In this document: in pieces, positions 1-64,000 of the stretch
Position numbering within the stretch: position 1 is the stretch's first letter
Layout of the letters: every line of letters begins with the position of its first letter
Assembly: GCA_023512255.1 (NCBI GenBank)
Contig: JAILZY010000004.1
Coordinates: 35,780 to 99,779 of the forward strand
Direction of reading: 5' to 3'
Length of the DNA stretch: 64,000 nt
Origin: a bacterium
GTDB lineage: Bacteria; SZUA-182; DTGQ01
Program-made: the position numbers and the translations under genes
The notes under the pieces: generated by a model
What the model saw: the letters and a program-made list of their open reading frames with translations, nothing else
What the model was told of the DNA's origin: nothing
The model's database searches: none

Positions 1-298
1 TATCTTTATTAGTAACGGGAAAATTTATCTCTGTTTTTTTTAAAACCGGCTTGCACGATGAGCCACCGATATCATCACGGTAGAGGGTAACGTCAATCGC
101 CCCGATCGGCAAAAGGGCACCTGAAAGCTCTTGAATGATCATGCTCAGCCGCCTGGCCAGCTCAACCCCTTTTGACCTGATTCCTACTAAGGCCACATCA
201 TTAAGATGAGAATGTTCAGCCAGAATCTGCCGCGACATCTTCCGTAGGGCACTCTGAATGTCTTCCTTGGTCATAATTGTTCGCCACTCTTTTTCCAT
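1..298 (-). CDS. pyrR: PyrR, pyrimidine operon regulator / uracil phosphoribosyltransferase (C-terminal part cut by window edge)
   Basis: Only the N-terminal 99 residues are inside the window; the gene runs off the left edge. Reading the minus strand from an ATG at 298 gives MEKEWRTIMTKEDIQ..., then ALVGIRSKGVELARRL and PIGAIDVTLYRDDI. The last two blocks are typical of PyrR (B. subtilis has LVGIKTRGIYLAKRL and VGEIDITLYRDD). PyrR is a PRT-fold protein that binds pyr mRNA in a UMP-dependent way and has weak uracil phosphoribosyltransferase activity; the phosphoribosyl-pyrophosphate loop lies beyond the edge. A GGAG ribosome binding site precedes the chosen ATG by about 8 bases. An internal ATG at residue 9 is a possible alternative. 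The rest of a pyrimidine operon may lie to the left. Confidence 0.85.
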   Translation of the reverse strand, partial: MEKEWRTIMTKEDIQSALRKMSRQILAEHSHLNDVALVGIRSKGVELARRLSMIIQELSGALLPIGAIDVTLYRDDIGGSSCKPVLKKTEINFPVTNKD

Positions 299-352
299 AA
301 TTCGCTCTCCTCTTGCAGGCGGTGTGTGGTCTGACTAATTTCTGACACGGCT

Positions 353-1294
353 TCAATGGATAAGGCCGATCTTCTTCCGCATCCATTCCAGAGTTTTGGT
401 CAACCCTTCCTCTAACCCGTAGCGTGGGCTCCAGTTGAGCAGCTTTTGAGCTTTACGAATATCTGGTTGGCGTACCTTGGGATCATCTACCGGCAGAGGC
501 TTAAAGACGATCCGACTGTCTGTTCCGGTGAGTTTGCGAAGAGTTTCGGCAAATTCTAGGATGGTCATCTCACAGGGATTACCAAGATTGACCGGAGTCT
601 GGCAATCTGAAATGAGCAGCCGATAGATTCCCTCAACCATATCTTCCACAAAGCAGAAACTGCGGGTTTGCCTCCCGTCGCCGAAAATGGTCATCTCCCG
701 CCCCTGGAGGGCCTGAGCCATGAGGGTCGGCACTACCCGCCCATCATTAATCCGCATCCTAGGGCCATAGGTATTGAAGATGCGAGCAATTCTAGTTTCA
801 ATCCCATGATAGCGGTGGTAAGCCATAGTTAGGGCTTCGGCAAACCTCTTGGCCTCATCGTATACGCCCCTTGGACCAATGGGATTGACATTTCCCCAAT
901 AGTCTTCAGATTGAGGATGGACAAGTGGATCTCCGTAGACCTCCGAAGTTGAGGCCAGAAGGAAAACGGCTTTCTTCTCCTTGGCCAGACCTAGAGCTTT
1001 ATGAGTACCCAAAGAGCCTACTTTCAGGGTCTGAATGGGCAACTGCTGGTAGTCAACCGGGCTAGCCGGGCTGGCAAAATGCAAAATATAATCCAGCGGA
1101 CCATCAAGATAAAGATAATTGGTTACATCTTGTTTAATGAATAGAAACTTTTCCGAGCGAATATGAGCGATATTTGAGATATCTCCAGTGAGAAGGTTAT
1201 CCATACAGATAACCTCAAAGCCTCTGTTTAGGAAATAGTCACAGAGGTGAGATCCGAGAAAGCCTGCTCCACCGGTAATCAATACTCTTGGCAT
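353..1294 (-). CDS. NAD-dependent UDP-glucuronate decarboxylase (UDP-xylose synthase), extended SDR family
   Basis: Converts UDP-glucuronate to UDP-xylose, a sugar donor for surface polysaccharides, in the cytoplasm. The 313 residues show the NAD-binding GGAGFLGSH at the N terminus, the active-site serine region STSEVYGDP near residue 115, and the catalytic YDEAK (YxxxK) near 146. Further blocks [13 protein letters not shown] and [18 protein letters not shown] are characteristic of bacterial UXS-type enzymes. Full family length. The start at 1294 is preceded by GGAGGTGATTCTAT, which overlaps the end of the ftsB-like gene upstream, so the two are probably co-transcribed. An unspecified NAD-dependent epimerase is the main alternative; the [15 protein letters not shown] segment favours the decarboxylase. 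Confidence 0.88.
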
Positions 1295-1300
1295 ATAGAA

Positions 1301-1627
1301 TCACCTCCGCGCCTTTGGGATCGGCTTTCCCTTCGACAGATGGTGATATCGATAAATAATTTCACCCGGTTTGGCCAATCCCAGATCTTCACGAGCTATG
1401 CGGGCTATGTACTCAGGGTCTGAGCGCAGCCTCTCGATCTCTTTCCGCAGAAGTTGATTTTCTTCCATAATATGAACGATATCCCTCCTTATACGCTCCC
1501 GCTGTTGGCGAAACTGATAGATGCGCACCAGGCTGTAGCGTCCCCAAAAGGAAGACCACACCAGCAACCCAAAGGCAAGGATAAGAAGGATATAGCGAGC
1601 AGGCTGCCTCGCTCGGTTTAAAGACAT
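1301..1627 (-). CDS. FtsB/DivIC-family septum formation initiator
   Basis: Small bitopic division protein of 108 residues: a short basic N terminus, one membrane segment (about residues 12-30, YILLILAFGLLVWSSF), then a periplasmic coiled coil (QRERIRRDIVHIMEENQLLRKEIERLR) and the usual family ending YIARIAREDLGLAKPGEIIYRY. FtsB links FtsL and FtsQ in the divisome. The open frame extends upstream to 1723, but that extension is translated from a dispersed hairpin sequence, while the ATG at 1627 has a GAGGG ribosome binding site; I therefore use 1627. The gene lies downstream of eno, the arrangement in many Gram-negative genomes, and runs straight into the UXS gene. Confidence 0.88.
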   Translation of the reverse strand: MSLNRARQPARYILLILAFGLLVWSSFWGRYSLVRIYQFRQQRERIRRDIVHIMEENQLLRKEIERLRSDPEYIARIAREDLGLAKPGEIIYRYHHLSKGKPIPKARR

Positions 1628-1652
1628 CTTGCGCCCTCTTTCATCAATCACC

Positions 1653-1691
1653 CCCTCGCCCTCTTCCCAATTTTTGAGTGGAGGGTGAGGG
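1653..1691. repeat. Imperfect hairpin upstream of ftsB
   Basis: Arms 1653-1663 (CCCTCGCCCTC) and 1681-1691 (GAGGGTGAGGG) pair with a single mismatch around a 17-base loop. There is no T-run. Sequences of this type are common dispersed intergenic hairpins in bacteria; here it inflates the apparent N terminus of the ftsB reading frame. Confidence 0.6.
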
Positions 1692-1804
1692 AGAGACAGA
1701 TTTGATAAGTTATGAGAGATCATCGCTTATCCTATCCTCATCAATTCGAGAATTCGAGAAGAGTAGGATTACCCTCATACTTGTCTCGATCATACTTCCT
1801 TTGT

Positions 1805-2057
1805 CTTCTCCCCGCGCTCGGGTGGAGGCAGATGTTCGGTAGCTTCCCGCTCCGACCTGCTAGCCACTTCTACCCGCGCTCGGGTGGAGGCAGAGCCGCC
1901 AGGAATCAATAAGTGCCCGTCGGCACTCCTTCTCCCCGCGCTCGGGTGGAGGCAGCGCCCACTGCCCACTGCTCCCCGCACTCGGGTGGAGCGCAGGGTT
2001 AAAGCTACATGGCTTACCCACCATGCTAGTCCTCTTCCTGCTCTTCGGTGGAGGCAG
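1805..2057. repeat. Interspersed GC-rich repeat, period 62 bp (five copies, last two degenerate)
   Basis: Three 27-base copies begin at 1805, 1867 and 1929, exactly 62 bases apart and separated by two unrelated 35-base segments. They share the core CCCGCGCTCGGGTGGAGGCA; the second copy differs at one base. A fourth, altered copy lies around 1971-1995 (40 bases later) and a shortened fifth at about 2038-2057. The core can fold (CCCG-CGCT-CGGG). The repeat falls in different reading frames in successive copies, which argues against coding. The rest of the stretch between ftsB and eno (1628-2095) holds no gene I can support. Confidence 0.75.
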
Positions 2058-2095
2058 GGAGATTGAGGCGCTATTTTGTGAAGGAGCAGGGTCAA

Positions 2096-3421
<1,326 letters not shown>

Positions 3422-3570
3422 TTATTAGGTTAACATAACTTTGGTTATTAAGTTAATACGGCTTAATATTGTTTTTCTCGGCTCTGGCCGATCAGCTTTG
3501 CGGGTCAAAAATATCACAAATACTTTTCAGATTCAATAGAAAAACAGGTACTAACAGGGGGAGGGAGAAA

Positions 3571-3630
3571 AGAGTAATATTAGAGTAATATTAGTGAAAT
3601 GTTTAGAAAGAGTAATATTAGTGAAATGTT
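3571..3630 (+). repeat. AT-rich direct repeats beside the DnaA boxes
   Basis: A 22-base unit starting AGAGTAATATTAGTG is present at 3582-3603 and 3609-3630 (period 27), with a partial copy at 3571-3583. It lies immediately left of the first DnaA boxes, where an unwinding element could be. Confidence 0.7.
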
Positions 3631-4164
3631 AGGAAGATTTTCCACAATTTCTTTGGATAACCTGTGGATAACCAAGATAAATTCGGCTGGAACTGCCTGA
3701 GAAATTAGCCAGGATAGCACTTTTGCCTCTCGATGAGCCTTTCTCTATTAAGATAATATATCAAATAGTTACCAGATATAATAGCTACTTTTTGCTCTAT
3801 CCTCAGGATGAAATCCGATGGCGGGAGAAGTTATCCACAGATGATCGACTCGCGGCTGTCTCCTCTAATTCATTATCAGACATTTTTGAAAAAGGGGGAT
3901 GGACATTTGGGGCAATAAGGAAAAAAATTGATTTTGTCAGAGATTAGGAAAATTTTCCACAGAAGTTATGGATAAGTTGTGGATAACTAGAGGGACAAAG
4001 GAGAAAAAGCCGTAGAAAAACAAAGGCAATAGCAATTTTGCTTGGCATGGAATCTATTTTTATTGGCAGATATTTCAAATATTTAATTAAGATTAGCTAA
4101 TCAGCTTCCCCTCTCTCGAAAAGCAAGGATGAAAAAATGAAAGTTATCCACAGGTTAGTGTTTA

Positions 4165-4196
4165 AACTGAAAATCCTAAATAGGATTTTCAGTTTT
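4165..4196. repeat. Perfect 15-bp inverted repeat with 2-base spacer
   Basis: AAACTGAAAATCCTA (4165-4179) and TAGGATTTTCAGTTT (4182-4196) pair perfectly across AA. It follows the last DnaA box by 11 bases and precedes the nrdD promoter. It could be a terminator or cruciform element at the edge of the origin-like region. Confidence 0.7.
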
Positions 4197-4238
4197 CTGA
4201 TGATTGCGGAATCAAGAAGCATAAACTCTGAAACTTGC

Positions 4239-4269
4239 TTGACACGAAATCCTCCTAGTGTGGTATGAT
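4239..4269 (+). promoter_or_regulatory. Sigma-70 type promoter of nrdD
   Basis: TTGACA at 4239-4244 and TATGAT at 4264-4269, spacer 19 bases. Transcription would begin near 4276 and leave a leader of about 175 bases before nrdD. Confidence 0.55.
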
Positions 4270-4281
4270 AATGCTGCTACC

Positions 4282-4323
4282 TACTATATATAGTAGTATC
4301 TCCTTAAAACTATACAATATGAT
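4282..4323. promoter_or_regulatory. NrdR-like operator
   Basis: The palindrome TACTATATATAGTA (4282-4295) contains the CTATATATAG core of NrdR boxes and sits just after the predicted transcription start of nrdD. A weaker second match, ACTATACAATATGAT, lies at 4309-4323, about 28 bases centre to centre; NrdR usually binds paired boxes roughly three helical turns apart. NrdR represses ribonucleotide reductase genes in most bacteria. The nrdR gene is not in the window. Confidence 0.5.
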
Positions 4324-4364
4324 CTACTTTTAAATTAGAGTCTATCCGAAAAAATACTTAAATG

Positions 4365-4393
4365 AGGCGGCATCATTATTGGAGCTGCCGCCT
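4365..4393. repeat. Inverted repeat in the nrdD leader
   Basis: AGGCGGCA (4365-4372) and TGCCGCCT (4386-4393) pair across a 13-base loop, 58 bases before the nrdD start. No T-run follows, so a leader structure is more likely than a terminator. Confidence 0.5.
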
Positions 4394-4451
4394 TACCCTT
4401 AGGATAGGTTCTTAAACCAGATTGAAGACAACAGAGCTAGGAGATTTGAGG

Positions 4452-6545
4452 ATGAGTAATGTAGAAACCACGGATATGGCCCTTTTCGTTCGAACCTCAG
4501 AAGAGGATTTTCGAAGTTGGGATCGACAGAAAATTGTCGATGCCCTGGTACGTGAAACCTATATTGATGAGGACACAGCTATTCGCATCAGTAAGGAAGT
4601 GGAAAGTCAGATTATAGCCTCGAATCTCAAAATCATTACCGCTCCTCTGATCCGTGAGCTAGTAGATGCAAAGCTCATTGAGCATGGACTAGAGCGGGCT
4701 CGCTGGATGCATACCCGCCTTGGGATGCCACTTTATGACGTCAATCAGCTCATTCTCCATCCTAACCGGGAAAATGCCAATGTACCTCATGGCCCTGAAG
4801 CCACTAACCTGACCCTGGCCGAGCATATCAAGAAAGAGTATGCACTTTTAGCTCTTTTTTCTCAGGAGGTGGCTGATGCCCACTTGCGGGGAGATATCCA
4901 TATCCATGATCTTGGCTTCTGTGACCGTCCTTACTGCTCCGGCCAATCCCTTGAGTATGTCAAAAAATTCGGTCTGAACCTGCCGAATGCTCTGTCTATG
5001 GCCAAGCCGGCCAAACATCCCGAGGTGCTGCTGGCCCACATGGTAAAATTTGCCGCTGCCCTGCAGGGGAATTTCGCCGGGGCTATCGGCTGGGATGCGG
5101 TCAATCTCTTCTTCGCCCCCTATCTTTCGGGGATGTCGGATCGAGAGATTCGCCAGCTGGCCCAGATCATGATTTTTGAGTTTTCCCAACAGGCCGTAGC
5201 CAGGGGAGGACAGGCGATCTTCAGCGATATTAATATCTATTGGGAAGTGCCTAGTCACTTTGAAAATGTTCCGGCCATTGGCCCCGGGGGAATCTATACT
5301 GGCAAGACCTACGGTCAGTATCTTGAGGAGTCGCAAAGATTTGCTCGAGCACTTTTTGATGTTTACCTGGAAGGAGACGCATCAGGCAGACCCTTCTTTT
5401 TCCCCAAGCCACTGGTTCACATTACCGAAAAATTTTTCAAAACTCCAGGGCATCAGGACTTTCTTTTCCATATCTGCGAAGTGGCCGCGGAGAAAGGGAA
5501 CACCTACTTTGTGTTTGATCGTGGGGATACGGCCAAAATTTCCGAGTGTTGCCGACTGAGTTTTAAACTCAGGGCCGAAGATCTTGAAGATGCTAAAGAA
5601 CCCTGGAAGATGAGATACTGCGCTCTTCAGAATGTTACCCTAAACCTGCCACGGGTTGGCTATGAGGTCAAGGGAGACAACTGTCGGCTCTTTGAGCGGC
5701 TAGGAGATTTGATGGAGCTGGCTGCCGAGGCTCATATGCAGAAGCGAGTTTTTATCGAAAAGCTCTTGGCTCTTGGGGAGAGCGGGCCTCTATCCCTTCT
5801 GACCATGAGTCGGGATGGTGAGCCCTATCTTCGACTAGAGCGCGCCTCTCATCTGATCGGTATGGTTGGGCTGAATGAGCTGGTAAAAATCCAGACAGGC
5901 CAGGAAATGCATGAATCGAAAGAGGCCTTCATGATGGGACTCAAGATCATTTCCCATTTGAAACTCTTGGCTGACCGTCTGTCCAGCAAGCATAAAATGC
6001 ATTTTGTGCTTGAGCAGACCCCGGCAGAGAGCACCAGCTATCGGTTCGCCAAGCTAGATCTTCGCCACTATGGATCGGCCGCGGAGAAGACTGTGCAGGG
6101 AGATTTGGCCAAGGGAGAGGTATACTATACTAACTCTACCTACTTGAATGTGAGTGCTCCGATTAACCCGATTGAGCGGGTCAGGCAGGAAGGACTATTT
6201 CATCCGCTGATCGAAGCTGGAGCCCTGACCCACATCTGGCTGGGGGAGGCAAGGCCATCGCGGGAGTCTTTGGCTAATTTCGTGGTTAAGACCTTTCAGA
6301 AGACCTTAAATGATCAGATCGCCTTTTCTCCAGAATTTACGACCTGCAACAGTTGTAGTCAAACGGCACGGGGGCTGAAAGAGACCTGCCCCTATTGTGG
6401 CTCAGACCAAGTTGACGGGATTACCCGAATTACTGGCTATTTTACCAAGATTTCCAGTTGGAACAAGGGTAAGAGGGGAGAGCTTCGGGACCGATATCGA
6501 AATCAGATCTATTTGCAAAGGGAGAGTGTTGGAAATGAAATTTAA
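4452..6545 (+). CDS. nrdD: Anaerobic (class III) ribonucleoside-triphosphate reductase
   Basis: Reduces ribonucleoside triphosphates to deoxy forms with a glycyl radical, using formate or a thiol system; strictly anaerobic. The 697 residues contain an N-terminal ATP-cone (VRTSEEDFRSWDRQKIVDAL...), the barrel domain (DIHIHDLGFCDRPYCSGQ), a C-terminal zinc site (CNSC...CPYC) and the glycyl-radical loop RITGYF near the end. The frame opens at 4422, but the ATG at 4452 has an AGGAG 8 bases upstream and the earlier one has none, so I choose 4452. The end overlaps the following thioredoxin-like gene by 11 bases, and the activase gene is just beyond: a complete nrdD operon. Confidence 0.96.
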   Translation: MSNVETTDMALFVRTSEEDFRSWDRQKIVDALVRETYIDEDTAIRISKEVESQIIASNLKIITAPLIRELVDAKLIEHGLERARWMHTRLGMPLYDVNQLILHPNRENANVPHGPEATNLTLAEHIKKEYALLALFSQEVADAHLRGDIHIHDLGFCDRPYCSGQSLEYVKKFGLNLPNALSMAKPAKHPEVLLAHMVKFAAALQGNFAGAIGWDAVNLFFAPYLSGMSDREIRQLAQIMIFEFSQQAVARGGQAIFSDINIYWEVPSHFENVPAIGPGGIYTGKTYGQYLEESQRFARALFDVYLEGDASGRPFFFPKPLVHITEKFFKTPGHQDFLFHICEVAAEKGNTYFVFDRGDTAKISECCRLSFKLRAEDLEDAKEPWKMRYCALQNVTLNLPRVGYEVKGDNCRLFERLGDLMELAAEAHMQKRVFIEKLLALGESGPLSLLTMSRDGEPYLRLERASHLIGMVGLNELVKIQTGQEMHESKEAFMMGLKIISHLKLLADRLSSKHKMHFVLEQTPAESTSYRFAKLDLRHYGSAAEKTVQGDLAKGEVYYTNSTYLNVSAPINPIERVRQEGLFHPLIEAGALTHIWLGEARPSRESLANFVVKTFQKTLNDQIAFSPEFTTCNSCSQTARGLKETCPYCGSDQVDGITRITGYFTKISSWNKGKRGELRDRYRNQIYLQRESVGNEI

Positions 6546-6813
6546 GCTATTCTGGAAAGAAGGCTGTCCGATGTGCCCGGCAGCCAAAAATGTTATTCAC
6601 CAATTAATTTGCAGCGGCTATCAGGCCATGGAGTATGATCTTGAAACCACTGAAGGGCTGGCTGAAGCGGCATTTTACGCCGTGCTCTCAACCCCAACCA
6701 TTATCCTACTCGATGAGCAGGACAATTCGATTGCCGAATGGAGGGGAAAAGTGCCTACCTTTGAAGAGGCGCAAGCAGCGGCCTCAGCTTGGCAGACGGC
6801 TAAAGTAAGCTAA
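6535..6813 (+). CDS. Small thioredoxin/glutaredoxin-like protein with CPMC motif
   Basis: Protein of 92 residues starting MKFKLFWKEGCPMCPAAK: a beta strand followed by a CPMC redox motif at the start of helix 1, then STPTIILLD with the cis-proline expected in thioredoxin folds. It overlaps the end of nrdD by 11 bases and has a GGGAGAG ribosome binding site, so translation is coupled. The likely role is to supply electrons to NrdD; some class III reductases use a NrdH- or thioredoxin-like donor instead of formate, and such genes are often placed beside nrdD. The frame can be extended upstream inside nrdD, but that part is a shadow. The role as donor is inferred from position. Confidence 0.85.
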   Translation: MKFKLFWKEGCPMCPAAKNVIHQLICSGYQAMEYDLETTEGLAEAAFYAVLSTPTIILLDEQDNSIAEWRGKVPTFEEAQAAASAWQTAKVS

Positions 6814-6912
6814 TTAGAGTTCTCACCGCTCAAGGCCTCATCTCCTCAGGATGGGCTTTGCGGCCGCGGCTGATCTTCAGGAGCTGATCTTTGGGAGAAA
6901 TAAGATCATGGG

Positions 6913-7638
6913 ATGAAAGCGATCAACACCTGCCCTGCAGGACAAATCAAGGGATTCATCGAGACCTCTTTCAGCGACTGGCCTGGCAAGGTTGCGGCAG
7001 TGGTTTTTCTTTCAGGCTGTAACCTGCGCTGTCCCTACTGCCATAACTATACCCTGGTTCTTTCCCCGCACTTCTACGAGACGATACCTCGCCCCTGGAT
7101 AGCCAGCCGTCTGAGGGAATTCAGCGGCTGGATTGATGGAGTGGTGATTTCAGGTGGAGAGCCTTGTCTCTCCCCGCGGTTGCCCCAGTTGATCAGATTT
7201 TTCCGCCATCTCTCATTTCCGGTAAAATTGGATACCAATGGCACTAAACCTGAGCTGCTCGCGGCTTTGCTTGAAGATGGTCTTCTCGATTATGTGGCTA
7301 TGGACGTCAAGGCGCCCCTTGATGATATTCGCTACAGCCGCTGCGCTGGAGTGCCACAGAGTGTTTCCCCTATTCGAAGGAGTCTGGCCATTTTAGCCCA
7401 GTCTGGGATTGAGTATGAACTGCGGATGACTGTCTGCCCATCCCTGACCACCAGGGAGGATATCCAAGATTTGGCCAGACAGATCGAGGGAGTAAAGCGA
7501 TTTGTTCTGCAAGGATTTAATCCAAAAGACCCCCTGAGGCCAGAACTTAAGAGCGTATCTCCCTACAGCCGGCAAGAGATGCTGGAATTTCAACGGATTC
7601 TAAAAGAGTACGTAGCCGAATGCACGGTGGCTGGATGA
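6913..7638 (+). CDS. nrdG: Anaerobic ribonucleotide reductase activating protein (radical SAM)
   Basis: Radical-SAM activase that puts the glycyl radical on NrdD, using S-adenosylmethionine and a 4Fe-4S cluster. The 241 residues begin with GFIETSFSDWPGKVAAVVF, then the cluster motif GCNLRCPYC (CxxxCxxC) near residue 36, the SGGEP segment (VVISGGEPCL) and the DTNG block. At 241 residues it is longer than E. coli NrdG and matches the longer form common in anaerobes, close to the pyruvate-formate-lyase-activase group. Position 100 bases after nrdD and the thioredoxin-like gene supports the assignment. The ribosome binding site is weak, and a nearby ATG at 6908 is out of frame. Confidence 0.92.
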   Translation: MKAINTCPAGQIKGFIETSFSDWPGKVAAVVFLSGCNLRCPYCHNYTLVLSPHFYETIPRPWIASRLREFSGWIDGVVISGGEPCLSPRLPQLIRFFRHLSFPVKLDTNGTKPELLAALLEDGLLDYVAMDVKAPLDDIRYSRCAGVPQSVSPIRRSLAILAQSGIEYELRMTVCPSLTTREDIQDLARQIEGVKRFVLQGFNPKDPLRPELKSVSPYSRQEMLEFQRILKEYVAECTVAG

Positions 7639-7765
7639 GGGTTTAAAGGTGGCTTTGGGTGGCAGGTGCTTTGAGTGGCAAGAATTTATAGTAGGAAAAT
7701 CAGGCCAAAGTAGGCCGCAGGTGAGATGTGCAAGGTTCATTGATTAGAGCTCCATTAATTGATGA

Positions 7766-8866
7766 CTACTCCAGGGGATCGGGCCCGCCATAGGCGCCAA
7801 GGGTATTTCGGGAGCCATCAGGGTTGTTATAGACCTTTTGCGGATGGCCTGAATGGTGGCAGATAGATTCTGGCCTGAGCCGATAATCTCCATGATTAGG
7901 GTCAATGAAGAGCGGATCCTGAGAAATATTTCCATTGACTCCAAGATAATCGGCATCAGTGATATTGGAAAATTGAGGCCGGCAGGTCATGGCAAAATCA
8001 ACCAGACAAAGGTCGTCTTGATTTTTCCAGAGAATATTGTTAAGCTGTTGGAATCCTCCGGCTAATCCAAAAACGCCTCCTCCAAACAGAGCGCTATTGC
8101 CACAGATGGTGTTATTGACTAGCGAGGCCGAAGAGTCGATGAAAATGCACCCTCCGCCGGCATGAGAGGCTGTGTTTTTAACGATGAGGTTATTGTGGAT
8201 CACGGAGCGGTCAGCATTGCAAAATAGCCCGCCGCCAAAAGAGGCGCTGTTTCGCAGCAGCCGATTTTTGGCGATCTTAGCCGAGGCATGAAAAGAAAAG
8301 ATTCCTCCTCCGCAAACCTGGGCCCGATTGTCGACAATCGTATTGTGAATGATTTTCGGACAGGAGAACTCCGCACAGTAGATCCCGCCGCCGAATTTAG
8401 CCTTATGGTTAACAATGAAGTTATTGATGATGGTGGGAGAGGAGTAGGGAGCACAGTAGATTCCCCCTCCCTGAAGTGGGCAGGCACGATTGGGATCGGA
8501 ATCTGAAACGGTGAGGGTGAAGCCATCGAGAGTGGCCTGACAGCCTTGGTCAAAAGAGATTAGCGGAGCCTCACCCGTTCCGATTAAAACCGTCTCGCCC
8601 GCTCCCAGAGCAGAGCGAAGGATCAGGTTTTTCTGGGTAATATGAATGCCTGCCGGACAGATCCGATATCTTCCTGGTCTGACGATAATAGTGTCTGCTG
8701 CGGCTGAATTTTTCACCGCCTCCTCAATGGTAGAAAATTCAGCTGGAACAAAAAGATTTCTCTGCCTGATGAGGGCTTTCTGACAAGAGAGAAAAAACCA
8801 ACAGCAGGAGAAGACCAGCATAACGAGACATCTTTTGAAGAGGGGGTATTTTTTATCAATCAGCAT
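7766..8866 (-). CDS. Exported right-handed beta-helix lipoprotein
   Basis: Predicted lipoprotein of 366 residues: a basic start, a hydrophobic segment (CLVMLVFSCCWFFL) and the lipobox LSC near residue 28. After it comes FVPAEFSTIEEAVKNSAAADTIIVRPGRYR, the standard opening of pectate-lyase-like beta-helix proteins, then repeated coils rich in GGGI/GGGV (GGGIYCAPYSSPTIINN, GGGIYCAEFSCPKIIHN, GGGIFSFHASAKIAKN, GGGLFCNADRSVIHNN). The repeat pattern matches the surface or periplasmic beta-helix proteins of uncultured anaerobes; no catalytic residues can be assigned, and function is unknown. Its start overlaps the end of the next upstream gene by 11 bases, and the two are paralogous. Confidence 0.8.
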   Translation of the reverse strand: MLIDKKYPLFKRCLVMLVFSCCWFFLSCQKALIRQRNLFVPAEFSTIEEAVKNSAAADTIIVRPGRYRICPAGIHITQKNLILRSALGAGETVLIGTGEAPLISFDQGCQATLDGFTLTVSDSDPNRACPLQGGGIYCAPYSSPTIINNFIVNHKAKFGGGIYCAEFSCPKIIHNTIVDNRAQVCGGGIFSFHASAKIAKNRLLRNSASFGGGLFCNADRSVIHNNLIVKNTASHAGGGCIFIDSSASLVNNTICGNSALFGGGVFGLAGGFQQLNNILWKNQDDLCLVDFAMTCRPQFSNITDADYLGVNGNISQDPLFIDPNHGDYRLRPESICHHSGHPQKVYNNPDGSRNTLGAYGGPDPLE

Positions 8867-10070
8867 TGGCTATCCCTTGACCTCCCTGGCTTTGAGGGAG
8901 GAGCATAATACCGGCATCGAGATTATAACCGATCCGATTTTGCTCAATCAGAGCTTTTTGGGCCTCTATGACTAAGCCAGCAGAAATATTACCCAAGATG
9001 CTGTTTTGAATAATCCTGATTACTCCTCCCCCATGCACGGCAATACCCGCCCGTAGGTTGTGATTAACCTGATTGCCTCTGATCGTAGCCTCAGAGATAT
9101 TCTCAAGCCGTATGCCAGCTTTGAGGTTCCCATACACTTCATTTTCCTCTATTGAGGCAACAATATGTTTCTGCTGATTGTTGATCGCGGTCAAACTGAT
9201 TCCTGCCCGCCAGTTGTGGCGAAGAATATTGCCTTGAATCACGATAGGCTGATCGTGGCTAACCAGATCAAGCCCACCGATCCCGCTTCCATTCTGATAG
9301 CAGAGATTGTGGAGAATCCTTGGCCTGGCGTATTCCCTGATTCCAATACCGGGGGCATCCTGCTCTTTATCTTTGGCCTGCGGAAAATGATTATTGAAAA
9401 TCTCATTATCCTGGATAAGGGCCATAGAATTTGGTCCATTGGCAATACCGGTGCCAAAATTGTCGTATATAACATTGTGTTGAACAGTCGGCTTGGCTAC
9501 TGTCTCTAGGGGAGGTCCCATAGACGGGCCTAATCCTGTCAGGAGCAGACCGCCACCCTTGCCTTTTGAGTGGTTTTGGCAGATGATGTTGTTGATGATG
9601 ACGGCGGCAGAACAGCCTCGCACTTCCACAAGGTATAACTTATCGATAGCCTTGGTGGGAAGGTTGCGGATGGTAAAGCCGTCGAGTTTCATCGGCGCTG
9701 TGCTCTCTTTTTGAAAACTTACCAGATAGTCGGGCGGATCAAGTTTTGATCCGTCGATAATAGTCTGAAGAGCTCGCTGGAGAACCTGTTTTTCCCCCGG
9801 GCCCTTTACCAGCCGCTCGCCCTCGGGGCCGCTGTCGCTGATCAGCGAGATACCCGCCTTGATGACCACCCGCTCGTAATAAATACCAGGTCTGACCCGG
9901 ACAGAATCCCCAAACTCCGAGGCATCGATGGCCTCCTGAATGGTGGGGAAATCTTCGGGGACAAAAATATCCCGGCCGCGGCCCTCACGGGACACTAGTA
10001 AAAAGGCCAGAAAAAAGAGGAAAGCGGTCGGGAGTTTTTTCCCAAGGGTAAATCTTTTGGCAATAAGCAT
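8856..10070 (-). CDS. Exported right-handed beta-helix repeat protein
   Basis: Protein of 404 residues with a signal peptide (KKLPTAFLFFLAFLLVSREGRG) followed by DIFVPEDFPTIQEAIDASEFGDSVRVRPGIYYERV, the same beta-helix opening as its downstream neighbour. The coils repeat motifs such as IIQNSILGNISAGLVIE, IEENEVYGNLKAGIRLE and IRGNQVNHNLRAGIAVH (PbH1/NosD-like). It has no lipobox, so it may be secreted or periplasmic where the neighbour is anchored. A carbohydrate-binding or lyase role is possible but not shown. The adjacent glycogen synthase gene is on the same strand but 475 bases away, so a functional link is uncertain. Confidence 0.8.
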   Translation of the reverse strand: MLIAKRFTLGKKLPTAFLFFLAFLLVSREGRGRDIFVPEDFPTIQEAIDASEFGDSVRVRPGIYYERVVIKAGISLISDSGPEGERLVKGPGEKQVLQRALQTIIDGSKLDPPDYLVSFQKESTAPMKLDGFTIRNLPTKAIDKLYLVEVRGCSAAVIINNIICQNHSKGKGGGLLLTGLGPSMGPPLETVAKPTVQHNVIYDNFGTGIANGPNSMALIQDNEIFNNHFPQAKDKEQDAPGIGIREYARPRILHNLCYQNGSGIGGLDLVSHDQPIVIQGNILRHNWRAGISLTAINNQQKHIVASIEENEVYGNLKAGIRLENISEATIRGNQVNHNLRAGIAVHGGGVIRIIQNSILGNISAGLVIEAQKALIEQNRIGYNLDAGIMLLPQSQGGQGIANAD

Positions 10071-10429
10071 AATGATCAGCTTGTCCTTATGTGAGAGTTA
10101 CCCTATTGCTGAAAAGCTGCCTTTTTATGGAAAGATCTTCTGCAAAGAAGAATTTTATCAGGAAATTGGGGATTTATCCAGCTCAAAATTTTTGGCAAAA
10201 AAGCTCAGGCCTTTACAAGGCCTTGATATTACTTAATTTTAAACTCGCTGCTTTAGATAATTGCTTAGAAATGAGGCAAGGATTAGGGCAAGGTTTCAAT
10301 ATTTCAAGCAATTTCAAAATCGAAATAAACTATAAATTTTCACCAAAATAGCTAATCAAAACGCTATTAAATCATGCCTAAAAAAACCAAAGTTGAAGCA
10401 CTATCTCGGTGGTGAGGGGAGGGAGGATC

Positions 10430-10485
10430 AACTCCCCCGGTCCTTCTTCTCTTATGAGGAGAGGACCGGAGGGAGTTGGTTTTTT
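10430..10485 (+). terminator. Strong hairpin followed by T-run
   Basis: AACTCCCCCGGTCC (10430-10443) pairs with GGACCGGAGGGAGTT (10463-10477), one base bulged, and TTTTTT follows at 10480-10485. As written it would stop plus-strand transcripts; glgA ends at 10546 on the other strand. The flanking GGTGAGGGGAGGGAGG resembles dispersed intergenic hairpin repeats, so it may be such a repeat rather than a dedicated terminator. The remainder of 10071-10545 contains nothing I recognise. Confidence 0.5.
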
Positions 10486-10545
10486 CAAAAATCAGTCTAA
10501 TAGGGCTGATTTTTCGTTGCCGGAAGGCTAAGTTTGCGCAAATTC

Positions 10546-12018
10546 TCAGGCAGCCGTCCGTTTTTTTATCGCGGTTTCGTATAGACTCACATACTCCTTT
10601 GCCGAAGCCTTCCATGAGTGGTCTTCGCTCATGCCGTTTTTCATAAGCTTGATCCATTTAGGTTTGTCTTCAAAAAGGCTCACAGCTCTCTTTACGGTTT
10701 CAAGCAGAGCCTGGGATGAGTATTCGCTAAACTTGAAGCCATTTCCCTTGCCAGTCTTAGGATCATAGTCCTGAATGGTATCATCAAGGCCGCCAGTAGC
10801 TCTCACAATCGGCACAGTGCCATACTTTAGACTGTAGATTTGGTTAAGACCGCAGGGCTCATATCGTGAAGGCATCAAAAACATATCGCTACCAGCTTCA
10901 ATTTTGTGAGCCAGTTTATTGTTGAAGGCAATGACAACTCCCAGCTTCTGTGAATACTCCTTCTTTAAATTGGTGAATAGATCATGATATTTCTGCTCTC
11001 CAGTCCCTAGCACCACCATAGCCAGATTCATCTTCATCAACTCGGGCATAGCCTCAGACAGGATATCGAATCCCTTCTGATCGGCCAGCCGGCTAATCAT
11101 GCCAATGACCGGGGCATCTTCCGGCACTTTCAATTGAAATTCGCCAAGCAAATCCTCCCGACAGATTTTCTTTCCCTCCAGGTTATTGATGTCATACGTG
11201 CTTTTGATGAACTTGTCTTTTTCTGGGCTCCATTCATCGTAGTCGACTCCATTGACGATCCCGTAGATATCCTTGCTGCGGTATTGCAGCACCCCTTCCA
11301 TGCCGAGCCCATATTCTGTGGTCTGAATTTCCCGGCTGTATCCCCTGCTGACGGTAGAGATGACATCGGAATACATCAGACCAGCTTTGAGAAAACTAAT
11401 ATCTCCATAGTATTCTATCCCATTGATGGAGAAGACATCCCAGGGCAAAGTAGTCATCGGCATATCCAGAGCCCAGAATTTTCCCTGATAGCCTAGGTTA
11501 TGAATGGTAAAAACCGTAGCTGTGTGTTTAAAGAATTCATCCTGAGCATAGAGAACTTTCAGGTAGGTAGGAACAAGCCCTGTCTGCCAGTCGTTACAGT
11601 GGATAACGTCTGGGGCAAAATCTAGTTTTTTGAGCATCTCCAGGATTGCTCGGCTGAAGAAGATAAACCGCTCGGCATTGTCCGGGTAGTCCCCTTGCGG
11701 GGTAGTGTAAAGATATTCCCGATCATAGTAGCGGTCATGTTTGATGAGGTAGGTTGGAACCGTATCATAGAGCATCGTTGACAGAACGACGGCCTGCTCC
11801 TTGCGGTCAGCAATAGGGACCTGAAGGTCTGAAATTTCTTCTTTTAATTTTGGATTCTGCTGCTTGACCATGGCGTAGAGGGGCAAAACCACCCTAACGT
11901 CATGGCCAAGGGCTTTCAGAGCCTTGGGCAGAGATCCGGCCACATCAGCCAGACCGCCTGTCTTAGCCAATGGAGCGACCTCTGGAGAAGCGACGAGTAC
12001 TTTTAGTTTCTTAGGCAT
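10546..12018 (-). CDS. glgA: Glycogen (starch) synthase, GT5 family
   Basis: Adds glucose from ADP-glucose (or UDP-glucose) to alpha-1,4-glucan chains. The 490 residues start MPKKLKVLVASPEVAPLAKTGG: the KTGGLADV block binds the nucleotide sugar. Further landmarks are VIHCNDWQTGLVP, VFTIHNLGYQGKF, VNGVDYDEWSPEKD, GMISRLADQKGFD and the C-terminal MPSRYEPCGLNQIYSLKYGTVPIVRATGGLDDT. The frame opens at 12066, but the ATG at 12018 has a GGAGG 8 bases upstream and matches the family start, so 12018 is used. No other glycogen genes are nearby. Confidence 0.95.
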   Translation of the reverse strand: MPKKLKVLVASPEVAPLAKTGGLADVAGSLPKALKALGHDVRVVLPLYAMVKQQNPKLKEEISDLQVPIADRKEQAVVLSTMLYDTVPTYLIKHDRYYDREYLYTTPQGDYPDNAERFIFFSRAILEMLKKLDFAPDVIHCNDWQTGLVPTYLKVLYAQDEFFKHTATVFTIHNLGYQGKFWALDMPMTTLPWDVFSINGIEYYGDISFLKAGLMYSDVISTVSRGYSREIQTTEYGLGMEGVLQYRSKDIYGIVNGVDYDEWSPEKDKFIKSTYDINNLEGKKICREDLLGEFQLKVPEDAPVIGMISRLADQKGFDILSEAMPELMKMNLAMVVLGTGEQKYHDLFTNLKKEYSQKLGVVIAFNNKLAHKIEAGSDMFLMPSRYEPCGLNQIYSLKYGTVPIVRATGGLDDTIQDYDPKTGKGNGFKFSEYSSQALLETVKRAVSLFEDKPKWIKLMKNGMSEDHSWKASAKEYVSLYETAIKKRTAA

Positions 12019-12120
12019 GAATAATTCCTCCTTTTTACTTTCTCCCCCACGCTGGGAGCTTATCATTGCCTGAAAATGCTTGCTTGTACGCCTTGGTATG
12101 TATTTTTTCGGATTAACATG

Positions 12121-12235
12121 ATGATCTTTATGATAAATTTATGATTATATGATTATCTAATTATTAAATTATATAATTATTATATAATAATTATATAATT
12201 ATATAATAATTATATAATTATTAATTTAAATACGG
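12121..12235. repeat. Very AT-rich palindromic tract between divergent genes
   Basis: Almost uninterrupted A and T with repeated TATAATTATATAATTAT units that can form many overlapping hairpins. It lies between glgA (minus) and the cinA-like gene (plus). The rest of 12019-12577 shows no gene. Confidence 0.6.
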
Positions 12236-12577
12236 TAAATATGGACTCATCAATATGAATATGGACTCTACCCGTTATCTTAAATGAACGTAGTTAATTG
12301 AATCAAGGGAAAAGCGCAAAAACTAACCTTTTCGGCCAATAAATTTTTTGCTGCTCAAATCAAGGGAATTGACCGGCTTGTTTATTCACTTTTTCGGAAT
12401 GCTTTAAGTCTATGATCGGAAGGATAAAAATTTTAAAAAAAGATCTTTCCGAGCGCCGAAATCGATATGAACCTTGGTTGACAGGAAAGGAACAAGGTTA
12501 TATAATGGGAGAAAATTAATAGATATTGTTTTTTCAATATGTTTACTCCAAGAAGGGAGTTTTTCAAGGAGGCTTTT

Positions 12578-13348
12578 TTGATCCGATATTCGACCTGCGG
12601 TCCCCCGCCTGCCGAGCACTCTGAAAATATATCTGCTGCTGCGGCCAACCTCATGGTTTTTCGAACCTGCGGATTGTCAAAAGAGCAGATAAACGACCTT
12701 GTGCAAGATCTTCTCACCGGCGATAGGCGGCTGTCTTTCTCCCTTGACTCACATCCCTTGGGGGTAGACATCCAGATAAGGCTTTCTTCTCCTCAGGTTG
12801 CCATTGAACCTGAGCTTCTATCCAGGTTGAGCGATGAGGTTCGTCTACGGCTAGGAGCATATCTTTACGGTGAGGGGAGCGAGAGCATGGAGGAGGTGGT
12901 CGGCAAGCTACTTCGGCAAAATCACCATACCCTGGCTACAGCGGAATCCTGCACTGGCGGTCTGATCGCCAGCCGGATCACTGATGTGCCTGGGAGCTCG
13001 GAATACTTCTTGCAAGGGGTAATCACTTACAGCAATCAGGCCAAAAAGGACCTGCTGGGGGTCAGAGAGGAAACGCTGCGTCAGCTTGGAGCAGTCAGCG
13101 GGCCAGTGGTTCAGCAGATGTGTATCGGCTTAAAGAGAATAAGCGTCGCCGACCTTGTCCTTGCCGTTAGCGGCATTGCCGGACCAGGCGGAGGAAGTGT
13201 CGAAAAACCAGTAGGTCTAGTCTTTATCGGCCTCTATGATGGGCAAGACTTTAAACTAAAAGAATACAGATTTCAGGGCTGTCGGAAGGAGATCAAGCTT
13301 CAGGCTTCACAAATGGCCCTAGATCTAGTTCGAAGGTATTACCTATGA
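12578..13348 (+). CDS. Short CinA-like protein: KH-type and nicotinamide-nucleotide amidase domains, no MoCF domain
   Basis: The C-terminal half (TAESCTGGLIASRITDVPGSSEYFLQGVITYSNQAKKDLLGV ... VSGIAGPGGGSVEKPVGLVFIGL) is the CinA/PncC domain, which deamidates nicotinamide mononucleotide for NAD salvage. The first 110 residues match the middle domain of full CinA (LGVDIQIRL...YLYGEGSESMEEVVGKLL). The usual N-terminal molybdopterin-binding-like domain (about 170 residues) is absent. No ATG has a ribosome binding site; a TTG at 12578 has a perfect AAGGAGG 5 bases upstream and is preferred over an ATG at 12539. The end overlaps thpR by four bases (ATGA), and recA follows, a classic cinA-thpR-recA order. 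Confidence 0.85.
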   Translation: MIRYSTCGPPPAEHSENISAAAANLMVFRTCGLSKEQINDLVQDLLTGDRRLSFSLDSHPLGVDIQIRLSSPQVAIEPELLSRLSDEVRLRLGAYLYGEGSESMEEVVGKLLRQNHHTLATAESCTGGLIASRITDVPGSSEYFLQGVITYSNQAKKDLLGVREETLRQLGAVSGPVVQQMCIGLKRISVADLVLAVSGIAGPGGGSVEKPVGLVFIGLYDGQDFKLKEYRFQGCRKEIKLQASQMALDLVRRYYL

Positions 13349-13953
13349 AAGAGCAGAGACTGCGGAGAGAGCAGCAGGGAGTCGTTCGATCCTTTGTGGC
13401 CATGGCCATTGAGTCGAGTGTTCAGAAGGAGATCGACGATTTTCAAGCCAGGCTGAGGCAAAAGGTCCAAGAAACAGGCTGTCGGGTTAGTTGGGTTAAG
13501 CCGGAGACGATTCACCTGACTGTAAAATTTCTGGGAGATATTCAGATCGGCCAAGTTGAGCCTATTTTAGGCGCACTTCGGAGGGCTGCTGAGGGAGTGG
13601 GTGCCTTTGGTTTGAAAATTGAAGGTATTGGGGTCTTTCCCAGCCAGCGAAACCCACGGGTGGTGTGGGTCGGCATTTCGGAAGGGGTGGAGAAGCTGCG
13701 AATCATCCAGCCAAGAGTTGAAGAAGAGTTGGCTGCTCTTGGTTTTGCGCGGGAAAAAAAAGAGTTCAATCCCCATCTTACCCTGGGTAGGATTCGATTT
13801 TCAGAGGCCGCGGCAGCTTTGGGCAAAATTTTAGCTGATCTTCCCTATCCGGTGTTTGGTCAGGTGATGATTCAAGACCTTAGGCTGATGAAAAGTGACC
13901 TGCGGCCTGAAGGTGCAATCCATACGGAGTTAGGACGGATTCCGCTAAGCTAA
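13345..13953 (+). CDS. thpR: RNA 2',3'-cyclic phosphodiesterase (2'-5' RNA ligase family)
   Basis: Member of the 2H phosphoesterase family, 202 residues. Both HxT motifs are present: HLTVKF near residue 55 and HLTLGRIRF near 150, with the typical start RSFVAMAIESSVQKEI and the SWVKPETIHLTVKFLGD block. It hydrolyses 2',3'-cyclic phosphates on RNA; reverse ligation of tRNA halves has been described for E. coli ThpR. The ATG overlaps the stop of the cinA-like gene, and recA starts 51 bases downstream, so the three are likely co-transcribed. Confidence 0.93.
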   Translation: MKEQRLRREQQGVVRSFVAMAIESSVQKEIDDFQARLRQKVQETGCRVSWVKPETIHLTVKFLGDIQIGQVEPILGALRRAAEGVGAFGLKIEGIGVFPSQRNPRVVWVGISEGVEKLRIIQPRVEEELAALGFAREKKEFNPHLTLGRIRFSEAAAALGKILADLPYPVFGQVMIQDLRLMKSDLRPEGAIHTELGRIPLS

Positions 13954-14004
13954 TCTTTTATTAAGCCAAATGGAGTTTTCTTCTCAAGGAGAATAATAAC
14001 AACT

Positions 14005-15084
14005 ATGGAAGATAAGGTAATCAATATGGAAGATGCCAGAAAAGAAAAACTCAAAGCGCTCGATCTGGCCATGCATCAGATCGAGCGAGCCTTTGGCAAG
14101 GGCTCGATCATGAGGCTGGGATCGAATTTCGCTATGGATATTCCGGTTATCCCCACCGGAGTGCTGACCCTGGATATGGCTCTCGGGGTGAATGGGGTGC
14201 CTCGCGGCCGGGTTATTGAAATCTACGGCCAGGAATCTTCAGGTAAGACGACCCTGGCTCTACACATCGTGGCTGAAGCCCAAAAATTAGGTGGGCTGGC
14301 TGCTTTCATTGATGCCGAACATGCTATGGATCCGGTTTATGCCAAAAAGCTTGGGGTCAATACCGATGACCTTCTGATCTCACAGCCCGACACAGGAGAG
14401 CAGGCCCTTGAAATTACCGAAACGCTGGTCCGAAGTACTGCCTTAGATGTCATCGTAGTCGATTCGGTGGCAGCTCTTGTGCCGCGAGCCGAGCTTGAGG
14501 GAGATATGGGAGATTCCCACATGGGGGTTCAGGCCCGGCTGATGTCGCAGGCTTTGCGGAAGTTGACCGGCGCCATTTCCAAATCCAGAACCTGTGTTAT
14601 TTTTATCAATCAGGTTCGGGAGAAGATCGGAATGATGTTCGGCAATCCCGAGACTACCACCGGCGGGCGGGCCCTGAAGTTTTATGCTTCTATTCGGATG
14701 GAGATTCGAAAGGGGAGCCCGATCAAGGTTGGCGAAGAGGTGATCGGTAGCCGAGCTGTGGTTAAGATCATGAAGAACAAGGTGGCTCCTCCATTTCGAA
14801 GCGCTGAATTCGATATTCTCTATAGCGAGGGAATATCCAAAGAGGGAGCCTTGCTTGATGTAGCTTTGCAAAAGGAGCTGATCCAAAAGAGCGGAGCCTG
14901 GTTTAGTTACGGAAATGAGAAGCTAGGCCAGGGACGTGAGAATGTTCGGCTTTTTCTGAAAAATAATCCCGCCATCTACCAGGAGATTGCTGACAAGATA
15001 AGGGCCATGGGAAGTTTGGCTTCATCGGGCAGCAAGGGGATAATAGGGGCCGAAGATGGTGAGGCGTCTGAATTCGAGGAATAG
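14005..15084 (+). CDS. recA: RecA recombinase
   Basis: DNA strand-exchange ATPase and LexA co-protease of 359 residues. Visible: [10 protein letters not shown] near residue 32, Walker [26 protein letters not shown], Walker [16 protein letters not shown]-binding loop L1 ([22 protein letters not shown]) and L2 ([22 protein letters not shown]), and the C-terminal domain ending acidic ([10 protein letters not shown]). A ribosome binding site AAGGAG lies 13 bases before the ATG at 14005; another in-frame ATG at 14026 is possible. The order thpR-recA-recX fits an SOS/recombination operon, although I find no clear LexA site upstream. Confidence 0.98.
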
Positions 15085-15127
15085 GTCTCAAAAAAGGGGT
15101 TATGCCCCTACTGTTATTTAATTAAAT

Positions 15128-15187
15128 TATTAAAAGTTTTAGGAAAGGGGTTTGAGGGGAAAACCCTTTTTCAAAAGGGTTTTCCCC
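15128..15187 (+). repeat. Dispersed element: AT-rich header plus perfect 15-bp hairpin
   Basis: TTAAAAGTTTTAGGAAAGGGG is followed by GGGGAAAACCCTTTT (15156-15170), loop TC, and AAAAGGGTTTTCCCC (15173-15187). It sits between recA and recX. A near-identical element lies inverted at 16679-16747. It may reduce read-through from recA into recX, but there is no terminal T-run. Confidence 0.75.
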
Positions 15188-15217
15188 TATTAATGTTTTC
15201 TCCTAAAATTATAAATC

Positions 15218-15739
15218 ATGGTTGCAGAAGAGGAAAATTGCCACAAAGCTAGGGAAGTGGCTCTTAATTATCTCTCTTACCGCGCTCGAAGCAGCAAAGA
15301 AGTGTATGAGCGGCTGAGGCGCAAGGGTTTCTCCGCTCAGGTGGCCGAAGAGGTCATTAGCTATCTGACCGAGCGCCGGTATTTGGATGACCGTGCCTTG
15401 GCCGAGGACTTAGCTGAGTTTCTGGTTAATCGCAAGCTGGTCGGCAGATTATGGCTCAGACATGAGCTTCAGCTAAGAGGGATTGCGGCAGAAATTATCG
15501 ATCAGGTGGTCAAAAAGGTCTATGATCCTGAAGAGAAAGAGAAGGAAGTAGCTCTTCGACTTGTGCAAAAGCGCCTGCGAACTCAAAAGGGGGATAGGGA
15601 AAAACTTAGGCGAAGTCTCGCTAGCCTTCTTGCTCGACATGGGTTTCCTCATCTCATAATTCGACAAGTGGTGCTAGAGGCGCTTGGCCGGACAGCGGCA
15701 GGAGATGAGAGTGGCGAAGATGGTGATTACATTGAGTGA
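15218..15739 (+). CDS. recX: RecX, regulator of RecA
   Basis: Small three-helix-repeat protein (173 residues) that binds RecA filaments and limits their activity. Matches: CHKAREVALNYLSYRARSSKEVYERLRRKGFSAQVAEEVISYLTERRYLDDRALAEDLAE, the RecX first repeat, followed by a GRLWLRHELQLRGIAAEIIDQVV second repeat and a C-terminal third repeat (LRRSLASLLARHGFPHLIIRQVV). It starts 133 bases after recA. The ribosome binding site before 15218 is poor. The C terminus is acidic. Confidence 0.92.
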   Translation: MVAEEENCHKAREVALNYLSYRARSSKEVYERLRRKGFSAQVAEEVISYLTERRYLDDRALAEDLAEFLVNRKLVGRLWLRHELQLRGIAAEIIDQVVKKVYDPEEKEKEVALRLVQKRLRTQKGDREKLRRSLASLLARHGFPHLIIRQVVLEALGRTAAGDESGEDGDYIE

Positions 15740-15772
15740 GCGCAGTGATAATAATTAAGTGATAATAATATT

Positions 15773-16141
15773 TGGTGGAGGCGGGGGGAATCGAACCCCC
15801 GTCCGAAGATATTCAGCGAAGGATATCTACATGTTTAGCCTCGTCTTTTTCTTCTCGTGAGCCCTCACTCCGAGAGGCGAGGATTAAAGGGCTCACCAGC
15901 TCAAAGGTTTTCACCAGCCCTCCCCGAGCCAGGGGGAGCTAGCTATCCTTGTGTTTATGACGCCCGACCCTGCCCCCACAAGGCAAAAGGGCAAGGGGAC
16001 GTGACCGCACTAACGGCTAGTTAGGCAGCCAGAGCCAATTCGTTGTTGGCAGTTGTATTTTTCCTATTGTTTTACGAGGGAACAGGAACCTCGACATGCA
16101 ATCCTTGCCTCAACTATCCCCGTCGAAACCAGATCGCCCCC
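15773..16141 (-). ncRNA. ssrA: tmRNA
   Basis: Read on the minus strand, the 5' end GGGGGCGATCTGG (from 16141) and the 3' end CGCCTCCACCA (to 15773) form the tRNA-like acceptor, with the T-arm GGGGGTTCGATTCCCCC. The genome encodes the final CCA. The tag reading frame ends ...ANNELALAA followed by TAA, which is the usual hydrophobic LAA degradation signal. Several pseudoknot-like GC-rich segments follow. It rescues stalled ribosomes together with SmpB, whose gene lies 26 bases upstream on the same strand. Length 369 is normal for a one-piece tmRNA. Confidence 0.96.
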
Positions 16142-16167
16142 TTTGTATTACTTTCGGCCCCCTGCTC

Positions 16168-16635
16168 TTAGCGGTACTTAGCCTTCAGAGCCCGGGCCAT
16201 ATCCTTTTCTTCTTCTTTCCGTTTTAAACTCTCTCGCTTATCGTATAACTTTTTTCCTTGGCCTAAGCCAAGTTCTACCTTAACCAGATTCCGCTTCAGG
16301 TACACCTTAAGCGGCACCACACTCATGCCCTTCTCAAGCGCTTTGCCAATGAGCCTTTTGATTTGTCGTTTTTTGAGCAGAAGCTTTCGCTTTCTGGTCG
16401 GCTCATGGTTATAAAATGCGCCATGATTATAAGGGCTGATGTGGCAATTCAGTAAAAACACCTCATCGCCTTCAACCTTGGCATAGCTATCCTTTAGGTT
16501 GATCCTTCCCTCACGGATGGATTTTACCTCTGTCCCCTGAAGGACAATGCCAGCTTCCAGGGTTTCCTGGATAAAGTAGTCGAAAGCAGCCTTTTTATTT
16601 ACGGCGATAACCTTCTCATCGCTTTCTTTTTTCAT
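16168..16635 (-). CDS. smpB: SmpB, SsrA-binding protein
   Basis: Partner of tmRNA in trans-translation. Contains VIAVNKKAAFDYFIQETLEAGIVLQGTEVKSIREGRINLKDSYAKV, HISPYNHGAFYNHEPTRKRKLLLKKRQIKRLIG and the basic C-terminal tail (LYDKRESLKRKEEEKDMARALK) that mimics mRNA on the ribosome. 155 residues from the ATG at 16635. The frame can be extended to a TTG at 16671, but neither start has a clear ribosome binding site; the ATG agrees with the family start. Adjacent to ssrA on the same strand, so co-transcription is likely. Confidence 0.95.
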   Translation of the reverse strand: MKKESDEKVIAVNKKAAFDYFIQETLEAGIVLQGTEVKSIREGRINLKDSYAKVEGDEVFLLNCHISPYNHGAFYNHEPTRKRKLLLKKRQIKRLIGKALEKGMSVVPLKVYLKRNLVKVELGLGQGKKLYDKRESLKRKEEEKDMARALKAKYR

Positions 16636-16678
16636 ATAAAATATAATATCACGAGATTCGTAAAAAGGCAATCGCTTA

Positions 16679-16812
16679 CAAGGGGAAAACCCTTTTGAAA
16701 AAGGGTTTTCCCCTTGTACCCCTTTCCTAAAACTTTAATAACTTATAGCTATTAAAGTTTTAGGAGGATGGTTTGGAAGGAACCCTTTTATTGAATAAGG
16801 GTTCCTTCCAAA
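16679..16812. repeat. Two head-to-head copies of the dispersed hairpin element
   Basis: First hairpin: arms 16679-16696 and 16699-16716, 18 bp perfect, the same AAAACCC core as at 15156-15187. Second hairpin: TTTGGAAGGAACCCTT (16772-16787) and AAGGGTTCCTTCCAAA (16797-16812). Between them the header is present twice in opposite orientation: CCTAAAACTTTAATA (16726-16740) and TATTAAAGTTTTAGG (16750-16764). The block separates smpB (minus) from yidD (plus). Confidence 0.75.
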
Positions 16813-16940
16813 TAATAAGGGGAAAAAATGAGCTTGATTTGTTTTTCTGAGTATGCCATAATTCAAAAAAAATTATAATTATTAGATAGTTAGCAAGATC
16901 AAGGGGGGAATGGTTTGTGCTCCTTGCTGAGGGAAAGCCC

Positions 16941-17432
16941 ATGTGCTGTAAAAGTAAAATTATTACTTATTTTTGGCCAAAATCAATTTGTTGGCTGTTG
17001 AGCCTTATGCTCCTGACAGGATATTTGGTGAGGGGTGAGTTGGCTTGGGCTAAACAAGATCTGATGCGCCAGCCTTGGTCGGCCAAGGCAAGGGCCTTGC
17101 GGCTTTGTGCTCCGGCTGTCTCCTCAGAAGCAGGGGGGGGGAGTAAGGAAGCTCCTTCCCGGGGTCTTCTTCAGGAGCAACTACTCCTAGCGCTTTGGCT
17201 GTTTCAGCTTTTTATCTCACCGGCTGATGGCGATCGCTGCCCTATGTTTCCTTCATGCTCACAATATGCGGTTGAGGCCATAAGCCGCTATGGGGCCTTT
17301 TGGGGAGTGATTCTTACTTCGGAGCGTCTTTTGCGCTGTGGCCGTGAGAGCGGCTATCCGCTGGTTCAAGATCAGGGAGAATACCGTTTCTTTGATCCGC
17401 TGGAAGGCAATGTAATATGGCATTCAAGATGA
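16941..17432 (+). CDS. yidD: YidD-family membrane protein insertion efficiency factor with extended N terminus
   Basis: The C-terminal 80 residues contain the YidD signature: LALWLFQLFISPADGDRCPMFPSCSQYAVEAISRYGAFWGVILTSERLLRCG, with its conserved cysteines. Ordinary YidD is about 70-90 residues. Here it is preceded by about 80 residues including a hydrophobic segment (SICWLLSLMLLTGYLV), so this form is probably membrane-anchored or exported. The ATG at 16941 has GAGGG 8 bases upstream; a GTG at 16917 after GGGGGG is an alternative. The end overlaps pgsA by 16 bases. YidD helps YidC insert proteins; the exact role here is inferred from homology. Confidence 0.85.
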   Translation: MCCKSKIITYFWPKSICWLLSLMLLTGYLVRGELAWAKQDLMRQPWSAKARALRLCAPAVSSEAGGGSKEAPSRGLLQEQLLLALWLFQLFISPADGDRCPMFPSCSQYAVEAISRYGAFWGVILTSERLLRCGRESGYPLVQDQGEYRFFDPLEGNVIWHSR

Positions 17433-17962
17433 ACACTGCCAATAAATTGACGGTCTTTAGGATTATATTGATCCCCTTTTTTGTCATTCTCCTGATTTAT
17501 CGTTATACGAGCGCTGCCCTGTTAATTTTTGGCTTAGCAAGCATAACTGATGCCATGGATGGGTTTATTGCTCGCCGATGGAATCAAAAAACCCGGCTGG
17601 GGTCTTTTCTTGATCCTATGGCTGACAAGGCTATGCTGATCACCTCATTCATTACCCTGGCTATTTTGCATTTTTTGCCGGGTTGGTTGGCCGTGATCAC
17701 TATTTCCAGGGATCTTATCATTGTTCTTGGAGCCCTGATTGTTTACATTTTGACTGGAAACTTGAGTTTTTCGCCCACTTTTTTGGGAAAGATGACCACG
17801 ATGGTTCAGATCTTGACTATTCTGATTACCTTGTTAGGGCATCAATTTCAGAAAGTCAAGCTTTGCCTTCCGATATTTATCTGGCTGACCGCGATCATAA
17901 CTGCTGTTTCCGGTTTCCAGTATCTTTCGATCGGCATGGAAATGTTAAATGAATCATCATAA
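17417..17962 (+). CDS. pgsA: CDP-diacylglycerol-glycerol-3-phosphate 3-phosphatidyltransferase
   Basis: Makes phosphatidylglycerol phosphate from CDP-diacylglycerol in the inner membrane. The CDP-alcohol phosphotransferase motif is complete: DAMDGFIARRWNQKTRLGSFLDPMADK (DGxxARxxxxxxxxGxxxDxxxD). Multiple membrane helices follow over 181 residues, the family length. Typical opening NTANKLTVFRIILIPFFV. An in-frame ATG at 17429 is an equally good start. It overlaps both yidD and lnt, so the three form a translationally coupled membrane-biogenesis block. Confidence 0.93.
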   Translation: MAFKMNTANKLTVFRIILIPFFVILLIYRYTSAALLIFGLASITDAMDGFIARRWNQKTRLGSFLDPMADKAMLITSFITLAILHFLPGWLAVITISRDLIIVLGALIVYILTGNLSFSPTFLGKMTTMVQILTILITLLGHQFQKVKLCLPIFIWLTAIITAVSGFQYLSIGMEMLNESS

Positions 17963-19544
17963 GCTCTCGATCAAGCATATCTGCCTGGCTCTTCTGTCTG
18001 GCGGTTTGCTCACGCTGGCCTTTCCCCGGTTTAATATTTCGATCCTAGCCTGGATTGGTCTGGTGCCGCTGCTTTTTGCTCTGGAGCGGACATCCTCCCT
18101 GCGATCATCCTTTACTCTCGGATGGATTTGCGGCTTAGCCTATTTCGGGGGCACGCTGTATTGGATTGTTAACACTATGGCTGTCTATGGCCATATTCCC
18201 CTCTGGCAGAGCGTGCTCATTTCACTGGCGCTGGTGAGTTATCTATCTTTATACATTGGGGGTTTTGCTCTGGTATGGAACTGGCTCCGTCGGGGTTTTC
18301 CACCACTGGCCAGCCTGCTGATCGCGGGGCTGGCCTGGACATCTGTGGAATTTCTTCGGGCCCATGTCCTGACTGGTTTTCCGTGGTCTAGTCTAGGCTA
18401 CTCTCAGTATTCTCACTTGCAACTTATTCAGTTTGCAGACATTACCGGAATTTATGGCCTATCTTTTGTTATCAGTCTGGTCAATGGCGGTCTAGCCACT
18501 CTCCTTGAGAATCTTTTGGCTAAAATAACAAATGGACGGGCAACTCGTCTCGGCCCATCCTCCCTCATTTGGACCTGTGCTATTCTTATAGCTGTGATTG
18601 GTTTGGTTGAAAGCTACGGGGCATATAGATTGCATACTAGCCAGGGCAAATCGGCAGAAGGGGTTTTGAATATCGGCATCATCCAGGGCAATATTCCTCA
18701 GGAGGATAAGTGGAACCGGCAGCTTCAGGATATAGTCTATGGCGCCTATCAATCCCTGACTCTTTTGGCTGCCGAACAAAAGCCTGATTTGATCATCTGG
18801 CCTGAAACATCGGCTCCCTTTATCAATGAGCGCTACGGAGACTACCTTGAGCGTATCTCTCCCCTGGTTCAGAAGGCTGGTGTGGCTATGGTGGTTGGAA
18901 GTCCACGGATCGAGCGGGATGAGGCTACAGGAGAAGTCCAGCTTAGGAATAGTGCCTTTTTTCTTGCGCCTGATGGAAAGATTTTGGACTATTATGATAA
19001 AATACACTTGGTCCCATTTGGTGAATATCTCCCGCTGGGAGAGATTTTGTCCCATTTGGGATCTGTAGTTAATGAGGTCGGGGAGTTCAGTCCTGGTGAG
19101 CGCCACACTATTTTTCATCTCGATTGCTGGCGGTTTGGTTTGGTTATCTGTTACGAAGTGATCTTTCCCGACCTGTTTCGAGAATTTGCCCGGCAGGGGG
19201 TGAATTTTATGGTCAATATTACTAATGATGCCTGGTTTGATCGCAGCTCTGCTCCATATCAGCATTTTTCGATGGCTATCTTCCGGGCTATTGAAAATGG
19301 AATAAGTGTAGTCAGGGTGGCCAATACTGGTATTTCCGGTCTCATTGATCCGTGGGGGAGGGTTATTCTGGAGACACCGCTATTTCGCCGGCTAGCTCTG
19401 GTCAGGCCGCTGCCTCTCTTGAGAAGAGATACCTTTTATGTTCGGCATGGAGACCTTTTCGCTAGATCCTGCTTGGCTGCTTTGGGGCTTTTGCTGCTTC
19501 TGGGATACGGAAGAGCCTATCGAATGAAAAAAATGGAGGGATAG
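17949..19544 (+). CDS. lnt: Apolipoprotein N-acyltransferase
   Basis: Adds the third acyl chain to lipoproteins in the inner membrane of diderm bacteria. The N-terminal half is a set of membrane helices (ICLALLSGGLLTLAFPRFN..., TSVEFLRAHVLTGFPW), and the C-terminal half is a nitrilase domain with the Glu-Lys-Cys triad: WPETSAP (Glu), YYDKIHLVPFGEYLP (Lys) and LVICYEVIFPD (Cys). A final helix anchors the C terminus. 531 residues, full length. Overlaps pgsA by 14 bases. The several lipobox-bearing proteins in the window are expected substrates. Confidence 0.94.
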   Translation: MNHHKLSIKHICLALLSGGLLTLAFPRFNISILAWIGLVPLLFALERTSSLRSSFTLGWICGLAYFGGTLYWIVNTMAVYGHIPLWQSVLISLALVSYLSLYIGGFALVWNWLRRGFPPLASLLIAGLAWTSVEFLRAHVLTGFPWSSLGYSQYSHLQLIQFADITGIYGLSFVISLVNGGLATLLENLLAKITNGRATRLGPSSLIWTCAILIAVIGLVESYGAYRLHTSQGKSAEGVLNIGIIQGNIPQEDKWNRQLQDIVYGAYQSLTLLAAEQKPDLIIWPETSAPFINERYGDYLERISPLVQKAGVAMVVGSPRIERDEATGEVQLRNSAFFLAPDGKILDYYDKIHLVPFGEYLPLGEILSHLGSVVNEVGEFSPGERHTIFHLDCWRFGLVICYEVIFPDLFREFARQGVNFMVNITNDAWFDRSSAPYQHFSMAIFRAIENGISVVRVANTGISGLIDPWGRVILETPLFRRLALVRPLPLLRRDTFYVRHGDLFARSCLAALGLLLLLGYGRAYRMKKMEG

Positions 19545-19555
19545 AAGCTAACACT

Positions 19556-20678
19556 ATGTATGAGGAATACATTTCTGAGTATCAAAAATTAAAATTCAAG
19601 GTTGAAAATCTTCGAGGCTACCTTTGACCTTGAAGGGAAAAAGAAACGGCTGGAGGAGCTTGACCGGCAGATGGGAGCAGCCGATTTTTGGTCGAACAAC
19701 GAGACAGCCCAGGCAGTGATTCAGGAGCGATCCGCTCTCCTTGAGTGGATCGAAAAACTCACCCGGCAGGGGAAACACCTTGAGGAGCTTGAGGTAGCCA
19801 TTGAGCTAGGGCAGGAGAGTGATGATCAGTCGATAGCTGAGGAGGTTAGGAATCTGCTGAAAATACTCCAGGAGGAAGTAACTCAACTTGAAATTCAGGC
19901 TCTTCTTAGCGAAGAAGATGACCATCGGAGTGCTATCGTTTCCATTCACTCAGGAGCGGGGGGAACCGAATCCCAGGACTGGGCCGGAATGCTGCTTCGA
20001 ATGTATCTGCGCTGGGCGGAAAAGAGCGGGTTTAAGGTTCAGCAGGTCGATATTTTGCCCGGAAGTGAGGCTGGAATCAAGAGTGTTACCTTCATGGTTT
20101 ACGGGAAATACGCCTATGGGTTTTTGCGAGGAGAGGCAGGTGTCCATCGTCTGGTTAGAATCTCTCCCTTCGATGCCAACCGGCGCAGACACACCTCTTT
20201 CGCCTCAGTGGCTGTCTACCCGCAGATAGATGAAAATATTGAGGTTGAGATTGATGAAGCAGACCTTCGGATCGATACTTACCGCTCGAGCGGTGCTGGC
20301 GGACAGCATGTCAATGTTACTGACTCGGCGGTTCGAATTACCCATATCCCCACTGGCATTGTGGTTCAGTGTCAAAATGAGCGCTCTCAGCATCAGAACC
20401 GGGCCGTAGCCATGAACATTCTACGGGCTCGATTATACGAATTGCAGAAAGAGGAGCAGCAGAAAAAACGGGAAGCACTGGAAGAGGGCAAGCGAGAGAT
20501 TGCTTGGGGCAGCCAAATCCGATCTTATGTTTTTCAGCCGTATCAGCTGGTGAAAGATCATCGCACCAATCTGGAGATTGGGAATATCGAGGCGGTCATG
20601 GATGGAGAGATCGATCCCTTCATTCAGGCCTATCTCAGGCTTAAGGTGCAATCAGGAGGGGCACCTTCAAAATTATGA
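19556..20678 (+). CDS. prfB: Peptide chain release factor 2, with programmed +1 frameshift
   Basis: RF2 recognises UGA and UAA stop codons. Translation starts at ATG 19556 (MYEEYISEYQ...) and reaches an in-frame UGA at 19625-19627 after CTT; the site CGAGGCTACCTTTGAC matches the E. coli autoregulatory slip site (Shine-Dalgarno-like GAGG, CUU, UGA, C). Shifting +1 at CTT continues as GAC CTT GAA (…GYL-DLEGKKKRLEELD), giving about 373 residues. The main frame shows the codon-recognition tripeptide SPF (RISPFDANR) and the catalytic GGQ (SSGAGGQHVN). Low RF2 raises frameshifting and thus RF2 output. The end overlaps the next gene by four bases. Confidence 0.95.
19613..19628 (+). promoter_or_regulatory. 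prfB programmed +1 frameshift site
   Basis: CGAGGCTACCTTTGAC: an SD-like GAGG, four bases, the slippery CTT (19622-19624), the stop TGA (19625-19627) and a C in the following position, which makes UGA termination slow. It senses RF2 level. Confidence 0.9.
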
Positions 20679-21931
20679 ACATGCCATATGAGCTCATGAT
20701 TGGGCTGCGCTATTTGCGAGCCAAACGCAAGCAGACCGTGATTTCAGTGATTAGTATCATCTCGATTGCCGGTGTGGCCCTTGGGGTTATGGCTCTGATT
20801 ATCGTTTTGGCGGTCATGAGCGGTTTTGAAATGGATTTGCGGGATAAAATCCTTGGCACTAATTCACATATTGTTGTTTTGGACTACAATGGCCAGGGAA
20901 TTCAAAACCATAGCCAGCTTGTCTCTAAGATCGCTCAGGTGCCTGGGGTTCGCTCTTGTGCTCCCTTTATCTATGGTCAGGTTATGCTCTCCTCTAGCCG
21001 AAATGCTGTTGGGCTGGTGCTGCGTGGAGTTGATCCCGCCGAGGAGCTTCAGGTAACCGATCTTGCTCGAAATATTGTAGCCGGAGATCTGCGGCAACTA
21101 GAGGAGGCCTCCCTGTCGGGGGAGGAGAGCGAGCCGCGAATGGCTGGGATCGTTCTTGGGCAGGAGCTGGCCAGGGGGCTTGGAGTGTTTGTGGGGGATG
21201 TGATTACCGCTATCTCGCCGGTTGAGCGGATCTCGCCTATGGGGCTTGCCCCAAAATTTTTGCGCTTTAGGGTAGTGGCAATCTTTAATTCAGGGATGTA
21301 TGAATATGACAGCAGCCTGGCCTATGTTTCGATCAGGACTGCTCAGCGTCTATTTAATATGCAAAATCGGGTTACTGGCATTGAAGTCAAGGTTGATAAC
21401 ATCTTTCAAGCCCAGAAGGTCTCTGAGGAGATTCAGAAAGCTGTGGGCTTTCCCTACTGGACAAGGGATTGGATGGAGATGAACAAAAATCTTTTTTCAG
21501 CTTTAAAACTAGAGAAGCTGGCCATGTTTATTATTCTGGTGCTGATTATTCTGGTGGCGGCCTTCAATATTATCAGTACCTTGGTAATGATGGTCATGGA
21601 GAAGAATAAAGATATCGCCATCTTAAAGTCTATGGGAGCTACGGCCCGCAGCATTTTGTTGATTTTTATCACCGAGGGGTTAACCATCGGTCTGGTGGGG
21701 ACATTGCTCGGCTGTCTGGGTGGAACCCTGGCCTGCTGGATTGCCGATACCTATCAGTTGATTAAGCTTCAGGGAGATGTGTACTATATCAGCTATCTGC
21801 CCTTCAAGATGAAGGTGCTGGATATTGTTTTGGTATCCTGTTCTTCTCTACTGATTAGTTTCCTGGCAACCATATATCCGGCCTGGCAGGCGTCAAGGCT
21901 TGATCCAGTTGTAGCCTTGAGGTATGAATGA
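20675..21931 (+). CDS. LolC/LolE-family lipoprotein-releasing permease
   Basis: Inner-membrane subunit of the LolCDE transporter that releases outer-membrane lipoproteins. 418 residues in the MacB/FtsX layout: helix 1 (VISVISIISIAGVALGVMALIIVLAVMSGFE), a large periplasmic domain with KILGTNSHIVVLDYNG, then three helices (AMFIILVLIILVAAFNIISTLVMMVMEKNKDIAILKSMGA, ITEGLTIGLVGTLLGCLGG, and a final helix). Only one LolC/E gene is present, so it may act as a homodimer (often called LolF). ATG overlaps the stop of prfB, and the stop overlaps lolD. Confidence 0.92.
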   Translation: MNMPYELMIGLRYLRAKRKQTVISVISIISIAGVALGVMALIIVLAVMSGFEMDLRDKILGTNSHIVVLDYNGQGIQNHSQLVSKIAQVPGVRSCAPFIYGQVMLSSSRNAVGLVLRGVDPAEELQVTDLARNIVAGDLRQLEEASLSGEESEPRMAGIVLGQELARGLGVFVGDVITAISPVERISPMGLAPKFLRFRVVAIFNSGMYEYDSSLAYVSIRTAQRLFNMQNRVTGIEVKVDNIFQAQKVSEEIQKAVGFPYWTRDWMEMNKNLFSALKLEKLAMFIILVLIILVAAFNIISTLVMMVMEKNKDIAILKSMGATARSILLIFITEGLTIGLVGTLLGCLGGTLACWIADTYQLIKLQGDVYYISYLPFKMKVLDIVLVSCSSLLISFLATIYPAWQASRLDPVVALRYE

Positions 21932-22602
21932 CGCTGATCGAGGCTAGAGGCATTTATAAATCCTATATTAACGGCCGGGGTGAGCTGCGGGTTCTTGAGG
22001 ATATCACCCTTAAGGTCGAGCAGGGGAAAATTTTCAGCATTGTGGGCGCCTCAGGGGCAGGGAAAAGCACTCTTCTTCATATCTTAGGGGCTCTTGATCG
22101 CCCATCGAGGGGAGAGTTGTGGTATAATAATAGTAATTTATTTTCTCTCAGTGATCGGCAGCTAGCGCGGTTTAGGAATCAAAAGGTAGGGTTTGTTTTC
22201 CAATTCCATCATCTTTTGCCGGAATTCACTGCGCAGGAAAATGTCATGATGCCGATAATAATTAACAGGCAAAATCGTACTATGGCTGAGCTTAGGGCTC
22301 AGCAGTTATTGGCAGAGGTTGGATTGCAGGGCCGGGAACATCACAAACCGGGAGAGCTCTCCGGGGGGGAGCAGCAGCGAGTGGCTATTGCTCGGGCTCT
22401 TTCAAATCAACCTGAGTTGCTTTTAGCCGATGAGCCAACAGGAAACCTCGACTCAAAGACAAGCGAAAAGATCTATGCCTTGCTTCAGCAAATCAATCGA
22501 GAACATGGTGTTACGATAATCATGGTAACGCATAATGAGATTTTGGGAAGCAGGGCTGATTACTGCTTAAAATTATCCGATGGGAAATTACAATTTGTCT
22601 AA
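21928..22602 (+). CDS. lolD: Lipoprotein-releasing system ATP-binding protein
   Basis: ABC ATPase of 224 residues that powers LolC/E. Walker A GASGAGKSTLLH, Q-loop FVFQFHHLLPEFTAQENVMMP (typical of the LolD/MacB group), signature LSGGEQQRVAIARAL, Walker B LLLADEPTGNLD, and the switch histidine in IMVTHNE. ATG overlaps the stop of the permease gene (ATGA), so the two are coupled. It is followed by 259 bases without a gene before clpC. Confidence 0.95.
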   Translation: MTLIEARGIYKSYINGRGELRVLEDITLKVEQGKIFSIVGASGAGKSTLLHILGALDRPSRGELWYNNSNLFSLSDRQLARFRNQKVGFVFQFHHLLPEFTAQENVMMPIIINRQNRTMAELRAQQLLAEVGLQGREHHKPGELSGGEQQRVAIARALSNQPELLLADEPTGNLDSKTSEKIYALLQQINREHGVTIIMVTHNEILGSRADYCLKLSDGKLQFV

Positions 22603-22861
22603 TAGACCTCTCTTACAACTATTGCTTTCTGCCAGTTATACTGGCTATAAATAAATATGCTTTTAAGCTATAAGATTTAATTGAAATCAAATTGCTTTTA
22701 TCGTAGAATATAAATCGAAGAAGAGTTGTAAGTTGGGGAGAAGCCGAATATAGGTTGGGAAGACCCAAATATATTCGATAGAGGTTGGGGATTGAGTAAA
22801 AGAGGAGAAGTTTTTCTCTATGTATCATTAAACTCCTGAAAAAAGTGGCAGGGTTGTAAAA

Positions 22862-25300
22862 ATGTTTGAACGGTTTACTGAAAGAGCAAGAAGAACTATA
22901 GTCTTGGCTCGCGAAGAAGCGATAAGGTTAGGAAATCCATATCTGGGAACGGAGCACGTGCTCCTTGGACTGGTCAAAAAGGATGATAATACAGCCGCAA
23001 GGATTTTGAAGGAAAGCAACATTGAACTGGACGAGATTCGGTTCGAGGTTGAGCGGAGAATCACTAAGCAGACGCCCAGGCCAGAGATAGGAGAAATCCC
23101 ATTTACAGCCAGATCCAAAAAGGTGCTTGAGTTGGCTATTGATGAGGCAAAGTTGATGGGACATAACTATATCGGCACCGGGCATTTGCTTCTGGGACTG
23201 ATGCGGGAAGGTGAGGGAATCGGTGCTGGTGTGCTGGAGGATATGCGGCTTGACCTGGCCGAGGTGCGCAAGAAGGTTATGGAATATGCTAACGCTTCTA
23301 AGTACGACTTGAAAGAGGCTCCAAAGACTGAAACCTTGGATGAGTTTGGTCGGGACATCACCAAATTGGCCCGCAGTGGAAAGCTCGATCCGGTTATCGG
23401 CCGTGATGATGAAATCGAGCGAGTTATCCAAATCCTGAGCCGTCGGACCAAGAACAACCCAGCTCTGATCGGAGAGCCCGGGGTTGGGAAAACGGCAATT
23501 GTCGAGGGTTTGGCTCAACGGATCGTCGACAATTCCGTACCGCGGATTTTGGCCAACAAAAGGATTGTAACCTTAGACCTTGGGCTTTTGGTGGCTGGGA
23601 CCAAATATCGCGGTCAGTTTGAAGAAAGGCTCAAGGCCATTATGAAGGAAATTTCCCAGGCCGACAATATCATCCTCTTTATTGATGAGCTGCATACCCT
23701 GGTTGGGGCTGGAGCCGCTGAGGGCTCAATCGATGCTTCTAACATGTTAAAGCCTGCCCTGTCCAGAGGAGAGTTGCAGTGTATCGGGGCCACTACCCTG
23801 GGAGAATATCGAAAATATATCGAAAAGGACGGGGCTTTGGAGCGCAGGTTTCAAACAGTAATGGTCAACCCTCCGACTGTAGAGCAGACCATTCAGATTA
23901 TCAAGGGGCTGCAAAACCGGTATGAGGAGCATCACGGGGTTCACTACAGTGAGGAGGCCATTATTGAGGCTGTTCGGCTCTCCGACCGCTATATCACTGA
24001 CCGTTTTATGCCGGATAAGGCTATTGATGTGATTGACGAAGCTGGCTCTCGGGCCAGGGTCAACAGTACGGCTTTGCCTGCCGAGCTGAAGGAGATCAAA
24101 GCTAAGATCGAAGAGACTAAGCGGGAAAAAGAGACGGCTATCCGGGTTCAAGATTTTGAGAAAGCCGCTTCCCTGCGAGACATGGAAAGGAAAATGCGGC
24201 TTAAGTTTGAAACCCTAAGCAAGAAGTGGTTTGAACGGCAGAAGAAAGCCACCTTGACCGTAACGGCCGAGGATGTGGCCTATGTAGTCTCTAAATGGAC
24301 CGGTATTCCGCTCTTCAAGCTGGAAGAGAAAGAGTCAACCAGGCTGCTGCATATGGAAGATGAGCTGCGCAAGAAAATTATTGGTCAGGAGGAGGCTATT
24401 CAAGCCGTAGCTCGGGCTATAAAACGATCCCGGACCGGGGTCAAGAGTATCAGTCGGCCTATCGGCTCCTTTATCTTCCTTGGGCCTACCGGAGTGGGGA
24501 AGACAGAGCTGGCCAAGAGACTGGCTGAGCTGTTATTTGGTAAAGAAGATGCCATGATCCGGATCGATATGTCAGAGTATAGTGAGAAATTCTCGGTCTC
24601 CCGGCTGGTTGGTGCTCCCCCGGGCTATGTGGGCTATGAAGAGGGTGGACAGTTAACCGAGCGAGTGCGTAGGCGGCCCTATTCAGTGGTTTTGATTGAT
24701 GAGATTGAAAAAGCCAATCCCGAAATATTCAATATCTTGCTGCAGGTTTTGGATGAGGGACAGCTAACCGACAGTCATGGGCGACACGTGGATTTCAAGA
24801 ACACTGTTCTGATCATGACTTCTAATCTTGCGGCTCGAAACATCGAACAGAAAACAACTCTCGGTTTTCAGAAATCAGATGAGGTTTTCTCCTACAATCG
24901 GATGAAAGATATTATCATGGATGCCATGAAGAAGACCTTCAATCCAGAATTTTTAAATCGGATTGATGAAATTATTATCTTCCATCCTCTCAAGGAGGAA
25001 CATATTCGGAAAATCATGGGTTTAGCTATTCAGGAGCTGAACTGTCGGCTAGAGAGCAAAAAGCTCTCTATAGAGCTGAAGCCGGAAGCAGAAGAGTGGC
25101 TTTTGAAGAAAGGGTATCAACCCGATTATGGTGCTCGGCCAATTAAGCGGGTCATTCAGCGGTATATTGAAGATCCAATTTCGGAAGAGTTGCTGAAGGG
25201 AAATTTCAAGGAAGGGGATTCTATCCAGATTGGGGTTGAGAATGGAGAGATTACCTTCGTTAAGAAGAGCCCTCGGAAGGAACAACTTGTGCTACTCTAG
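22862..25300 (+). CDS. clpC: ATP-dependent Clp protease ATPase subunit ClpC
   Basis: Hsp100 unfoldase that feeds ClpP. 812 residues: two N-terminal Clp repeats (residues 1-150), AAA module 1 (Walker A GEPGVGKT, Walker [15 protein letters not shown]), a UVR/M-domain segment ([27 protein letters not shown]), AAA module 2 ([24 protein letters not shown]) and the C-terminal D2-small domain. The UVR motif with this length distinguishes ClpC from ClpB and ClpA. No ctsR or mcsAB genes accompany it, unlike in Firmicutes, so control must differ. Strong coding match throughout; the start ATG has only a weak GGCAGGG upstream. Confidence 0.96.
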
Positions 25301-25389
25301 GAGCAAGCTTTTGATAGCTATACACTTTATGCAGGAGAGGGAAAGGTTGATTGTTGCCAGCCGCCCCCGAAATCTGGTAAAGTAGGGGC

Positions 25390-27651
25390 ATGCGAGTTCA
25401 GACTACAGTAGTTTTCCGGCTACTATTATGTGTGGCGGCTGGTCTTATCCTGGGAGCAGGATGGGAAGGCCTTGCTGTTAAGGAAATTAATATCCAAGGG
25501 AACCGGAAAATCGAGCGACAGGCTATCCTGCATAAAATTCAAACGAAAATTGGGCAACCATTTAGTCAGGGGAAGATTGACCAAGATATAAAAGCTATCT
25601 ATGCGATCGGATATTTTGAAAATATCAAGGTAGATGTCAAAGAAGTTGAAGGAGGCCTTTCAGTAACCTATATAGTTACTGAAAGGCCTTTAATTAAGAA
25701 AATCACCTTTTCTGGCAACAAAAAGATTAAGACCGAGACCCTTCAAGAGAAGATAGATCTGACGAGTGGAAGTATTCTAAATCCCTACCTGGTCAAAAAA
25801 AATGTCCAAGGCTTGACCCAGTTTTATAGAGATGAGGGCTATTATCTTGTTCAGATTAGCTACCGGACAGAGAAAATTTCCGAAGATCAGATCGAGCTAA
25901 TCTTTGATATTCAGGAAGGAAAAAAGGTTAAAATCCGCCAAGTAATCATTGAAGGCAACCGCAGCTATTCGGAAAAAGAGCTTAAGAAGGTTTTGAAAAC
26001 TAAAAAGCGCGGCCTCTTTTCCTTTATTACCTCATCAGGATATCTGAAAAAGGACGTCCTATCTCAGGATATCGACAGACTTGAGGATTTTTACCTAAAT
26101 CATGGCTTTATTCACGTTGCTATCGGGGAGCCGAAAGTTTCCTTTGATCCGCAAAAACAGGGGCTAACGATTACGATTCCTCTTTCGGAAGGCGATCAAT
26201 ACCGGATTGGAAAGATCAGGATAGAGGGGAACAAGGTCATTTCAACCAGCCAGATTTATCTGCAACTTAGGATCAGGGAAGGCGAGATCTTCAATCGGGC
26301 CAAGCTGCGCCAGGATGTGTCGGCTATTCAAGATCTATATGCCAATCAAGGGTATCTCTTTACCCATATCCTGCCGATGACCAATGAAATACCCGAAGAA
26401 AAAAAGGTTGATCTAACCCTTAAGATTGAAGAGGGAGGGTTGACCTACGTAAACCGGATCAAGATTTTGGGCAATGTCAAGACCAGGGATAAGGTTATCC
26501 GCCGAGAGATGGAAGTTCAGGAAGGGGATATTTTCCGCAGCCACAAGGTGCGGCAAAGCTATAATAACATCAACAACCTGGGATTCTTTGAGGAAGTCAA
26601 TCTCGATATTCAACCTGAGCCGGAGAAGAATAAGGTTGACTTATTGATTAAGGTCAAAGAGCGCATGACTGGCCAGATGAGCATCGGCGGAGGCTATAGC
26701 TCGGTGGATAACTTCGTCGGTACGGCTGAAATCAAGCAGGGGAATTTATTTGGGCTGGGCGAGCAACTATTTTTATCCGCCGAGATCTCCAGTAGGAGAA
26801 GCACCTACGATCTAGGTTTTACCGAGCCCTGGCTATTCGATATCCCTTTGAGCGCGGGATTTGATATCTACTATGTAGATAAGGAGTTTGATACCTTCAC
26901 CAAGACCTCGCGGGGAGGAGATCTTCGACTTGGCTATCCGGTGGCTGAGTATAGCCGGCTCTCCGGGACCTATCTCTATGAAAAGGTAAATATTAAAGTT
27001 GAGGATCCTAATTCGGCTTCGTATGACATCAGGGAAGCCGAGGGCAAATCCTCAACCAGCAGTCTTCGTCTGTCGCTGGCCAGAGATAGCCGAGACAACC
27101 GGATCAAACCTACCAGCGGCTCGCTAAACAGGATCTCGTTTCAATTTGCCGGTGGCTTTTTAGGAGGGAGTAATTACTTTACCAAGACCATCCTGGAAAG
27201 TGGCTGGCATTTTCCGATTTGGAAACAACTTGTTCTCTCCTTGCACGGCAAAATCGGCTATGCCGCCGGGTATGAGAGTCGGCCGCTGCCTGTGTTTGAG
27301 CGATTTTATGTCGGTGGGCTAGATACGGTGCGGGGATACCGCGACCGCTCCATCGGGCCTAAGGATGAGCGGGGAGATCCTGTGGGCGGGAATAAATTGG
27401 TGGTAACTAATGTGGAGTTTAATTTTCCCATCTATGATATTATTCGGGGGGTTATATTTTGGGATGCAGGAAATGTGTTTGTCGAGGGGGAGGAATTTTT
27501 TGACCAGCCTCTAAGGATGGGGGCAGGGCTGGGGGTTCGCTTTTTTACCCCTATTGGCCCCTTAAGGCTAGATTGGGGACGGGTGATAAACTATCGTCCT
27601 GAAGACAGAAGCCGCTCCCAGATTCATTTTGCTATTGGTACCTATTTTTAA
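25390..27651 (+). CDS. bamA: Outer membrane protein assembly factor BamA
   Basis: Inserts beta-barrel proteins into the outer membrane. A signal peptide (VFRLLLCVAAGLILGAGWEG) is followed by five POTRA repeats (about residues 25-420; e.g. VKEINIQGNRKIERQAI, IKKITFSGNKKIKTETL, YRIGKIRIEGNKVISTSQ, YVNRIKILGNVKTRDKV), then the 16-strand barrel with the conserved VRGYRDRSIGP loop and a terminal aromatic residue (…AIGTYF). 753 residues, family length. Upstream of skp and lpxD, the classic bamA-skp-lpxD order of diderm bacteria. Confidence 0.97.
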   Translation: MRVQTTVVFRLLLCVAAGLILGAGWEGLAVKEINIQGNRKIERQAILHKIQTKIGQPFSQGKIDQDIKAIYAIGYFENIKVDVKEVEGGLSVTYIVTERPLIKKITFSGNKKIKTETLQEKIDLTSGSILNPYLVKKNVQGLTQFYRDEGYYLVQISYRTEKISEDQIELIFDIQEGKKVKIRQVIIEGNRSYSEKELKKVLKTKKRGLFSFITSSGYLKKDVLSQDIDRLEDFYLNHGFIHVAIGEPKVSFDPQKQGLTITIPLSEGDQYRIGKIRIEGNKVISTSQIYLQLRIREGEIFNRAKLRQDVSAIQDLYANQGYLFTHILPMTNEIPEEKKVDLTLKIEEGGLTYVNRIKILGNVKTRDKVIRREMEVQEGDIFRSHKVRQSYNNINNLGFFEEVNLDIQPEPEKNKVDLLIKVKERMTGQMSIGGGYSSVDNFVGTAEIKQGNLFGLGEQLFLSAEISSRRSTYDLGFTEPWLFDIPLSAGFDIYYVDKEFDTFTKTSRGGDLRLGYPVAEYSRLSGTYLYEKVNIKVEDPNSASYDIREAEGKSSTSSLRLSLARDSRDNRIKPTSGSLNRISFQFAGGFLGGSNYFTKTILESGWHFPIWKQLVLSLHGKIGYAAGYESRPLPVFERFYVGGLDTVRGYRDRSIGPKDERGDPVGGNKLVVTNVEFNFPIYDIIRGVIFWDAGNVFVEGEEFFDQPLRMGAGLGVRFFTPIGPLRLDWGRVINYRPEDRSRSQIHFAIGTYF

Positions 27652-27754
27652 TTTCTTACAGTTTTTCATTTTTCTGGTTAACAGACAACCTTAAAGAAGG
27701 GAAGGGTGTGCTGTTACCGGAAGAAAAGATATAATCAGACAGGAGAACGAGAGA

Positions 27755-28339
27755 ATGATGAGGATAATGGAGTCAAAATGTAAATTTTTCGTTTCACTTG
27801 CTGTGATTGCCACAGGAGTTATTTTCTCTGCTCACCCTTTGTTTGCGGCTCAAAGCCAGCTCAAAGCTACTAACACAGGCGGCGTTGCCTATATTGATAG
27901 CCAGCGGGTTGTGGATGAGTCCAAGGCCGGTCGCGCCTCTCTTAAGGAACTGGAGGATTTTAAAAAGAAAAATGAAGAGGAGCTGGCTAAGCGGGATAGG
28001 GAAATTAAGGAGCTGGAAGATGAGCTTCAGAAGCAGAAGATGGCCCTCTCTGCCGAGGCTCAGAATAAAAAGGAGGAGACCATTCGCCGCAAAGGCATTG
28101 AGTTAAAAAGGTTCAAAGAGGATAAGGAGCAGGAATTAAAAGAGCTGTATTTCAAACATCTGAATAAGATCAAAGAGGAAATCATCCAGATTGTCCGCAA
28201 AATCGGCCAGGAGAAGGGATACACCATGATTGTTAATAAGGATGAGAGTATCATTTATGCCGATCCAAACTATGATATCACCAGCCTAGTGATTGAAGAA
28301 TATGATAAGAGCTTCATAAGCAAGGGGGCGCAGAAATAG
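27755..28339 (+). CDS. Skp/OmpH-family periplasmic chaperone
   Basis: Holds unfolded outer-membrane proteins for BamA. 194 residues: signal peptide (CKFFVSLAVIATGVIFSAHPLFAA), a short strand GVAYIDSQRVVDESKAG, then a long charged coiled coil (ELEDFKKKNEEELAKRDREIKELEDELQKQKM...) that forms the tentacles, and the ending strand YTMIVNKDESIIYADPNYDIT typical of OmpH. An AGGAG site lies upstream of the tandem ATGATG start. Located between bamA and lpxD. Confidence 0.92.
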   Translation: MMRIMESKCKFFVSLAVIATGVIFSAHPLFAAQSQLKATNTGGVAYIDSQRVVDESKAGRASLKELEDFKKKNEEELAKRDREIKELEDELQKQKMALSAEAQNKKEETIRRKGIELKRFKEDKEQELKELYFKHLNKIKEEIIQIVRKIGQEKGYTMIVNKDESIIYADPNYDITSLVIEEYDKSFISKGAQK

Positions 28340-28485
28340 CGCTGCTTTGTCCCTCTTATTTTCTCTCCTAAAGAAGTCAGAGGTTTCACTTATCTTTCCC
28401 CTTTGAGGGGGAGGAGAGTATGGGGAGTCTTCAATAAAGATGAGCAATATCTGTAAGTCTCAAAAGAAGCAGGAAAAGCCAGCAT

Positions 28486-29532
28486 ATGGAAAAGACACTT
28501 AAAGAGTTGGCTGAATTGGTCGGTGGGGTAGTGGTGGGAGACCCGGCTATCCTTATTCGGGGTGTGGCCGGGGTCAAGGAGGCCGAAGAAGGCGAGATCA
28601 CCTTTATTGCCAATCCAAAATACCTGCCGCTTCTGCCGCACAGCCGGGCCTCAGCAGCTATCCTCTCAGCTAAGGAGGCGGTGGAGGCCAAAATTCCCTC
28701 TATCAGAGTTGAAAATCCTTACCTTGCCTTTGCCAAGGTCTTGCGCCTTTTCTCCGAAAATTCTTACCAGCCTTGTGGGATACATCCCACAGCCTGCATC
28801 GATTCATCGGCCATGATCGGCGAGCAAGTCTCTATCCATCCCTTTGCGGTTATTGGTCGGCAGGTCAGGATTGGCAATAGGGTGCAGGTTTATAGTGGTG
28901 CTTTTATCGGAGATTTTTCGCACATCGGTGATGGGTGTATCATATATCCGAACGTTACTATTTATCATCACACTGTCATTGGCTCTTCGGTCATCATTCA
29001 TGCTAACACGGTGATCGGAAGCGATGGTTTTGGGTATGTCTGGAATGGTGAGGAGCATTATAAGATCCCCCAGGTTGGCCGAGTGGTCATCGAGGATGGG
29101 GTAGAAATTGGCGCAGGATGTACCATTGACCGGGGCACTATGGGCGATACGGTTATCCGGCGGGGGACAAAGATTGATAATTTGGTTCAGATCGCCCACA
29201 ATGTGGTTATTGGTGAATCATCCATTATTGTCAGCCAGGTTGGCATCTCAGGCAGTACTGAATTGGGGAAGCGGGTAACCTTAGGGGGACAGGTGGGAGT
29301 AGCCGGTCATTTGAAAATCGGAGATAACGCCACCGTGGCCGCTAAATCCGGAGTCTCAAAAAACGTCCCCTCTAATAGCCTTATGGCTGGTCCAATTGCC
29401 CGGCCTATTCAGGAGTGGCGAAGATCTGAGGCTAGTCTTCGGCGGCTGCCCGAACTGGTTGAAAAGATTAGAAAGCTTCAGCAGAAGGTCCAGGAGTTGG
29501 AGAAAAAATTGCAAGGAGCAGAAAGAGAGTAG
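28486..29532 (+). CDS. lpxD: UDP-3-O-(3-hydroxyacyl)glucosamine N-acyltransferase
   Basis: Third enzyme of lipid A synthesis. 348 residues: N-terminal LpxD domain ([46 protein letters not shown]), then left-handed beta-helix hexapeptides ([20 protein letters not shown]..., [25 protein letters not shown]), the catalytic histidine region [26 protein letters not shown], and a C-terminal coiled coil ([19 protein letters not shown]). Confirms a lipid-A-bearing outer membrane. Last gene of the bamA-skp-lpxD run; the convergent radical SAM gene begins after it. Confidence 0.96.
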
Positions 29533-29696
29533 CAAAAATTTGCTCCTTAACCTTATGCCTTCCTACGAGCTTATAATTTCCTACATTCTCTATTGTTCTG
29601 TCCGTTTCTTTGTTCCGATCGTGGTTACCCTTTTCCCTGTGGACTTGTTTCCTGTGGATTTGTTTAAAGTGATTTCGTACTTGTCGAGAAAACCAT

Positions 29697-30572
29697 TCAA
29701 AACTGCGGCGTGTAGTCGGCGGAATTTGAATCAAGGTCCTGAAGGAAGCCGCTCTCAAAGCCAAGGGCAAAGAGGTATTCCTCAACCTCTCGGTATTCCT
29801 CTTCGGTCAGTCGACGATTGAGCTCAGGGACCTCCGCGGCCCGATGGACCGGATAATACTGAGACATTAGGGAGATATAGCTTTGAGTGCCTAGATTTTC
29901 AGCAATCCAGGCAAGCACTCGCTTACTGTTTTCAATCTGCCCGGGGAGGATTAGGTGGCGGATGATCACCCCTCGCTGTATGATCCCATCCTGATCAAAG
30001 AGCGGATCACCGGCGACCTTTTGCATGGCTGCAATAGCCCGGCAAGCATACTCAAAGTAGCCAGGAAGTCGAGAGAACTTGACAGCCAGGGTATTATCAG
30101 CATATTTAAAATCTGGCAAAAATACATCCACTAGGCCTGCAAGCTCCTCAATGACCGACTCTTTCTCATAGCCATTGCTGTTCCAGACAATTGGCAGTGG
30201 GCTGATCTCCTGCTTAAGCCGAGGCAAAATCCGCAGCAGACGGCCAGCATAGTGGGTAGGGGAGACCAGGTTAAGGTTATGGACCCTGGTTTCTTTGACA
30301 AAGTTTCTGCACAACTCGATAAACTCTTCATCCTGGTAGATCTGAGCCTTTGGGAAGCGCAGTTGAGAAATCTTATAGTTTTGGCAAAATAGGCAGGCAG
30401 CATTACAGTGAGCAAAGAAAACGGTCCCTGAGCCCCGCTGCCCACTGATGCAGGGCTCTTCCCAGAAATGAGCCATGACCTTGGCCACAGTGAATTCTGC
30501 CGGAGCCTTACATACTCCAAGCTTAAGCTGTCTGTCCACCCCGCACTCGAACGGGCAATAATTACACTCCAT
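29697..30572 (-). CDS. PflX-like radical SAM protein (COG1313)
   Basis: 291-residue radical SAM protein. N-terminal cysteines (MECNYCPFECGV) precede the cluster motif HCNAACLFCQNYKIS (CxxxCxxC) near residue 60; the C-terminal half is the usual barrel (NLVSPTHYAGRLLRILPRL, VWNSNGYEKESVIEELAGLVDVFLPDFKYAD, GVIIRHLILPGQIENSKRVLAWI). These blocks are characteristic of the PflX group related to pyruvate-formate-lyase activases; substrate unknown. It is 152 bases from rlmI on the same strand and convergent with lpxD. It resembles the AmmeMemoRadiSam radical SAM enzyme at 33533-34681 in its cluster motif (C-x-x-x-C-x-x-C-Q-N) but has no export signal. Confidence 0.85.
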   Translation of the reverse strand: MECNYCPFECGVDRQLKLGVCKAPAEFTVAKVMAHFWEEPCISGQRGSGTVFFAHCNAACLFCQNYKISQLRFPKAQIYQDEEFIELCRNFVKETRVHNLNLVSPTHYAGRLLRILPRLKQEISPLPIVWNSNGYEKESVIEELAGLVDVFLPDFKYADNTLAVKFSRLPGYFEYACRAIAAMQKVAGDPLFDQDGIIQRGVIIRHLILPGQIENSKRVLAWIAENLGTQSYISLMSQYYPVHRAAEVPELNRRLTEEEYREVEEYLFALGFESGFLQDLDSNSADYTPQF

Positions 30573-30724
30573 GCTGTTTTCTATTTTGTCCTCATTTTAC
30601 TGACCCTTTTTAGGGTTATCATAACAAGATATACTTTTTTCGTCATATATATTCATATATTCAACGCGAGTTCGATATAATTAAGAATTATAAGAGCTAT
30701 CTTTTCTAATATCAATAACATACT

Positions 30725-31912
30725 TTAACATACTTTTTGCAAAACGAAAAATTTCAGGTACCTGCCTTCAGGAAAGCTTAGGTTATAGGGATGATCGTGT
30801 GGCTGCATAGTGGCGGCCAGGACTTTCAGCCGACAGTGGGTATTGACTGCTGACTGGTGGAGAATCTTGATGAAGGTTTCCTGATCAATATGGGTGGTGC
30901 AGGACGAGCTTACTAGAATTCCCCCCGGGGGGAGCTTCTCCAGAGCTTTGGAGTTGATGGTGATATACGCCTTGATAGCCTTTTTGACCTGTTCTTTGTT
31001 TTTGGCAAAGGAGGGCGGATCAAGAATAATCAGATCGTATTCATCCGCTTGGACACTCTTTAGATACTCAAATACGTCGTGCTCGATAAACATATACTTT
31101 TTAGTATTGATTCGGTTGGCCTCGAAGTTCTTTCTGGCATACTCTAGGGCTTTCCCAGAAATATCCACACTGGTTACACTCCTTGCTCCAGCCAGGACAG
31201 CATAGACAGAAAAAGCTCCAGTATAGGCAAAGCAGTTGAGAACCCGCCTCTTTGGGCAGAATCTGGCTACGAGGCTTCGATTTTCCCGCTGATCGAGAAA
31301 AAAGCCGGTTTTTTGGCCCTCTTTGAAATTGACCCAGAACAAAATGCCATTTTCCCGGATTAGCACCTCATCTAGATCCTGACCAGCCAGGAGCTGTTTA
31401 GGCTGAGTTTTTAGCCCCTCATTCAGCCGAACACTGACATCGCTTCTTTCATAGATGCACCTTGGCTGAAAAACCTCCTCAAGCGCTCCCACAATAGCCT
31501 CCCGCAGCCTATCCATGCCCGCAGTATGGAGTTGGATGACCAGCACATCGGCATATTTATCGACAATGAGGCCAGGCAGAGAATCACTTTCACCAAACAC
31601 TACCCGATAAGAGTCGGTATCTGGAGGTAGGAATTGTTCCTTGTCGGCTCGCAGGGTCTGGATTCTTCGCTGGAAAAAGGCCCGGTTAATCGCCTCATCG
31701 GCAAAGCTTAGAATTCTGACCCTAATCTCTGAATGTTTATTGTAGTATCCTGTAGCCAGAAAACGGTTTTCTTGATCACAGATCCTGCACACTGCTCCGT
31801 TGCCGAGCCCTTCGGATACCCTGACAATCCCTCCAGAGAATATCCACGGATGGCCTGCCTGAAGGTTTTTAACCCGCTCATTTTTAATAATAACCTGTGA
31901 TATTTCAGACAT
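30725..31912 (-). CDS. 23S rRNA (cytosine-C5)-methyltransferase, RlmI family
   Basis: 395 residues. N-terminal PUA domain (VIIKNERVKNLQAGHPWIFSGGIVRVSEGLGNGAVCRICDQENRFLATGYYNKHSEIRVRILS), a middle domain with LIVDKYADVLVIQ, and a class I methyltransferase domain: GFFLDQRENR, VLNCFAYTGAFSVYAVLAGARSVTSVDIS (SAM site), DLIILDPPSFAKNK (catalytic DPPSF) and LVSSSCTTH. This is the RlmI/YccW layout. The ATG at 31912 is used; a GTG at 31921 is possible. It follows the Memo-AMMECR1 gene, overlapping or abutting it, so it may be in the same transcript. Confidence 0.92.
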   Translation of the reverse strand: MSEISQVIIKNERVKNLQAGHPWIFSGGIVRVSEGLGNGAVCRICDQENRFLATGYYNKHSEIRVRILSFADEAINRAFFQRRIQTLRADKEQFLPPDTDSYRVVFGESDSLPGLIVDKYADVLVIQLHTAGMDRLREAIVGALEEVFQPRCIYERSDVSVRLNEGLKTQPKQLLAGQDLDEVLIRENGILFWVNFKEGQKTGFFLDQRENRSLVARFCPKRRVLNCFAYTGAFSVYAVLAGARSVTSVDISGKALEYARKNFEANRINTKKYMFIEHDVFEYLKSVQADEYDLIILDPPSFAKNKEQVKKAIKAYITINSKALEKLPPGGILVSSSCTTHIDQETFIKILHQSAVNTHCRLKVLAATMQPHDHPYNLSFPEGRYLKFFVLQKVC

Positions 31913-31917
31913 GCACC

Positions 31918-33477
31918 TCACTCGGAAAAGACAATGGCTTGGTAGACCTCTACCTTGGTTTTGGTTGGATCCTTCCAGGCATCGTCAGGCAGACCAGCCT
32001 TCTGGCAGAGGCTCTGGAGGAAACTTTCCTTATCCGGCAACTGCTCCCACACCTGGGGAAGATAGGTTGCTCGGTGCCATCCCTGGCTGAGAATCACCCC
32101 ATCCACTCCGGGGCGCAACTGCCGCTTCAGATCCTCGGCGTCAGAGAATTTGAGCTCCCTTGGCGGGGTGAGAATGCTGATTTCAATCTCTACCTCATCC
32201 AGCTCACTTTTACTCAGCGGGGAAAATCTTGGATCGCGAAAGGCCGCATTGAAGGCATTTTCCTTCACGCAATCGCAAAGTCGCTGCTCAGGGGTGATCG
32301 TGCCGATACAGCCGCGAAGCTGCCCCCTCTTGTGGAGGGTAACAAAGCAGCCTCGCTTTTCTCGTACATACGGCGAAAGGTTTTCCGGCAGAGGGTCTTT
32401 TTCCTTGCTCAGCGTATTTTTGATCACGCACCGGGCGAGGGTGAGGAGCATCTTGCGGTCTGCCTCAGAGATCGATTCTGAGCTGCTTTTGGCGCTCTTT
32501 CCCCTCTCGTTTTTCCCCTCATCATTATTATCATCACTGCTCTTGCCACCTTTCAGTTCTTGCCCTTCTTTATTAGCCCTGGTTTTTTCATCCCCTTTTG
32601 CTCCACCACTGACAAAGGCAATGCTGGCATAACCAACTACCTGGTCAGGAGGGCCGGCTGTGTCACCTGAATTTCGATAGTCAATTAACTCTGGCCGCCA
32701 TCCCTTTTGCCGAGCGATTTCCATAAGTGCCAGGATAGGGATTTTGCCGCAAGCCTCACTTTCAGCCATTCGGTTAAAATCCATGTCTGTAATGGCCCTG
32801 GTGCAGCTTTCATCAAGCAGTTTAGCCTTGTGGTAAGGATAATAATGAGAGAGATCAGAGCTGGCTACAATCAGGGTATGCTCATCAATGTGGGGCAGCA
32901 GTGCTTTGGCTATCCGGCCAGGATCAACCTGCCCAATGGTAATGGGAACCAGCTCGAAGCTCTTGAGCATTATTTGCAAAAAGGGCAGTTGCACCTCAAG
33001 GGAGTGCTCCTTCTGATCCATATCCGGCAGTGGGGAAAAAAGCTCTTGCTGGCGCAAGGTGGCCGCTATGGGGGAGAGAGGGATATCGCCCAGCGGAGTG
33101 CGGTAGGCATCTACTTCTATAATCGATGCCTTGGCCGCAGGCAGCCAGTGACTTGGGGCCAGAACAAAAACGGTTTTGGTGGCAGGATCGATCTGTCTAA
33201 AGCCTGTGGCGGCTACGGTCCCTGAGTAAATATATCCGGCATGAGGAGAGATCAATCCCATAATCCTGCCTGATACTGGCTTCCCTTTCTTTTCGTTCAG
33301 AAATTGCCGAACCATACCAGCTAGCTTGGTTTCCTCAGCGGGGTAAAATTGCCCAGCCACTGCCGGAAACCGTATCCTTTTTTTCTCCTTCCGGCCAGGC
33401 TCATCCTTGGCATAACCGAAAGAACCAGACAAGGTGAGTATAATAAGCATCAAGACTAGATAACCAATGATTTTCAT
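31918..33477 (-). CDS. AmmeMemoRadiSam proteins B (Memo) and A (AMMECR1) fused, with signal peptide
   Basis: 519 residues. Signal peptide (MKIIGYLVLMLIILTLSGSFGYA), then a Memo-like domain (about 37-290) with the metal/active-site blocks SPHAGYIYSGTVA, APSHWLP, KEHSLEVQLPFLQ and ASSDLSHYYPY; a charged low-complexity linker (about 290-340); and an AMMECR1 domain (about 340-519) with KRGCFVTLHKRGQLRGCIG and FSPLSKSELDEVEIEISILTPP. The A and B proteins are usually separate or fused and lie beside a radical SAM enzyme; the biochemical role is not established. Both domains are normally cytosolic in eukaryotes, so export here is notable. Next gene upstream is the radical SAM partner. Confidence 0.92.
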   Translation of the reverse strand: MKIIGYLVLMLIILTLSGSFGYAKDEPGRKEKKRIRFPAVAGQFYPAEETKLAGMVRQFLNEKKGKPVSGRIMGLISPHAGYIYSGTVAATGFRQIDPATKTVFVLAPSHWLPAAKASIIEVDAYRTPLGDIPLSPIAATLRQQELFSPLPDMDQKEHSLEVQLPFLQIMLKSFELVPITIGQVDPGRIAKALLPHIDEHTLIVASSDLSHYYPYHKAKLLDESCTRAITDMDFNRMAESEACGKIPILALMEIARQKGWRPELIDYRNSGDTAGPPDQVVGYASIAFVSGGAKGDEKTRANKEGQELKGGKSSDDNNDEGKNERGKSAKSSSESISEADRKMLLTLARCVIKNTLSKEKDPLPENLSPYVREKRGCFVTLHKRGQLRGCIGTITPEQRLCDCVKENAFNAAFRDPRFSPLSKSELDEVEIEISILTPPRELKFSDAEDLKRQLRPGVDGVILSQGWHRATYLPQVWEQLPDKESFLQSLCQKAGLPDDAWKDPTKTKVEVYQAIVFSE

Positions 33478-33532
33478 AACCCTACCTCCTCACTTTATAG
33501 CGATCTATCTTAAATCGCCATATTTGCCCCGC

Positions 33533-34681
33533 TTACTCCCATCGGCCACTTACTGGCTGTTTGCAGAATCGGCATTTTCCATTTTCCAGGTCGAGGGAAA
33601 CTAAGGTATATCCCCGTCGTTTAATCACTACCTTTCTGCAGCCTGAGCAGATGACCTCCTCGCCCATGCCCGGCACGTTGCCGATATACACATGGTGCAG
33701 CCCTTCCCTTATACCCACCTCCCTGGCCTGCTGTAGTATTTCCACTGGCGTTGGTGGCAGCTTGGCAAGCTTGTATTTGGGGGTGAACCGGGAAAAATGC
33801 AAGGGGCAGTCCGGACCAAGATTTTTGACGATCCATCCACACATTCGTTTTATCATCTCAAGGTCATCCGTGTAAGTGGGAATGACCAGATTGATTATTT
33901 CCAGCCACACGCCTCGACGGCGGAGAGTTTTTAAGGTATTGAGTACTGGCTCAAGATGTCCGCCATTTAGCTTGAAATAGATATCATCGGAAAAGCTCTT
34001 CAGATTGATACTTCCGGCATCAATGACCGTACAGAGACGCTCAAGAGCAGGAGGCGAGATGTAGCCGTTACTGACATAGATATTTTTTATTCCGGCCTTG
34101 TGAGCCATGGTTGAGATGTCAATCATGTATTCATAAAAGGTGGTTGCCTCTGAATAAGTATAGGCAATGCTTGAGCAGTTATAGTGCTTAGCCAGCTTGA
34201 CTACCTGATCTGGAGGAAGATCAAAGTTTTGAGTCTTGTCCGGCGTGGTCTGAGAAATCTCCCAGTTTTGGCAATTCAGGCAATGGAAATTGCAGCCGGC
34301 CACAGCTAGGGAAAAGGCTAGGGTCCCTGGGTAAAAGTGCAAGAGGGGCTTTTTTTCCACTGGGTCCACATTGACCGTGCAGGGATTGCCATAGGAGATG
34401 GAGTAGAGCTTTCCGGATAGATTCACTCGGGTTTTGCATTTGCCTCGCTGGCCCGGTTTTATTAGGCAGCTGTTAGGGCAGGTTCCACACTTGGTCAGCC
34501 CCCCCCTCAGGCGGTCATAAAAATAGGCTTCCCGAAGATGAGGATCTTTTGGATCAAAGCTAGCCTCGGCCAAGGCTGCCGTAGGCAGTAGCCAGGGGGG
34601 GAGGAAAGAGAGCAGAGCGTGTGCTCCGCAGAAAGCCCAGAGGCTACCTTTCAAAAATTCCCGTCTGGTTTGATTCATCAC
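33533..34681 (-). CDS. AmmeMemoRadiSam system radical SAM enzyme with Tat signal
   Basis: 382 residues. The N terminus TRREFLKGSLWAFCGAHALLSFLP is a twin-arginine signal (S/T-R-R-x-F-L-K). The enzyme has N-terminal CGTCPNSC and CKTRVN segments, the radical SAM motif GCNFHCLNCQNWEIS, and the barrel blocks SIAYTYSEATTFYEYM, IYVSNGYISPPALERLCTVIDAGSINLKSFSD and LEIINLVIPTYTDDLEMI. C-terminal cysteines (ICSGCRK, CRFCKQP) suggest a zinc or second cluster site. Family members work with Memo and AMMECR1; the substrate is unknown. Its start overlaps the end of the spermidine-synthase-like gene (34678) by four bases, so the genes are coupled. The Tat signal implies the folded iron-sulfur enzyme is exported. 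Confidence 0.92.
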   Translation of the reverse strand: MMNQTRREFLKGSLWAFCGAHALLSFLPPWLLPTAALAEASFDPKDPHLREAYFYDRLRGGLTKCGTCPNSCLIKPGQRGKCKTRVNLSGKLYSISYGNPCTVNVDPVEKKPLLHFYPGTLAFSLAVAGCNFHCLNCQNWEISQTTPDKTQNFDLPPDQVVKLAKHYNCSSIAYTYSEATTFYEYMIDISTMAHKAGIKNIYVSNGYISPPALERLCTVIDAGSINLKSFSDDIYFKLNGGHLEPVLNTLKTLRRRGVWLEIINLVIPTYTDDLEMIKRMCGWIVKNLGPDCPLHFSRFTPKYKLAKLPPTPVEILQQAREVGIREGLHHVYIGNVPGMGEEVICSGCRKVVIKRRGYTLVSLDLENGKCRFCKQPVSGRWE

Positions 34682-36855
34682 CCTCTCCTCCTCATCTTGA
34701 TCAATATGAGCAGGCTGGCTGATTTAACCACTGCTGCTGAAATAAGTATCCCGGCGATACCAAATCTGGGAAGTAGCCATAAACTGGTTACTATCGTCCC
34801 ACAGGAGGCCCCGGCCAGGTCCGCCAGATAGAGCTGTCCTGTGATCCGCGGGGTCGCTCCATCCAGGTAATGGGAAACAGCCACAAATTGCCACCCTACA
34901 GCCAGAGCAGAGCCAAAGATAAGCACAGGAATGATCCCGCACTGAACAATGGACAAAAACGCATCCGCCTGCAAACTCCGGCCAAACATTGTCAGCCACA
35001 AAGCTAGGCTGATCAGGAGAAAAAGTACCAAATCCTGAATGAAAGTCTGCCTCGCTGGATCGTTTTTCCACTTGCGCGCTGCCAAAGCGCCTGATCCTAA
35101 TCCTATCATAAAGAGAGTTACAAATAAAGAGATCCAAAGATAAACATAGCCAAAAATGGTTTGAAAGAGAAAAAGTAGGGACAGCTCCAAGGAAATCCCC
35201 GTATAACCAGAGGAGAAGGTAACCCCAAGTAGGCTATCCTGCTGATAAGCTATCAGAATACAAAAAGATAGAGCGACAAAGGCCACAATGGCCAAAATCA
35301 GCCAGCTTATCTTTTCTGTTCCTCCGGTTTTTTTCAGCCAGAGATTCAAAAGATGCCGAAAAGCATGGGGCGCAAGATCGCTATTGGCTGCTTCCTCACT
35401 TTCTTCGGCTACCAGTTTCTTGAGCCGCTCCATCCTTTGAGGATCAGTCATCTCAGGCAGTTGATAGTCAACCAGCCATTGGGTACTGATCGCTCGCTCA
35501 GCCAGTCTTTTTTTAATCTCCAGGCCAACCCAAGAGGCGGTGGCAGTACCAAAAGAGCGACTAGAGGCAAGAAAGTAGTGGGTTTCACCAGGAAAAAGAA
35601 AGATATGATCGAATACCTGCCTAAGGGCAGCATAGACAGAGCGATTTAAGGCTAAGCCTTCAGGGTCAAGATAGTTTTCGGCACCAGTCAGGGTAAAGAA
35701 TATGACTCCGCCGGGAGTGAGGATACCCCTGGCTTCCTCGAAAAATTCCCGGGTATAGAAGCGGTTCAGATAGATATTTTCCGGATCCGGAAGGTCAAGG
35801 ATAAGGCAATCATAGCGGATTCCCGCATGTCGGGCTTTCTTGATAAATAGCCTCCCATCGCCTACATGGGCATGGATAGAGGGCCGGCTGAGACTGCGGT
35901 AAATTTGCCGATCCATACTTAGGATAACTGGATCGAGCTCTACATAGTCGATCCGGCTTGGATTGTGCTTTAGGATTTCCAAGATCGTGCCAAATACCCC
36001 ACCCCCGATCAGCAGCACTCTGGCTCCCTCTCTAACCTGGATCATAGGAATGTGGGCCAGCGCCTCGGTACGGTAATCACCACTTGAGAAAAGAGGAATG
36101 CCTCCTGAGAGGACATTCAACTGCTGGCCACTGCGGGTGATCGACAATTGGGCAAAGGGAGTATTTTTATGAAGAAGAATTTTCTGCCCAGGCATCTGCC
36201 AGGACAAGGTAGAGAGATTGAGCGGCAGGCTAAAGGCTATGGCTGTGGCCAAAAGAGGTGGCAGCAGCCGCAGCCGAGGTGAGCTAAAGAACACGGCTAC
36301 AGCAAGGTTTCCAAGCCCCACCACCATCATCACTCCCCAATGGGAGAGGAGATAAACAAAAAGAAAGCTGAACCCAAGCCCCCCTATTATCTCTCCCCCA
36401 AGGTCGATAAGATAAACCGCTGACGGAGCATCCCGCCAAGGAAGCAACGAGGCGGCCAGGGGAATGAGACTGGCGCAGATGAGAGCATAGGGCATGAGAA
36501 TCATACTGAGGCCAACCGCAGAGGAGCCCATACCCGGTATCTCCCCCCGAACCAAGAGCAGCGGCCAAGCTCTGAATCCGGCAAGCTGAAAGAAGGGAAT
36601 AGTTGCCAGTAGTATGTGGCCTAAAAATAGCAGGCGATGCGGATCCTTTCTTTTAGTTAACCATATTCCAAGCCAAGCGCCAGAGGCAGAAGACAGAAGC
36701 CACAGGCCAAGCCCAAGGCCAATCACCAGCTCGTTTCCACCAAAGGTGGCCATTCCCTCCCTGATGAGAACCAATTGAGTTACTACCGAAGAGAAGCCAA
36801 TGACAGCCAGGGAAATCATGATCTTGGGAATTTTGGGCAGCGACATTTTTTCCAT
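34678..36855 (-). CDS. Polytopic membrane protein with spermidine-synthase-like domain
   Basis: 725 residues in three parts: seven or so N-terminal membrane helices (about 10-205), a soluble domain like spermidine synthase (about 240-500) and a second helical bundle (about 520-725). The middle has the SAM/dcSAM-binding VLLIGGGVFGTILEILKHNPSRIDYVELDP, DGRLFIKKA and DCLILDLPDPENIYLNRFYTREFFEEA blocks. This MFS-like-plus-spermidine-synthase architecture is known but of unproven function; polyamine production is not certain. It is coupled to the AmmeMemoRadiSam genes. The frame opens at 36957, but the ATG at 36855 follows GAGCGG and begins MEKMSLPKIPKI; an ATG at 36846 is also possible. Confidence 0.85.
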   Translation of the reverse strand: MEKMSLPKIPKIMISLAVIGFSSVVTQLVLIREGMATFGGNELVIGLGLGLWLLSSASGAWLGIWLTKRKDPHRLLFLGHILLATIPFFQLAGFRAWPLLLVRGEIPGMGSSAVGLSMILMPYALICASLIPLAASLLPWRDAPSAVYLIDLGGEIIGGLGFSFLFVYLLSHWGVMMVVGLGNLAVAVFFSSPRLRLLPPLLATAIAFSLPLNLSTLSWQMPGQKILLHKNTPFAQLSITRSGQQLNVLSGGIPLFSSGDYRTEALAHIPMIQVREGARVLLIGGGVFGTILEILKHNPSRIDYVELDPVILSMDRQIYRSLSRPSIHAHVGDGRLFIKKARHAGIRYDCLILDLPDPENIYLNRFYTREFFEEARGILTPGGVIFFTLTGAENYLDPEGLALNRSVYAALRQVFDHIFLFPGETHYFLASSRSFGTATASWVGLEIKKRLAERAISTQWLVDYQLPEMTDPQRMERLKKLVAEESEEAANSDLAPHAFRHLLNLWLKKTGGTEKISWLILAIVAFVALSFCILIAYQQDSLLGVTFSSGYTGISLELSLLFLFQTIFGYVYLWISLFVTLFMIGLGSGALAARKWKNDPARQTFIQDLVLFLLISLALWLTMFGRSLQADAFLSIVQCGIIPVLIFGSALAVGWQFVAVSHYLDGATPRITGQLYLADLAGASCGTIVTSLWLLPRFGIAGILISAAVVKSASLLILIKMRRRG

Positions 36856-37115
36856 CCGCTCACACAAGGCTATCTTCTCAATTAATAATAGTTTTTGATA
36901 TCTTGATAGTTTGTTGATAATAGTTGAATAATCGAATAAACAGAATCGAATGAGCAATCGGTTGAGATTTTAGCCCTAAAGGATGGAGCGGTCAATTACT
37001 TTTCAGCACTTTTCGAGAAAACCTGAATTTTAAGAAAACCTGAAGCCTAAATAAGGTGGGAAAGACAATCTCTCTTTTTCAGTAAATTCATGAAAGCATC
37101 TAAGGGTAAGGTGAC

Positions 37116-37158
37116 TTGCGGGCGGGTGATAGTTGTGGTTTAAATCACCCGCCCGCAA
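37116..37158. repeat. Perfect 15-bp GC-rich hairpin
   Basis: TTGCGGGCGGGTGAT (37116-37130) pairs with ATCACCCGCCCGCAA (37144-37158) around a 13-base loop. It lies between the 23-residue peptide gene and the spermidine-synthase-like gene. No T-run on either side; it may slow or end the sigma-54 transcript or protect its 3' end. Confidence 0.75.
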
Positions 37159-37219
37159 ACTCTACATAAGGTTTCATCAGTATTTATTCCCCATTTTTGG
37201 ATATTATTTTGGTGGATAA

Positions 37220-37291
37220 TTACTTAATCCCTTTTCGAGAAGACACCAGGAAATAGAGTAGCGTTCCAAAAGCTCCGAGAAATATACCCAT
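37220..37291 (-). CDS. 23-residue predicted membrane peptide with strong ribosome binding site
   Basis: Minus-strand ATG at 37291 to TAA at 37220. The peptide begins MGIFLGAFGTLLYFLVSS and ends with basic residues (RKGIK), i.e. one hydrophobic helix with a positive C-terminal end. The ribosome binding site is AAGGAGG at 37306-37300, 8 bases before the ATG, among the strongest in the window. A consensus sigma-54 promoter is 56 bases upstream of the start. Too short for ordinary gene callers. It could be a small membrane regulator or a leader peptide for the downstream AmmeMemoRadiSam operon; I recognise no known family. Codon content is unremarkable. Confidence 0.65.
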   Translation of the reverse strand: MGIFLGAFGTLLYFLVSSRKGIK

Positions 37292-37346
37292 GATCATCAC
37301 CTCCTTGATGAGAATTTCTTGATTACTGATTTCATTTTTAGAATAA

Positions 37347-37362
37347 TGCAACCAACGTGCCA
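37347..37362 (-). promoter_or_regulatory. Sigma-54 promoter
   Basis: On the minus strand TGGCACGTTGGTTGCA matches the sigma-54 consensus TGGCAC-N5-TTGCA at every conserved position (GG and GC 10 bases apart). Transcription would start near 37336, 45 bases before the 23-residue peptide. Confidence 0.75.
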
Positions 37363-37455
37363 GATATAATTATCGAGAACCATTTTAATAGATATTATAT
37401 TTTCAAATAGTTACTAGAGATAGCTTTTGAGAGCGCTAAGAAATAGAAAGCTAGT

Positions 37456-37501
37456 TTTGCAAAATTGCAAATTAAGCAAATCGACTATTGCAAAATTGCA
37501 T
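37456..37501. promoter_or_regulatory. Paired dyad sites upstream of the sigma-54 promoter
   Basis: TTTGCAA-AA-TTGCAAA at 37456-37471 and TTGCAA-AA-TTGCAT at 37488-37501; centres 31 bp apart (three turns), about 127 and 158 bases upstream of the predicted start. This is where enhancer-binding activators of sigma-54 bind. The activator is not in the window. The remainder of 37502-37671 shows nothing I can assign. Confidence 0.6.
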
Positions 37502-37671
37502 TTAGGAGCCGACCGCGCCTTGAGCAGCTTTGAGAGTCTGCTTAGACCATAACTTAATTAAGAGAGCAAAATATATCGTGTCATGACTAATAATCGGCAC
37601 TCTTGATTCTCACCGCAGTAGATGGATGGTAGATGTATGGTTGATATGAGGGGCATTTTGGGCTATTATTG

Positions 37672-38865
37672 CTATATCTCAGATTGAATATTTTTTTGCC
37701 GACTGAGATAACCGATAGACAAGGGAAGGGCAAGGAGTATATAAGGGAAAAAATTCATGCTGGTAGCGCTAAAGGGAATGAGAACTCCCCCTAACTCTGT
37801 TAGATTATACACCATATGACCGAAAAAAGTAGCTGCACTTCCAAGGAGAATGGCTTTTAGTTGAGGATTCTTAATCTTTTTCTCTGTCTGAAGTGCACTA
37901 TAAATGAGGACAATATAAAAAGCTAATACCAGAAAAACGGAAAATACCCCAAGTTGAGCAGCCGTAGATAGATAGACACTGTGTCCGTGGACTATATTTT
38001 GAGGATTTACACCCCAGCCTAGGCCCAAAAACGGATTTTCTACCACAGCCTTCCAATATTCATTCCAAACCGGTCGGTCTTCATACACCTTTTGCCAGGT
38101 GGTTTGATAAATTCCTCCTCCTACCAATACATAAGTTGACAAGCCTATTATGATGAGGAAAAATAAAATTCCTACACCCAAGGCCTTATTTTTCCGAAAG
38201 AGCAGAAAGAACAAGGCAAATATGAACCCGTTCCAAGAAGATCGGGCAGAAGATAATATAAAGGCGTAACCTACCAAAATGATAAGCAGAAATCGCCAGA
38301 TTCTGTATCTGCCTTGAAAATTAGAATTTATACCATAGTATGACAGTATTAAGGGAAAAAATAGAAAGATAAAATGTCCCAGGAAATTCGGATTACAAAA
38401 TCCAGCATAAATATTTTTAAACAGTTTCTCCCCATTGGCCAGTTTCTGAAAAGATTCCAAAGTGGACCAGCAGGAAACAAAAATAACTAAAAAAGTTATT
38501 ATTTTGCGGAAAAATTGGACATTCTCTTCACTTCGAGCAAAAAAGTCATAGAAAATGTAGGAATCGAGCAAGGCAATCAAAAGGTGAGCCATTCGCTTTA
38601 CTCCACTGGCTGGATCTTTAGAAAAAAAGATGGATACACACGCCCAGAATAAAAAAATATAAAGAACGCTCAGGAGCCCTCTCTCCTGAAGGGGAATAAA
38701 TACCCTCCTTTGAAGGATATTTTTTGTAATCCAGACAACAAAAAGTAATCCATTCATCCCCCATAGCAACAGCCGGGATTGCCAGGTAGGAAGAGCGAAA
38801 TAATCCATGGAACACATAATTAATAACCAGGCGATAATAATTGTTTTTAGTAGCTTATCTTCCAT
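37672..38865 (-). CDS. O-antigen ligase/polymerase family membrane protein
   Basis: 397 residues with about ten membrane helices and one large periplasmic loop. The WaaL/Wzy_C segment is visible: FILSSARSSWNGFIFALFFLLF, then VVENPFLGLGWGVNPQNIVHGHSVYLSTAAQLGVFSVFLVLAFYIVLIYSA, including the conserved H-x-x-Y/L pattern of ligases. It would transfer or polymerise surface polysaccharide units at the outer face of the inner membrane. WaaL and Wzy cannot be separated on sequence alone. Divergent from the glycosyltransferase gene at 38981. Confidence 0.82.
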   Translation of the reverse strand: MEDKLLKTIIIAWLLIMCSMDYFALPTWQSRLLLWGMNGLLFVVWITKNILQRRVFIPLQERGLLSVLYIFLFWACVSIFFSKDPASGVKRMAHLLIALLDSYIFYDFFARSEENVQFFRKIITFLVIFVSCWSTLESFQKLANGEKLFKNIYAGFCNPNFLGHFIFLFFPLILSYYGINSNFQGRYRIWRFLLIILVGYAFILSSARSSWNGFIFALFFLLFRKNKALGVGILFFLIIIGLSTYVLVGGGIYQTTWQKVYEDRPVWNEYWKAVVENPFLGLGWGVNPQNIVHGHSVYLSTAAQLGVFSVFLVLAFYIVLIYSALQTEKKIKNPQLKAILLGSAATFFGHMVYNLTELGGVLIPFSATSMNFFPYILLALPLSIGYLSRQKNIQSEI

Positions 38866-38980
38866 CAGGTGTAATTTACTCCCATTGAAGGTGATATGGA
38901 ATTATGTTATTTTATGGAGATAAGTTAAGCATTGGCAGCCTTCTCTCTTTAACTTAACTATGATCTGCAAAAGAGGCGTA

Positions 38981-40474
38981 ATGAAAAAACCTGGTGATTT
39001 AAAGTTTATATCTAGCTTGATGAAATATGGATTGTTGATAGGCGCGCTTTCATATTTCATAGTCTTTATTATTATCGCTCTTTGCCGAATTCGATATCCG
39101 TTTGAGCTGGAGTGGCTCGAAGGAGGCGCCCTGGAGCAGGTTAGAAGGATACTTTATGGACAAAAACTTTACGTTTCACCATCATTGAAATTTGTGCCAT
39201 TTATTTATACTCCTTTTTATTTTTATATTTCTGCGGCTGTATCAAAAGTGAGCGGTATAGGATTCACCTCCTTGAGGCTTGTATCACTGACCGCCTCTTT
39301 GGGTTGTTTTTTGATCATATTCTTTATCGTTAAACAAGAGACAAGAGATACTTTTGCAGCTATTCTTGCCTCTTGTTTATTCGTAGCTACATTCCGCATC
39401 TCTGGGGCATGGTTTGACATTGCTCGAGTAGACTCATTATTTCTTGCCCTTCTCTTAGCAGCACTTTATGAGCTCAAATTTAAAGATTCATCTAAATCAT
39501 CCATAGGAGCCGGGATATTTATATCTCTCTCTTTTTTAACCAAACAAATAGCACTTTTTATCTCCCTGCCGATAATGATTTATTGTCTCTTAGTGAGGAG
39601 ACGAAGCTCCATTTATCTTCTAGGTACAGTAGGAGTAATTATAGGGGTAAGCACCTTCCTTCTTAATTACTTTCATAATGGATGGTACAACTATTACATT
39701 TTTTATTTGCCAAGGCAGCACGGGATTCTTAAATCTGCATTTTTTTACTTCTGGTCTTATGATCTCAGGCCAATTTCTATCGCTATCGCTATGTCCATCC
39801 TCTATCTATTCATTCAGTTTTGGCATAAAGCGAAAGAAAATTATCTATTCTATTTTTTATCAGCCGCTGGTATGATAGGAGGAGCATGGCTTTCAAGGCT
39901 TCATTCCGGCTCTTATGATAATGTTTTACTCCCTGCCTGTGCCATAATATCTATACTTTTTGGATTATCTGTGCATTCAATTTTTCAACTTATTTTAGCT
40001 GCACCTGCCAATAGCCGGAGCCTAATAGAACTCTATGTTTATCTTGTTTGTATCATCCAATTTGCCTGCCTTATCTACAATCCATTTGACCAGATTCCCA
40101 ATCAATGGGATTTAGAAGCGGGTAAGAAGTTTATTACCCAAATAACCCAGATAAAGGGCAATGTTTTTATTCCTTATCATCCGTATCTGGCAACACTGGC
40201 CAACAAGAGCTCTTTCGCCCATGCTATGGCTATGGCTGATATTATCAGAGGAGATAAGGGAGAAGTCAAGGAAGAATTGGCAAATCAGGTGAGGGATGCC
40301 CTGAGGGGAAAAACCTTTAGCGCCATTTTCCTTGACTCAAAACAGAATTGGTTTCAAGAAGAGGTTGACCGCTATTATAGGCCGATCCAGTATCCAATTT
40401 TTAATACTGAAACTGCATTCCGACCAGTAACGGGTGGAAACACAAGGCCTGAATTTGTCTATGTTCCCAGATAA
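38981..40474 (+). CDS. GT39-like polytopic glycosyltransferase / membrane protein
   Basis: 497 residues, about 11 membrane helices. The first periplasmic loop has an acidic pair (FELEWLEGGALEQVRRILYGQKLYVSPS) and the segment FVPFIYTPFYFYISAAVSKVSGIGFTSLRLVSLTASLG, typical of polyprenyl-phosphate-dependent (GT-C fold) enzymes such as the PMT/ArnT group. A soluble C-terminal part (about 390-497) follows the last helix. Acceptor and sugar cannot be inferred. The ATG at 38981 has AGAGG upstream; an earlier ATG at 38960 has none. It is the only plus-strand gene in this polysaccharide stretch. Confidence 0.72.
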   Translation: MKKPGDLKFISSLMKYGLLIGALSYFIVFIIIALCRIRYPFELEWLEGGALEQVRRILYGQKLYVSPSLKFVPFIYTPFYFYISAAVSKVSGIGFTSLRLVSLTASLGCFLIIFFIVKQETRDTFAAILASCLFVATFRISGAWFDIARVDSLFLALLLAALYELKFKDSSKSSIGAGIFISLSFLTKQIALFISLPIMIYCLLVRRRSSIYLLGTVGVIIGVSTFLLNYFHNGWYNYYIFYLPRQHGILKSAFFYFWSYDLRPISIAIAMSILYLFIQFWHKAKENYLFYFLSAAGMIGGAWLSRLHSGSYDNVLLPACAIISILFGLSVHSIFQLILAAPANSRSLIELYVYLVCIIQFACLIYNPFDQIPNQWDLEAGKKFITQITQIKGNVFIPYHPYLATLANKSSFAHAMAMADIIRGDKGEVKEELANQVRDALRGKTFSAIFLDSKQNWFQEEVDRYYRPIQYPIFNTETAFRPVTGGNTRPEFVYVPR

Positions 40475-40764
40475 TGCAGATATTTAAGAAACGCTCATGG
40501 CCATTTTCGGTGAAAGGTCAGCTAAATCGCCATTCCGTCACTTTCGCGAAAAGCAGGAATCGAGGGGTAAAAATTACTTGGATTCCGGCTCCTCACGAAT
40601 GGTAGCCATGAGCTAATGCGAGTCCCCAAAGGAGCAAAATCAACCTTGATGAAAAGTTTTCTGAGGATAGTTTGAAGCTGATCGGCCTTCGGCCAAAGAC
40701 CTCTTTGGGCATTGAACCCAAAATCCCAGCCATTATCTCATTGTCTCAAGCGTTAAGCATACAT

Positions 40765-41676
40765 TCAACATATCTGGCAAAGAGTTTCTACCTTATGGTA
40801 CTTTTGAGTTTCCGGTTGGATGGTAACATGGTTGACTCCAAACTCCTCTTGAAGTATCAGGCAGGCTTGATCCATAATCTTTTCTGCTTCTGCCAAAGAG
40901 CAATTGTCGAGCAGGATGTGAAAGGAAGCATTGATTTGTTGACTGGATATCCCCCAGACATGGATATGGTGAACATCGTGAATTCCCTCAATAGTGTTTA
41001 ATCGGGTTTTGATTTTCTCAAGATCGATATCTTTCGGTACTCCTTCAAGCAGAATATTGAGGGCTTCCTTTAAGATTTCCCAGCAGTTTACTAAAATGAA
41101 GATAGCGATCGCTATTGACAGGATGGGATCTAGGATGTAGTAGTTTTGGATGAAATACGCGCTGAGGCCGACGAGTAAAACCCCAAGGGATGAGATGGCA
41201 TCGGTCATGAGGTGCACCATCGTACTTTTTATGCTAAGATCGCGGGAGGCACCTTTTTTGAGAATGTGTACCGATAGCAAATTGGCGGTGAGAGCCGTCA
41301 GGGAGACCCAAATTATAACCTGGCCCATAATAGGCTCAGGGTGTTGAATCCGCTTAATCCCTTTCCAGAACAGAAAGGCGGCGACTAGGAGCAGCAGCAC
41401 TACGTTTAGGATAGCAGCTATGGTTTCCGCTCTTTTGAAGCCGAAGCTTTTGGTATAGGTTGCTTTCTTTAAGCTCAGCTTATGGGCGCTTAAGGTAATA
41501 AGAATTGAGCTGACATCACTGAGGTTGTGCATGGAATCGGAGATCAGGGCAAGACTGTGAGAGTAAATTCCGGCCACAAATTCTATGATCACAATGGTGA
41601 GGTTGAGGATGAGCGAGAGAAGCAAGCGAGAGAGATTTTGATTGTAGAGGTCTGATGATCTATGATTGTGGCTCAT
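40765..41676 (-). CDS. Cation diffusion facilitator (CzcD/ZitB-type metal efflux)
   Basis: 303 residues: a His-containing N terminus (MSHNHRSSDLYN), six membrane helices and a C-terminal cytoplasmic domain. Metal-site motifs in helices 2 and 5 are present: ALISDSMHNLSDVSSI (HxxxD with the preceding Asp) and STMVHLMTDAISSLGVLL (HxxxD). The C-terminal part (IEGIHDVHHIHVWGISSQQINASFHILLD) is the CDF dimerisation domain. Exports Zn2+, Co2+, Cd2+ or similar ions in exchange for protons. The 290-base gap to its left shows no gene, only a degenerate dispersed repeat at about 40530-40618. Confidence 0.93.
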   Translation of the reverse strand: MSHNHRSSDLYNQNLSRLLLSLILNLTIVIIEFVAGIYSHSLALISDSMHNLSDVSSILITLSAHKLSLKKATYTKSFGFKRAETIAAILNVVLLLLVAAFLFWKGIKRIQHPEPIMGQVIIWVSLTALTANLLSVHILKKGASRDLSIKSTMVHLMTDAISSLGVLLVGLSAYFIQNYYILDPILSIAIAIFILVNCWEILKEALNILLEGVPKDIDLEKIKTRLNTIEGIHDVHHIHVWGISSQQINASFHILLDNCSLAEAEKIMDQACLILQEEFGVNHVTIQPETQKYHKVETLCQIC

Positions 41677-41938
41677 CTTTTTTCTGCCCGGGTTTCCCCA
41701 AATTCCATAAGATTTGATTTTTTAATAGAATATTTCTAAGTTTACCCTGATTTTCCATTTTTGTCCATAGAATTTTGGGGCTTAATCAGTTATGGCACTG
41801 GTTCAGTTTGATTTAAGATCAAGGTGAAGGTAACCTCGAATATATCTGATCTGAAATGTAATCTACCCCCTTTGCCCAAAAGTGCAAAAGGATAATTATC
41901 TTGATGACTCACCTTGAGATGATCGGATCAATTTGTCC

Positions 41939-43477
41939 TTACGGATAAAACTGACAGACCTCTCCCTTTTCCCCACATAGCGATAAAATGAGCGTCTGAT
42001 CCAAAGAAGCTATACTCTTTAACTCGGCAGGCTCGATTATGCTGACCTCAAAGTCTTCCCGCCCTGATAGCTGTTTGATTCTATGAGTTCCCCATTTTAG
42101 GACATTGAATCCTCTCAGCAGAAAAACCGAATACTCCCCCTGCCGAGGATTGGCCGGTGGGTTAACGAGCAGTAGTTTGCCACCTCTAGGTATTTGGGAA
42201 AGATAGGGTTCAATCGAGCTTAGCAAAATGTTTGCCCGCTTCCCATTCTCTAGCATAAGAAGCGCTTTACTTTGAATAGCCCCAATGTGGCTGGCCAGCA
42301 GAAAAGCAATGGCCAGCAGCAGACCAAGCTTCCTCCACCGGTATCTTTTGCCCAACTCCAGGTTTTTCCCCACTCCCATGCCGATGAGTGCCGAGGCGAA
42401 CGGCATAAAATTATATACGTAAAGCTCGCTTACATGGCTCAACATGACTGTCGGAAACGAACCAATCAGGGTGGAAATCCCAAGGAAAAACACAAGAGCA
42501 GGCCGATGAGAGCGCCACACCCCAAAAGCCACAAAGAGAATAAAGATTAAAGATAAAACCATGATCGCGGCTAAAGTTACATACTCACCCTGCTGAAGAG
42601 CGGAAAAGGTAGTAACAGTCGATACTGGGAGCAGGGCTGCTGATAGGAGCATGATCATGTTTCGAACGATATTAAATCCGATATGCAACCCGTACCCTGC
42701 AGAATGGAAGAGCGAAGGATCGGCTACGGCCCCCGATCGGAGGACCAGGTAGCCGACCAAGGCTATAAGATATGGGCAGATTTCGATCAGCGCATTTATC
42801 GTCAAAGAGAGTTTGGATCGGCTATTTCTGGCCCTTATTTTAGCTAGTAAGATAATTACCACAATAAGAGGAAAGAACGAAACGCTGGTTTCTTTGCTCA
42901 AAAGAGCAAGAAAGAACATGGCTACGCTGAGAAAAAAAAGGCTCTTGGAGCTAATCTCCTCATAGGGGAGGTCATTTTTTCGTCCTTCTTTCTTTAGGAA
43001 AGATTGCCAGATGAGCCACAGACTGAGACAGCTAAAAAATGTGCCGCACACCTGAGATAGGGTATCATTGCTGAGCACTGCATGGCCATTCGCCTGAGAA
43101 ACGGCCATGAATAAAGAGCCCATGAATGCCTGAAGAGGCGAGAGGGAAACCTTGAGCATAAAAATATAGATCAGCCAACACAAGAAGATATGGATCAGAA
43201 TCTGGCTTACGTGGACTGGTAAGGTATTTAGACCAAAATACCTTTGGATAAGGGCCAAAAATACGGCCTGAAGAGGCCGAAAGGTGAAGATATTGAATGG
43301 ATTAACACGAAAGAAGAGGGAGAAGAGATTAGTAGGCGGAGATAAATCAAAAACAAATTGAAAATCATCTCCATAATATTGAATCCCAAGGCCACGGGAA
43401 TAAACGCCAAACCCTACTAGTAATAGAACCAAGAGCCAAGGAAATGATTTTATTATTAATGAGCTGTTGGTTTTCAA
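41939..43477 (-). CDS. Polytopic GT-C-type glycosyltransferase-like protein
   Basis: 512 residues: about 11 membrane helices and an early periplasmic loop with an acidic pair (YYGDDFQFVFDLSPP), followed by FTFRPLQAVFLALIQRYFGLNTLPVHVSQILIHIFLCWLIYIF, a layout seen in polyprenyl-sugar-using membrane glycosyltransferases and TMTC-like proteins. A soluble C-terminal tail follows the helices. The open frame extends to 43573, overlapping the upstream gene; but a TTG at 43477 lies one base after that gene's TAG stop with GAAGG just upstream, so I prefer this start (translational coupling). Substrate unknown; context suggests surface polysaccharide. Confidence 0.7.
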   Translation of the reverse strand: MKTNSSLIIKSFPWLLVLLLVGFGVYSRGLGIQYYGDDFQFVFDLSPPTNLFSLFFRVNPFNIFTFRPLQAVFLALIQRYFGLNTLPVHVSQILIHIFLCWLIYIFMLKVSLSPLQAFMGSLFMAVSQANGHAVLSNDTLSQVCGTFFSCLSLWLIWQSFLKKEGRKNDLPYEEISSKSLFFLSVAMFFLALLSKETSVSFFPLIVVIILLAKIRARNSRSKLSLTINALIEICPYLIALVGYLVLRSGAVADPSLFHSAGYGLHIGFNIVRNMIMLLSAALLPVSTVTTFSALQQGEYVTLAAIMVLSLIFILFVAFGVWRSHRPALVFFLGISTLIGSFPTVMLSHVSELYVYNFMPFASALIGMGVGKNLELGKRYRWRKLGLLLAIAFLLASHIGAIQSKALLMLENGKRANILLSSIEPYLSQIPRGGKLLLVNPPANPRQGEYSVFLLRGFNVLKWGTHRIKQLSGREDFEVSIIEPAELKSIASLDQTLILSLCGEKGEVCQFYP

Positions 43478-43478
43478 A

Positions 43479-44723
43479 CTAAACCTTCTTTCTGCCAGGT
43501 GAGGCGAGGCTAATGATATGAAAATATATCTTTGACAATTCTCTGCCCAGAGATTCAAAGGAGTAGTGGGCATGGTAGTATTCCTTGGCCGCCTTGCCCA
43601 TTTCTTTTACCTTTTGCGGATTTTCCACCAGGTATCTTATTTTCTCCTCCAGGGCATGGATATCTTTTGCTCGGATGAGAAAGCCGGTTTTCCCATCTAC
43701 AATCAGCTCAGGGATCCCCCCGACTCTGGTTCCAATGACAGGTTTGGCATAAAAGTAAGCCAGCGATACGATGCCGGTTTGGGTAGCTGCAGTATAGGGC
43801 AGAACCACAAAATCAGAGGCGGTAAAAATCGGGCCTATTTCAGAATTCTCGATATAGCGGTTGATTAGCACTACCCTGTCTCGGATGGCAGAATAATCGC
43901 AATAGAGTCTCCCCTCACCGGCTATGATAAGCTGTATCCGGTCATGAAATCCTACCTGAAATAGCCTCCCCAGTGCTCCTATCAGGTATTCTATACCCTT
44001 ATAGGAGCGGATGCGGCCGAAAAAAAGTATCTTAACTAGATCGCTTTTTAGCGAGTCCAACTCAGCCGGCCAAATCTTTTGCTCGGATGGGACCTCGATG
44101 ACATTTGAGATCATGTGGGTGGCAAAGATACGGGATGGACAGAGATTGAAGGTGGTCTTGGCTTCAGCGATATGAGAGCTGGCATTGACGTGAAAATAGG
44201 GTATGCGTCTCAGGCACAACTTCCTGATAAGAAAATAAATCAGATTATTGATTCTTTTCAACCAAGGCTGATTAGCTTCATCATGTGGACGGGGGTCATG
44301 AATAGTGATCATCTTGGCCTTGATATCCTGATTAAAAAAGGCTGCTGTCATGACCTCAATGATGCTGCCCGTGCTGTAGTGGATAAGATGAGGATTTATC
44401 TTTTTGATCAGTCGGGCAACTTGAAAGTGGTAGAGAGGGTTATAGACATAGAACAGCAGCCGGCGGAATTTTTTACCAAGGTCTGTTTCATAGGGAAGAA
44501 AAAATACCCTTATCCTGTCTGAGGAAAAGCGTGATGGATGATAAATATTCTCTGTCTCCTGAGAGCGCAAGGTAATAAAATAGATATCAATTTGCTCGTC
44601 GCTAAGCTCTAAGGCCTTAAGTATAGTATAGGGGATTTGAGCCATTCCTCCCCAGGCCTCCATACCCAGGAGGCAGATTTTTTTTAGATTATGGCTGTGG
44701 GGAGAAGCGCTTTTATCTAACAT
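43479..44723 (-). CDS. Family 4 glycosyltransferase
   Basis: 414 residues, GT-B fold. The N-terminal domain has KICLLGMEAWGGMAQIPYTIL and LIHYSTGSIIEVM; the C-terminal domain has ILFFGRIRSYKGIEYLIGAL, LIIAGEGRL and the GT4 signature SDFVVLPYTAATQTGIVSLAYFYAKPVIGTRVGGIPELIVDGKTGFLI, with the ExxxxxE-like region replaced by T-x-x-G. Transfers a sugar from a nucleotide donor to a lipid-linked or polysaccharide acceptor in the cytoplasm. It ends one base before the downstream membrane glycosyltransferase. Confidence 0.9.
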   Translation of the reverse strand: MLDKSASPHSHNLKKICLLGMEAWGGMAQIPYTILKALELSDEQIDIYFITLRSQETENIYHPSRFSSDRIRVFFLPYETDLGKKFRRLLFYVYNPLYHFQVARLIKKINPHLIHYSTGSIIEVMTAAFFNQDIKAKMITIHDPRPHDEANQPWLKRINNLIYFLIRKLCLRRIPYFHVNASSHIAEAKTTFNLCPSRIFATHMISNVIEVPSEQKIWPAELDSLKSDLVKILFFGRIRSYKGIEYLIGALGRLFQVGFHDRIQLIIAGEGRLYCDYSAIRDRVVLINRYIENSEIGPIFTASDFVVLPYTAATQTGIVSLAYFYAKPVIGTRVGGIPELIVDGKTGFLIRAKDIHALEEKIRYLVENPQKVKEMGKAAKEYYHAHYSFESLGRELSKIYFHIISLASPGRKKV

Positions 44724-44770
44724 AAAATCTTATGGTTATATCTCTACACTTTTGCAGAACTCTCCCCATG

Positions 44771-45085
44771 CCTTGAACTTCTTGAAAGTTATCTTTCATA
44801 CCAAACCCACTAAAATCAAGGGGTCAGAGAAAAAGTGCAAAAGTATAGATATCTATAATATTATTATTATTTTTGTTTGATCAATTAGAATATTTAGAAA
44901 ATTATTTATATTATCTTTAAAAACTATACTTACTACTGACACATTTTATCTTCCGGTTTTGTATGTGCCTTTTAAGTGCAGGCATTTCATGTCATTTCAT
45001 TCCCCCGTAGGCGGGAATCCAGAGGGTTGCTGCAATCATACATGGATTACCACTTTCGCGGGAGTGACGATAAAAGTGTCCGGTA
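44771..45085. repeat. Gene-free stretch with two dispersed repeat pieces
   Basis: A 37-base segment at 44771-44807 containing GAAAGTTATCTTTC and ATACCAAACC recurs nearly unchanged at 56849-56885. A second piece, about 44995-45075, has the arms CCCCCGTAGGCGGGAATCC and CACTTTCGCGGGAGTGACG of the widespread intergenic hairpin repeat; related copies are at about 40530-40618 and 56886-56962. No gene is visible in 44724-45111. Confidence 0.6.
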
Positions 45086-45111
45086 GTGAAAAACCATATA
45101 CTCCTATCCCC

Positions 45112-45369
45112 CTATCTTAATCTACTTGATGATGCTTTTGGATAGTCGAGATTCTCGCTCTTGTAGCCTTCTTCCTCTTCTAATACCGGATAGATTGTCT
45201 GAGATACCCGATCGGCTTTCTTCCACATTGGAGGTTGGCTTCCCTGAATAAATCTAACAAAACTCATGAATCCAGCCATATTCAAAGACACAAAGTAAAA
45301 AGGAAAATAGAAAATTTCACATAACGCCTGAAATAATCTCATACCATAGCGCTCCTCAAAGTTTTTCAT
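45112..45369 (-). CDS. Small hypothetical protein resembling the C-terminal tail of a family 2 glycosyltransferase
   Basis: 85 residues. MRLFQALCEIFYFPFYFVSLNMAGFMSFVRFIQGSQPPMWKKADR has one or two hydrophobic helices and ends in the W-x-K-x-x-R pattern often found at the very end of membrane family 2 glycosyltransferases. The complete-looking family 2 gene just upstream (45407-46462) ends without such a tail. The two could be one gene broken by frameshift or stop codons, or this could be a separate small membrane protein. An in-frame TGA lies a few codons upstream of the ATG, so no simple single frameshift joins them. No convincing ribosome binding site. Confidence 0.5.
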   Translation of the reverse strand: MKNFEERYGMRLFQALCEIFYFPFYFVSLNMAGFMSFVRFIQGSQPPMWKKADRVSQTIYPVLEEEEGYKSENLDYPKASSSRLR

Positions 45370-45406
45370 CGGAACAATACTCTTTCATACCAGGCTATAT
45401 GACTTA

Positions 45407-46462
45407 TCATCCCCGCGCTTTCTCCTTATTCCACAGGTAACACAGAAAGCCCAGGAAAGCCGTTAGGTAGAAGGAAATCTGGCTTCCGATCAAGTACTGA
45501 TATAGTCGCCCCTGATGAACCAGGAAGATATTGCTGATCAGGGCGGCTATCAGGACAAAGGGGAGAAACCAGCGGATGATCTTATGTGACCACAGGATAT
45601 AGGCGATCAGTCCCTGGGTCGGAGACAGGAGAGGATAAATATACTTGAGTCCATTGAAATTGCCTGCCCCGATTCTGATCTTTTGCTCAAAAGAATCCTC
45701 AACCCGGATACAGGTATCCTCTATAGCCACAATTTGCGGATCACTGATGGCTCGATAGCCCATGCCGATGATCCGCAAGGTAATGATAAAGTCATCCATT
45801 ATGGCCCGATCAGTCGGCAGCGGTCTGAACAGGGATTTTCGGATAGCGTAAATGCCGCCGTTTGCTCCTGGAAGGGAAGCGATATTTCCTTCTAGCCTCT
45901 TTACCCAGGTTTCATAATTCCAGAATCGGCTCTCGATCATACCAAGCGGATTCCCTTTCACCGGTCGAAATCGCAGCCTGCCGGACACACAGCCGATTTT
46001 CGGATCCGCAAAGTGCCGAACCAGCTTTCGGACCGTATCCTTTTGAACAAAGGTATTGGCATCGGAAAAGACCACAATTTCTCCCCTAGCCCGGGGGAGA
46101 CAGATATTGAGCGCTTTGCTCTTTCCTCCTCTGGGCCGGATAGGAATAAAATGGAGGGCCCCCTTTTTGTGATAGGGAGCAATGATTTCATCGGTGCCGT
46201 CGGTGCAGCAGTCTGTAGCTAAAATGATTTCAAGTTTTTCTTTCGGATAGTCCAGCGAAAGGCAGTTTTCGATTTTCTTCTGTATAACCTGCTTTTCGTT
46301 GTGGGCAACTACGACCACGGACACTAAGGGCAGGAAACTCTCATCGATTAGATGATCTTTTCTCTTTCTGAGGAGTATATTGAGTATGAGCATGATCATT
46401 GGATAGATAAGATAAGTATAGAGAATTAGAAATAAGCTAAAGAAAAACAGAATCTTAAGCAT
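45407..46462 (-). CDS. Family 2 glycosyltransferase, membrane-anchored
   Basis: 351 residues: an N-terminal helix (ILFFFSLFLILYTYLIYPMIMLIL), a GT-A domain and two or three C-terminal helices. GT2 landmarks: VSVVVVAHNEKQVIQKKIENCLSLDYP, ILATDCCTDGTDEI, GGKSKALN, IVVFSDANTF (the DxD-equivalent), GANGGIYAIRKSLF and the acceptor-side acid MDDFIITLRI. It would extend a polysaccharide chain at the inner membrane. Possibly truncated at its C terminus (see the small gene at 45112). Confidence 0.88.
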   Translation of the reverse strand: MLKILFFFSLFLILYTYLIYPMIMLILNILLRKRKDHLIDESFLPLVSVVVVAHNEKQVIQKKIENCLSLDYPKEKLEIILATDCCTDGTDEIIAPYHKKGALHFIPIRPRGGKSKALNICLPRARGEIVVFSDANTFVQKDTVRKLVRHFADPKIGCVSGRLRFRPVKGNPLGMIESRFWNYETWVKRLEGNIASLPGANGGIYAIRKSLFRPLPTDRAIMDDFIITLRIIGMGYRAISDPQIVAIEDTCIRVEDSFEQKIRIGAGNFNGLKYIYPLLSPTQGLIAYILWSHKIIRWFLPFVLIAALISNIFLVHQGRLYQYLIGSQISFYLTAFLGFLCYLWNKEKARG

Positions 46463-46510
46463 TGGCGCACCTATGGTAAAAGTACTCTTATCATCTCAAG
46501 ACAAAAAGCC

Positions 46511-47950
46511 CTATCGTGCCCCTTGAGCAGTAATCACTGCCCAGATGGTTTTTATGATAATAACTAGGTCAAGATAAAATGAATAATTATTAATGTAGAA
46601 GATATCATGCTGCAACTTGTCATCCAAACTAGCCTCATAGCGGCCGTTAATCTGGGCCAATCCAGTCAACCCAGGCTTTATGCGAAGTCTCAATCCCTGA
46701 AACTCCTTATATTGATTTACAAAATGGGGTCTTTCTGGCCGTGGGCCGACAATGCTCAATTTGCCCCAAAGGACCAGAAAGAGCTGAGGGAGCTCATCCA
46801 GACTGGTTTTGCGCAGGATACGGCCTACAGGGGTGATTCTTGGGTCATTCTCTTCTGCCCAGATCGGTCCTGAACACTCCTCAGCATTATCAATCATGGA
46901 ACGAAATTTATAAATTACAAAGGGACGATTATCTTTCCCGATCCTGATTTGTTTGAAAAAGATCGGCCCCTTTGAGCTCAGCTTAACCGCCAAAGCAATG
47001 ATGACCATGAGCGGGAAGAAAATTATGATGGCCACTAAGGAAAAAATAATGTCGAAAGCACGTTTTGCCACTCGGTTAAAGCCATTAATAGGCTCTAAAA
47101 TCAGCTCAAAGAGCGGCACAGATCCCAGGGGCTGCAATTTCACCTTTCCGGCAAATAGCTCATACAGGCCGGGGAGAATAAAAAATCGAATCCCCAGAGC
47201 ATTACACTGCTCAATCAACCCATCAATTAGATTTGAGGGAAATTCATGGCTGACCAGAATAACGTTTTTAATTTCGTATCGATTCACCACCTCAAGAAAG
47301 TTACTGATATTGTCCAGATATCTCAACGATGAGGAATTTTGATCATCTGAGGCTGCACTCTTTTTTGCCGTCGCGGCCAGATAGCCTACGATCTCCCAGC
47401 GCTGGTAGGGAATCTTATTTAGGTTTTCAAGGTAATGTAGCCCATCCTTACTGCTCTCACCAATAATCAGGGTATTTTCCCCGACGGGCTTTTTCCTCAA
47501 AAGCCAGGGTATAAGATGGAAAGAGATAAACCGCCAGCCTAGAAGAAAGAGGATATTCAGCCCCCACTCTAAGAAACAGATATAGCGGGATAGATTGATA
47601 TTCACACTGTGGTAGCTTCGCAGAATGTGAACAAAGGTAAAGATAATGATCGAGCTTAAGGTTGTAGCCTTAAAAACCTTCTCAAGGCTCTCATAAGCAG
47701 GAGCTGAGGGCTCTTTTTGCTCATAGAAGCCAAAGAAGAACAGGAAAAATAACCTAACACAGGTGATAATCGGAGCAAAGATGCGGTAAAAACTCCAAAA
47801 GGGGCCGATCAAGACCATAGTCAAGGAGAGATCTTTCCACGGATACAGAAGATATCCCCCTAGAATGGCCAGATTGATAAACAGGATATCAATCAGAGCC
47901 GAGCCTGCTATCCTTCGGTTATTTTTTGACCGCAATCCTTTTATTCGCAT
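46511..47950 (-). CDS. Undecaprenyl-phosphate glycosylphosphotransferase (WcaJ/WbaP-type)
   Basis: Starts polysaccharide repeat synthesis by moving a sugar-1-phosphate from a UDP-sugar to undecaprenyl phosphate. 479 residues: four N-terminal helices, a CoA-binding-like domain (VGENTLIIGESSKDGLHYLENL, NVILVSHEFPSNLIDGLIEQC), one more helix and the C-terminal catalytic domain with KRAFDIIFSLVAIIIFFPLMVIIALAVKLSSKGPIFFKQIRIGKDNRPFVIYKFRSM, DPRITPVGRILRKTSLDELPQLF (the catalytic D-E pair) and LSIVGPRPERPHFV. Sugar specificity not assignable. First gene of the minus-strand polysaccharide run. Confidence 0.94.
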   Translation of the reverse strand: MRIKGLRSKNNRRIAGSALIDILFINLAILGGYLLYPWKDLSLTMVLIGPFWSFYRIFAPIITCVRLFFLFFFGFYEQKEPSAPAYESLEKVFKATTLSSIIIFTFVHILRSYHSVNINLSRYICFLEWGLNILFLLGWRFISFHLIPWLLRKKPVGENTLIIGESSKDGLHYLENLNKIPYQRWEIVGYLAATAKKSAASDDQNSSSLRYLDNISNFLEVVNRYEIKNVILVSHEFPSNLIDGLIEQCNALGIRFFILPGLYELFAGKVKLQPLGSVPLFELILEPINGFNRVAKRAFDIIFSLVAIIIFFPLMVIIALAVKLSSKGPIFFKQIRIGKDNRPFVIYKFRSMIDNAEECSGPIWAEENDPRITPVGRILRKTSLDELPQLFLVLWGKLSIVGPRPERPHFVNQYKEFQGLRLRIKPGLTGLAQINGRYEASLDDKLQHDIFYINNYSFYLDLVIIIKTIWAVITAQGAR

Positions 47951-48048
47951 ATTATTCTAATATTTCCCCCTCTTATTCTAATGTCCCCTCTTTAGTAAAG
48001 AATAGATCCAAGAGAATAGATACAAGGGGAAAATCTGCCTGCCTTAGT

Positions 48049-48164
48049 GGTTTCCTCGCTAAGTGCGTAATACAAGTGCACAGCGGATCAATTATGCTAT
48101 CAATTGTAGCTCGCGGACCTTGTGTCCGCCCCCAGAGCTTGCGCACTTTATTAGCGAAAAGACC
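48049..48164 (-). repeat. MITE-like element, copy in minus orientation
   Basis: 116 bases with imperfect terminal inverted repeats (GGTTTCCTCGCTAA at the left, TTAGCGAAAAGACC at the right). In the minus direction it matches the copy at 61447-61562 (TTTTCGCTAA, AAGTGCGCAAGCT, CACAAGGTC, ACAATTGAT, TTACGCACTTAGCGAG). No coding capacity. Confidence 0.7.
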
Positions 48165-48195
48165 ATTTAGCCAATCGGGCGCTATATTCTCCCGT

Positions 48196-49143
48196 CTAGT
48201 GAATCGTAGCCTGTTCTTCGGACAAAGTAGTGCTCTTTTGTATATAATCGGGTATTATACCAAGGGGCTCGATCTGTGACTCAATTAGCCACTTTTCCGC
48301 TAAGGTCAGTGCCTGCGGAATATGTTCAATGATCCGTTTGACCTGGGTGGCCGGAGTAGGTCTAGCCAGTCTTCCTGCCTCACGGTTGGCTCGGGCCGCG
48401 ATCAGGCAGGCCTCGATTAGATCTGTCCCCCGATAAGCCAAGGCAGCTAAAATACCGGTTATGGTATCGCCAGTGCCGCCGATAGCCTCAAGTTCAGGGA
48501 TGGAAGGCTCACTGATGCTCTTGAGTATCTGGCCCCCACGGCAGATATAGTCAGTGGTACCTTTTACAAACAGGATGTCGGCTGCGTTTTTCCAGTGGTA
48601 AGCCCGCTGAACCAACTCGCTGGCCTCACCGTTCATATGCCAGATGAAGCCGCGGGTATAGGCGGGATGATCTGCTTTCTCATCGGCCAAAAAGGCTAGC
48701 TCTCCCATGTCTGGGGTGAAAATATCGTAGTAAGGAGCATGTCCCCCTGCCTTGGCCACATACATGGAGCCTGCATCGGCGATGAGAAGTGGTTTTCGCT
48801 TCAATTGCTTGATCGCTTTAACTAACTGATTGTTTTTCCTGATGTCCGGCATAATATAATGGAAAGCTATCACCTGAGGATTCAACTCCGAGAGGCGTTC
48901 GGTAAGATATGCGTATACCTTACTGCTGCCATCTCGCTTACCCGTATCTCCGGCTGTTACACAAAGGGGAGCAGGAAGACCATACTTTTTACAAACTACG
49001 GCCACAGTTGTCATCATGGCTGCGGTCCCCCGGTTTTGATCCAACAGATGACCATCAATCAGCAGTCCGTCGGGAGTGAGATTGCCAGACCCAGCCAAAA
49101 GCGGCAATCCCTGTACAGGAATAGTGCCTGCTAAAATTAACAT
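48196..49143 (-). CDS. Ribokinase-fold protein related to NAD(P)H-hydrate dehydratase
   Basis: 315 residues. The C-terminal half carries the ATP/anion-hole motif AIGGTGDTITGILAALAYRGTDLIEACLIAARANREAG, as in NnrD (YjeF C-terminal) and related sugar kinases, and LLIADAGSMYVAKAG plus FTPDMGELAFL fit the same fold (the NnrD T/N-P-x-x-x-E/G pattern). The N-terminal third (AGTIPVQGLPLLAGSGNLTPDGLLIDGHLLDQNRGTAA) is unusual. Either NADHX repair or a kinase for a cluster-specific metabolite is possible. GGAGG 7 bases before the ATG; overlaps the end of the DUF3343 gene by 7 bases. Last gene of the cluster. Confidence 0.75.
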   Translation of the reverse strand: MLILAGTIPVQGLPLLAGSGNLTPDGLLIDGHLLDQNRGTAAMMTTVAVVCKKYGLPAPLCVTAGDTGKRDGSSKVYAYLTERLSELNPQVIAFHYIMPDIRKNNQLVKAIKQLKRKPLLIADAGSMYVAKAGGHAPYYDIFTPDMGELAFLADEKADHPAYTRGFIWHMNGEASELVQRAYHWKNAADILFVKGTTDYICRGGQILKSISEPSIPELEAIGGTGDTITGILAALAYRGTDLIEACLIAARANREAGRLARPTPATQVKRIIEHIPQALTLAEKWLIESQIEPLGIIPDYIQKSTTLSEEQATIH

Positions 49144-49784
49144 CTTTGTTCCTCCATAATTCTCAAAGCTTCCTCATAGGCCACGCTAAGAGAGTAAGCA
49201 CACAGGGTATAGCCGAGCTTTTTCGGATGGGGAGCCTCTGGCAATCGCTTGCCGATCATCTCAGCAGCCAGATACGGGACGTCAGGACATCCCCCGCCGG
49301 AAATATTGACGATTTTCCAGGTCAGCTTATGAAACGTAATCTTCATATTGGCCGCCTTGACCATTAGGTAATCCCCAAAATCGGTTATTCGGCAAAGTCT
49401 TAGCGGCTCAAGACGCTCTGCGGAAAGCGGCAAAACATCGATCGGAACAATCTTTTCTTCCTTCAGACATCGAATTATCCCTACCTGCTCGACCAGGGGA
49501 AAATCAATGGCTAGATCACAGCCAGTGCGATACTGGGCCGGAGGGCTGACGACCCGAATCTGATAGCCTGTAGATTTTAAGATTTCCTCAGCCCTGATTA
49601 CCTCAGTGGTATTGGAAAATATCAATAACCCTCTGGCCGCCTGCTGCTGCAAGTTACTCTTGTCTGCTCCTGGGCCGTCTGAAGCTTCTTGGCCATTGCC
49701 TGCTCCATCATTTTCACCTACACTATTATTCTTGCGGACGCAAGAGTCCACTTTGTCAAAGATCTTGTTTAAAAAGCCCTTCAT
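49137..49784 (-). CDS. DUF3343 (putative Se/S carrier-like) domain protein
   Basis: 215 residues. A charged, variable first 45 residues, then a DUF3343-like domain (GLLIFSNTTEVIRAEEILKSTGYQIRVVSPPAQYRTGCDLAIDFPLVEQVGIIRCL), with the conserved cysteine (TGCDLAI) that in this family is proposed to carry sulfur or selenium. The C-terminal 110 residues hold further cysteines (NISGGGCPDVPYLAAEM, YTLCAYS, and C at the very end). DUF3343 genes are typically found near YedE- and SelD-type selenium genes, as here. The function of the extra C-terminal domain is unknown. Overlaps the kinase-like gene by 7 bases. Confidence 0.72.
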   Translation of the reverse strand: MKGFLNKIFDKVDSCVRKNNSVGENDGAGNGQEASDGPGADKSNLQQQAARGLLIFSNTTEVIRAEEILKSTGYQIRVVSPPAQYRTGCDLAIDFPLVEQVGIIRCLKEEKIVPIDVLPLSAERLEPLRLCRITDFGDYLMVKAANMKITFHKLTWKIVNISGGGCPDVPYLAAEMIGKRLPEAPHPKKLGYTLCAYSLSVAYEEALRIMEEQRC

Positions 49785-49974
49785 GACCTTCTCTTTCCTA
49801 TAGTTAAATATTTACTCAAATATTCAAAAAAATATTTAAAATTCAAAATATCTAAAACCTCGAAAGAAGAAACTCTTCCCTAAAGTCAACAATTCAACCA
49901 AACGCCAACCATTCTCTCGCTGATGCGGCCCTTTTCCCATAGCCGTAAAATAGACTTAAGGGGAGTTAAGGGAA

Positions 49975-50679
49975 TTAGCCCCTCGGACCAAAGATAGCGC
50001 TTCCCACCCGAACAATGGTGGCTCCTTCCTCAATAGCCACCTCAAAATCGTGCGACATGCCCATAGATAAATGCCTAAGAGAGAGGCCAAGCTCCCGCTC
50101 TATCCCATCGCGCACCTCCCTGAGCTTGGCAAAATATGGTCGCGCTTTCTCAGGATCATCGACCTCGGGCGGTATGGTCATCAACCCATCTAGGGAAAGA
50201 TGGGGCAGTTGGCTGACCCCCTTTGCCAGATCAATCGCCTCCTGGGGCAAGACACCGGATTTTGACGCCTCGCCAGCCACATTTACCTGGATAAGGACCG
50301 ACTGAATCTTGCCCTCTACTTGAGCCCGCTGATCAACCAGTCTGGCCAGATGGAGAGAATCCACCGTATGAATTAGGGTAAAGAGAGAGACCGCCAGCCT
50401 GACCTTGTTGCTCTGCAGGTGGCCGATGAGATGCCACTCTATGGGATAGTTGCGTAAGGCGAGAATTTTCTCCCGCGCCTCTTGAACATAGTTTTCCCCC
50501 AAAACCCTGGCTCCAGCCTCCACGGCCTGGATGATCTTGTCAATCCCCTGCTTTTTGCTGACCGCAACTAGGGTTATTTCATCTTTGATGCGGCCAGAGC
50601 GAGTTGCCGCCCGCTCAATGCGCTCGGTAACTCTTTGCCAGTTTTCCCTTATCTGTGAGGCATCTTGAAAGGGAGTCAT
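49975..50679 (-). CDS. YggS-family pyridoxal phosphate homeostasis protein
   Basis: 234 residues, the alanine-racemase-like barrel without the second domain. Motifs: LVAVSKKQGIDKIIQAVEAGARVLGENYVQEAREKI (PLP lysine in VSKK), WHLIGHLQSNKVRLAV, LIQVNVAGEASKSGV, GLMTIPPEVDD and LSMGMSHDFEVAIEEGATIVRVGSAIFG. It binds PLP and keeps its balance in cells; it has no known enzyme activity. Its place inside a cluster with two PLP enzymes may reflect a local need for PLP delivery. The ATG at 50679 has GGAG 8 bases upstream and is preferred over the longer frame to 50709. Confidence 0.92.
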   Translation of the reverse strand: MTPFQDASQIRENWQRVTERIERAATRSGRIKDEITLVAVSKKQGIDKIIQAVEAGARVLGENYVQEAREKILALRNYPIEWHLIGHLQSNKVRLAVSLFTLIHTVDSLHLARLVDQRAQVEGKIQSVLIQVNVAGEASKSGVLPQEAIDLAKGVSQLPHLSLDGLMTIPPEVDDPEKARPYFAKLREVRDGIERELGLSLRHLSMGMSHDFEVAIEEGATIVRVGSAIFGPRG

Positions 50680-50727
50680 CACACTTTCTCCAAAGTTTTC
50701 CCAAAGCAAAAAATTATCTCTAAAACC

Positions 50728-52128
50728 CTATGATTTCAAAACCGCCTCTTCCAGGCAGCAGCTTGCAGCCTGCCGCCTGCCCACTTGATCTTCAGCCATC
50801 TCCTTGGCTACCTCTTCCACTTTTTCCAGGGCTATGGCTAGATCCGCCGGCGTGTGAGCCATAGAAATTGCTCCCCCGCCATGCATCACAAACACCCCTT
50901 TGTTCAATAGCCGGATCTTAAGCTCCTTCTCCCGCTTTTCCAGATCACAGTCAACAGCCAGAGTATGGGAGTCTTTCAACTCTTCCAATTTGATCTTGGG
51001 AAAATGGGTCATAAACAGCGAGCCAATCCCCGTGCACTTGGCGGCAATCCCATATCGGGCGAAAGCCTGCTCGATGCCGGTCCTGATTTGATTGCCAGCA
51101 GCCTCAAGGTAAGGATAAATTTTCTGGGCGTTTTCTTCAAGATACCGCAGCATGGCTATGCCTGCCCTCATACACAGAGGAGCACAGGAGAAGGTGCCAC
51201 CGCCGATGAGCGTCTTTTTGTATTCGGGCAAATTTGCAGTCGGGCTGCATAGCTCCATGATATCCGCCCGCCCGACCACTGCACCGATAGGCATCCCTCC
51301 CCCCAGGATCTTGCCCAGAGTGGTAAGATCAGGTCTTATGTTATATAACCCCTGGGCGCCGCTCAAGCCTACTCGAAAGCCGGTGATAATCTCATCAAAG
51401 ATTAGCAAAGCCCCTGCCCGATTGGTCTCTTCACGGATAGCCTCCAGAAATTTTCGCTCAGCAGGAATAAATCCTCCCTCGCCCAAAATCGGCTCCATGA
51501 TAACTGCGGCCAGATCATCGGCATGCTCCCTAATCCGGTCAATGGCCTGCTGAACATCGTTGAATCGGACCAAAATGGTATTTTGGATAGCATCCTCACA
51601 GGAGCCGCCTCGCTTGCCCTGACTCAGGTCAGGGTTGTCAATAGTAGCCGAATGCGTGCCTGCACCATGCCATGAGCCCTCCATTTTGATAAATTTCTGC
51701 CGCGAGGTTGAGGCGCGGGCTAGCCTTTGGGCATAGATGACCGCCTCGGTGCCGGAGCAGCAAAAACGGACCTTTTCCGCTGAGGGGATGAGCCGCTGCA
51801 CAATTTCAGCCAGCTCAATCTGAAGCTCATGGACAATGCCCCATTGAATCCCTTGTCTCACCTGTTTTTCCAGGGCTGACAGGATCGGCTCAGGGGTATG
51901 CCCTAAGATGTTTAAATAATGTCCCATCCAAAAATCCAGATACTCATTACCGTCAACATCCCAAAATCTTGCCCCTTCAGCCCTGGCCAGATAGCAAGGG
52001 TAGGGGGCGAAATAGCGCAAATTGTGACTTACCCCACCAGCCATGACCTGCAAGGCGCGATGGTACAATTTAAGGGATTTTCTACTCCGGCATATATACT
52101 TTTGATACTCTTGATTCAAAGAGCTCAT
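50728..52128 (-). CDS. Class III PLP aminotransferase, glutamate-1-semialdehyde aminomutase-like
   Basis: 466 residues. Family blocks: MAGGVSHNLRYFAPYPCYLARAEGARFWDVDGNEYLDFWMGHYLNILGHTPEPI, CCSGTEAVIYAQRLARASTSRQKFIKMEGSWHGAG, LLIFDEIITGFRVG, TTLGKILGGGMPIGAVVGR (PLP lysine) and GGTFSCAPLCMRAGIAML. Closest in pattern to HemL-like aminotransferases, but without other heme genes nearby, so a cluster-specific amino-group transfer is likelier. The ATG at 52128 follows GGAAGG and lies 7 bases after the stop of the upstream PLP gene; a longer frame to 52197 overlaps that gene and is not used. Confidence 0.88.
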   Translation of the reverse strand: MSSLNQEYQKYICRSRKSLKLYHRALQVMAGGVSHNLRYFAPYPCYLARAEGARFWDVDGNEYLDFWMGHYLNILGHTPEPILSALEKQVRQGIQWGIVHELQIELAEIVQRLIPSAEKVRFCCSGTEAVIYAQRLARASTSRQKFIKMEGSWHGAGTHSATIDNPDLSQGKRGGSCEDAIQNTILVRFNDVQQAIDRIREHADDLAAVIMEPILGEGGFIPAERKFLEAIREETNRAGALLIFDEIITGFRVGLSGAQGLYNIRPDLTTLGKILGGGMPIGAVVGRADIMELCSPTANLPEYKKTLIGGGTFSCAPLCMRAGIAMLRYLEENAQKIYPYLEAAGNQIRTGIEQAFARYGIAAKCTGIGSLFMTHFPKIKLEELKDSHTLAVDCDLEKREKELKIRLLNKGVFVMHGGGAISMAHTPADLAIALEKVEEVAKEMAEDQVGRRQAASCCLEEAVLKS

Positions 52129-52135
52129 GGTGTCA

Positions 52136-53344
52136 TTATCCTTCCATTTCCGCCTGAAGCTCTGGGACATCGAGTCGCAACCTCCCAGTGCAGCCAATGA
52201 CCACAGTTTGATCTGGTCGAATCATTCCTTTTTTAGCCAGCTTCTCCACTCCAGCCAAGGCAGCCAGAGATTCAAGACCAGCCTTCCCTCGTGGAATGCC
52301 ATCGGCATGAAATAGCTCCAAAAGCCGCGGGAATTCTTTCAACTCGGTTTTCTTTCCACCTTCAAAAACATCTTCAAACTTTACTCCAATTCTGCACAGA
52401 TGGGGATAGGATTCAAAAATTTTCGGTATGCCGATGCCGATCACATAAGTGTCAAGATTTGACACTACCCGCTTGCCGACCGTCCCCTCAACCAGACCGC
52501 GGGAGGCTAAAACCATCGGCGCACACCCTGCCGGTTGAATCCCGCCTAAGTTTGGGCTCTTGTTGAAGACCTCCATACACCCCTTCCAGAAGGAAAAAAT
52601 TCCAGTACCACTGCCAAGCCCCTGAACATACCAGTCAGGGATACGGCCTAGGTCCTCCAGAACCTCAAGACACAGGGTCTTCATCCCTTCGATTCTCATC
52701 TGGTTGTAAAACCAATATTCCAGAGGCAGACCCATTTTATTGGCAAAGGCATAGGCATTGGCAATGGCCTCATCAAAGGTGGTGCCGCTGTAGTGAATCT
52801 GAACAAAGCTGTAATCGTATGAGCCATCGCTAGCTATCATCCGGCTGTACAGCTCCTCCCACCGCTGGCGGGCATTATTCGGGACAAACATGTGAAGAAC
52901 CATCTTGCTGATAGCCGCTCCCCGGCAGTGAGAGATCCCACTGTCTCCAGTGCTGGCCCCGACCAGCTCCTTATATCCCATCTCCTTCAGACGGGAGAGA
53001 GTCATGAAGGCCTCCCGGTCCTTGAAGGTTTCCGTAGGCTGCATGGAATCGAGCTTAACGTAAACCTCGGATAATCCAAACTCCTCAGCGATGATTTGGC
53101 AGCGAATTAGAGGAAATTTCTTGATCCCTAGCTCGATAGCGTTTTCCATGTTAAAGAGAGGAAGAATCTCATGGAAGCGCCATACCGAATCCCCATAGCG
53201 CGGATCGGGATAATTATCCCAGTTCACCTCTGGATAGTAGAATGGCAGAAGCCCCTCTGGCGAGCAGTCACAGTTTCGAATATGTTTATTAACGTCATGG
53301 ATTTTGCCACATTTGACACACTGGCGATAAAAGCGGCGGGCCAT
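52136..53344 (-). CDS. Threonine/cysteate-synthase-like PLP enzyme with N-terminal zinc ribbon
   Basis: 402 residues, fold type II PLP enzyme. The N terminus has a four-cysteine ribbon (CVKCGKIHDVNKHIRNCDC), then a domain with FPLIRCQIIAEEFGLSEVYVKLDSMQPTETFKDREAFM (PLP lysine in FKDR), the phosphate loop GASTGDSG and GLGSGTGIFSFWKG for PLP phosphate. A zinc-ribbon start is found in threonine synthases and archaeal-type cysteate synthases; the loop GDSG replaces the usual GNTA/GNxG, so the substrate may differ. Beta-replacement on phosphoserine or a similar substrate is a reasonable guess only. GGAGG 8 bases before the ATG. Confidence 0.82.
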   Translation of the reverse strand: MARRFYRQCVKCGKIHDVNKHIRNCDCSPEGLLPFYYPEVNWDNYPDPRYGDSVWRFHEILPLFNMENAIELGIKKFPLIRCQIIAEEFGLSEVYVKLDSMQPTETFKDREAFMTLSRLKEMGYKELVGASTGDSGISHCRGAAISKMVLHMFVPNNARQRWEELYSRMIASDGSYDYSFVQIHYSGTTFDEAIANAYAFANKMGLPLEYWFYNQMRIEGMKTLCLEVLEDLGRIPDWYVQGLGSGTGIFSFWKGCMEVFNKSPNLGGIQPAGCAPMVLASRGLVEGTVGKRVVSNLDTYVIGIGIPKIFESYPHLCRIGVKFEDVFEGGKKTELKEFPRLLELFHADGIPRGKAGLESLAALAGVEKLAKKGMIRPDQTVVIGCTGRLRLDVPELQAEMEG

Positions 53345-53442
53345 AAAAGGATCCTCCTTTCTCCCGATGTGGCCCTCTTCAGAGGGCTATTTTCCTCAAA
53401 ATGAAAAAAACCTACTTGCCATGTTCCGAACAAGCAATTCCT

Positions 53443-54618
53443 TTATTGCCTTGCCCCGAACGAGTGATAATGTTTTCTCTGGTATTCCTCAAGCTTTTCA
53501 CACTCTTGTTGCTGGCCCTCTTGCATCTTCTGAACCCTCTTCTTGCGGGTCCGAAAAGCAATCCCAACTGCGAGGAGGAAAATGAGTCCGGTCAGGACAG
53601 CAACTTCACCAGCAAAGGTCGGACCAGCAATGGTCGCCCGAATCTGCCAGCTTTGGACAATTCCTCCTCCAATCAGCATACCGAGCAGGGTCAGCCCAGC
53701 ATCTGTGTTTCCCTCACCAGCCATAATCACCTGCCGAAAGGGACAACCATTGGCCAAGACCGAAATCCCACCTACCAGAAACATCCCCAGAAATGACCAG
53801 CCGTGCGCTAGATGAGATCCGGGCTGGCCGTTTATTCCCAGCCGGAAATGGCCGGTTAAAAGGGCCACCCCCAGGGCCGTCAGAAACATAGTTACGATCC
53901 CCTTGAGCAGAAATTTATCCTTGGCAATAAAGAAATTTCGAAATCCAGCCATCATGCAAAATGTTGACCGCTGGGCAAACCCACCAATGAGCATCCCAAC
54001 CAGTAGGGAAATCAGCACTGGCGCATGCATGGCCGCAGGACCCCGATCACCCAGAGCGATAAACCCAGGCTTGATCAGCAGCATGAGCAGCAAAAAGCCA
54101 AAAAAAACCGGCATCACCAGACCATTGGCTACCCCAAGCTCTTGCTCCCTTTCTAGGGCAAAACCTCCCCGCAGGTATTGCAGCCCAAACCATACCCCAG
54201 CCACAAATCCCAGGATAGCGGGTGCGGCAGTCAGATCGCCAGCCGAGAGGCGAAGCACTGACTTTACCGGACAGCCGATGAACATGGCTGCTCCGACCAT
54301 CAAATAAAATCCCATCAGAAACCGAATCAGAGCCGATGATCCTCCCCGGACCCGAAACCGTCCGCTCGCCAGGGCCATAAGGAATGAGCCTAGTACTAGG
54401 CCGATAATCTCAGGTCGCAGATAGCTCATGCGGACATTTTCGTGCAGATGGAGCGATCCGGCAATATTCTCCAGAAAGCAGGAGATGCAGAGGCCAGAAT
54501 TTTCAGGGTTTCCCAAGATGGCCAAAAGAATTCCCCCCACCCCAAGGAGTATGCCAGTAATTACCGCACTGCTTAAGCCGATCTTCTCAGTCTTATAGAA
54601 AAGCGCTCTCATAGCCAT
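53443..54618 (-). CDS. YedE-family putative selenium/sulfur transporter
   Basis: 391 residues, about ten membrane helices in two YeeE/YedE halves. Features of the selenium-associated YedE group: GNPENSGLCISCFLENIAGSLHLHENVRMSYLRPEIIGLVLGSFLMALASGRFRVRGGSSALIRF, FIGCPVKSVLRLSAGDL, QRSTFCMMAGFRNFF and ANGCPFRQVIMAGEGNTDAG. The paired cysteines in the pore (CISC, GCP, GCPF) are the transport sites used in thiosulfate uptake by TsuA-type proteins. Cytosolic tail of about 45 residues. The ATG at 54618 overlaps the stop of the TPR gene (TGATG), so they are coupled. Substrate (selenium, thiosulfate or other) is inferred from family membership. Confidence 0.88.
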   Translation of the reverse strand: MAMRALFYKTEKIGLSSAVITGILLGVGGILLAILGNPENSGLCISCFLENIAGSLHLHENVRMSYLRPEIIGLVLGSFLMALASGRFRVRGGSSALIRFLMGFYLMVGAAMFIGCPVKSVLRLSAGDLTAAPAILGFVAGVWFGLQYLRGGFALEREQELGVANGLVMPVFFGFLLLMLLIKPGFIALGDRGPAAMHAPVLISLLVGMLIGGFAQRSTFCMMAGFRNFFIAKDKFLLKGIVTMFLTALGVALLTGHFRLGINGQPGSHLAHGWSFLGMFLVGGISVLANGCPFRQVIMAGEGNTDAGLTLLGMLIGGGIVQSWQIRATIAGPTFAGEVAVLTGLIFLLAVGIAFRTRKKRVQKMQEGQQQECEKLEEYQRKHYHSFGARQ

Positions 54619-55136
54619 CACTCACACCCTTGGCCAAACTTCCGCTGGCAGAAATAAAGGTCTCGCAGCATGTTTGAAACTCGCTCATCGTTTGGTTTTA
54701 GCTCCTTTTCCCGCTTGAGCTTAGGGATATCTTTCTGGATCATTTCGCTTAAGTTAGCCGAAGCCAGATCCACAAGATCAGGATTTTTCTCAATGCTTGA
54801 GCGACACAGCGAGATAGCCTTTTCTATATTTCCCTGCCGCTCATAGATAACGGCTAAATAAACCTGAGACTCAAGCCTTTGTGGATACTGATCCATGATC
54901 TTGCTCAATGCCTGGCCCGCCTCTTCATATTGGCCTAATTTGATTAGCCGCTCGACCTCGCCATAGATATTTTGCTCAGCGGACCTGGCCGCTTTGGCTG
55001 ATCGTGCCGCTCCCGACCCAAGGGGCGCCCCTTGGGCTGTCTGCTCTTGTTCCTCGCCATGTAGAGCGACCATACCCGTAATCAGGGCAGTTAACAGAAC
55101 TATTAGACTAATACTTAGAATATCCAGCCTATCCAT
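54618..55136 (-). CDS. Membrane-anchored TPR protein
   Basis: 172 residues: one N-terminal helix (LDILSISLIVLLTALITGMVAL), a short linker, then TPR-like helical repeats (EQNIYGEVERLIKLGQYEEAGQALSKIMDQYPQRLESQVYLAVIYERQGNIEKAISLCRSSIEKNPDLVDLASANLSEMI) and a tail with two cysteines (FCQRKFGQGCE). Probably a scaffold for the neighbouring exported or membrane proteins. The ATG at 55136 has GAGG upstream; this start region was created or copied by a 50-bp tandem duplication. Coupled to the YedE gene. Confidence 0.78.
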   Translation of the reverse strand: MDRLDILSISLIVLLTALITGMVALHGEEQEQTAQGAPLGSGAARSAKAARSAEQNIYGEVERLIKLGQYEEAGQALSKIMDQYPQRLESQVYLAVIYERQGNIEKAISLCRSSIEKNPDLVDLASANLSEMIQKDIPKLKREKELKPNDERVSNMLRDLYFCQRKFGQGCE

Positions 55137-55216
55137 AATAATATTCCTCATAGGGATACATCCGGCGAATATCTAGCCGATCCACAATTAATATTCCTCA
55201 TAGGGATACATCCGGC
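55117..55216. repeat. 50-bp tandem duplication across a gene junction
   Basis: Units 55117-55166 and 55167-55216; their right-hand 27 bases (55140-55166 and 55190-55216, containing TTCCTCATAGGGATACATCC) are identical and the left halves differ at a few positions. The unit holds the last codons of the substrate-binding gene and the first of the TPR gene. Confidence 0.85.
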
Positions 55217-56099
55217 AGCGTTTTAGCATTTGTCGGATAGGATCATAGTCGCTATCTTTTACCTCGACAAACCGCTCTATCCAGGCACTTTTTAAGATTT
55301 TTAAAACCTCACCTTCAACCAGAGCGCTGTCTTCCTGCGTGATTCCCAGCAGAAGGCTTTTGACCTTCTGAACAAGCTGAGGATCAACGTGCGACATGGC
55401 GGCAAAGGTACAATATGGAACTGGCTCACTCTCAGCCACAATGGTAAAGTCATCCAGATTGATTTTCCCCTCTTCAGCCATCTGATCAAGGTCAAGCCGC
55501 GGCGCGGCTCCGGCATCATAGGCACCAAAGAGAACCCCGTAGATGGCCTTCTCATGCTTCCATGATCCTGCCGGAATATGGTAGAAAGACAGATCTTCAT
55601 CTGGATTTAGACCGGCTTTCAGCATCAGGTCATACTGGGCAAGAAAACCCATTGGGGCCAGCGATGGTCCGAAAATCATACTCTTCCCCTTAAGATCCTG
55701 GATAGTTTTAATACCGCTTCTGCGGTGAGCAATGATTGTCCCTGCATCCTTATTTCCATATCTTCCCCGAATCTCTCCAACCAGGGGAGTGGCCTGATAT
55801 TTCTCTTTGAAAATTACATACAAAATGGAATTAGTATGGGTGAAATCAACTTCTTTTTTCTGAACCAAAGTCTCAACATCTTGAGTATTCATATAGACTG
55901 ATTCCACTGGATGGCCAAGGTGCTCTGATAGATAGGCACTTATTGGCTCAAAACGGGCTCTTGATTCAGATAGGCTGTTGCAGATCATGTAGCAGATTCT
56001 TAGCGGCTTTTGAGAAGAAGCCGCTTGCTTTTTACAGCCTATGGCCAGCGTGCAGCCCAAAAACAGCAGGCTGACTATGACCGCTCTACTCTTTATCAT
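55188..56099 (-). CDS. PhnD-like solute-binding lipoprotein
   Basis: 303 residues. Signal peptide with lipobox (VIVSLLFLGCTLAIGC), then a phosphonate/phosphate-type binding fold: PLRICYMICNSLSESRARFEPISAYLSEHLGHPVESVYMNTQDVETLVQKKEVDFTHTNSILYVIF, GTIIAHRRSGIKTIQDLKGKSMIFGPSLAPMGFLAQYDLM and VLFGAYDAGAAP. Proteins of this type bind phosphonates, phosphite or act as sensor inputs; no ABC ATPase or permease is nearby, so it may present its ligand to YedE or the DUF318 permease, or act in sensing. The ATG at 56099 has GGAGGGG upstream. Confidence 0.85.
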   Translation of the reverse strand: MIKSRAVIVSLLFLGCTLAIGCKKQAASSQKPLRICYMICNSLSESRARFEPISAYLSEHLGHPVESVYMNTQDVETLVQKKEVDFTHTNSILYVIFKEKYQATPLVGEIRGRYGNKDAGTIIAHRRSGIKTIQDLKGKSMIFGPSLAPMGFLAQYDLMLKAGLNPDEDLSFYHIPAGSWKHEKAIYGVLFGAYDAGAAPRLDLDQMAEEGKINLDDFTIVAESEPVPYCTFAAMSHVDPQLVQKVKSLLLGITQEDSALVEGEVLKILKSAWIERFVEVKDSDYDPIRQMLKRCRMYPYEEY

Positions 56100-56161
56100 A
56101 ATTATTACCCCTCCGTTTTTCTGTCTTTTTCCCATTTCCCCTTAAAGTTTTCACTCAAAAT

Positions 56162-56812
56162 TCACTGAATAGCCCAACGAATCAGTTTTCTGGCTTCCAA
56201 AAACTCCTTGACCGCAGCTTTGAGCTCTTTCTTTCGCTTCAACTCTTCCATAGCCTGATTGGGGATCTTGTCGCCAAGCTTATTAATAAGCCTGGGAAGG
56301 ACCGGAAAGCGGTTCAATACATCCCGACGGGCCACACAGGTTGCTTGATTTAAAACGCCTTTTAGCTCTTGCGGAACGTTGGCCGGAAGGTTTGGGTTAT
56401 CATAGCCGAATGGTTTTAGCCAGATCAGAGAAAACCGTTTGTCAGACAGATGCTTGATAGTGGAGTATGCCTTATCGGGGGTTTCAATCTTTACCTTTTC
56501 ACTATTTAAAATGGCCAAAAGAGCAGAGCAGACATAATCTACATATAGATCAAGCTCTCCATTTTTGATCGCCTGGCGGCACTCATCCAGGGTCTTGAAC
56601 TGGACAAGGTTCACCGTTGTTCCCGTGCTCTCACTGATCAGCGTAGAGAGCATCTCAGCCATGATCTTCTGATCTTCGCTATTGGCTACTCCAAGGGTAA
56701 GAATCCGGCCAACACAGCCCATCGCCCCACCTGGCAGCAAAAGGAAAGCCGGAAAGAGCATCAATACGATAATAGCCAAAATTCTCTTCACTTGTTGCTT
56801 GCAGCTTCTCAT
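56162..56812 (-). CDS. OpuAC/ProX-like solute-binding lipoprotein, short
   Basis: 216 residues. Lipoprotein-type signal (ILAIIVLMLFPAFLLLPGGAMGC), then LTLGVANSEDQKIMAEMLSTLISESTGTTVNLVQFKTLDECRQAIKNGELDLYVDYVCSALLAIL, which has the pattern of glycine-betaine/choline binding proteins. Usual members are about 270-300 residues, so part of the second lobe may be reduced. The ligand-box aromatic residues cannot be assigned. The ATG at 56812 has AGGAG just upstream. Second binding lipoprotein of the cluster; no cognate ABC genes. Confidence 0.72.
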   Translation of the reverse strand: MRSCKQQVKRILAIIVLMLFPAFLLLPGGAMGCVGRILTLGVANSEDQKIMAEMLSTLISESTGTTVNLVQFKTLDECRQAIKNGELDLYVDYVCSALLAILNSEKVKIETPDKAYSTIKHLSDKRFSLIWLKPFGYDNPNLPANVPQELKGVLNQATCVARRDVLNRFPVLPRLINKLGDKIPNQAMEELKRKKELKAAVKEFLEARKLIRWAIQ

Positions 56813-56885
56813 CTTTCTCCTCACCACATCAAGCAGACCACATTTTCGCCTTGAAATTTCTGAAAGTTATCTTTCGTACCAAACC

Positions 56886-57112
56886 TAACGTTCCTCCTGC
56901 GAAAGCGTGAGTTTATGCGCTATCTTCTTGATTTTTCTGCCTCCGCAGGAGGGACGAAATGACCAAGAAAGGCAGCAGTGTCTCAGTTTAGCAATTGTAG
57001 TAATATATCAGTAATTGTAGTAATATTTATAGTAATAATAATAGTTTGTAATAATAAGTAATAATAATACCTTGCAGACAACCATCGCTTCCTCATAACA
57101 AAACTATTCTCA
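56886..57112. repeat. Dispersed hairpin repeat and AT-rich spacer
   Basis: GTTCCTCCTGCGAAAGCG and CTCCGCAGGAGGGACGAAAT (about 56890-56960) are arms of the widespread intergenic hairpin also seen at 44995-45075. It directly follows the 37-base repeat 56849-56885. The remainder is AT-rich (TAATAATAATAG) without a gene. Confidence 0.6.
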
Positions 57113-58999
57113 TTAACCCCTAACTTGCTTAAGCCAGCTAAAGTAGCTCACCAGGCTATAGGAGATTTTATCACCGAAGTGGGCAAAAAATGATATAGGT
57201 ATTTCCTGCTGAAATCGGGCTGCCTTGGCAAATCGAACCCCATAGCGCTCCGCGACTTGATTTGCGGCCACAGTCCAGTCTTCATATGGACCACTTTGAG
57301 GTCCAGCCACAATGAGCAGACTGCCTCCGCTATCCCTGAAGGCACAGATGTCCTCGATTTCCTGGCGGGAAAAGTAGCATCTGCCTGCCTGCCCGGACAG
57401 AATCCACAGTTGCCCAAAGCCGTTCAATACTGATCTATCTAGCCTCGGCAGCTCTTTTCGGACGGCGAAGGCAACCTGAAATTCTCCACCCTCGGTGAGA
57501 ATTGCTTGGAGACCATCCTGGAAAGACCCATTATCGAGCCCATGATCTACATAGGTATTGTAAATCAGGATGCGATTATTTTCTGGATGAGCTGCCGTCT
57601 GTCTGAGCCAGCGGGCAATGTTTCTGATATACTGCTGATTTCCCTCAAGATGAAGGGAGCCATTGCGAAAGCGGCTCCAGCTAGCATCAAATACGATTCC
57701 ACTGCCTCCTTCCAGGTCCTCATACCAGGCAATAATTGGTTTTTGGTCTGGGTCAGCCGCCACCCGGACTGATTCGCTCGACTTGGAAATAATGGCCGAC
57801 ACTCCCCCAGCCACAGCCGTAACCTTGGCCAGAATGGGGCTATTGGTATCCACATGAGGGATAAATAGCAGGTGGCCGAAGGTATAGGCGAAAAATATCG
57901 TACCCAGGATACTAATACCCATATACAGGACAAAGACCCGTTTTTTAAACATGCTCCACAGCAGCGTCATGGCCGGGATGGCTGTTACCGGCCCACCGAT
58001 AAGAAAAGCCAAGGCCGCGCTATTGTCCATTGTTCCTGGCAGGGAGGACTTGATATGAAAAAGAATGCTCGAAGCGCTGATCTGGTGTAAGAAAATTGGT
58101 ATGCTGCCAACAGTTACCCAGATAACGCTGAGCTTCCCGCCACTGCCGAATAAACGCTGGATGTAGGCATGAGGAATATAGCGTTCCACGATGCAGCCGA
58201 TGGCAATCCCCACCAGGACATATTTACCAATTAGCCAGAACATCTCTGTGGTCTTAGCCATGAAGATGATCAGCTTGTTTTTAGTCTTGCGGGCGATCCG
58301 ATTGCTCATCTTCTCATTGCAGGTACAGCGAAGGCGCTGGTCAGGGTAATCAGGATCATGAAAATCACCCTCAGGGATACCCCCGTCAATGAATAAATTA
58401 GCAGTCTCAAATCCTAGCCTCTCCACCGCTAGGGTAACTACTCCAGCCAATAGTCCCATCAGGAAGGCCACCAAGGTTCGAACAATGGCCCAGTGCAACC
58501 CCAGATCATTCAGGGTCAGAAAAAAGGTGGTTGGGCTCATCAGGGGTGATGAAATGAGAAGAGCCATAGCCGGAGCCAAGGAAAGGCCGGAAGCGAGCAG
58601 GGCAACCACTGTGGTCAGAATGCCGCAGGAGCATAAGGGGCTAAAGACACCGATAAAGGCAGCTAGGAAGATACTGCTGAATTTATAGCGGATCAGCAAT
58701 TTCCGAAGCCTAATATGGAACTTGTAGGTTCTGATGTAGCCGGCAATGATAATGCCGATCAGAAAATAGACAAATACCTCCTTAAGTTCCATCAGTATTC
58801 CCTGCCGGTCTACTAGCAGGGACCAGAGTTCTTTTACGAAAGAAATCAATATCGACTGTCGATGGTAAACCAAGACATGCCAGGCTATTAACACAAGCCC
58901 CATCAGGATCAGCGAGCCGAGTGTCCAGTTTACCCCTCTTTTCGCTTGGCCATGAACCTCACAACCTTTTTTATTGTTTATTTTGTCATCCTTAACCAT
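57113..58999 (-). CDS. DUF318/ArsP-like permease with extra C-terminal domain
   Basis: 628 residues. About eight membrane helices in two bundles; the first has the family motif FSPLCSCGILTTVVALLASGLSLAPAMALLISSPLMSPTTFFLTL, and the second FLHQISASSILFHIKSSLPGTMDNSAALAFLIGGPVTAIPAMTLL. A loop CTCNEKM connects them. After residue about 420 there is a soluble, non-membrane domain of some 200 residues (PIIAWYEDLEGGSGIVFDASWSRF... LWILSGQAGRCYFSRQEIEDICAFRDSGGSLLIVAGP) resembling class I amidotransferase-like/ThuA-like folds. DUF318 proteins move arsenicals, metals or other anions outwards. First gene of the cluster. The ATG at 58999 is one of two possible starts. Confidence 0.82.
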   Translation of the reverse strand: MVKDDKINNKKGCEVHGQAKRGVNWTLGSLILMGLVLIAWHVLVYHRQSILISFVKELWSLLVDRQGILMELKEVFVYFLIGIIIAGYIRTYKFHIRLRKLLIRYKFSSIFLAAFIGVFSPLCSCGILTTVVALLASGLSLAPAMALLISSPLMSPTTFFLTLNDLGLHWAIVRTLVAFLMGLLAGVVTLAVERLGFETANLFIDGGIPEGDFHDPDYPDQRLRCTCNEKMSNRIARKTKNKLIIFMAKTTEMFWLIGKYVLVGIAIGCIVERYIPHAYIQRLFGSGGKLSVIWVTVGSIPIFLHQISASSILFHIKSSLPGTMDNSAALAFLIGGPVTAIPAMTLLWSMFKKRVFVLYMGISILGTIFFAYTFGHLLFIPHVDTNSPILAKVTAVAGGVSAIISKSSESVRVAADPDQKPIIAWYEDLEGGSGIVFDASWSRFRNGSLHLEGNQQYIRNIARWLRQTAAHPENNRILIYNTYVDHGLDNGSFQDGLQAILTEGGEFQVAFAVRKELPRLDRSVLNGFGQLWILSGQAGRCYFSRQEIEDICAFRDSGGSLLIVAGPQSGPYEDWTVAANQVAERYGVRFAKAARFQQEIPISFFAHFGDKISYSLVSYFSWLKQVRG

Positions 59000-59569
59000 T
59001 TTTATCACTGTTCTTATCACCGTTCTCTAACATCCAAAAGAATTTATGCCGTTTGTTTGAAGCCGATCGTTGAGGTTGATGCTCAACAAGCTGTTGATCT
59101 GGATAACGATTTAAAATGATTGAATTATAATTAAAGCAATTTTTATGCCCGACTATTTTCCCTGTTTTTATATGGTTTCCTAAGAGTAATAGGCCGGGGA
59201 AGGATAACAAGTTAAGGCTAATTAGAGTAAGAAAGAGTGAAACGCTTAGCGTCGAAAAGTTTCCCCCCTACCATATTTTTTATACGGTTTCCCAAACAAC
59301 CCCTAAGTTTATTTTTACATTTTGATTTTTACTAACTATATTTAGATGCAACAAAGATGCCAAAGGGATGAATTAATAAGGGATATTACCGGTCTCTAAA
59401 TAAATTGTGTCCATTTTACACGGATAATAGACCAGAGATCTTTGATTAATTTAGCACTTTTATCTATATTTTAAGTACAGCTTTTTCATGGCTGTTTTTT
59501 CTAAGTCAGTGATTTAATATATGCAAAGAGGTGTGATAAAAATTTTTAGCTATCAAGGAGAGGCAGGTT
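59000..59569. other. Gene-free AT-rich stretch
   Basis: No open frame I can support and no RNA motif I recognise between the permease gene and a tiny frame at 59570. AT content rises strongly to the right. Confidence 0.6.
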
Positions 59570-59626
59570 ATGAGCGGTGTTTTTGGAGCATTAGATTTAT
59601 ACCCTTTAGGCATAAATATGGCATGA
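59570..59626 (+). CDS. Possible 18-residue peptide
   Basis: ATG at 59570 preceded by AAGGAG 9 bases upstream, reading MSGVFGALDLYPLGINMA and then TGA. The ribosome binding site is good but the frame is short and surrounded by AT-rich DNA with no neighbouring gene; it may be a leader or chance. From 59627 to 59932 nothing further is visible. Confidence 0.25.
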   Translation: MSGVFGALDLYPLGINMA

Positions 59627-59932
59627 ATTTTAAAATTTATTTAAGATATTAATTTTTATATGAATTTATTTTATATATATATTTTATAAAAAATAAATAT
59701 TTATCTTAATTCTAAAATCCAGTTTTTTCCCTAAATTAAAAAGTTTATATATTTAATATATTAATAATAAATCAATTTATTTTTATGATTAAACAAGAGA
59801 ATTGATCGTTTTCAGAACAAAACCTATTTCTCAAGAGGAGAACAAATCTGATAAGATAAAATCATGGTTATGTGCAAAATTTTTCACTATGAAGTTTTCC
59901 TATTGCACATCTTTTTTCCCCCTAAAAAATTC

Positions 59933-59961
59933 TTTACAAAAGAGGAGAAAGAGTATATAAT
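59933..59961 (+). promoter_or_regulatory. Sigma-70 promoter of tRNA-Glu
   Basis: TTTACA (59933-59938), 17-base spacer, TATAAT (59956-59961); start near 59968, 15 bases before the tRNA. Confidence 0.8.
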
Positions 59962-59982
59962 CCCTTTCTACTTAAGCAAAAG

Positions 59983-60057
59983 GTCCCCATCGTCTAGCCC
60001 GGTCAAGGACATCGCCCTTTCACGGCGGTAACGGGGGTTCGAATCCCCCTGGGGACG
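59983..60057 (+). tRNA. tRNA-Glu (anticodon TTC)
   Basis: Acceptor GTCCCCA pairs with TGGGGAC; anticodon arm GCCCTTTCACGGC with TTC in the loop; T-arm GGGGGTTCGAATCCCCC. 75 bases; CCA not encoded (GCTT follows the discriminator G). Confidence 0.96.
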
Positions 60058-60629
60058 CTTTTCTTAGATCTCCAAATTAAATTTCCTCTTCCTCAAAATG
60101 TTTTGTTGTACATGACAAGATAGGCGAAAGTCTCTGTGTGTAAAAGCTTGCACACTGTATTAAAATTTTTACACCTCAATCTCCTACCAATCTTTCATGC
60201 CCACACCAATCTTTCATTAGCCTGAGATGTGGACAATATTCGCTCGGCAGGTTGAGTTGCATCTGAGCTATGTTCGCTCTTATATAATACTTATATAATA
60301 TATATAATATATATTATAATATAATAGCATAATAGCAGACACCAGTATAGCAGACACAATATAAGGGTCCCCCCTGTCAGAAAGATACCTATTTATTGTT
60401 ATTCTGGTGAGCATGGCATCTTAAGAGCGAAAAGAACCATTTAGTCTGGGTGAATAAAGCCTTATCCACCCCTCGCGATTGTCCAACTTCTCCCACCAGT
60501 AATTAGATGCAATAAGGCGACGTCTCAGCGACATTTTTGAAAATGAAATTACTTAAGGCGACGTTGCAGACCGAAACCCTTGTTATCATATAAGCTCGAT
60601 TTGTCAAGAGATTTTTTTATTTTTATAGT
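60058..60629. other. Gene-free stretch with AT microsatellite and paired direct repeats
   Basis: A run of TATAATATATA repeats lies at about 60290-60330. AAGGCGACGT occurs at 60514-60523 and 60555-60564, 41 bases apart, about 92 and 133-142 bases upstream of the predicted hsp20 start, and may be activator sites. No gene. Confidence 0.55.
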
Positions 60630-60645
60630 TGGCACAAGATATGCA
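60630..60645 (+). promoter_or_regulatory. Sigma-54-type promoter of hsp20
   Basis: TGGCACAAGATATGCA: GG and GC 10 bases apart, with one mismatch in the -12 block (ATGCA instead of TTGCA). Start near 60656, 78 bases before the gene. Confidence 0.65.
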
Positions 60646-60733
60646 ATCTATTTTTGATGAAAGAATAAAATAAAAAAATCTGGTTTATTTTTAAAGTACT
60701 CATACTGTTTTTTCAGGGAAAGGAGGTATTACC

Positions 60734-61198
60734 ATGACACTTAAGCATCTTGTCCCATGGTATAGCAGCCCTAAAAGCCAGCACGAGCCTTTTTTTGCTC
60801 TTCAGAAGGAAGTAAATGATTTGTTTGAAAGATTCTTCGCCCTCGAATCGCCTGTCGGGAAATCCTTTACCCCTAAATTGGATATCAAAGAAACCGAGAA
60901 AGATATCCAGGTGATGGCTGAGATTCCAGGAGTTGATGAGAAAGATATCGAGGTTACGCTTCATAATGGTCGCCTCACTATCAGCGGGGAGAAAAAGAGC
61001 GAAATTGAGGATAAGAAAGAAGGCTATCACCGGATAGAGAGAACCTATGGCTCATTCTGCCGCACTATTCCTCTGCCGGATGAAATTGATGAGGACAAGG
61101 TTGAGGCAACCTATAAAAAGGGAGTGCTGAAGGTTGTACTGCCCAAAACAGCTAAGGCTCAGGAGGGCAAAAAGAAAATTAAGATAAACGCTGAATAA
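60734..61198 (+). CDS. Hsp20-family small heat shock protein
   Basis: 154 residues, ATP-independent holdase. The alpha-crystallin domain runs from about residue 45 to 140: FTPKLDIKETEKDIQVMAEIPGVDEKDIEVTLHNGRLTISGEKKSE, YHRIERTYGSFCRTIPLPDEIDEDKVEATYKKGVLKVVLPK (the A-x-x-x-n-G-v-L motif), and the tail has the I-x-I motif (KIKINAE). The ATG has AAAGGAGG just upstream. A sigma-54-type promoter precedes it and a clean terminator follows, so it is a single-gene unit. Confidence 0.95.
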   Translation: MTLKHLVPWYSSPKSQHEPFFALQKEVNDLFERFFALESPVGKSFTPKLDIKETEKDIQVMAEIPGVDEKDIEVTLHNGRLTISGEKKSEIEDKKEGYHRIERTYGSFCRTIPLPDEIDEDKVEATYKKGVLKVVLPKTAKAQEGKKKIKINAE

Positions 61199-61234
61199 GG
61201 GCCAGCACCGTATTTCGGCTCATGCTGAGCACAC

Positions 61235-61268
61235 ACCCCAAGGGTTAAAAGCCTTGGGGTATTTTTTT
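61235..61268 (+). terminator. Intrinsic terminator of hsp20
   Basis: ACCCCAAGG (61235-61243) and CCTTGGGGT (61252-61260), then A and seven T (61262-61268). Confidence 0.9.
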
Positions 61269-61328
61269 AAACCTTCGGGCATCTCTTTTCCCTATTGACA
61301 TTATTGGCTAGTTCGGATCATACTAAGT

Positions 61329-61562
61329 TGTTCTTTTGCTGACAAATGCGCAATTTGGGCGGAACATAAGATTCCCCCTACAATTGATTGGATAATTGGA
61401 TGGGTAATTGCATTTGCTTTTGCACTTAGCGAGAAAACCCCGAAGCGGTCTTTTCGCTAACAAAGTGCGCAAGCTGTGGCGGCACAAGGTCTGCCCCTAC
61501 AATTGATTAGGGTAATTGATATCAGGCTGCGCGCTTGGGTTACGCACTTAGCGAGCAAACCC
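61329..61562 (+). repeat. Two tandem copies of the MITE-like element
   Basis: Copy one (61329-61440, diverged) and copy two (61447-61562) share TTTTxGCTxA, AxTGCGCAA, GGCGG, CTACAATTGATT and GCACTTAGCGAG; ends GGTCTTTTCGCTAA and TTAGCGAGxAAACC are inverted repeats. Same family as 48049-48164. No gene lies in 61269-61656. Confidence 0.7.
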
Positions 61563-61656
61563 CTAAGCGGAAAGCTAAGCAGAAGGTGCGATGTCGCAGG
61601 GGTAGCGAAATCAGGGGCAGTGAAATAAGGATAGTAGCGAAATTAAGGATAAAGGA

Positions 61657-62475
61657 ATGGTCGCATACAAGAATGCCCGGGCGGAGAAAGATAATAGGCC
61701 GAAAATTTCAGCCACGATTATCTGCCTGAATGAGGAAAGAAATATCAGACGCTGTCTGGAAAGTCTTGATTTTGTTGATGAGATCGTAGTTGTGGATTCG
61801 GGGAGTACAGATAGAACCGTTGAGATTTGCCGTCAGTTTACTGACCGAGTGCTCTATCATCCCTGGACTGGTCACGTACAGCAGAAAAATTATGCCTTGG
61901 AGCAGGCTAGCCATGAATGGATACTCAGTCTGGATGCGGATGAGGTAGTTACTCCCAAGCTGAAGAGCAGTATTCTTCATGCTCTCCAAAACGATCAGGG
62001 GAAATATGATGGGTATCGGCTCAACCGCCATGTCTTTTATCTGGGAAGGTGGATTGACCATTGCTGGTACCCAGAATATAAAATTCGGCTGTTCAAAAAA
62101 TCCAAGGGCCGCTGGACTGGGAAAAATCCTCATGATACCGTGAGCCTAGAGGGCGGCAGATATCGCGACCTAGATGGAGACCTTGAGCATTATACTTATC
62201 AGAATATCTCTGATCATCTGCGCACTATAGACTCTTTTTCAACCATCGGAGCCCAGGAAAAATTCAAGGAGGGAAAGCCGCCCAGTCTGTATGCTCTTGC
62301 GCTGAACCCGCTGGTTCGTTTCCTGAAGCTCTATGTGGTTAAAAGGGGATTTTTGGATGGTGTCCCAGGTCTTATCATCGCTGCTCTGGGCTCATATTAT
62401 TGTTTTTTAAAATATGCTAAGCTCTGGGAAATGCACAGGGTGCCTGCCGAAAGCTCCTCTTCGAGGCTTTCTTAA
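61657..62475 (+). CDS. Family 2 glycosyltransferase, LPS-core type (WaaE-like)
   Basis: 272 residues. GT2 blocks: ATIICLNEERNIRRCLESLDFVDEIVVVDSGSTDRTVEICRQFTDRVLYHPWTG, QKNYALEQASHEWILSLDADEVVTP (DADE metal site), RLNRHVFYLGRWIDHCWYPEYKIRLFKKSKGRWTGKNPHDTVSLEGG, and LEHYTYQNISDHLRTIDSFS. Close to the glucosyltransferases that modify the inner LPS core, and consistent with the lipid A gene in the window. Located away from the main polysaccharide cluster, 95 bases after a MITE-like tandem. Start at 61657 after AAAGG. Confidence 0.9.
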   Translation: MVAYKNARAEKDNRPKISATIICLNEERNIRRCLESLDFVDEIVVVDSGSTDRTVEICRQFTDRVLYHPWTGHVQQKNYALEQASHEWILSLDADEVVTPKLKSSILHALQNDQGKYDGYRLNRHVFYLGRWIDHCWYPEYKIRLFKKSKGRWTGKNPHDTVSLEGGRYRDLDGDLEHYTYQNISDHLRTIDSFSTIGAQEKFKEGKPPSLYALALNPLVRFLKLYVVKRGFLDGVPGLIIAALGSYYCFLKYAKLWEMHRVPAESSSSRLS

Positions 62476-63131
62476 AGTAGGATGGGCGGCTGTTTAGGAG
62501 CAGCTAAGCCCGGCGGAGAGTGTACAACTTAGTATACCCTGGGGCGAGAGTGTGCAAATTAGCTCAGCCCAAGGGGCTGATCGGACAGCAAAGTGCTCTG
62601 CCCCCCTTTACACCCTTCGTTGTGGCCTTGTGGCTCGTCAATACTTGCCCGCCAGTACCCCTTGCCCCCATTATACGTGTCGTTGTGGCCTTGGCCCCTG
62701 GTGCCTGGCTCTTTAATAGGTCTCTTTAATAGGTATAGTCAGCCAGAGCCATATCCTGCCAGCGTGTGCGGCTAGCGCTTTGACATTATTGGCCGCAAAG
62801 CTGCCCCCTTTTCTTTTGCCTTTAGGCAACCACTAGCTCACCATAGCCCGCGATGGGCGCCAACCAGCGCTTCCTCCTCCCACCTTAGGCAACTAACTTA
62901 TAGCCTCAAGATATGTATTATAGTCGCTCTTATTTATTAGCTACCATTGAGAGACATAACCCTAATAAGAGCTAAGCCCCTGCGAGAGTTTATGGTTTTC
63001 TGATATAGGGTTTATGGTGTCTGATATATAAGAGCGATTATAGTTCTGACTCCGTGTATTTCTATGTATTTCCGTGTATTTCTGTGTATTTCTGTGTATT
63101 ATAGTTCTCGACTCCATCCCCTTCTCCCTCC
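62476..63131. other. Gene-free stretch with decayed repeats
   Basis: Contains short repeats: GGCGGAGAGTGTACAA near 62512 and GGGCGAGAGTGTGCAA near 62542; TCGTTGTGGCCTTG at 62617-62630 and 62680-62693 (63 bases apart); CTCTTTAATAGGT twice near 62710. Short frames in it look like chance. Confidence 0.5.
63051..63100. repeat. Five tandem 10-bp repeats
   Basis: Five exact-length units of the form TC(C/T)(G/A)TGTATT, flanked by TATAGTTCTGACTCC on the left and TATAGTTCTCGACTCC on the right. Confidence 0.9.
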
Positions 63132-63692
63132 TTAGGCAACCACTTTTACGATTTCCCTTATCTCTCGCCGTGGTCGCGGACCTGGTTTTTCATCAGGGTA
63201 GCCAAAGGGGAGAATGGCTACAGGCCGCAGATGATGAGGCATATCCAGAGCTTCTTTCACCTCCTCTTCCCGAAATGCACCTACCCAACAGCCTCCTATG
63301 CCTAGGCTGAATGCCTCAAGCAGCATGTTCTGGACAAGTGAGGCGGTGTCCTGGATACTATATAAGGTTTCTCCCCTCATTCCATAGCTTGATCGAGCCC
63401 GGCTGCTGTCAGCACAGACTACGATAACAAGAGGTGCTCTGGCCACAAAATGTTGTTCTAAAGCTGCCTGGGCAAGTTTTTTCTTTACCTCGAGATTCAA
63501 TACAAGGTATAGATACCACGGCTGGACATTACCTGCCGAAGGTGCCCAAGTGCCCGCTTCAACAATTTTGTCGATTATCTCTTGTGGCAGAGGCATGGGC
63601 TTAAATTTTCTGATTGATCTTCTACCTCTCAGGTAAGGAAGAAGATCGGGTATCGGCTGCTCATCAATAAGATTTGATCCGAGACTCTCCAT
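63132..63692 (-). CDS. Nitroreductase-family flavoprotein
   Basis: 186 residues, FMN-dependent NAD(P)H oxidoreductase fold. Motifs: RRSIRKFKPMPLPQEIIDKIVEAGTWAPSAGNVQPWYLYLV (FMN phosphate site), IQDTASLVQNMLLEAFSLGIGGCWVGAFREEEVKEALDMPHHLRPVAILPFGYPDE. Small, single-domain type. Substrate unknown; such enzymes reduce nitro compounds, quinones or take part in cofactor chemistry. Stands alone between gene-free regions. Confidence 0.93.
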   Translation of the reverse strand: MESLGSNLIDEQPIPDLLPYLRGRRSIRKFKPMPLPQEIIDKIVEAGTWAPSAGNVQPWYLYLVLNLEVKKKLAQAALEQHFVARAPLVIVVCADSSRARSSYGMRGETLYSIQDTASLVQNMLLEAFSLGIGGCWVGAFREEEVKEALDMPHHLRPVAILPFGYPDEKPGPRPRREIREIVKVVA

Positions 63693-63866
63693 GACATTAT
63701 CTCTCCTTGGAAAGCCACAGCTTATTGGCTATCCCGATTTAGCCTGTGTTTATAACCTATGTTTGTGTTTATAACTAATATGGCAAATGACGCGGCAAAT
63801 ATTTGCCTATATTATCAGTCTAGCTCAAAGTTTACTCAAAAGCAATAAATTGTACAGATGTTCCCC

Positions 63867-63998
63867 ATGTTTAAATTAGGAGGAGGAGATAAGCCGCAGG
63901 GTAAGGGTATTGAGGTAAAAGACAATAGTATCCCCTTTGTCTCCCTGGAGCTATTTAACCTTAAATTCAATTCTCTTACCTTTGTCAGAAAGTGTTAG
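63867..63998 (+). CDS. Doubtful 43-residue frame at the window edge
   Basis: ATG at 63867 to TAG at 63996, MFKLGGGDKPQGKGIEV... No ribosome binding site upstream of this ATG, no known family, ends exactly at the window edge. Otherwise 63693-64000 shows no gene. Confidence 0.2.
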   Translation: MFKLGGGDKPQGKGIEVKDNSIPFVSLELFNLKFNSLTFVRKC

Positions 63999-64000
63999 CC

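Follow-up and report, generated by a model that had tools for sequence, protein, structure and literature searches.

The window analysed here, a stretch of 64,000 nt from a bacterial draft genome (G000, the source genome), carries on its minus strand two putative enhancer dyads, a sigma-54 promoter, an extended Shine-Dalgarno sequence, a gene for a 23-residue peptide and a perfect hairpin (Table 1). A polysaccharide cluster adjoins this unit. Downstream on the same strand lies an operon (36846-31918) for a spermidine-synthase-like membrane protein, an AmmeMemoRadiSam radical SAM enzyme and a fused AmmeMemoRadiSam B/A protein, whose gene is followed with a small overlap by that of an RlmI-like methyltransferase. 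In the fused protein (window 31918-33477) the B and A domains are joined in 519 aa, with a signal-peptide-like start. For the spermidine-synthase-like protein, the ATG at 36846 (MSLPKIPK, as in the congener described below) is a likelier start than the one at 36855.

Table 1. Features of the promoter-peptide unit and of the neighbouring operon (positions in the window).
Feature	Position	Strand	Remarks
Enhancer dyad 1 (upstream activating site), ATGCAATTTTGCAA	37501-37488	minus	centre at about -158
Enhancer dyad 2, TTGCAATTTTGCAA	37470-37457	minus	centre at about -127; 31 bp from dyad 1
Sigma-54 (-24/-12) promoter, TGGCAC-GTTGG-TTGCA	37362-37347	minus	full consensus; TGGCACGTTGGTTGCA
Extended Shine-Dalgarno sequence, AAGGAGGTGA	37306-37297	minus	near-perfect; AAGGAGGTGATNATCATGGG in the congener G001
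Predicted peptide gene, MGIFLGAFGTLLYFLVSSRKGIK	37291-37220	minus	23 aa plus stop; ATG at 37291
Perfect 15-bp hairpin after the peptide gene	37158-37144 / 37130-37116 (arms)	minus	no U-tract
Sigma-70-type promoter of the operon, TTGACC-17-TAAAAT	36995-36967	minus	separate unit
Spermidine-synthase-like membrane protein, first gene of the operon	36846-34678	minus	neighbour; control by the peptide unit not supported

The full-consensus sigma-54 promoter claimed in the original prediction was found on the minus strand, and a transcript start at about position 37336 is predicted from it. TGGCAC-N5-TTGCA occurs a single time in the window, the expectation under a second-order Markov model being 0.01 per 64 kb. 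Pattern searches of the whole genome gave 23 sites for TGGCAC-N5-TTGC and one for the reversed control pattern, which indicates that the sigma-54 consensus is genuinely enriched. Several of the 23 sites precede classic sigma-54 genes, which we take from their sequences to encode a PII-family protein (glnK/glnB type) and glutamine synthetase; the consensus thus appears to be used in the source genome. RpoN, the sigma factor that such a promoter presupposes, is encoded in the same genome (PF04552, E = 3e-60).

The two dyads are likewise present with the spacing and the distances first proposed, their centres being counted from the predicted transcript start. The paired pattern TGCA-N4-TGCA-N(10-40)-TGCA-N4-TGCA, expected about 0.03 times per genome, was searched in nine genomes of the phylum and was found at one locus in the source genome and at one in its congener G001, in both cases at the peptide gene; it was absent from the other seven, and the control pattern gave no match. 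The enhancer block has the same length (43 bp) in the two species and differs at 13 of its 43 positions, none of which falls on the 16 letters of the TGCA motifs (P = 0.0005). A genome-wide regulon defined by the exact dyad was considered and rejected: the dyad occurs at just three places, of which one is coding and one lies in a terminator-like stem. The genome encodes many enhancer-binding proteins; an activator (enhancer-binding protein) model gave 27 matches, not all confirmed singly and none linked to the dyads, and no activator gene was found adjoining the promoter-peptide unit. PrsR was also rejected as the activator, as no equivalog was detected (best match 437 bits, cut-off 502.6).

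Behind the strong Shine-Dalgarno sequence, the proposed peptide gene was located at its predicted ATG, and it is present in a single copy. Residues 1-16 of the peptide are hydrophobic (mean hydropathy about 2.0), the C-terminus is basic with a net charge of +3, and glycines follow the pattern G2-x3-G6-x2-G9; the peptide is probably embedded in the membrane with a single span. In the congener 20 of the 23 residues are identical (87%). The nucleotide differences between the two ORFs are distributed 3/0/8 over the codon positions, 8 of 11 thus being at third positions, with a dN of 0.061, a dS of 0.664 and a dN/dS of about 0.09. When the same changes were placed at random, at least 20 identical residues were kept in 120 of 20,000 placements. 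The codon-position pattern, the dN/dS ratio and the random-placement test together support translation, and the 23-codon ORF looks translated, the selection test being a modest one with 23 codons and two species. As judged from sequence, the promoter and the peptide gene form a real, dedicated sigma-54 gene. The peptide had no match in Pfam or NCBIfam, and no homologues beyond the genus were found in the nine phylum genomes, in the genome_contigs, viral_contigs and plasmids collections, or by a DNA pattern in viral contigs. A weak peptide match in G002 was discarded, the region having neither the promoter nor a comparable small gene. Additionally, a 12-codon upstream ORF (37335-37297) starts at the predicted transcript start and ends inside the Shine-Dalgarno sequence; it is found in both species, and its sequence is poorly conserved.

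The 15-bp hairpin that had been noted after the peptide gene is present (37158-37116), with a folding energy of -31.8 kcal/mol (z -7.7), and has a corresponding hairpin in the congener (GGGTGGGTGATTT/AAATCGCCCACCC). It is likely to form the 3' end of the unit, either as a terminator or as an mRNA-stabilising stem, termination at this position being less than certain because of the missing U-tract. A fold of the full-length transcript pairs the Shine-Dalgarno sequence with sequence beyond the hairpin, and this partner is missing in the congener. A match to the Rfam family Chlorobi-RRM was dismissed as chance, since it reached 26 bits (gathering 45), covered the hairpin on the other strand and did not recur in the congener.

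The evidence on conservation comes from two genomes of one genus, both of them draft assemblies, with G001 as the single other genome of the genus compared. The promoter-peptide part is 80% identical in G001, and the conserved blocks of the alignment are the two dyads, the promoter, the Shine-Dalgarno sequence and the ORF. Both the promoter and the peptide frame are accordingly kept in the congener. The 3' part of the unit aligns poorly and is interrupted in G001 by repeat sequence. The upstream flank also differs, as in G001 an acyltransferase-like gene lies between an O-antigen-polymerase-like gene and the peptide unit. Downstream, the G001 contig with the operon ends 405 nt upstream of the first gene, and 150 nt lie between the downstream end of the peptide gene and the start of its contig. 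Since both contig ends carry GGGGGAATTTT repeats, the order of peptide and operon is probably conserved in G001 but interrupted by repeat sequence.

The explanation that we favour, and regard as probable, is a self-contained one-gene sigma-54 unit that makes a membrane peptide, with the next-door operon transcribed separately. The transcript would carry a very strong ribosome-binding site, and its translation would yield a peptide of 23 residues that spans the membrane once, with the N-terminus outside and the basic C-terminus inside. The predicted glycine-faced helix of this peptide would be suited to packing against itself or against a partner protein. Once the activator senses its signal, the probable target of the peptide is a membrane protein or the membrane itself.

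In the original prediction the peptide was additionally seen as a possible leader setting the expression of the AmmeMemoRadiSam operon. RpoN and the conservation in the congener uphold the part of that interpretation in which a sigma-54 promoter drives a probable membrane peptide; the control of the operon did not stand. A leader peptide or upstream promoter for the operon would fit the position of the unit, on the same strand and 374 nt before the operon begins, and the probable conservation of this order in G001. However, the operon has a sigma-70-type promoter of its own, with a counterpart in G001 (TTGACC-18-TAAAAT), and the strong hairpin intervenes; own promoter and hairpin suggest two transcription units, so that control of the operon by the peptide is unlikely. 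The repeat sequence and contig break between peptide and operon in G001 also argue against a leader, as does the peptide itself, which has no series of regulatory codons such as attenuators typically contain. Moreover, relatives have the first gene of the operon without the promoter-peptide unit. The spermidine-synthase-like gene is found in 7 of the 9 phylum genomes, and upstream of it in G002, G003, G004, G006 and G007 no matching sigma-54 site or peptide was found (in G003 about 580 nt were covered). A separate scan of loci L061-L067 again gave the gene without a sigma-54-peptide unit upstream; L061 and L062 apparently duplicate G002 and G003, the other five loci being additional. The operon's first gene was thus seen without the unit in ten more distant relatives (five phylum genomes and five loci), and a leader function is very improbable.

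A sigma-54-controlled regulatory RNA resembling Vibrio Qrr, with the peptide secondary or the RNA dual-functional, is unlikely but deserves more weight than a leader. With two dyads spaced by about 30 bp upstream of a sigma-54 promoter, and with a short transcript ending in a hairpin, the locus resembles qrr genes, and the predicted RNA folds better than shuffled sequences (z -4.0, to which the terminal hairpin contributes much). Against this, the differences between the species follow a third-position pattern with a conserved protein, and the near-perfect Shine-Dalgarno sequence is kept in G001, whereas the 3' part aligns poorly and is interrupted by repeats there; the dyad spacer is 4 bp rather than 3, and no credible Rfam match was obtained. 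Known small membrane toxins are similar in size to the 23-residue peptide, and a short hydrophobic peptide with a basic tail might also be a type I toxin paired with an antisense RNA. Sigma-54 control combined with an exposed, strong Shine-Dalgarno sequence is unlike known type I toxins, however, the gene is single copy, and no antisense promoter stood clearly above chance (6 sigma-70-like sites, 3.3 +/- 2.0 in shuffles), which makes a toxin the least probable of these explanations.

Among known systems, the LuxO sites at Vibrio qrr genes have the form TTGCAW3TGCAA (PMC10162802, PMC11443567). As there, two TGCA-type dyads spaced by about 30 bp lie roughly 90-160 bp upstream at a sigma-54 promoter, and the transcript predicted here is likewise short and monocistronic. 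In contrast to the W3 spacer of Vibrio, a W4 spacer is present in both species, so that the dyads do not have the LuxO-site form, and the product looks like a translated peptide. The Qrr family in Rfam gave no match at E values up to 1. Given the 4-bp spacer, membership in the LuxO/Qrr system is not claimed, and the likeness is at most one of layout. PrsR and sigma-54 control single-gene PEP-CTERM proteins near exopolysaccharide genes (PMC1569441). The peptide unit is comparable in that its one gene is preceded by a long intergenic region, that a polysaccharide cluster adjoins it and that it has a sigma-54 promoter and an upstream activator motif; it differs in that the peptide has no PEP-CTERM signal or PEP motif and that the enhancer pair is used once, the PrsR motif serving many genes. 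The small single-span membrane protein YohP of E. coli (27 aa; PMC12719787) is similar in size, in its hydrophobic span and in having no enzymatic domain, but there is no sequence-family match, and control here would be exerted by a dedicated sigma-54 enhancer pair. The general association of sigma-54 with envelope and polysaccharide functions (PMC3162934) is in keeping with the adjoining polysaccharide cluster and gives no clue to the peptide in particular.

Elsewhere (G000:C29:8751-8915; L007, L127, L158), the source genome encodes another small membrane protein driven by sigma-54, of 55-56 aa (MRIFLIFKLL..., MRIFLIFKLLILAVLTCIMGLIMMPALLLGGTQFIREVYSVVEREVIQVRKAFLS), whose ATG follows a sigma-54 site at a distance of about 45 nt. 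Protein and site, at a similar distance, are conserved in G001, G002 and G003 (relatives L159, L160, L161), that is, in four genomes of the family, and the protein had no match in Pfam or NCBIfam. The arrangement of a sigma-54 promoter ahead of a small membrane protein therefore recurs in the lineage. More tentatively, and with less than even probability, the peptide unit may represent a one-target circuit, in which an enhancer-binding protein is devoted to a single 23-residue membrane peptide that would be the output in the way the Qrr RNAs are in vibrios, in a lineage repeatedly using sigma-54 for tiny membrane proteins.

Gene callers usually overlook tiny membrane proteins, and a readable control switch is rare among these. 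Here, an explicit and conserved switch of a sigma-54 promoter and a unique enhancer pair makes the gene predictable, and the inducing signal could be sought via the activator. Both sigma-54-driven small membrane proteins suggest that searching behind sigma-54 promoters is a workable route to such genes in uncultured bacteria.

Several further sites were observed. Upstream of the spermidine-synthase-like gene of G002 (L042:10050-10490), a short secreted protein with two near-identical tandem repeats (PTLDISSPSSFVSSLPGSSPWLVGPLANSSIFAPQAILWGYSYVPTSPWY) is encoded. At L003 (G000:C17:21210-21224) a sigma-54 site is followed, after about 158 nt, by an ORF for a single-span product of 41 aa, MHYLDRLDFVYFLLPALMSFVCVYICNNVKLPSAKRPEKGE. 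In both species, TGCA-N6-TGCA dyads to which a related activator might bind lie upstream of the sigma-54 promoter for a secreted protein (MRLGEKLFGIF... / MRSGEKVLFIF...; L004, L114). At L055 and L116, the two congeners hardly differ in the sigma-54 site TGGCACAGTTATTGCTCT or in a block of about 35 bp upstream of it (GTCCAATAATTGATCTGTCCATGATTCTATCAA), and this block is likely to be the enhancer of another activator.
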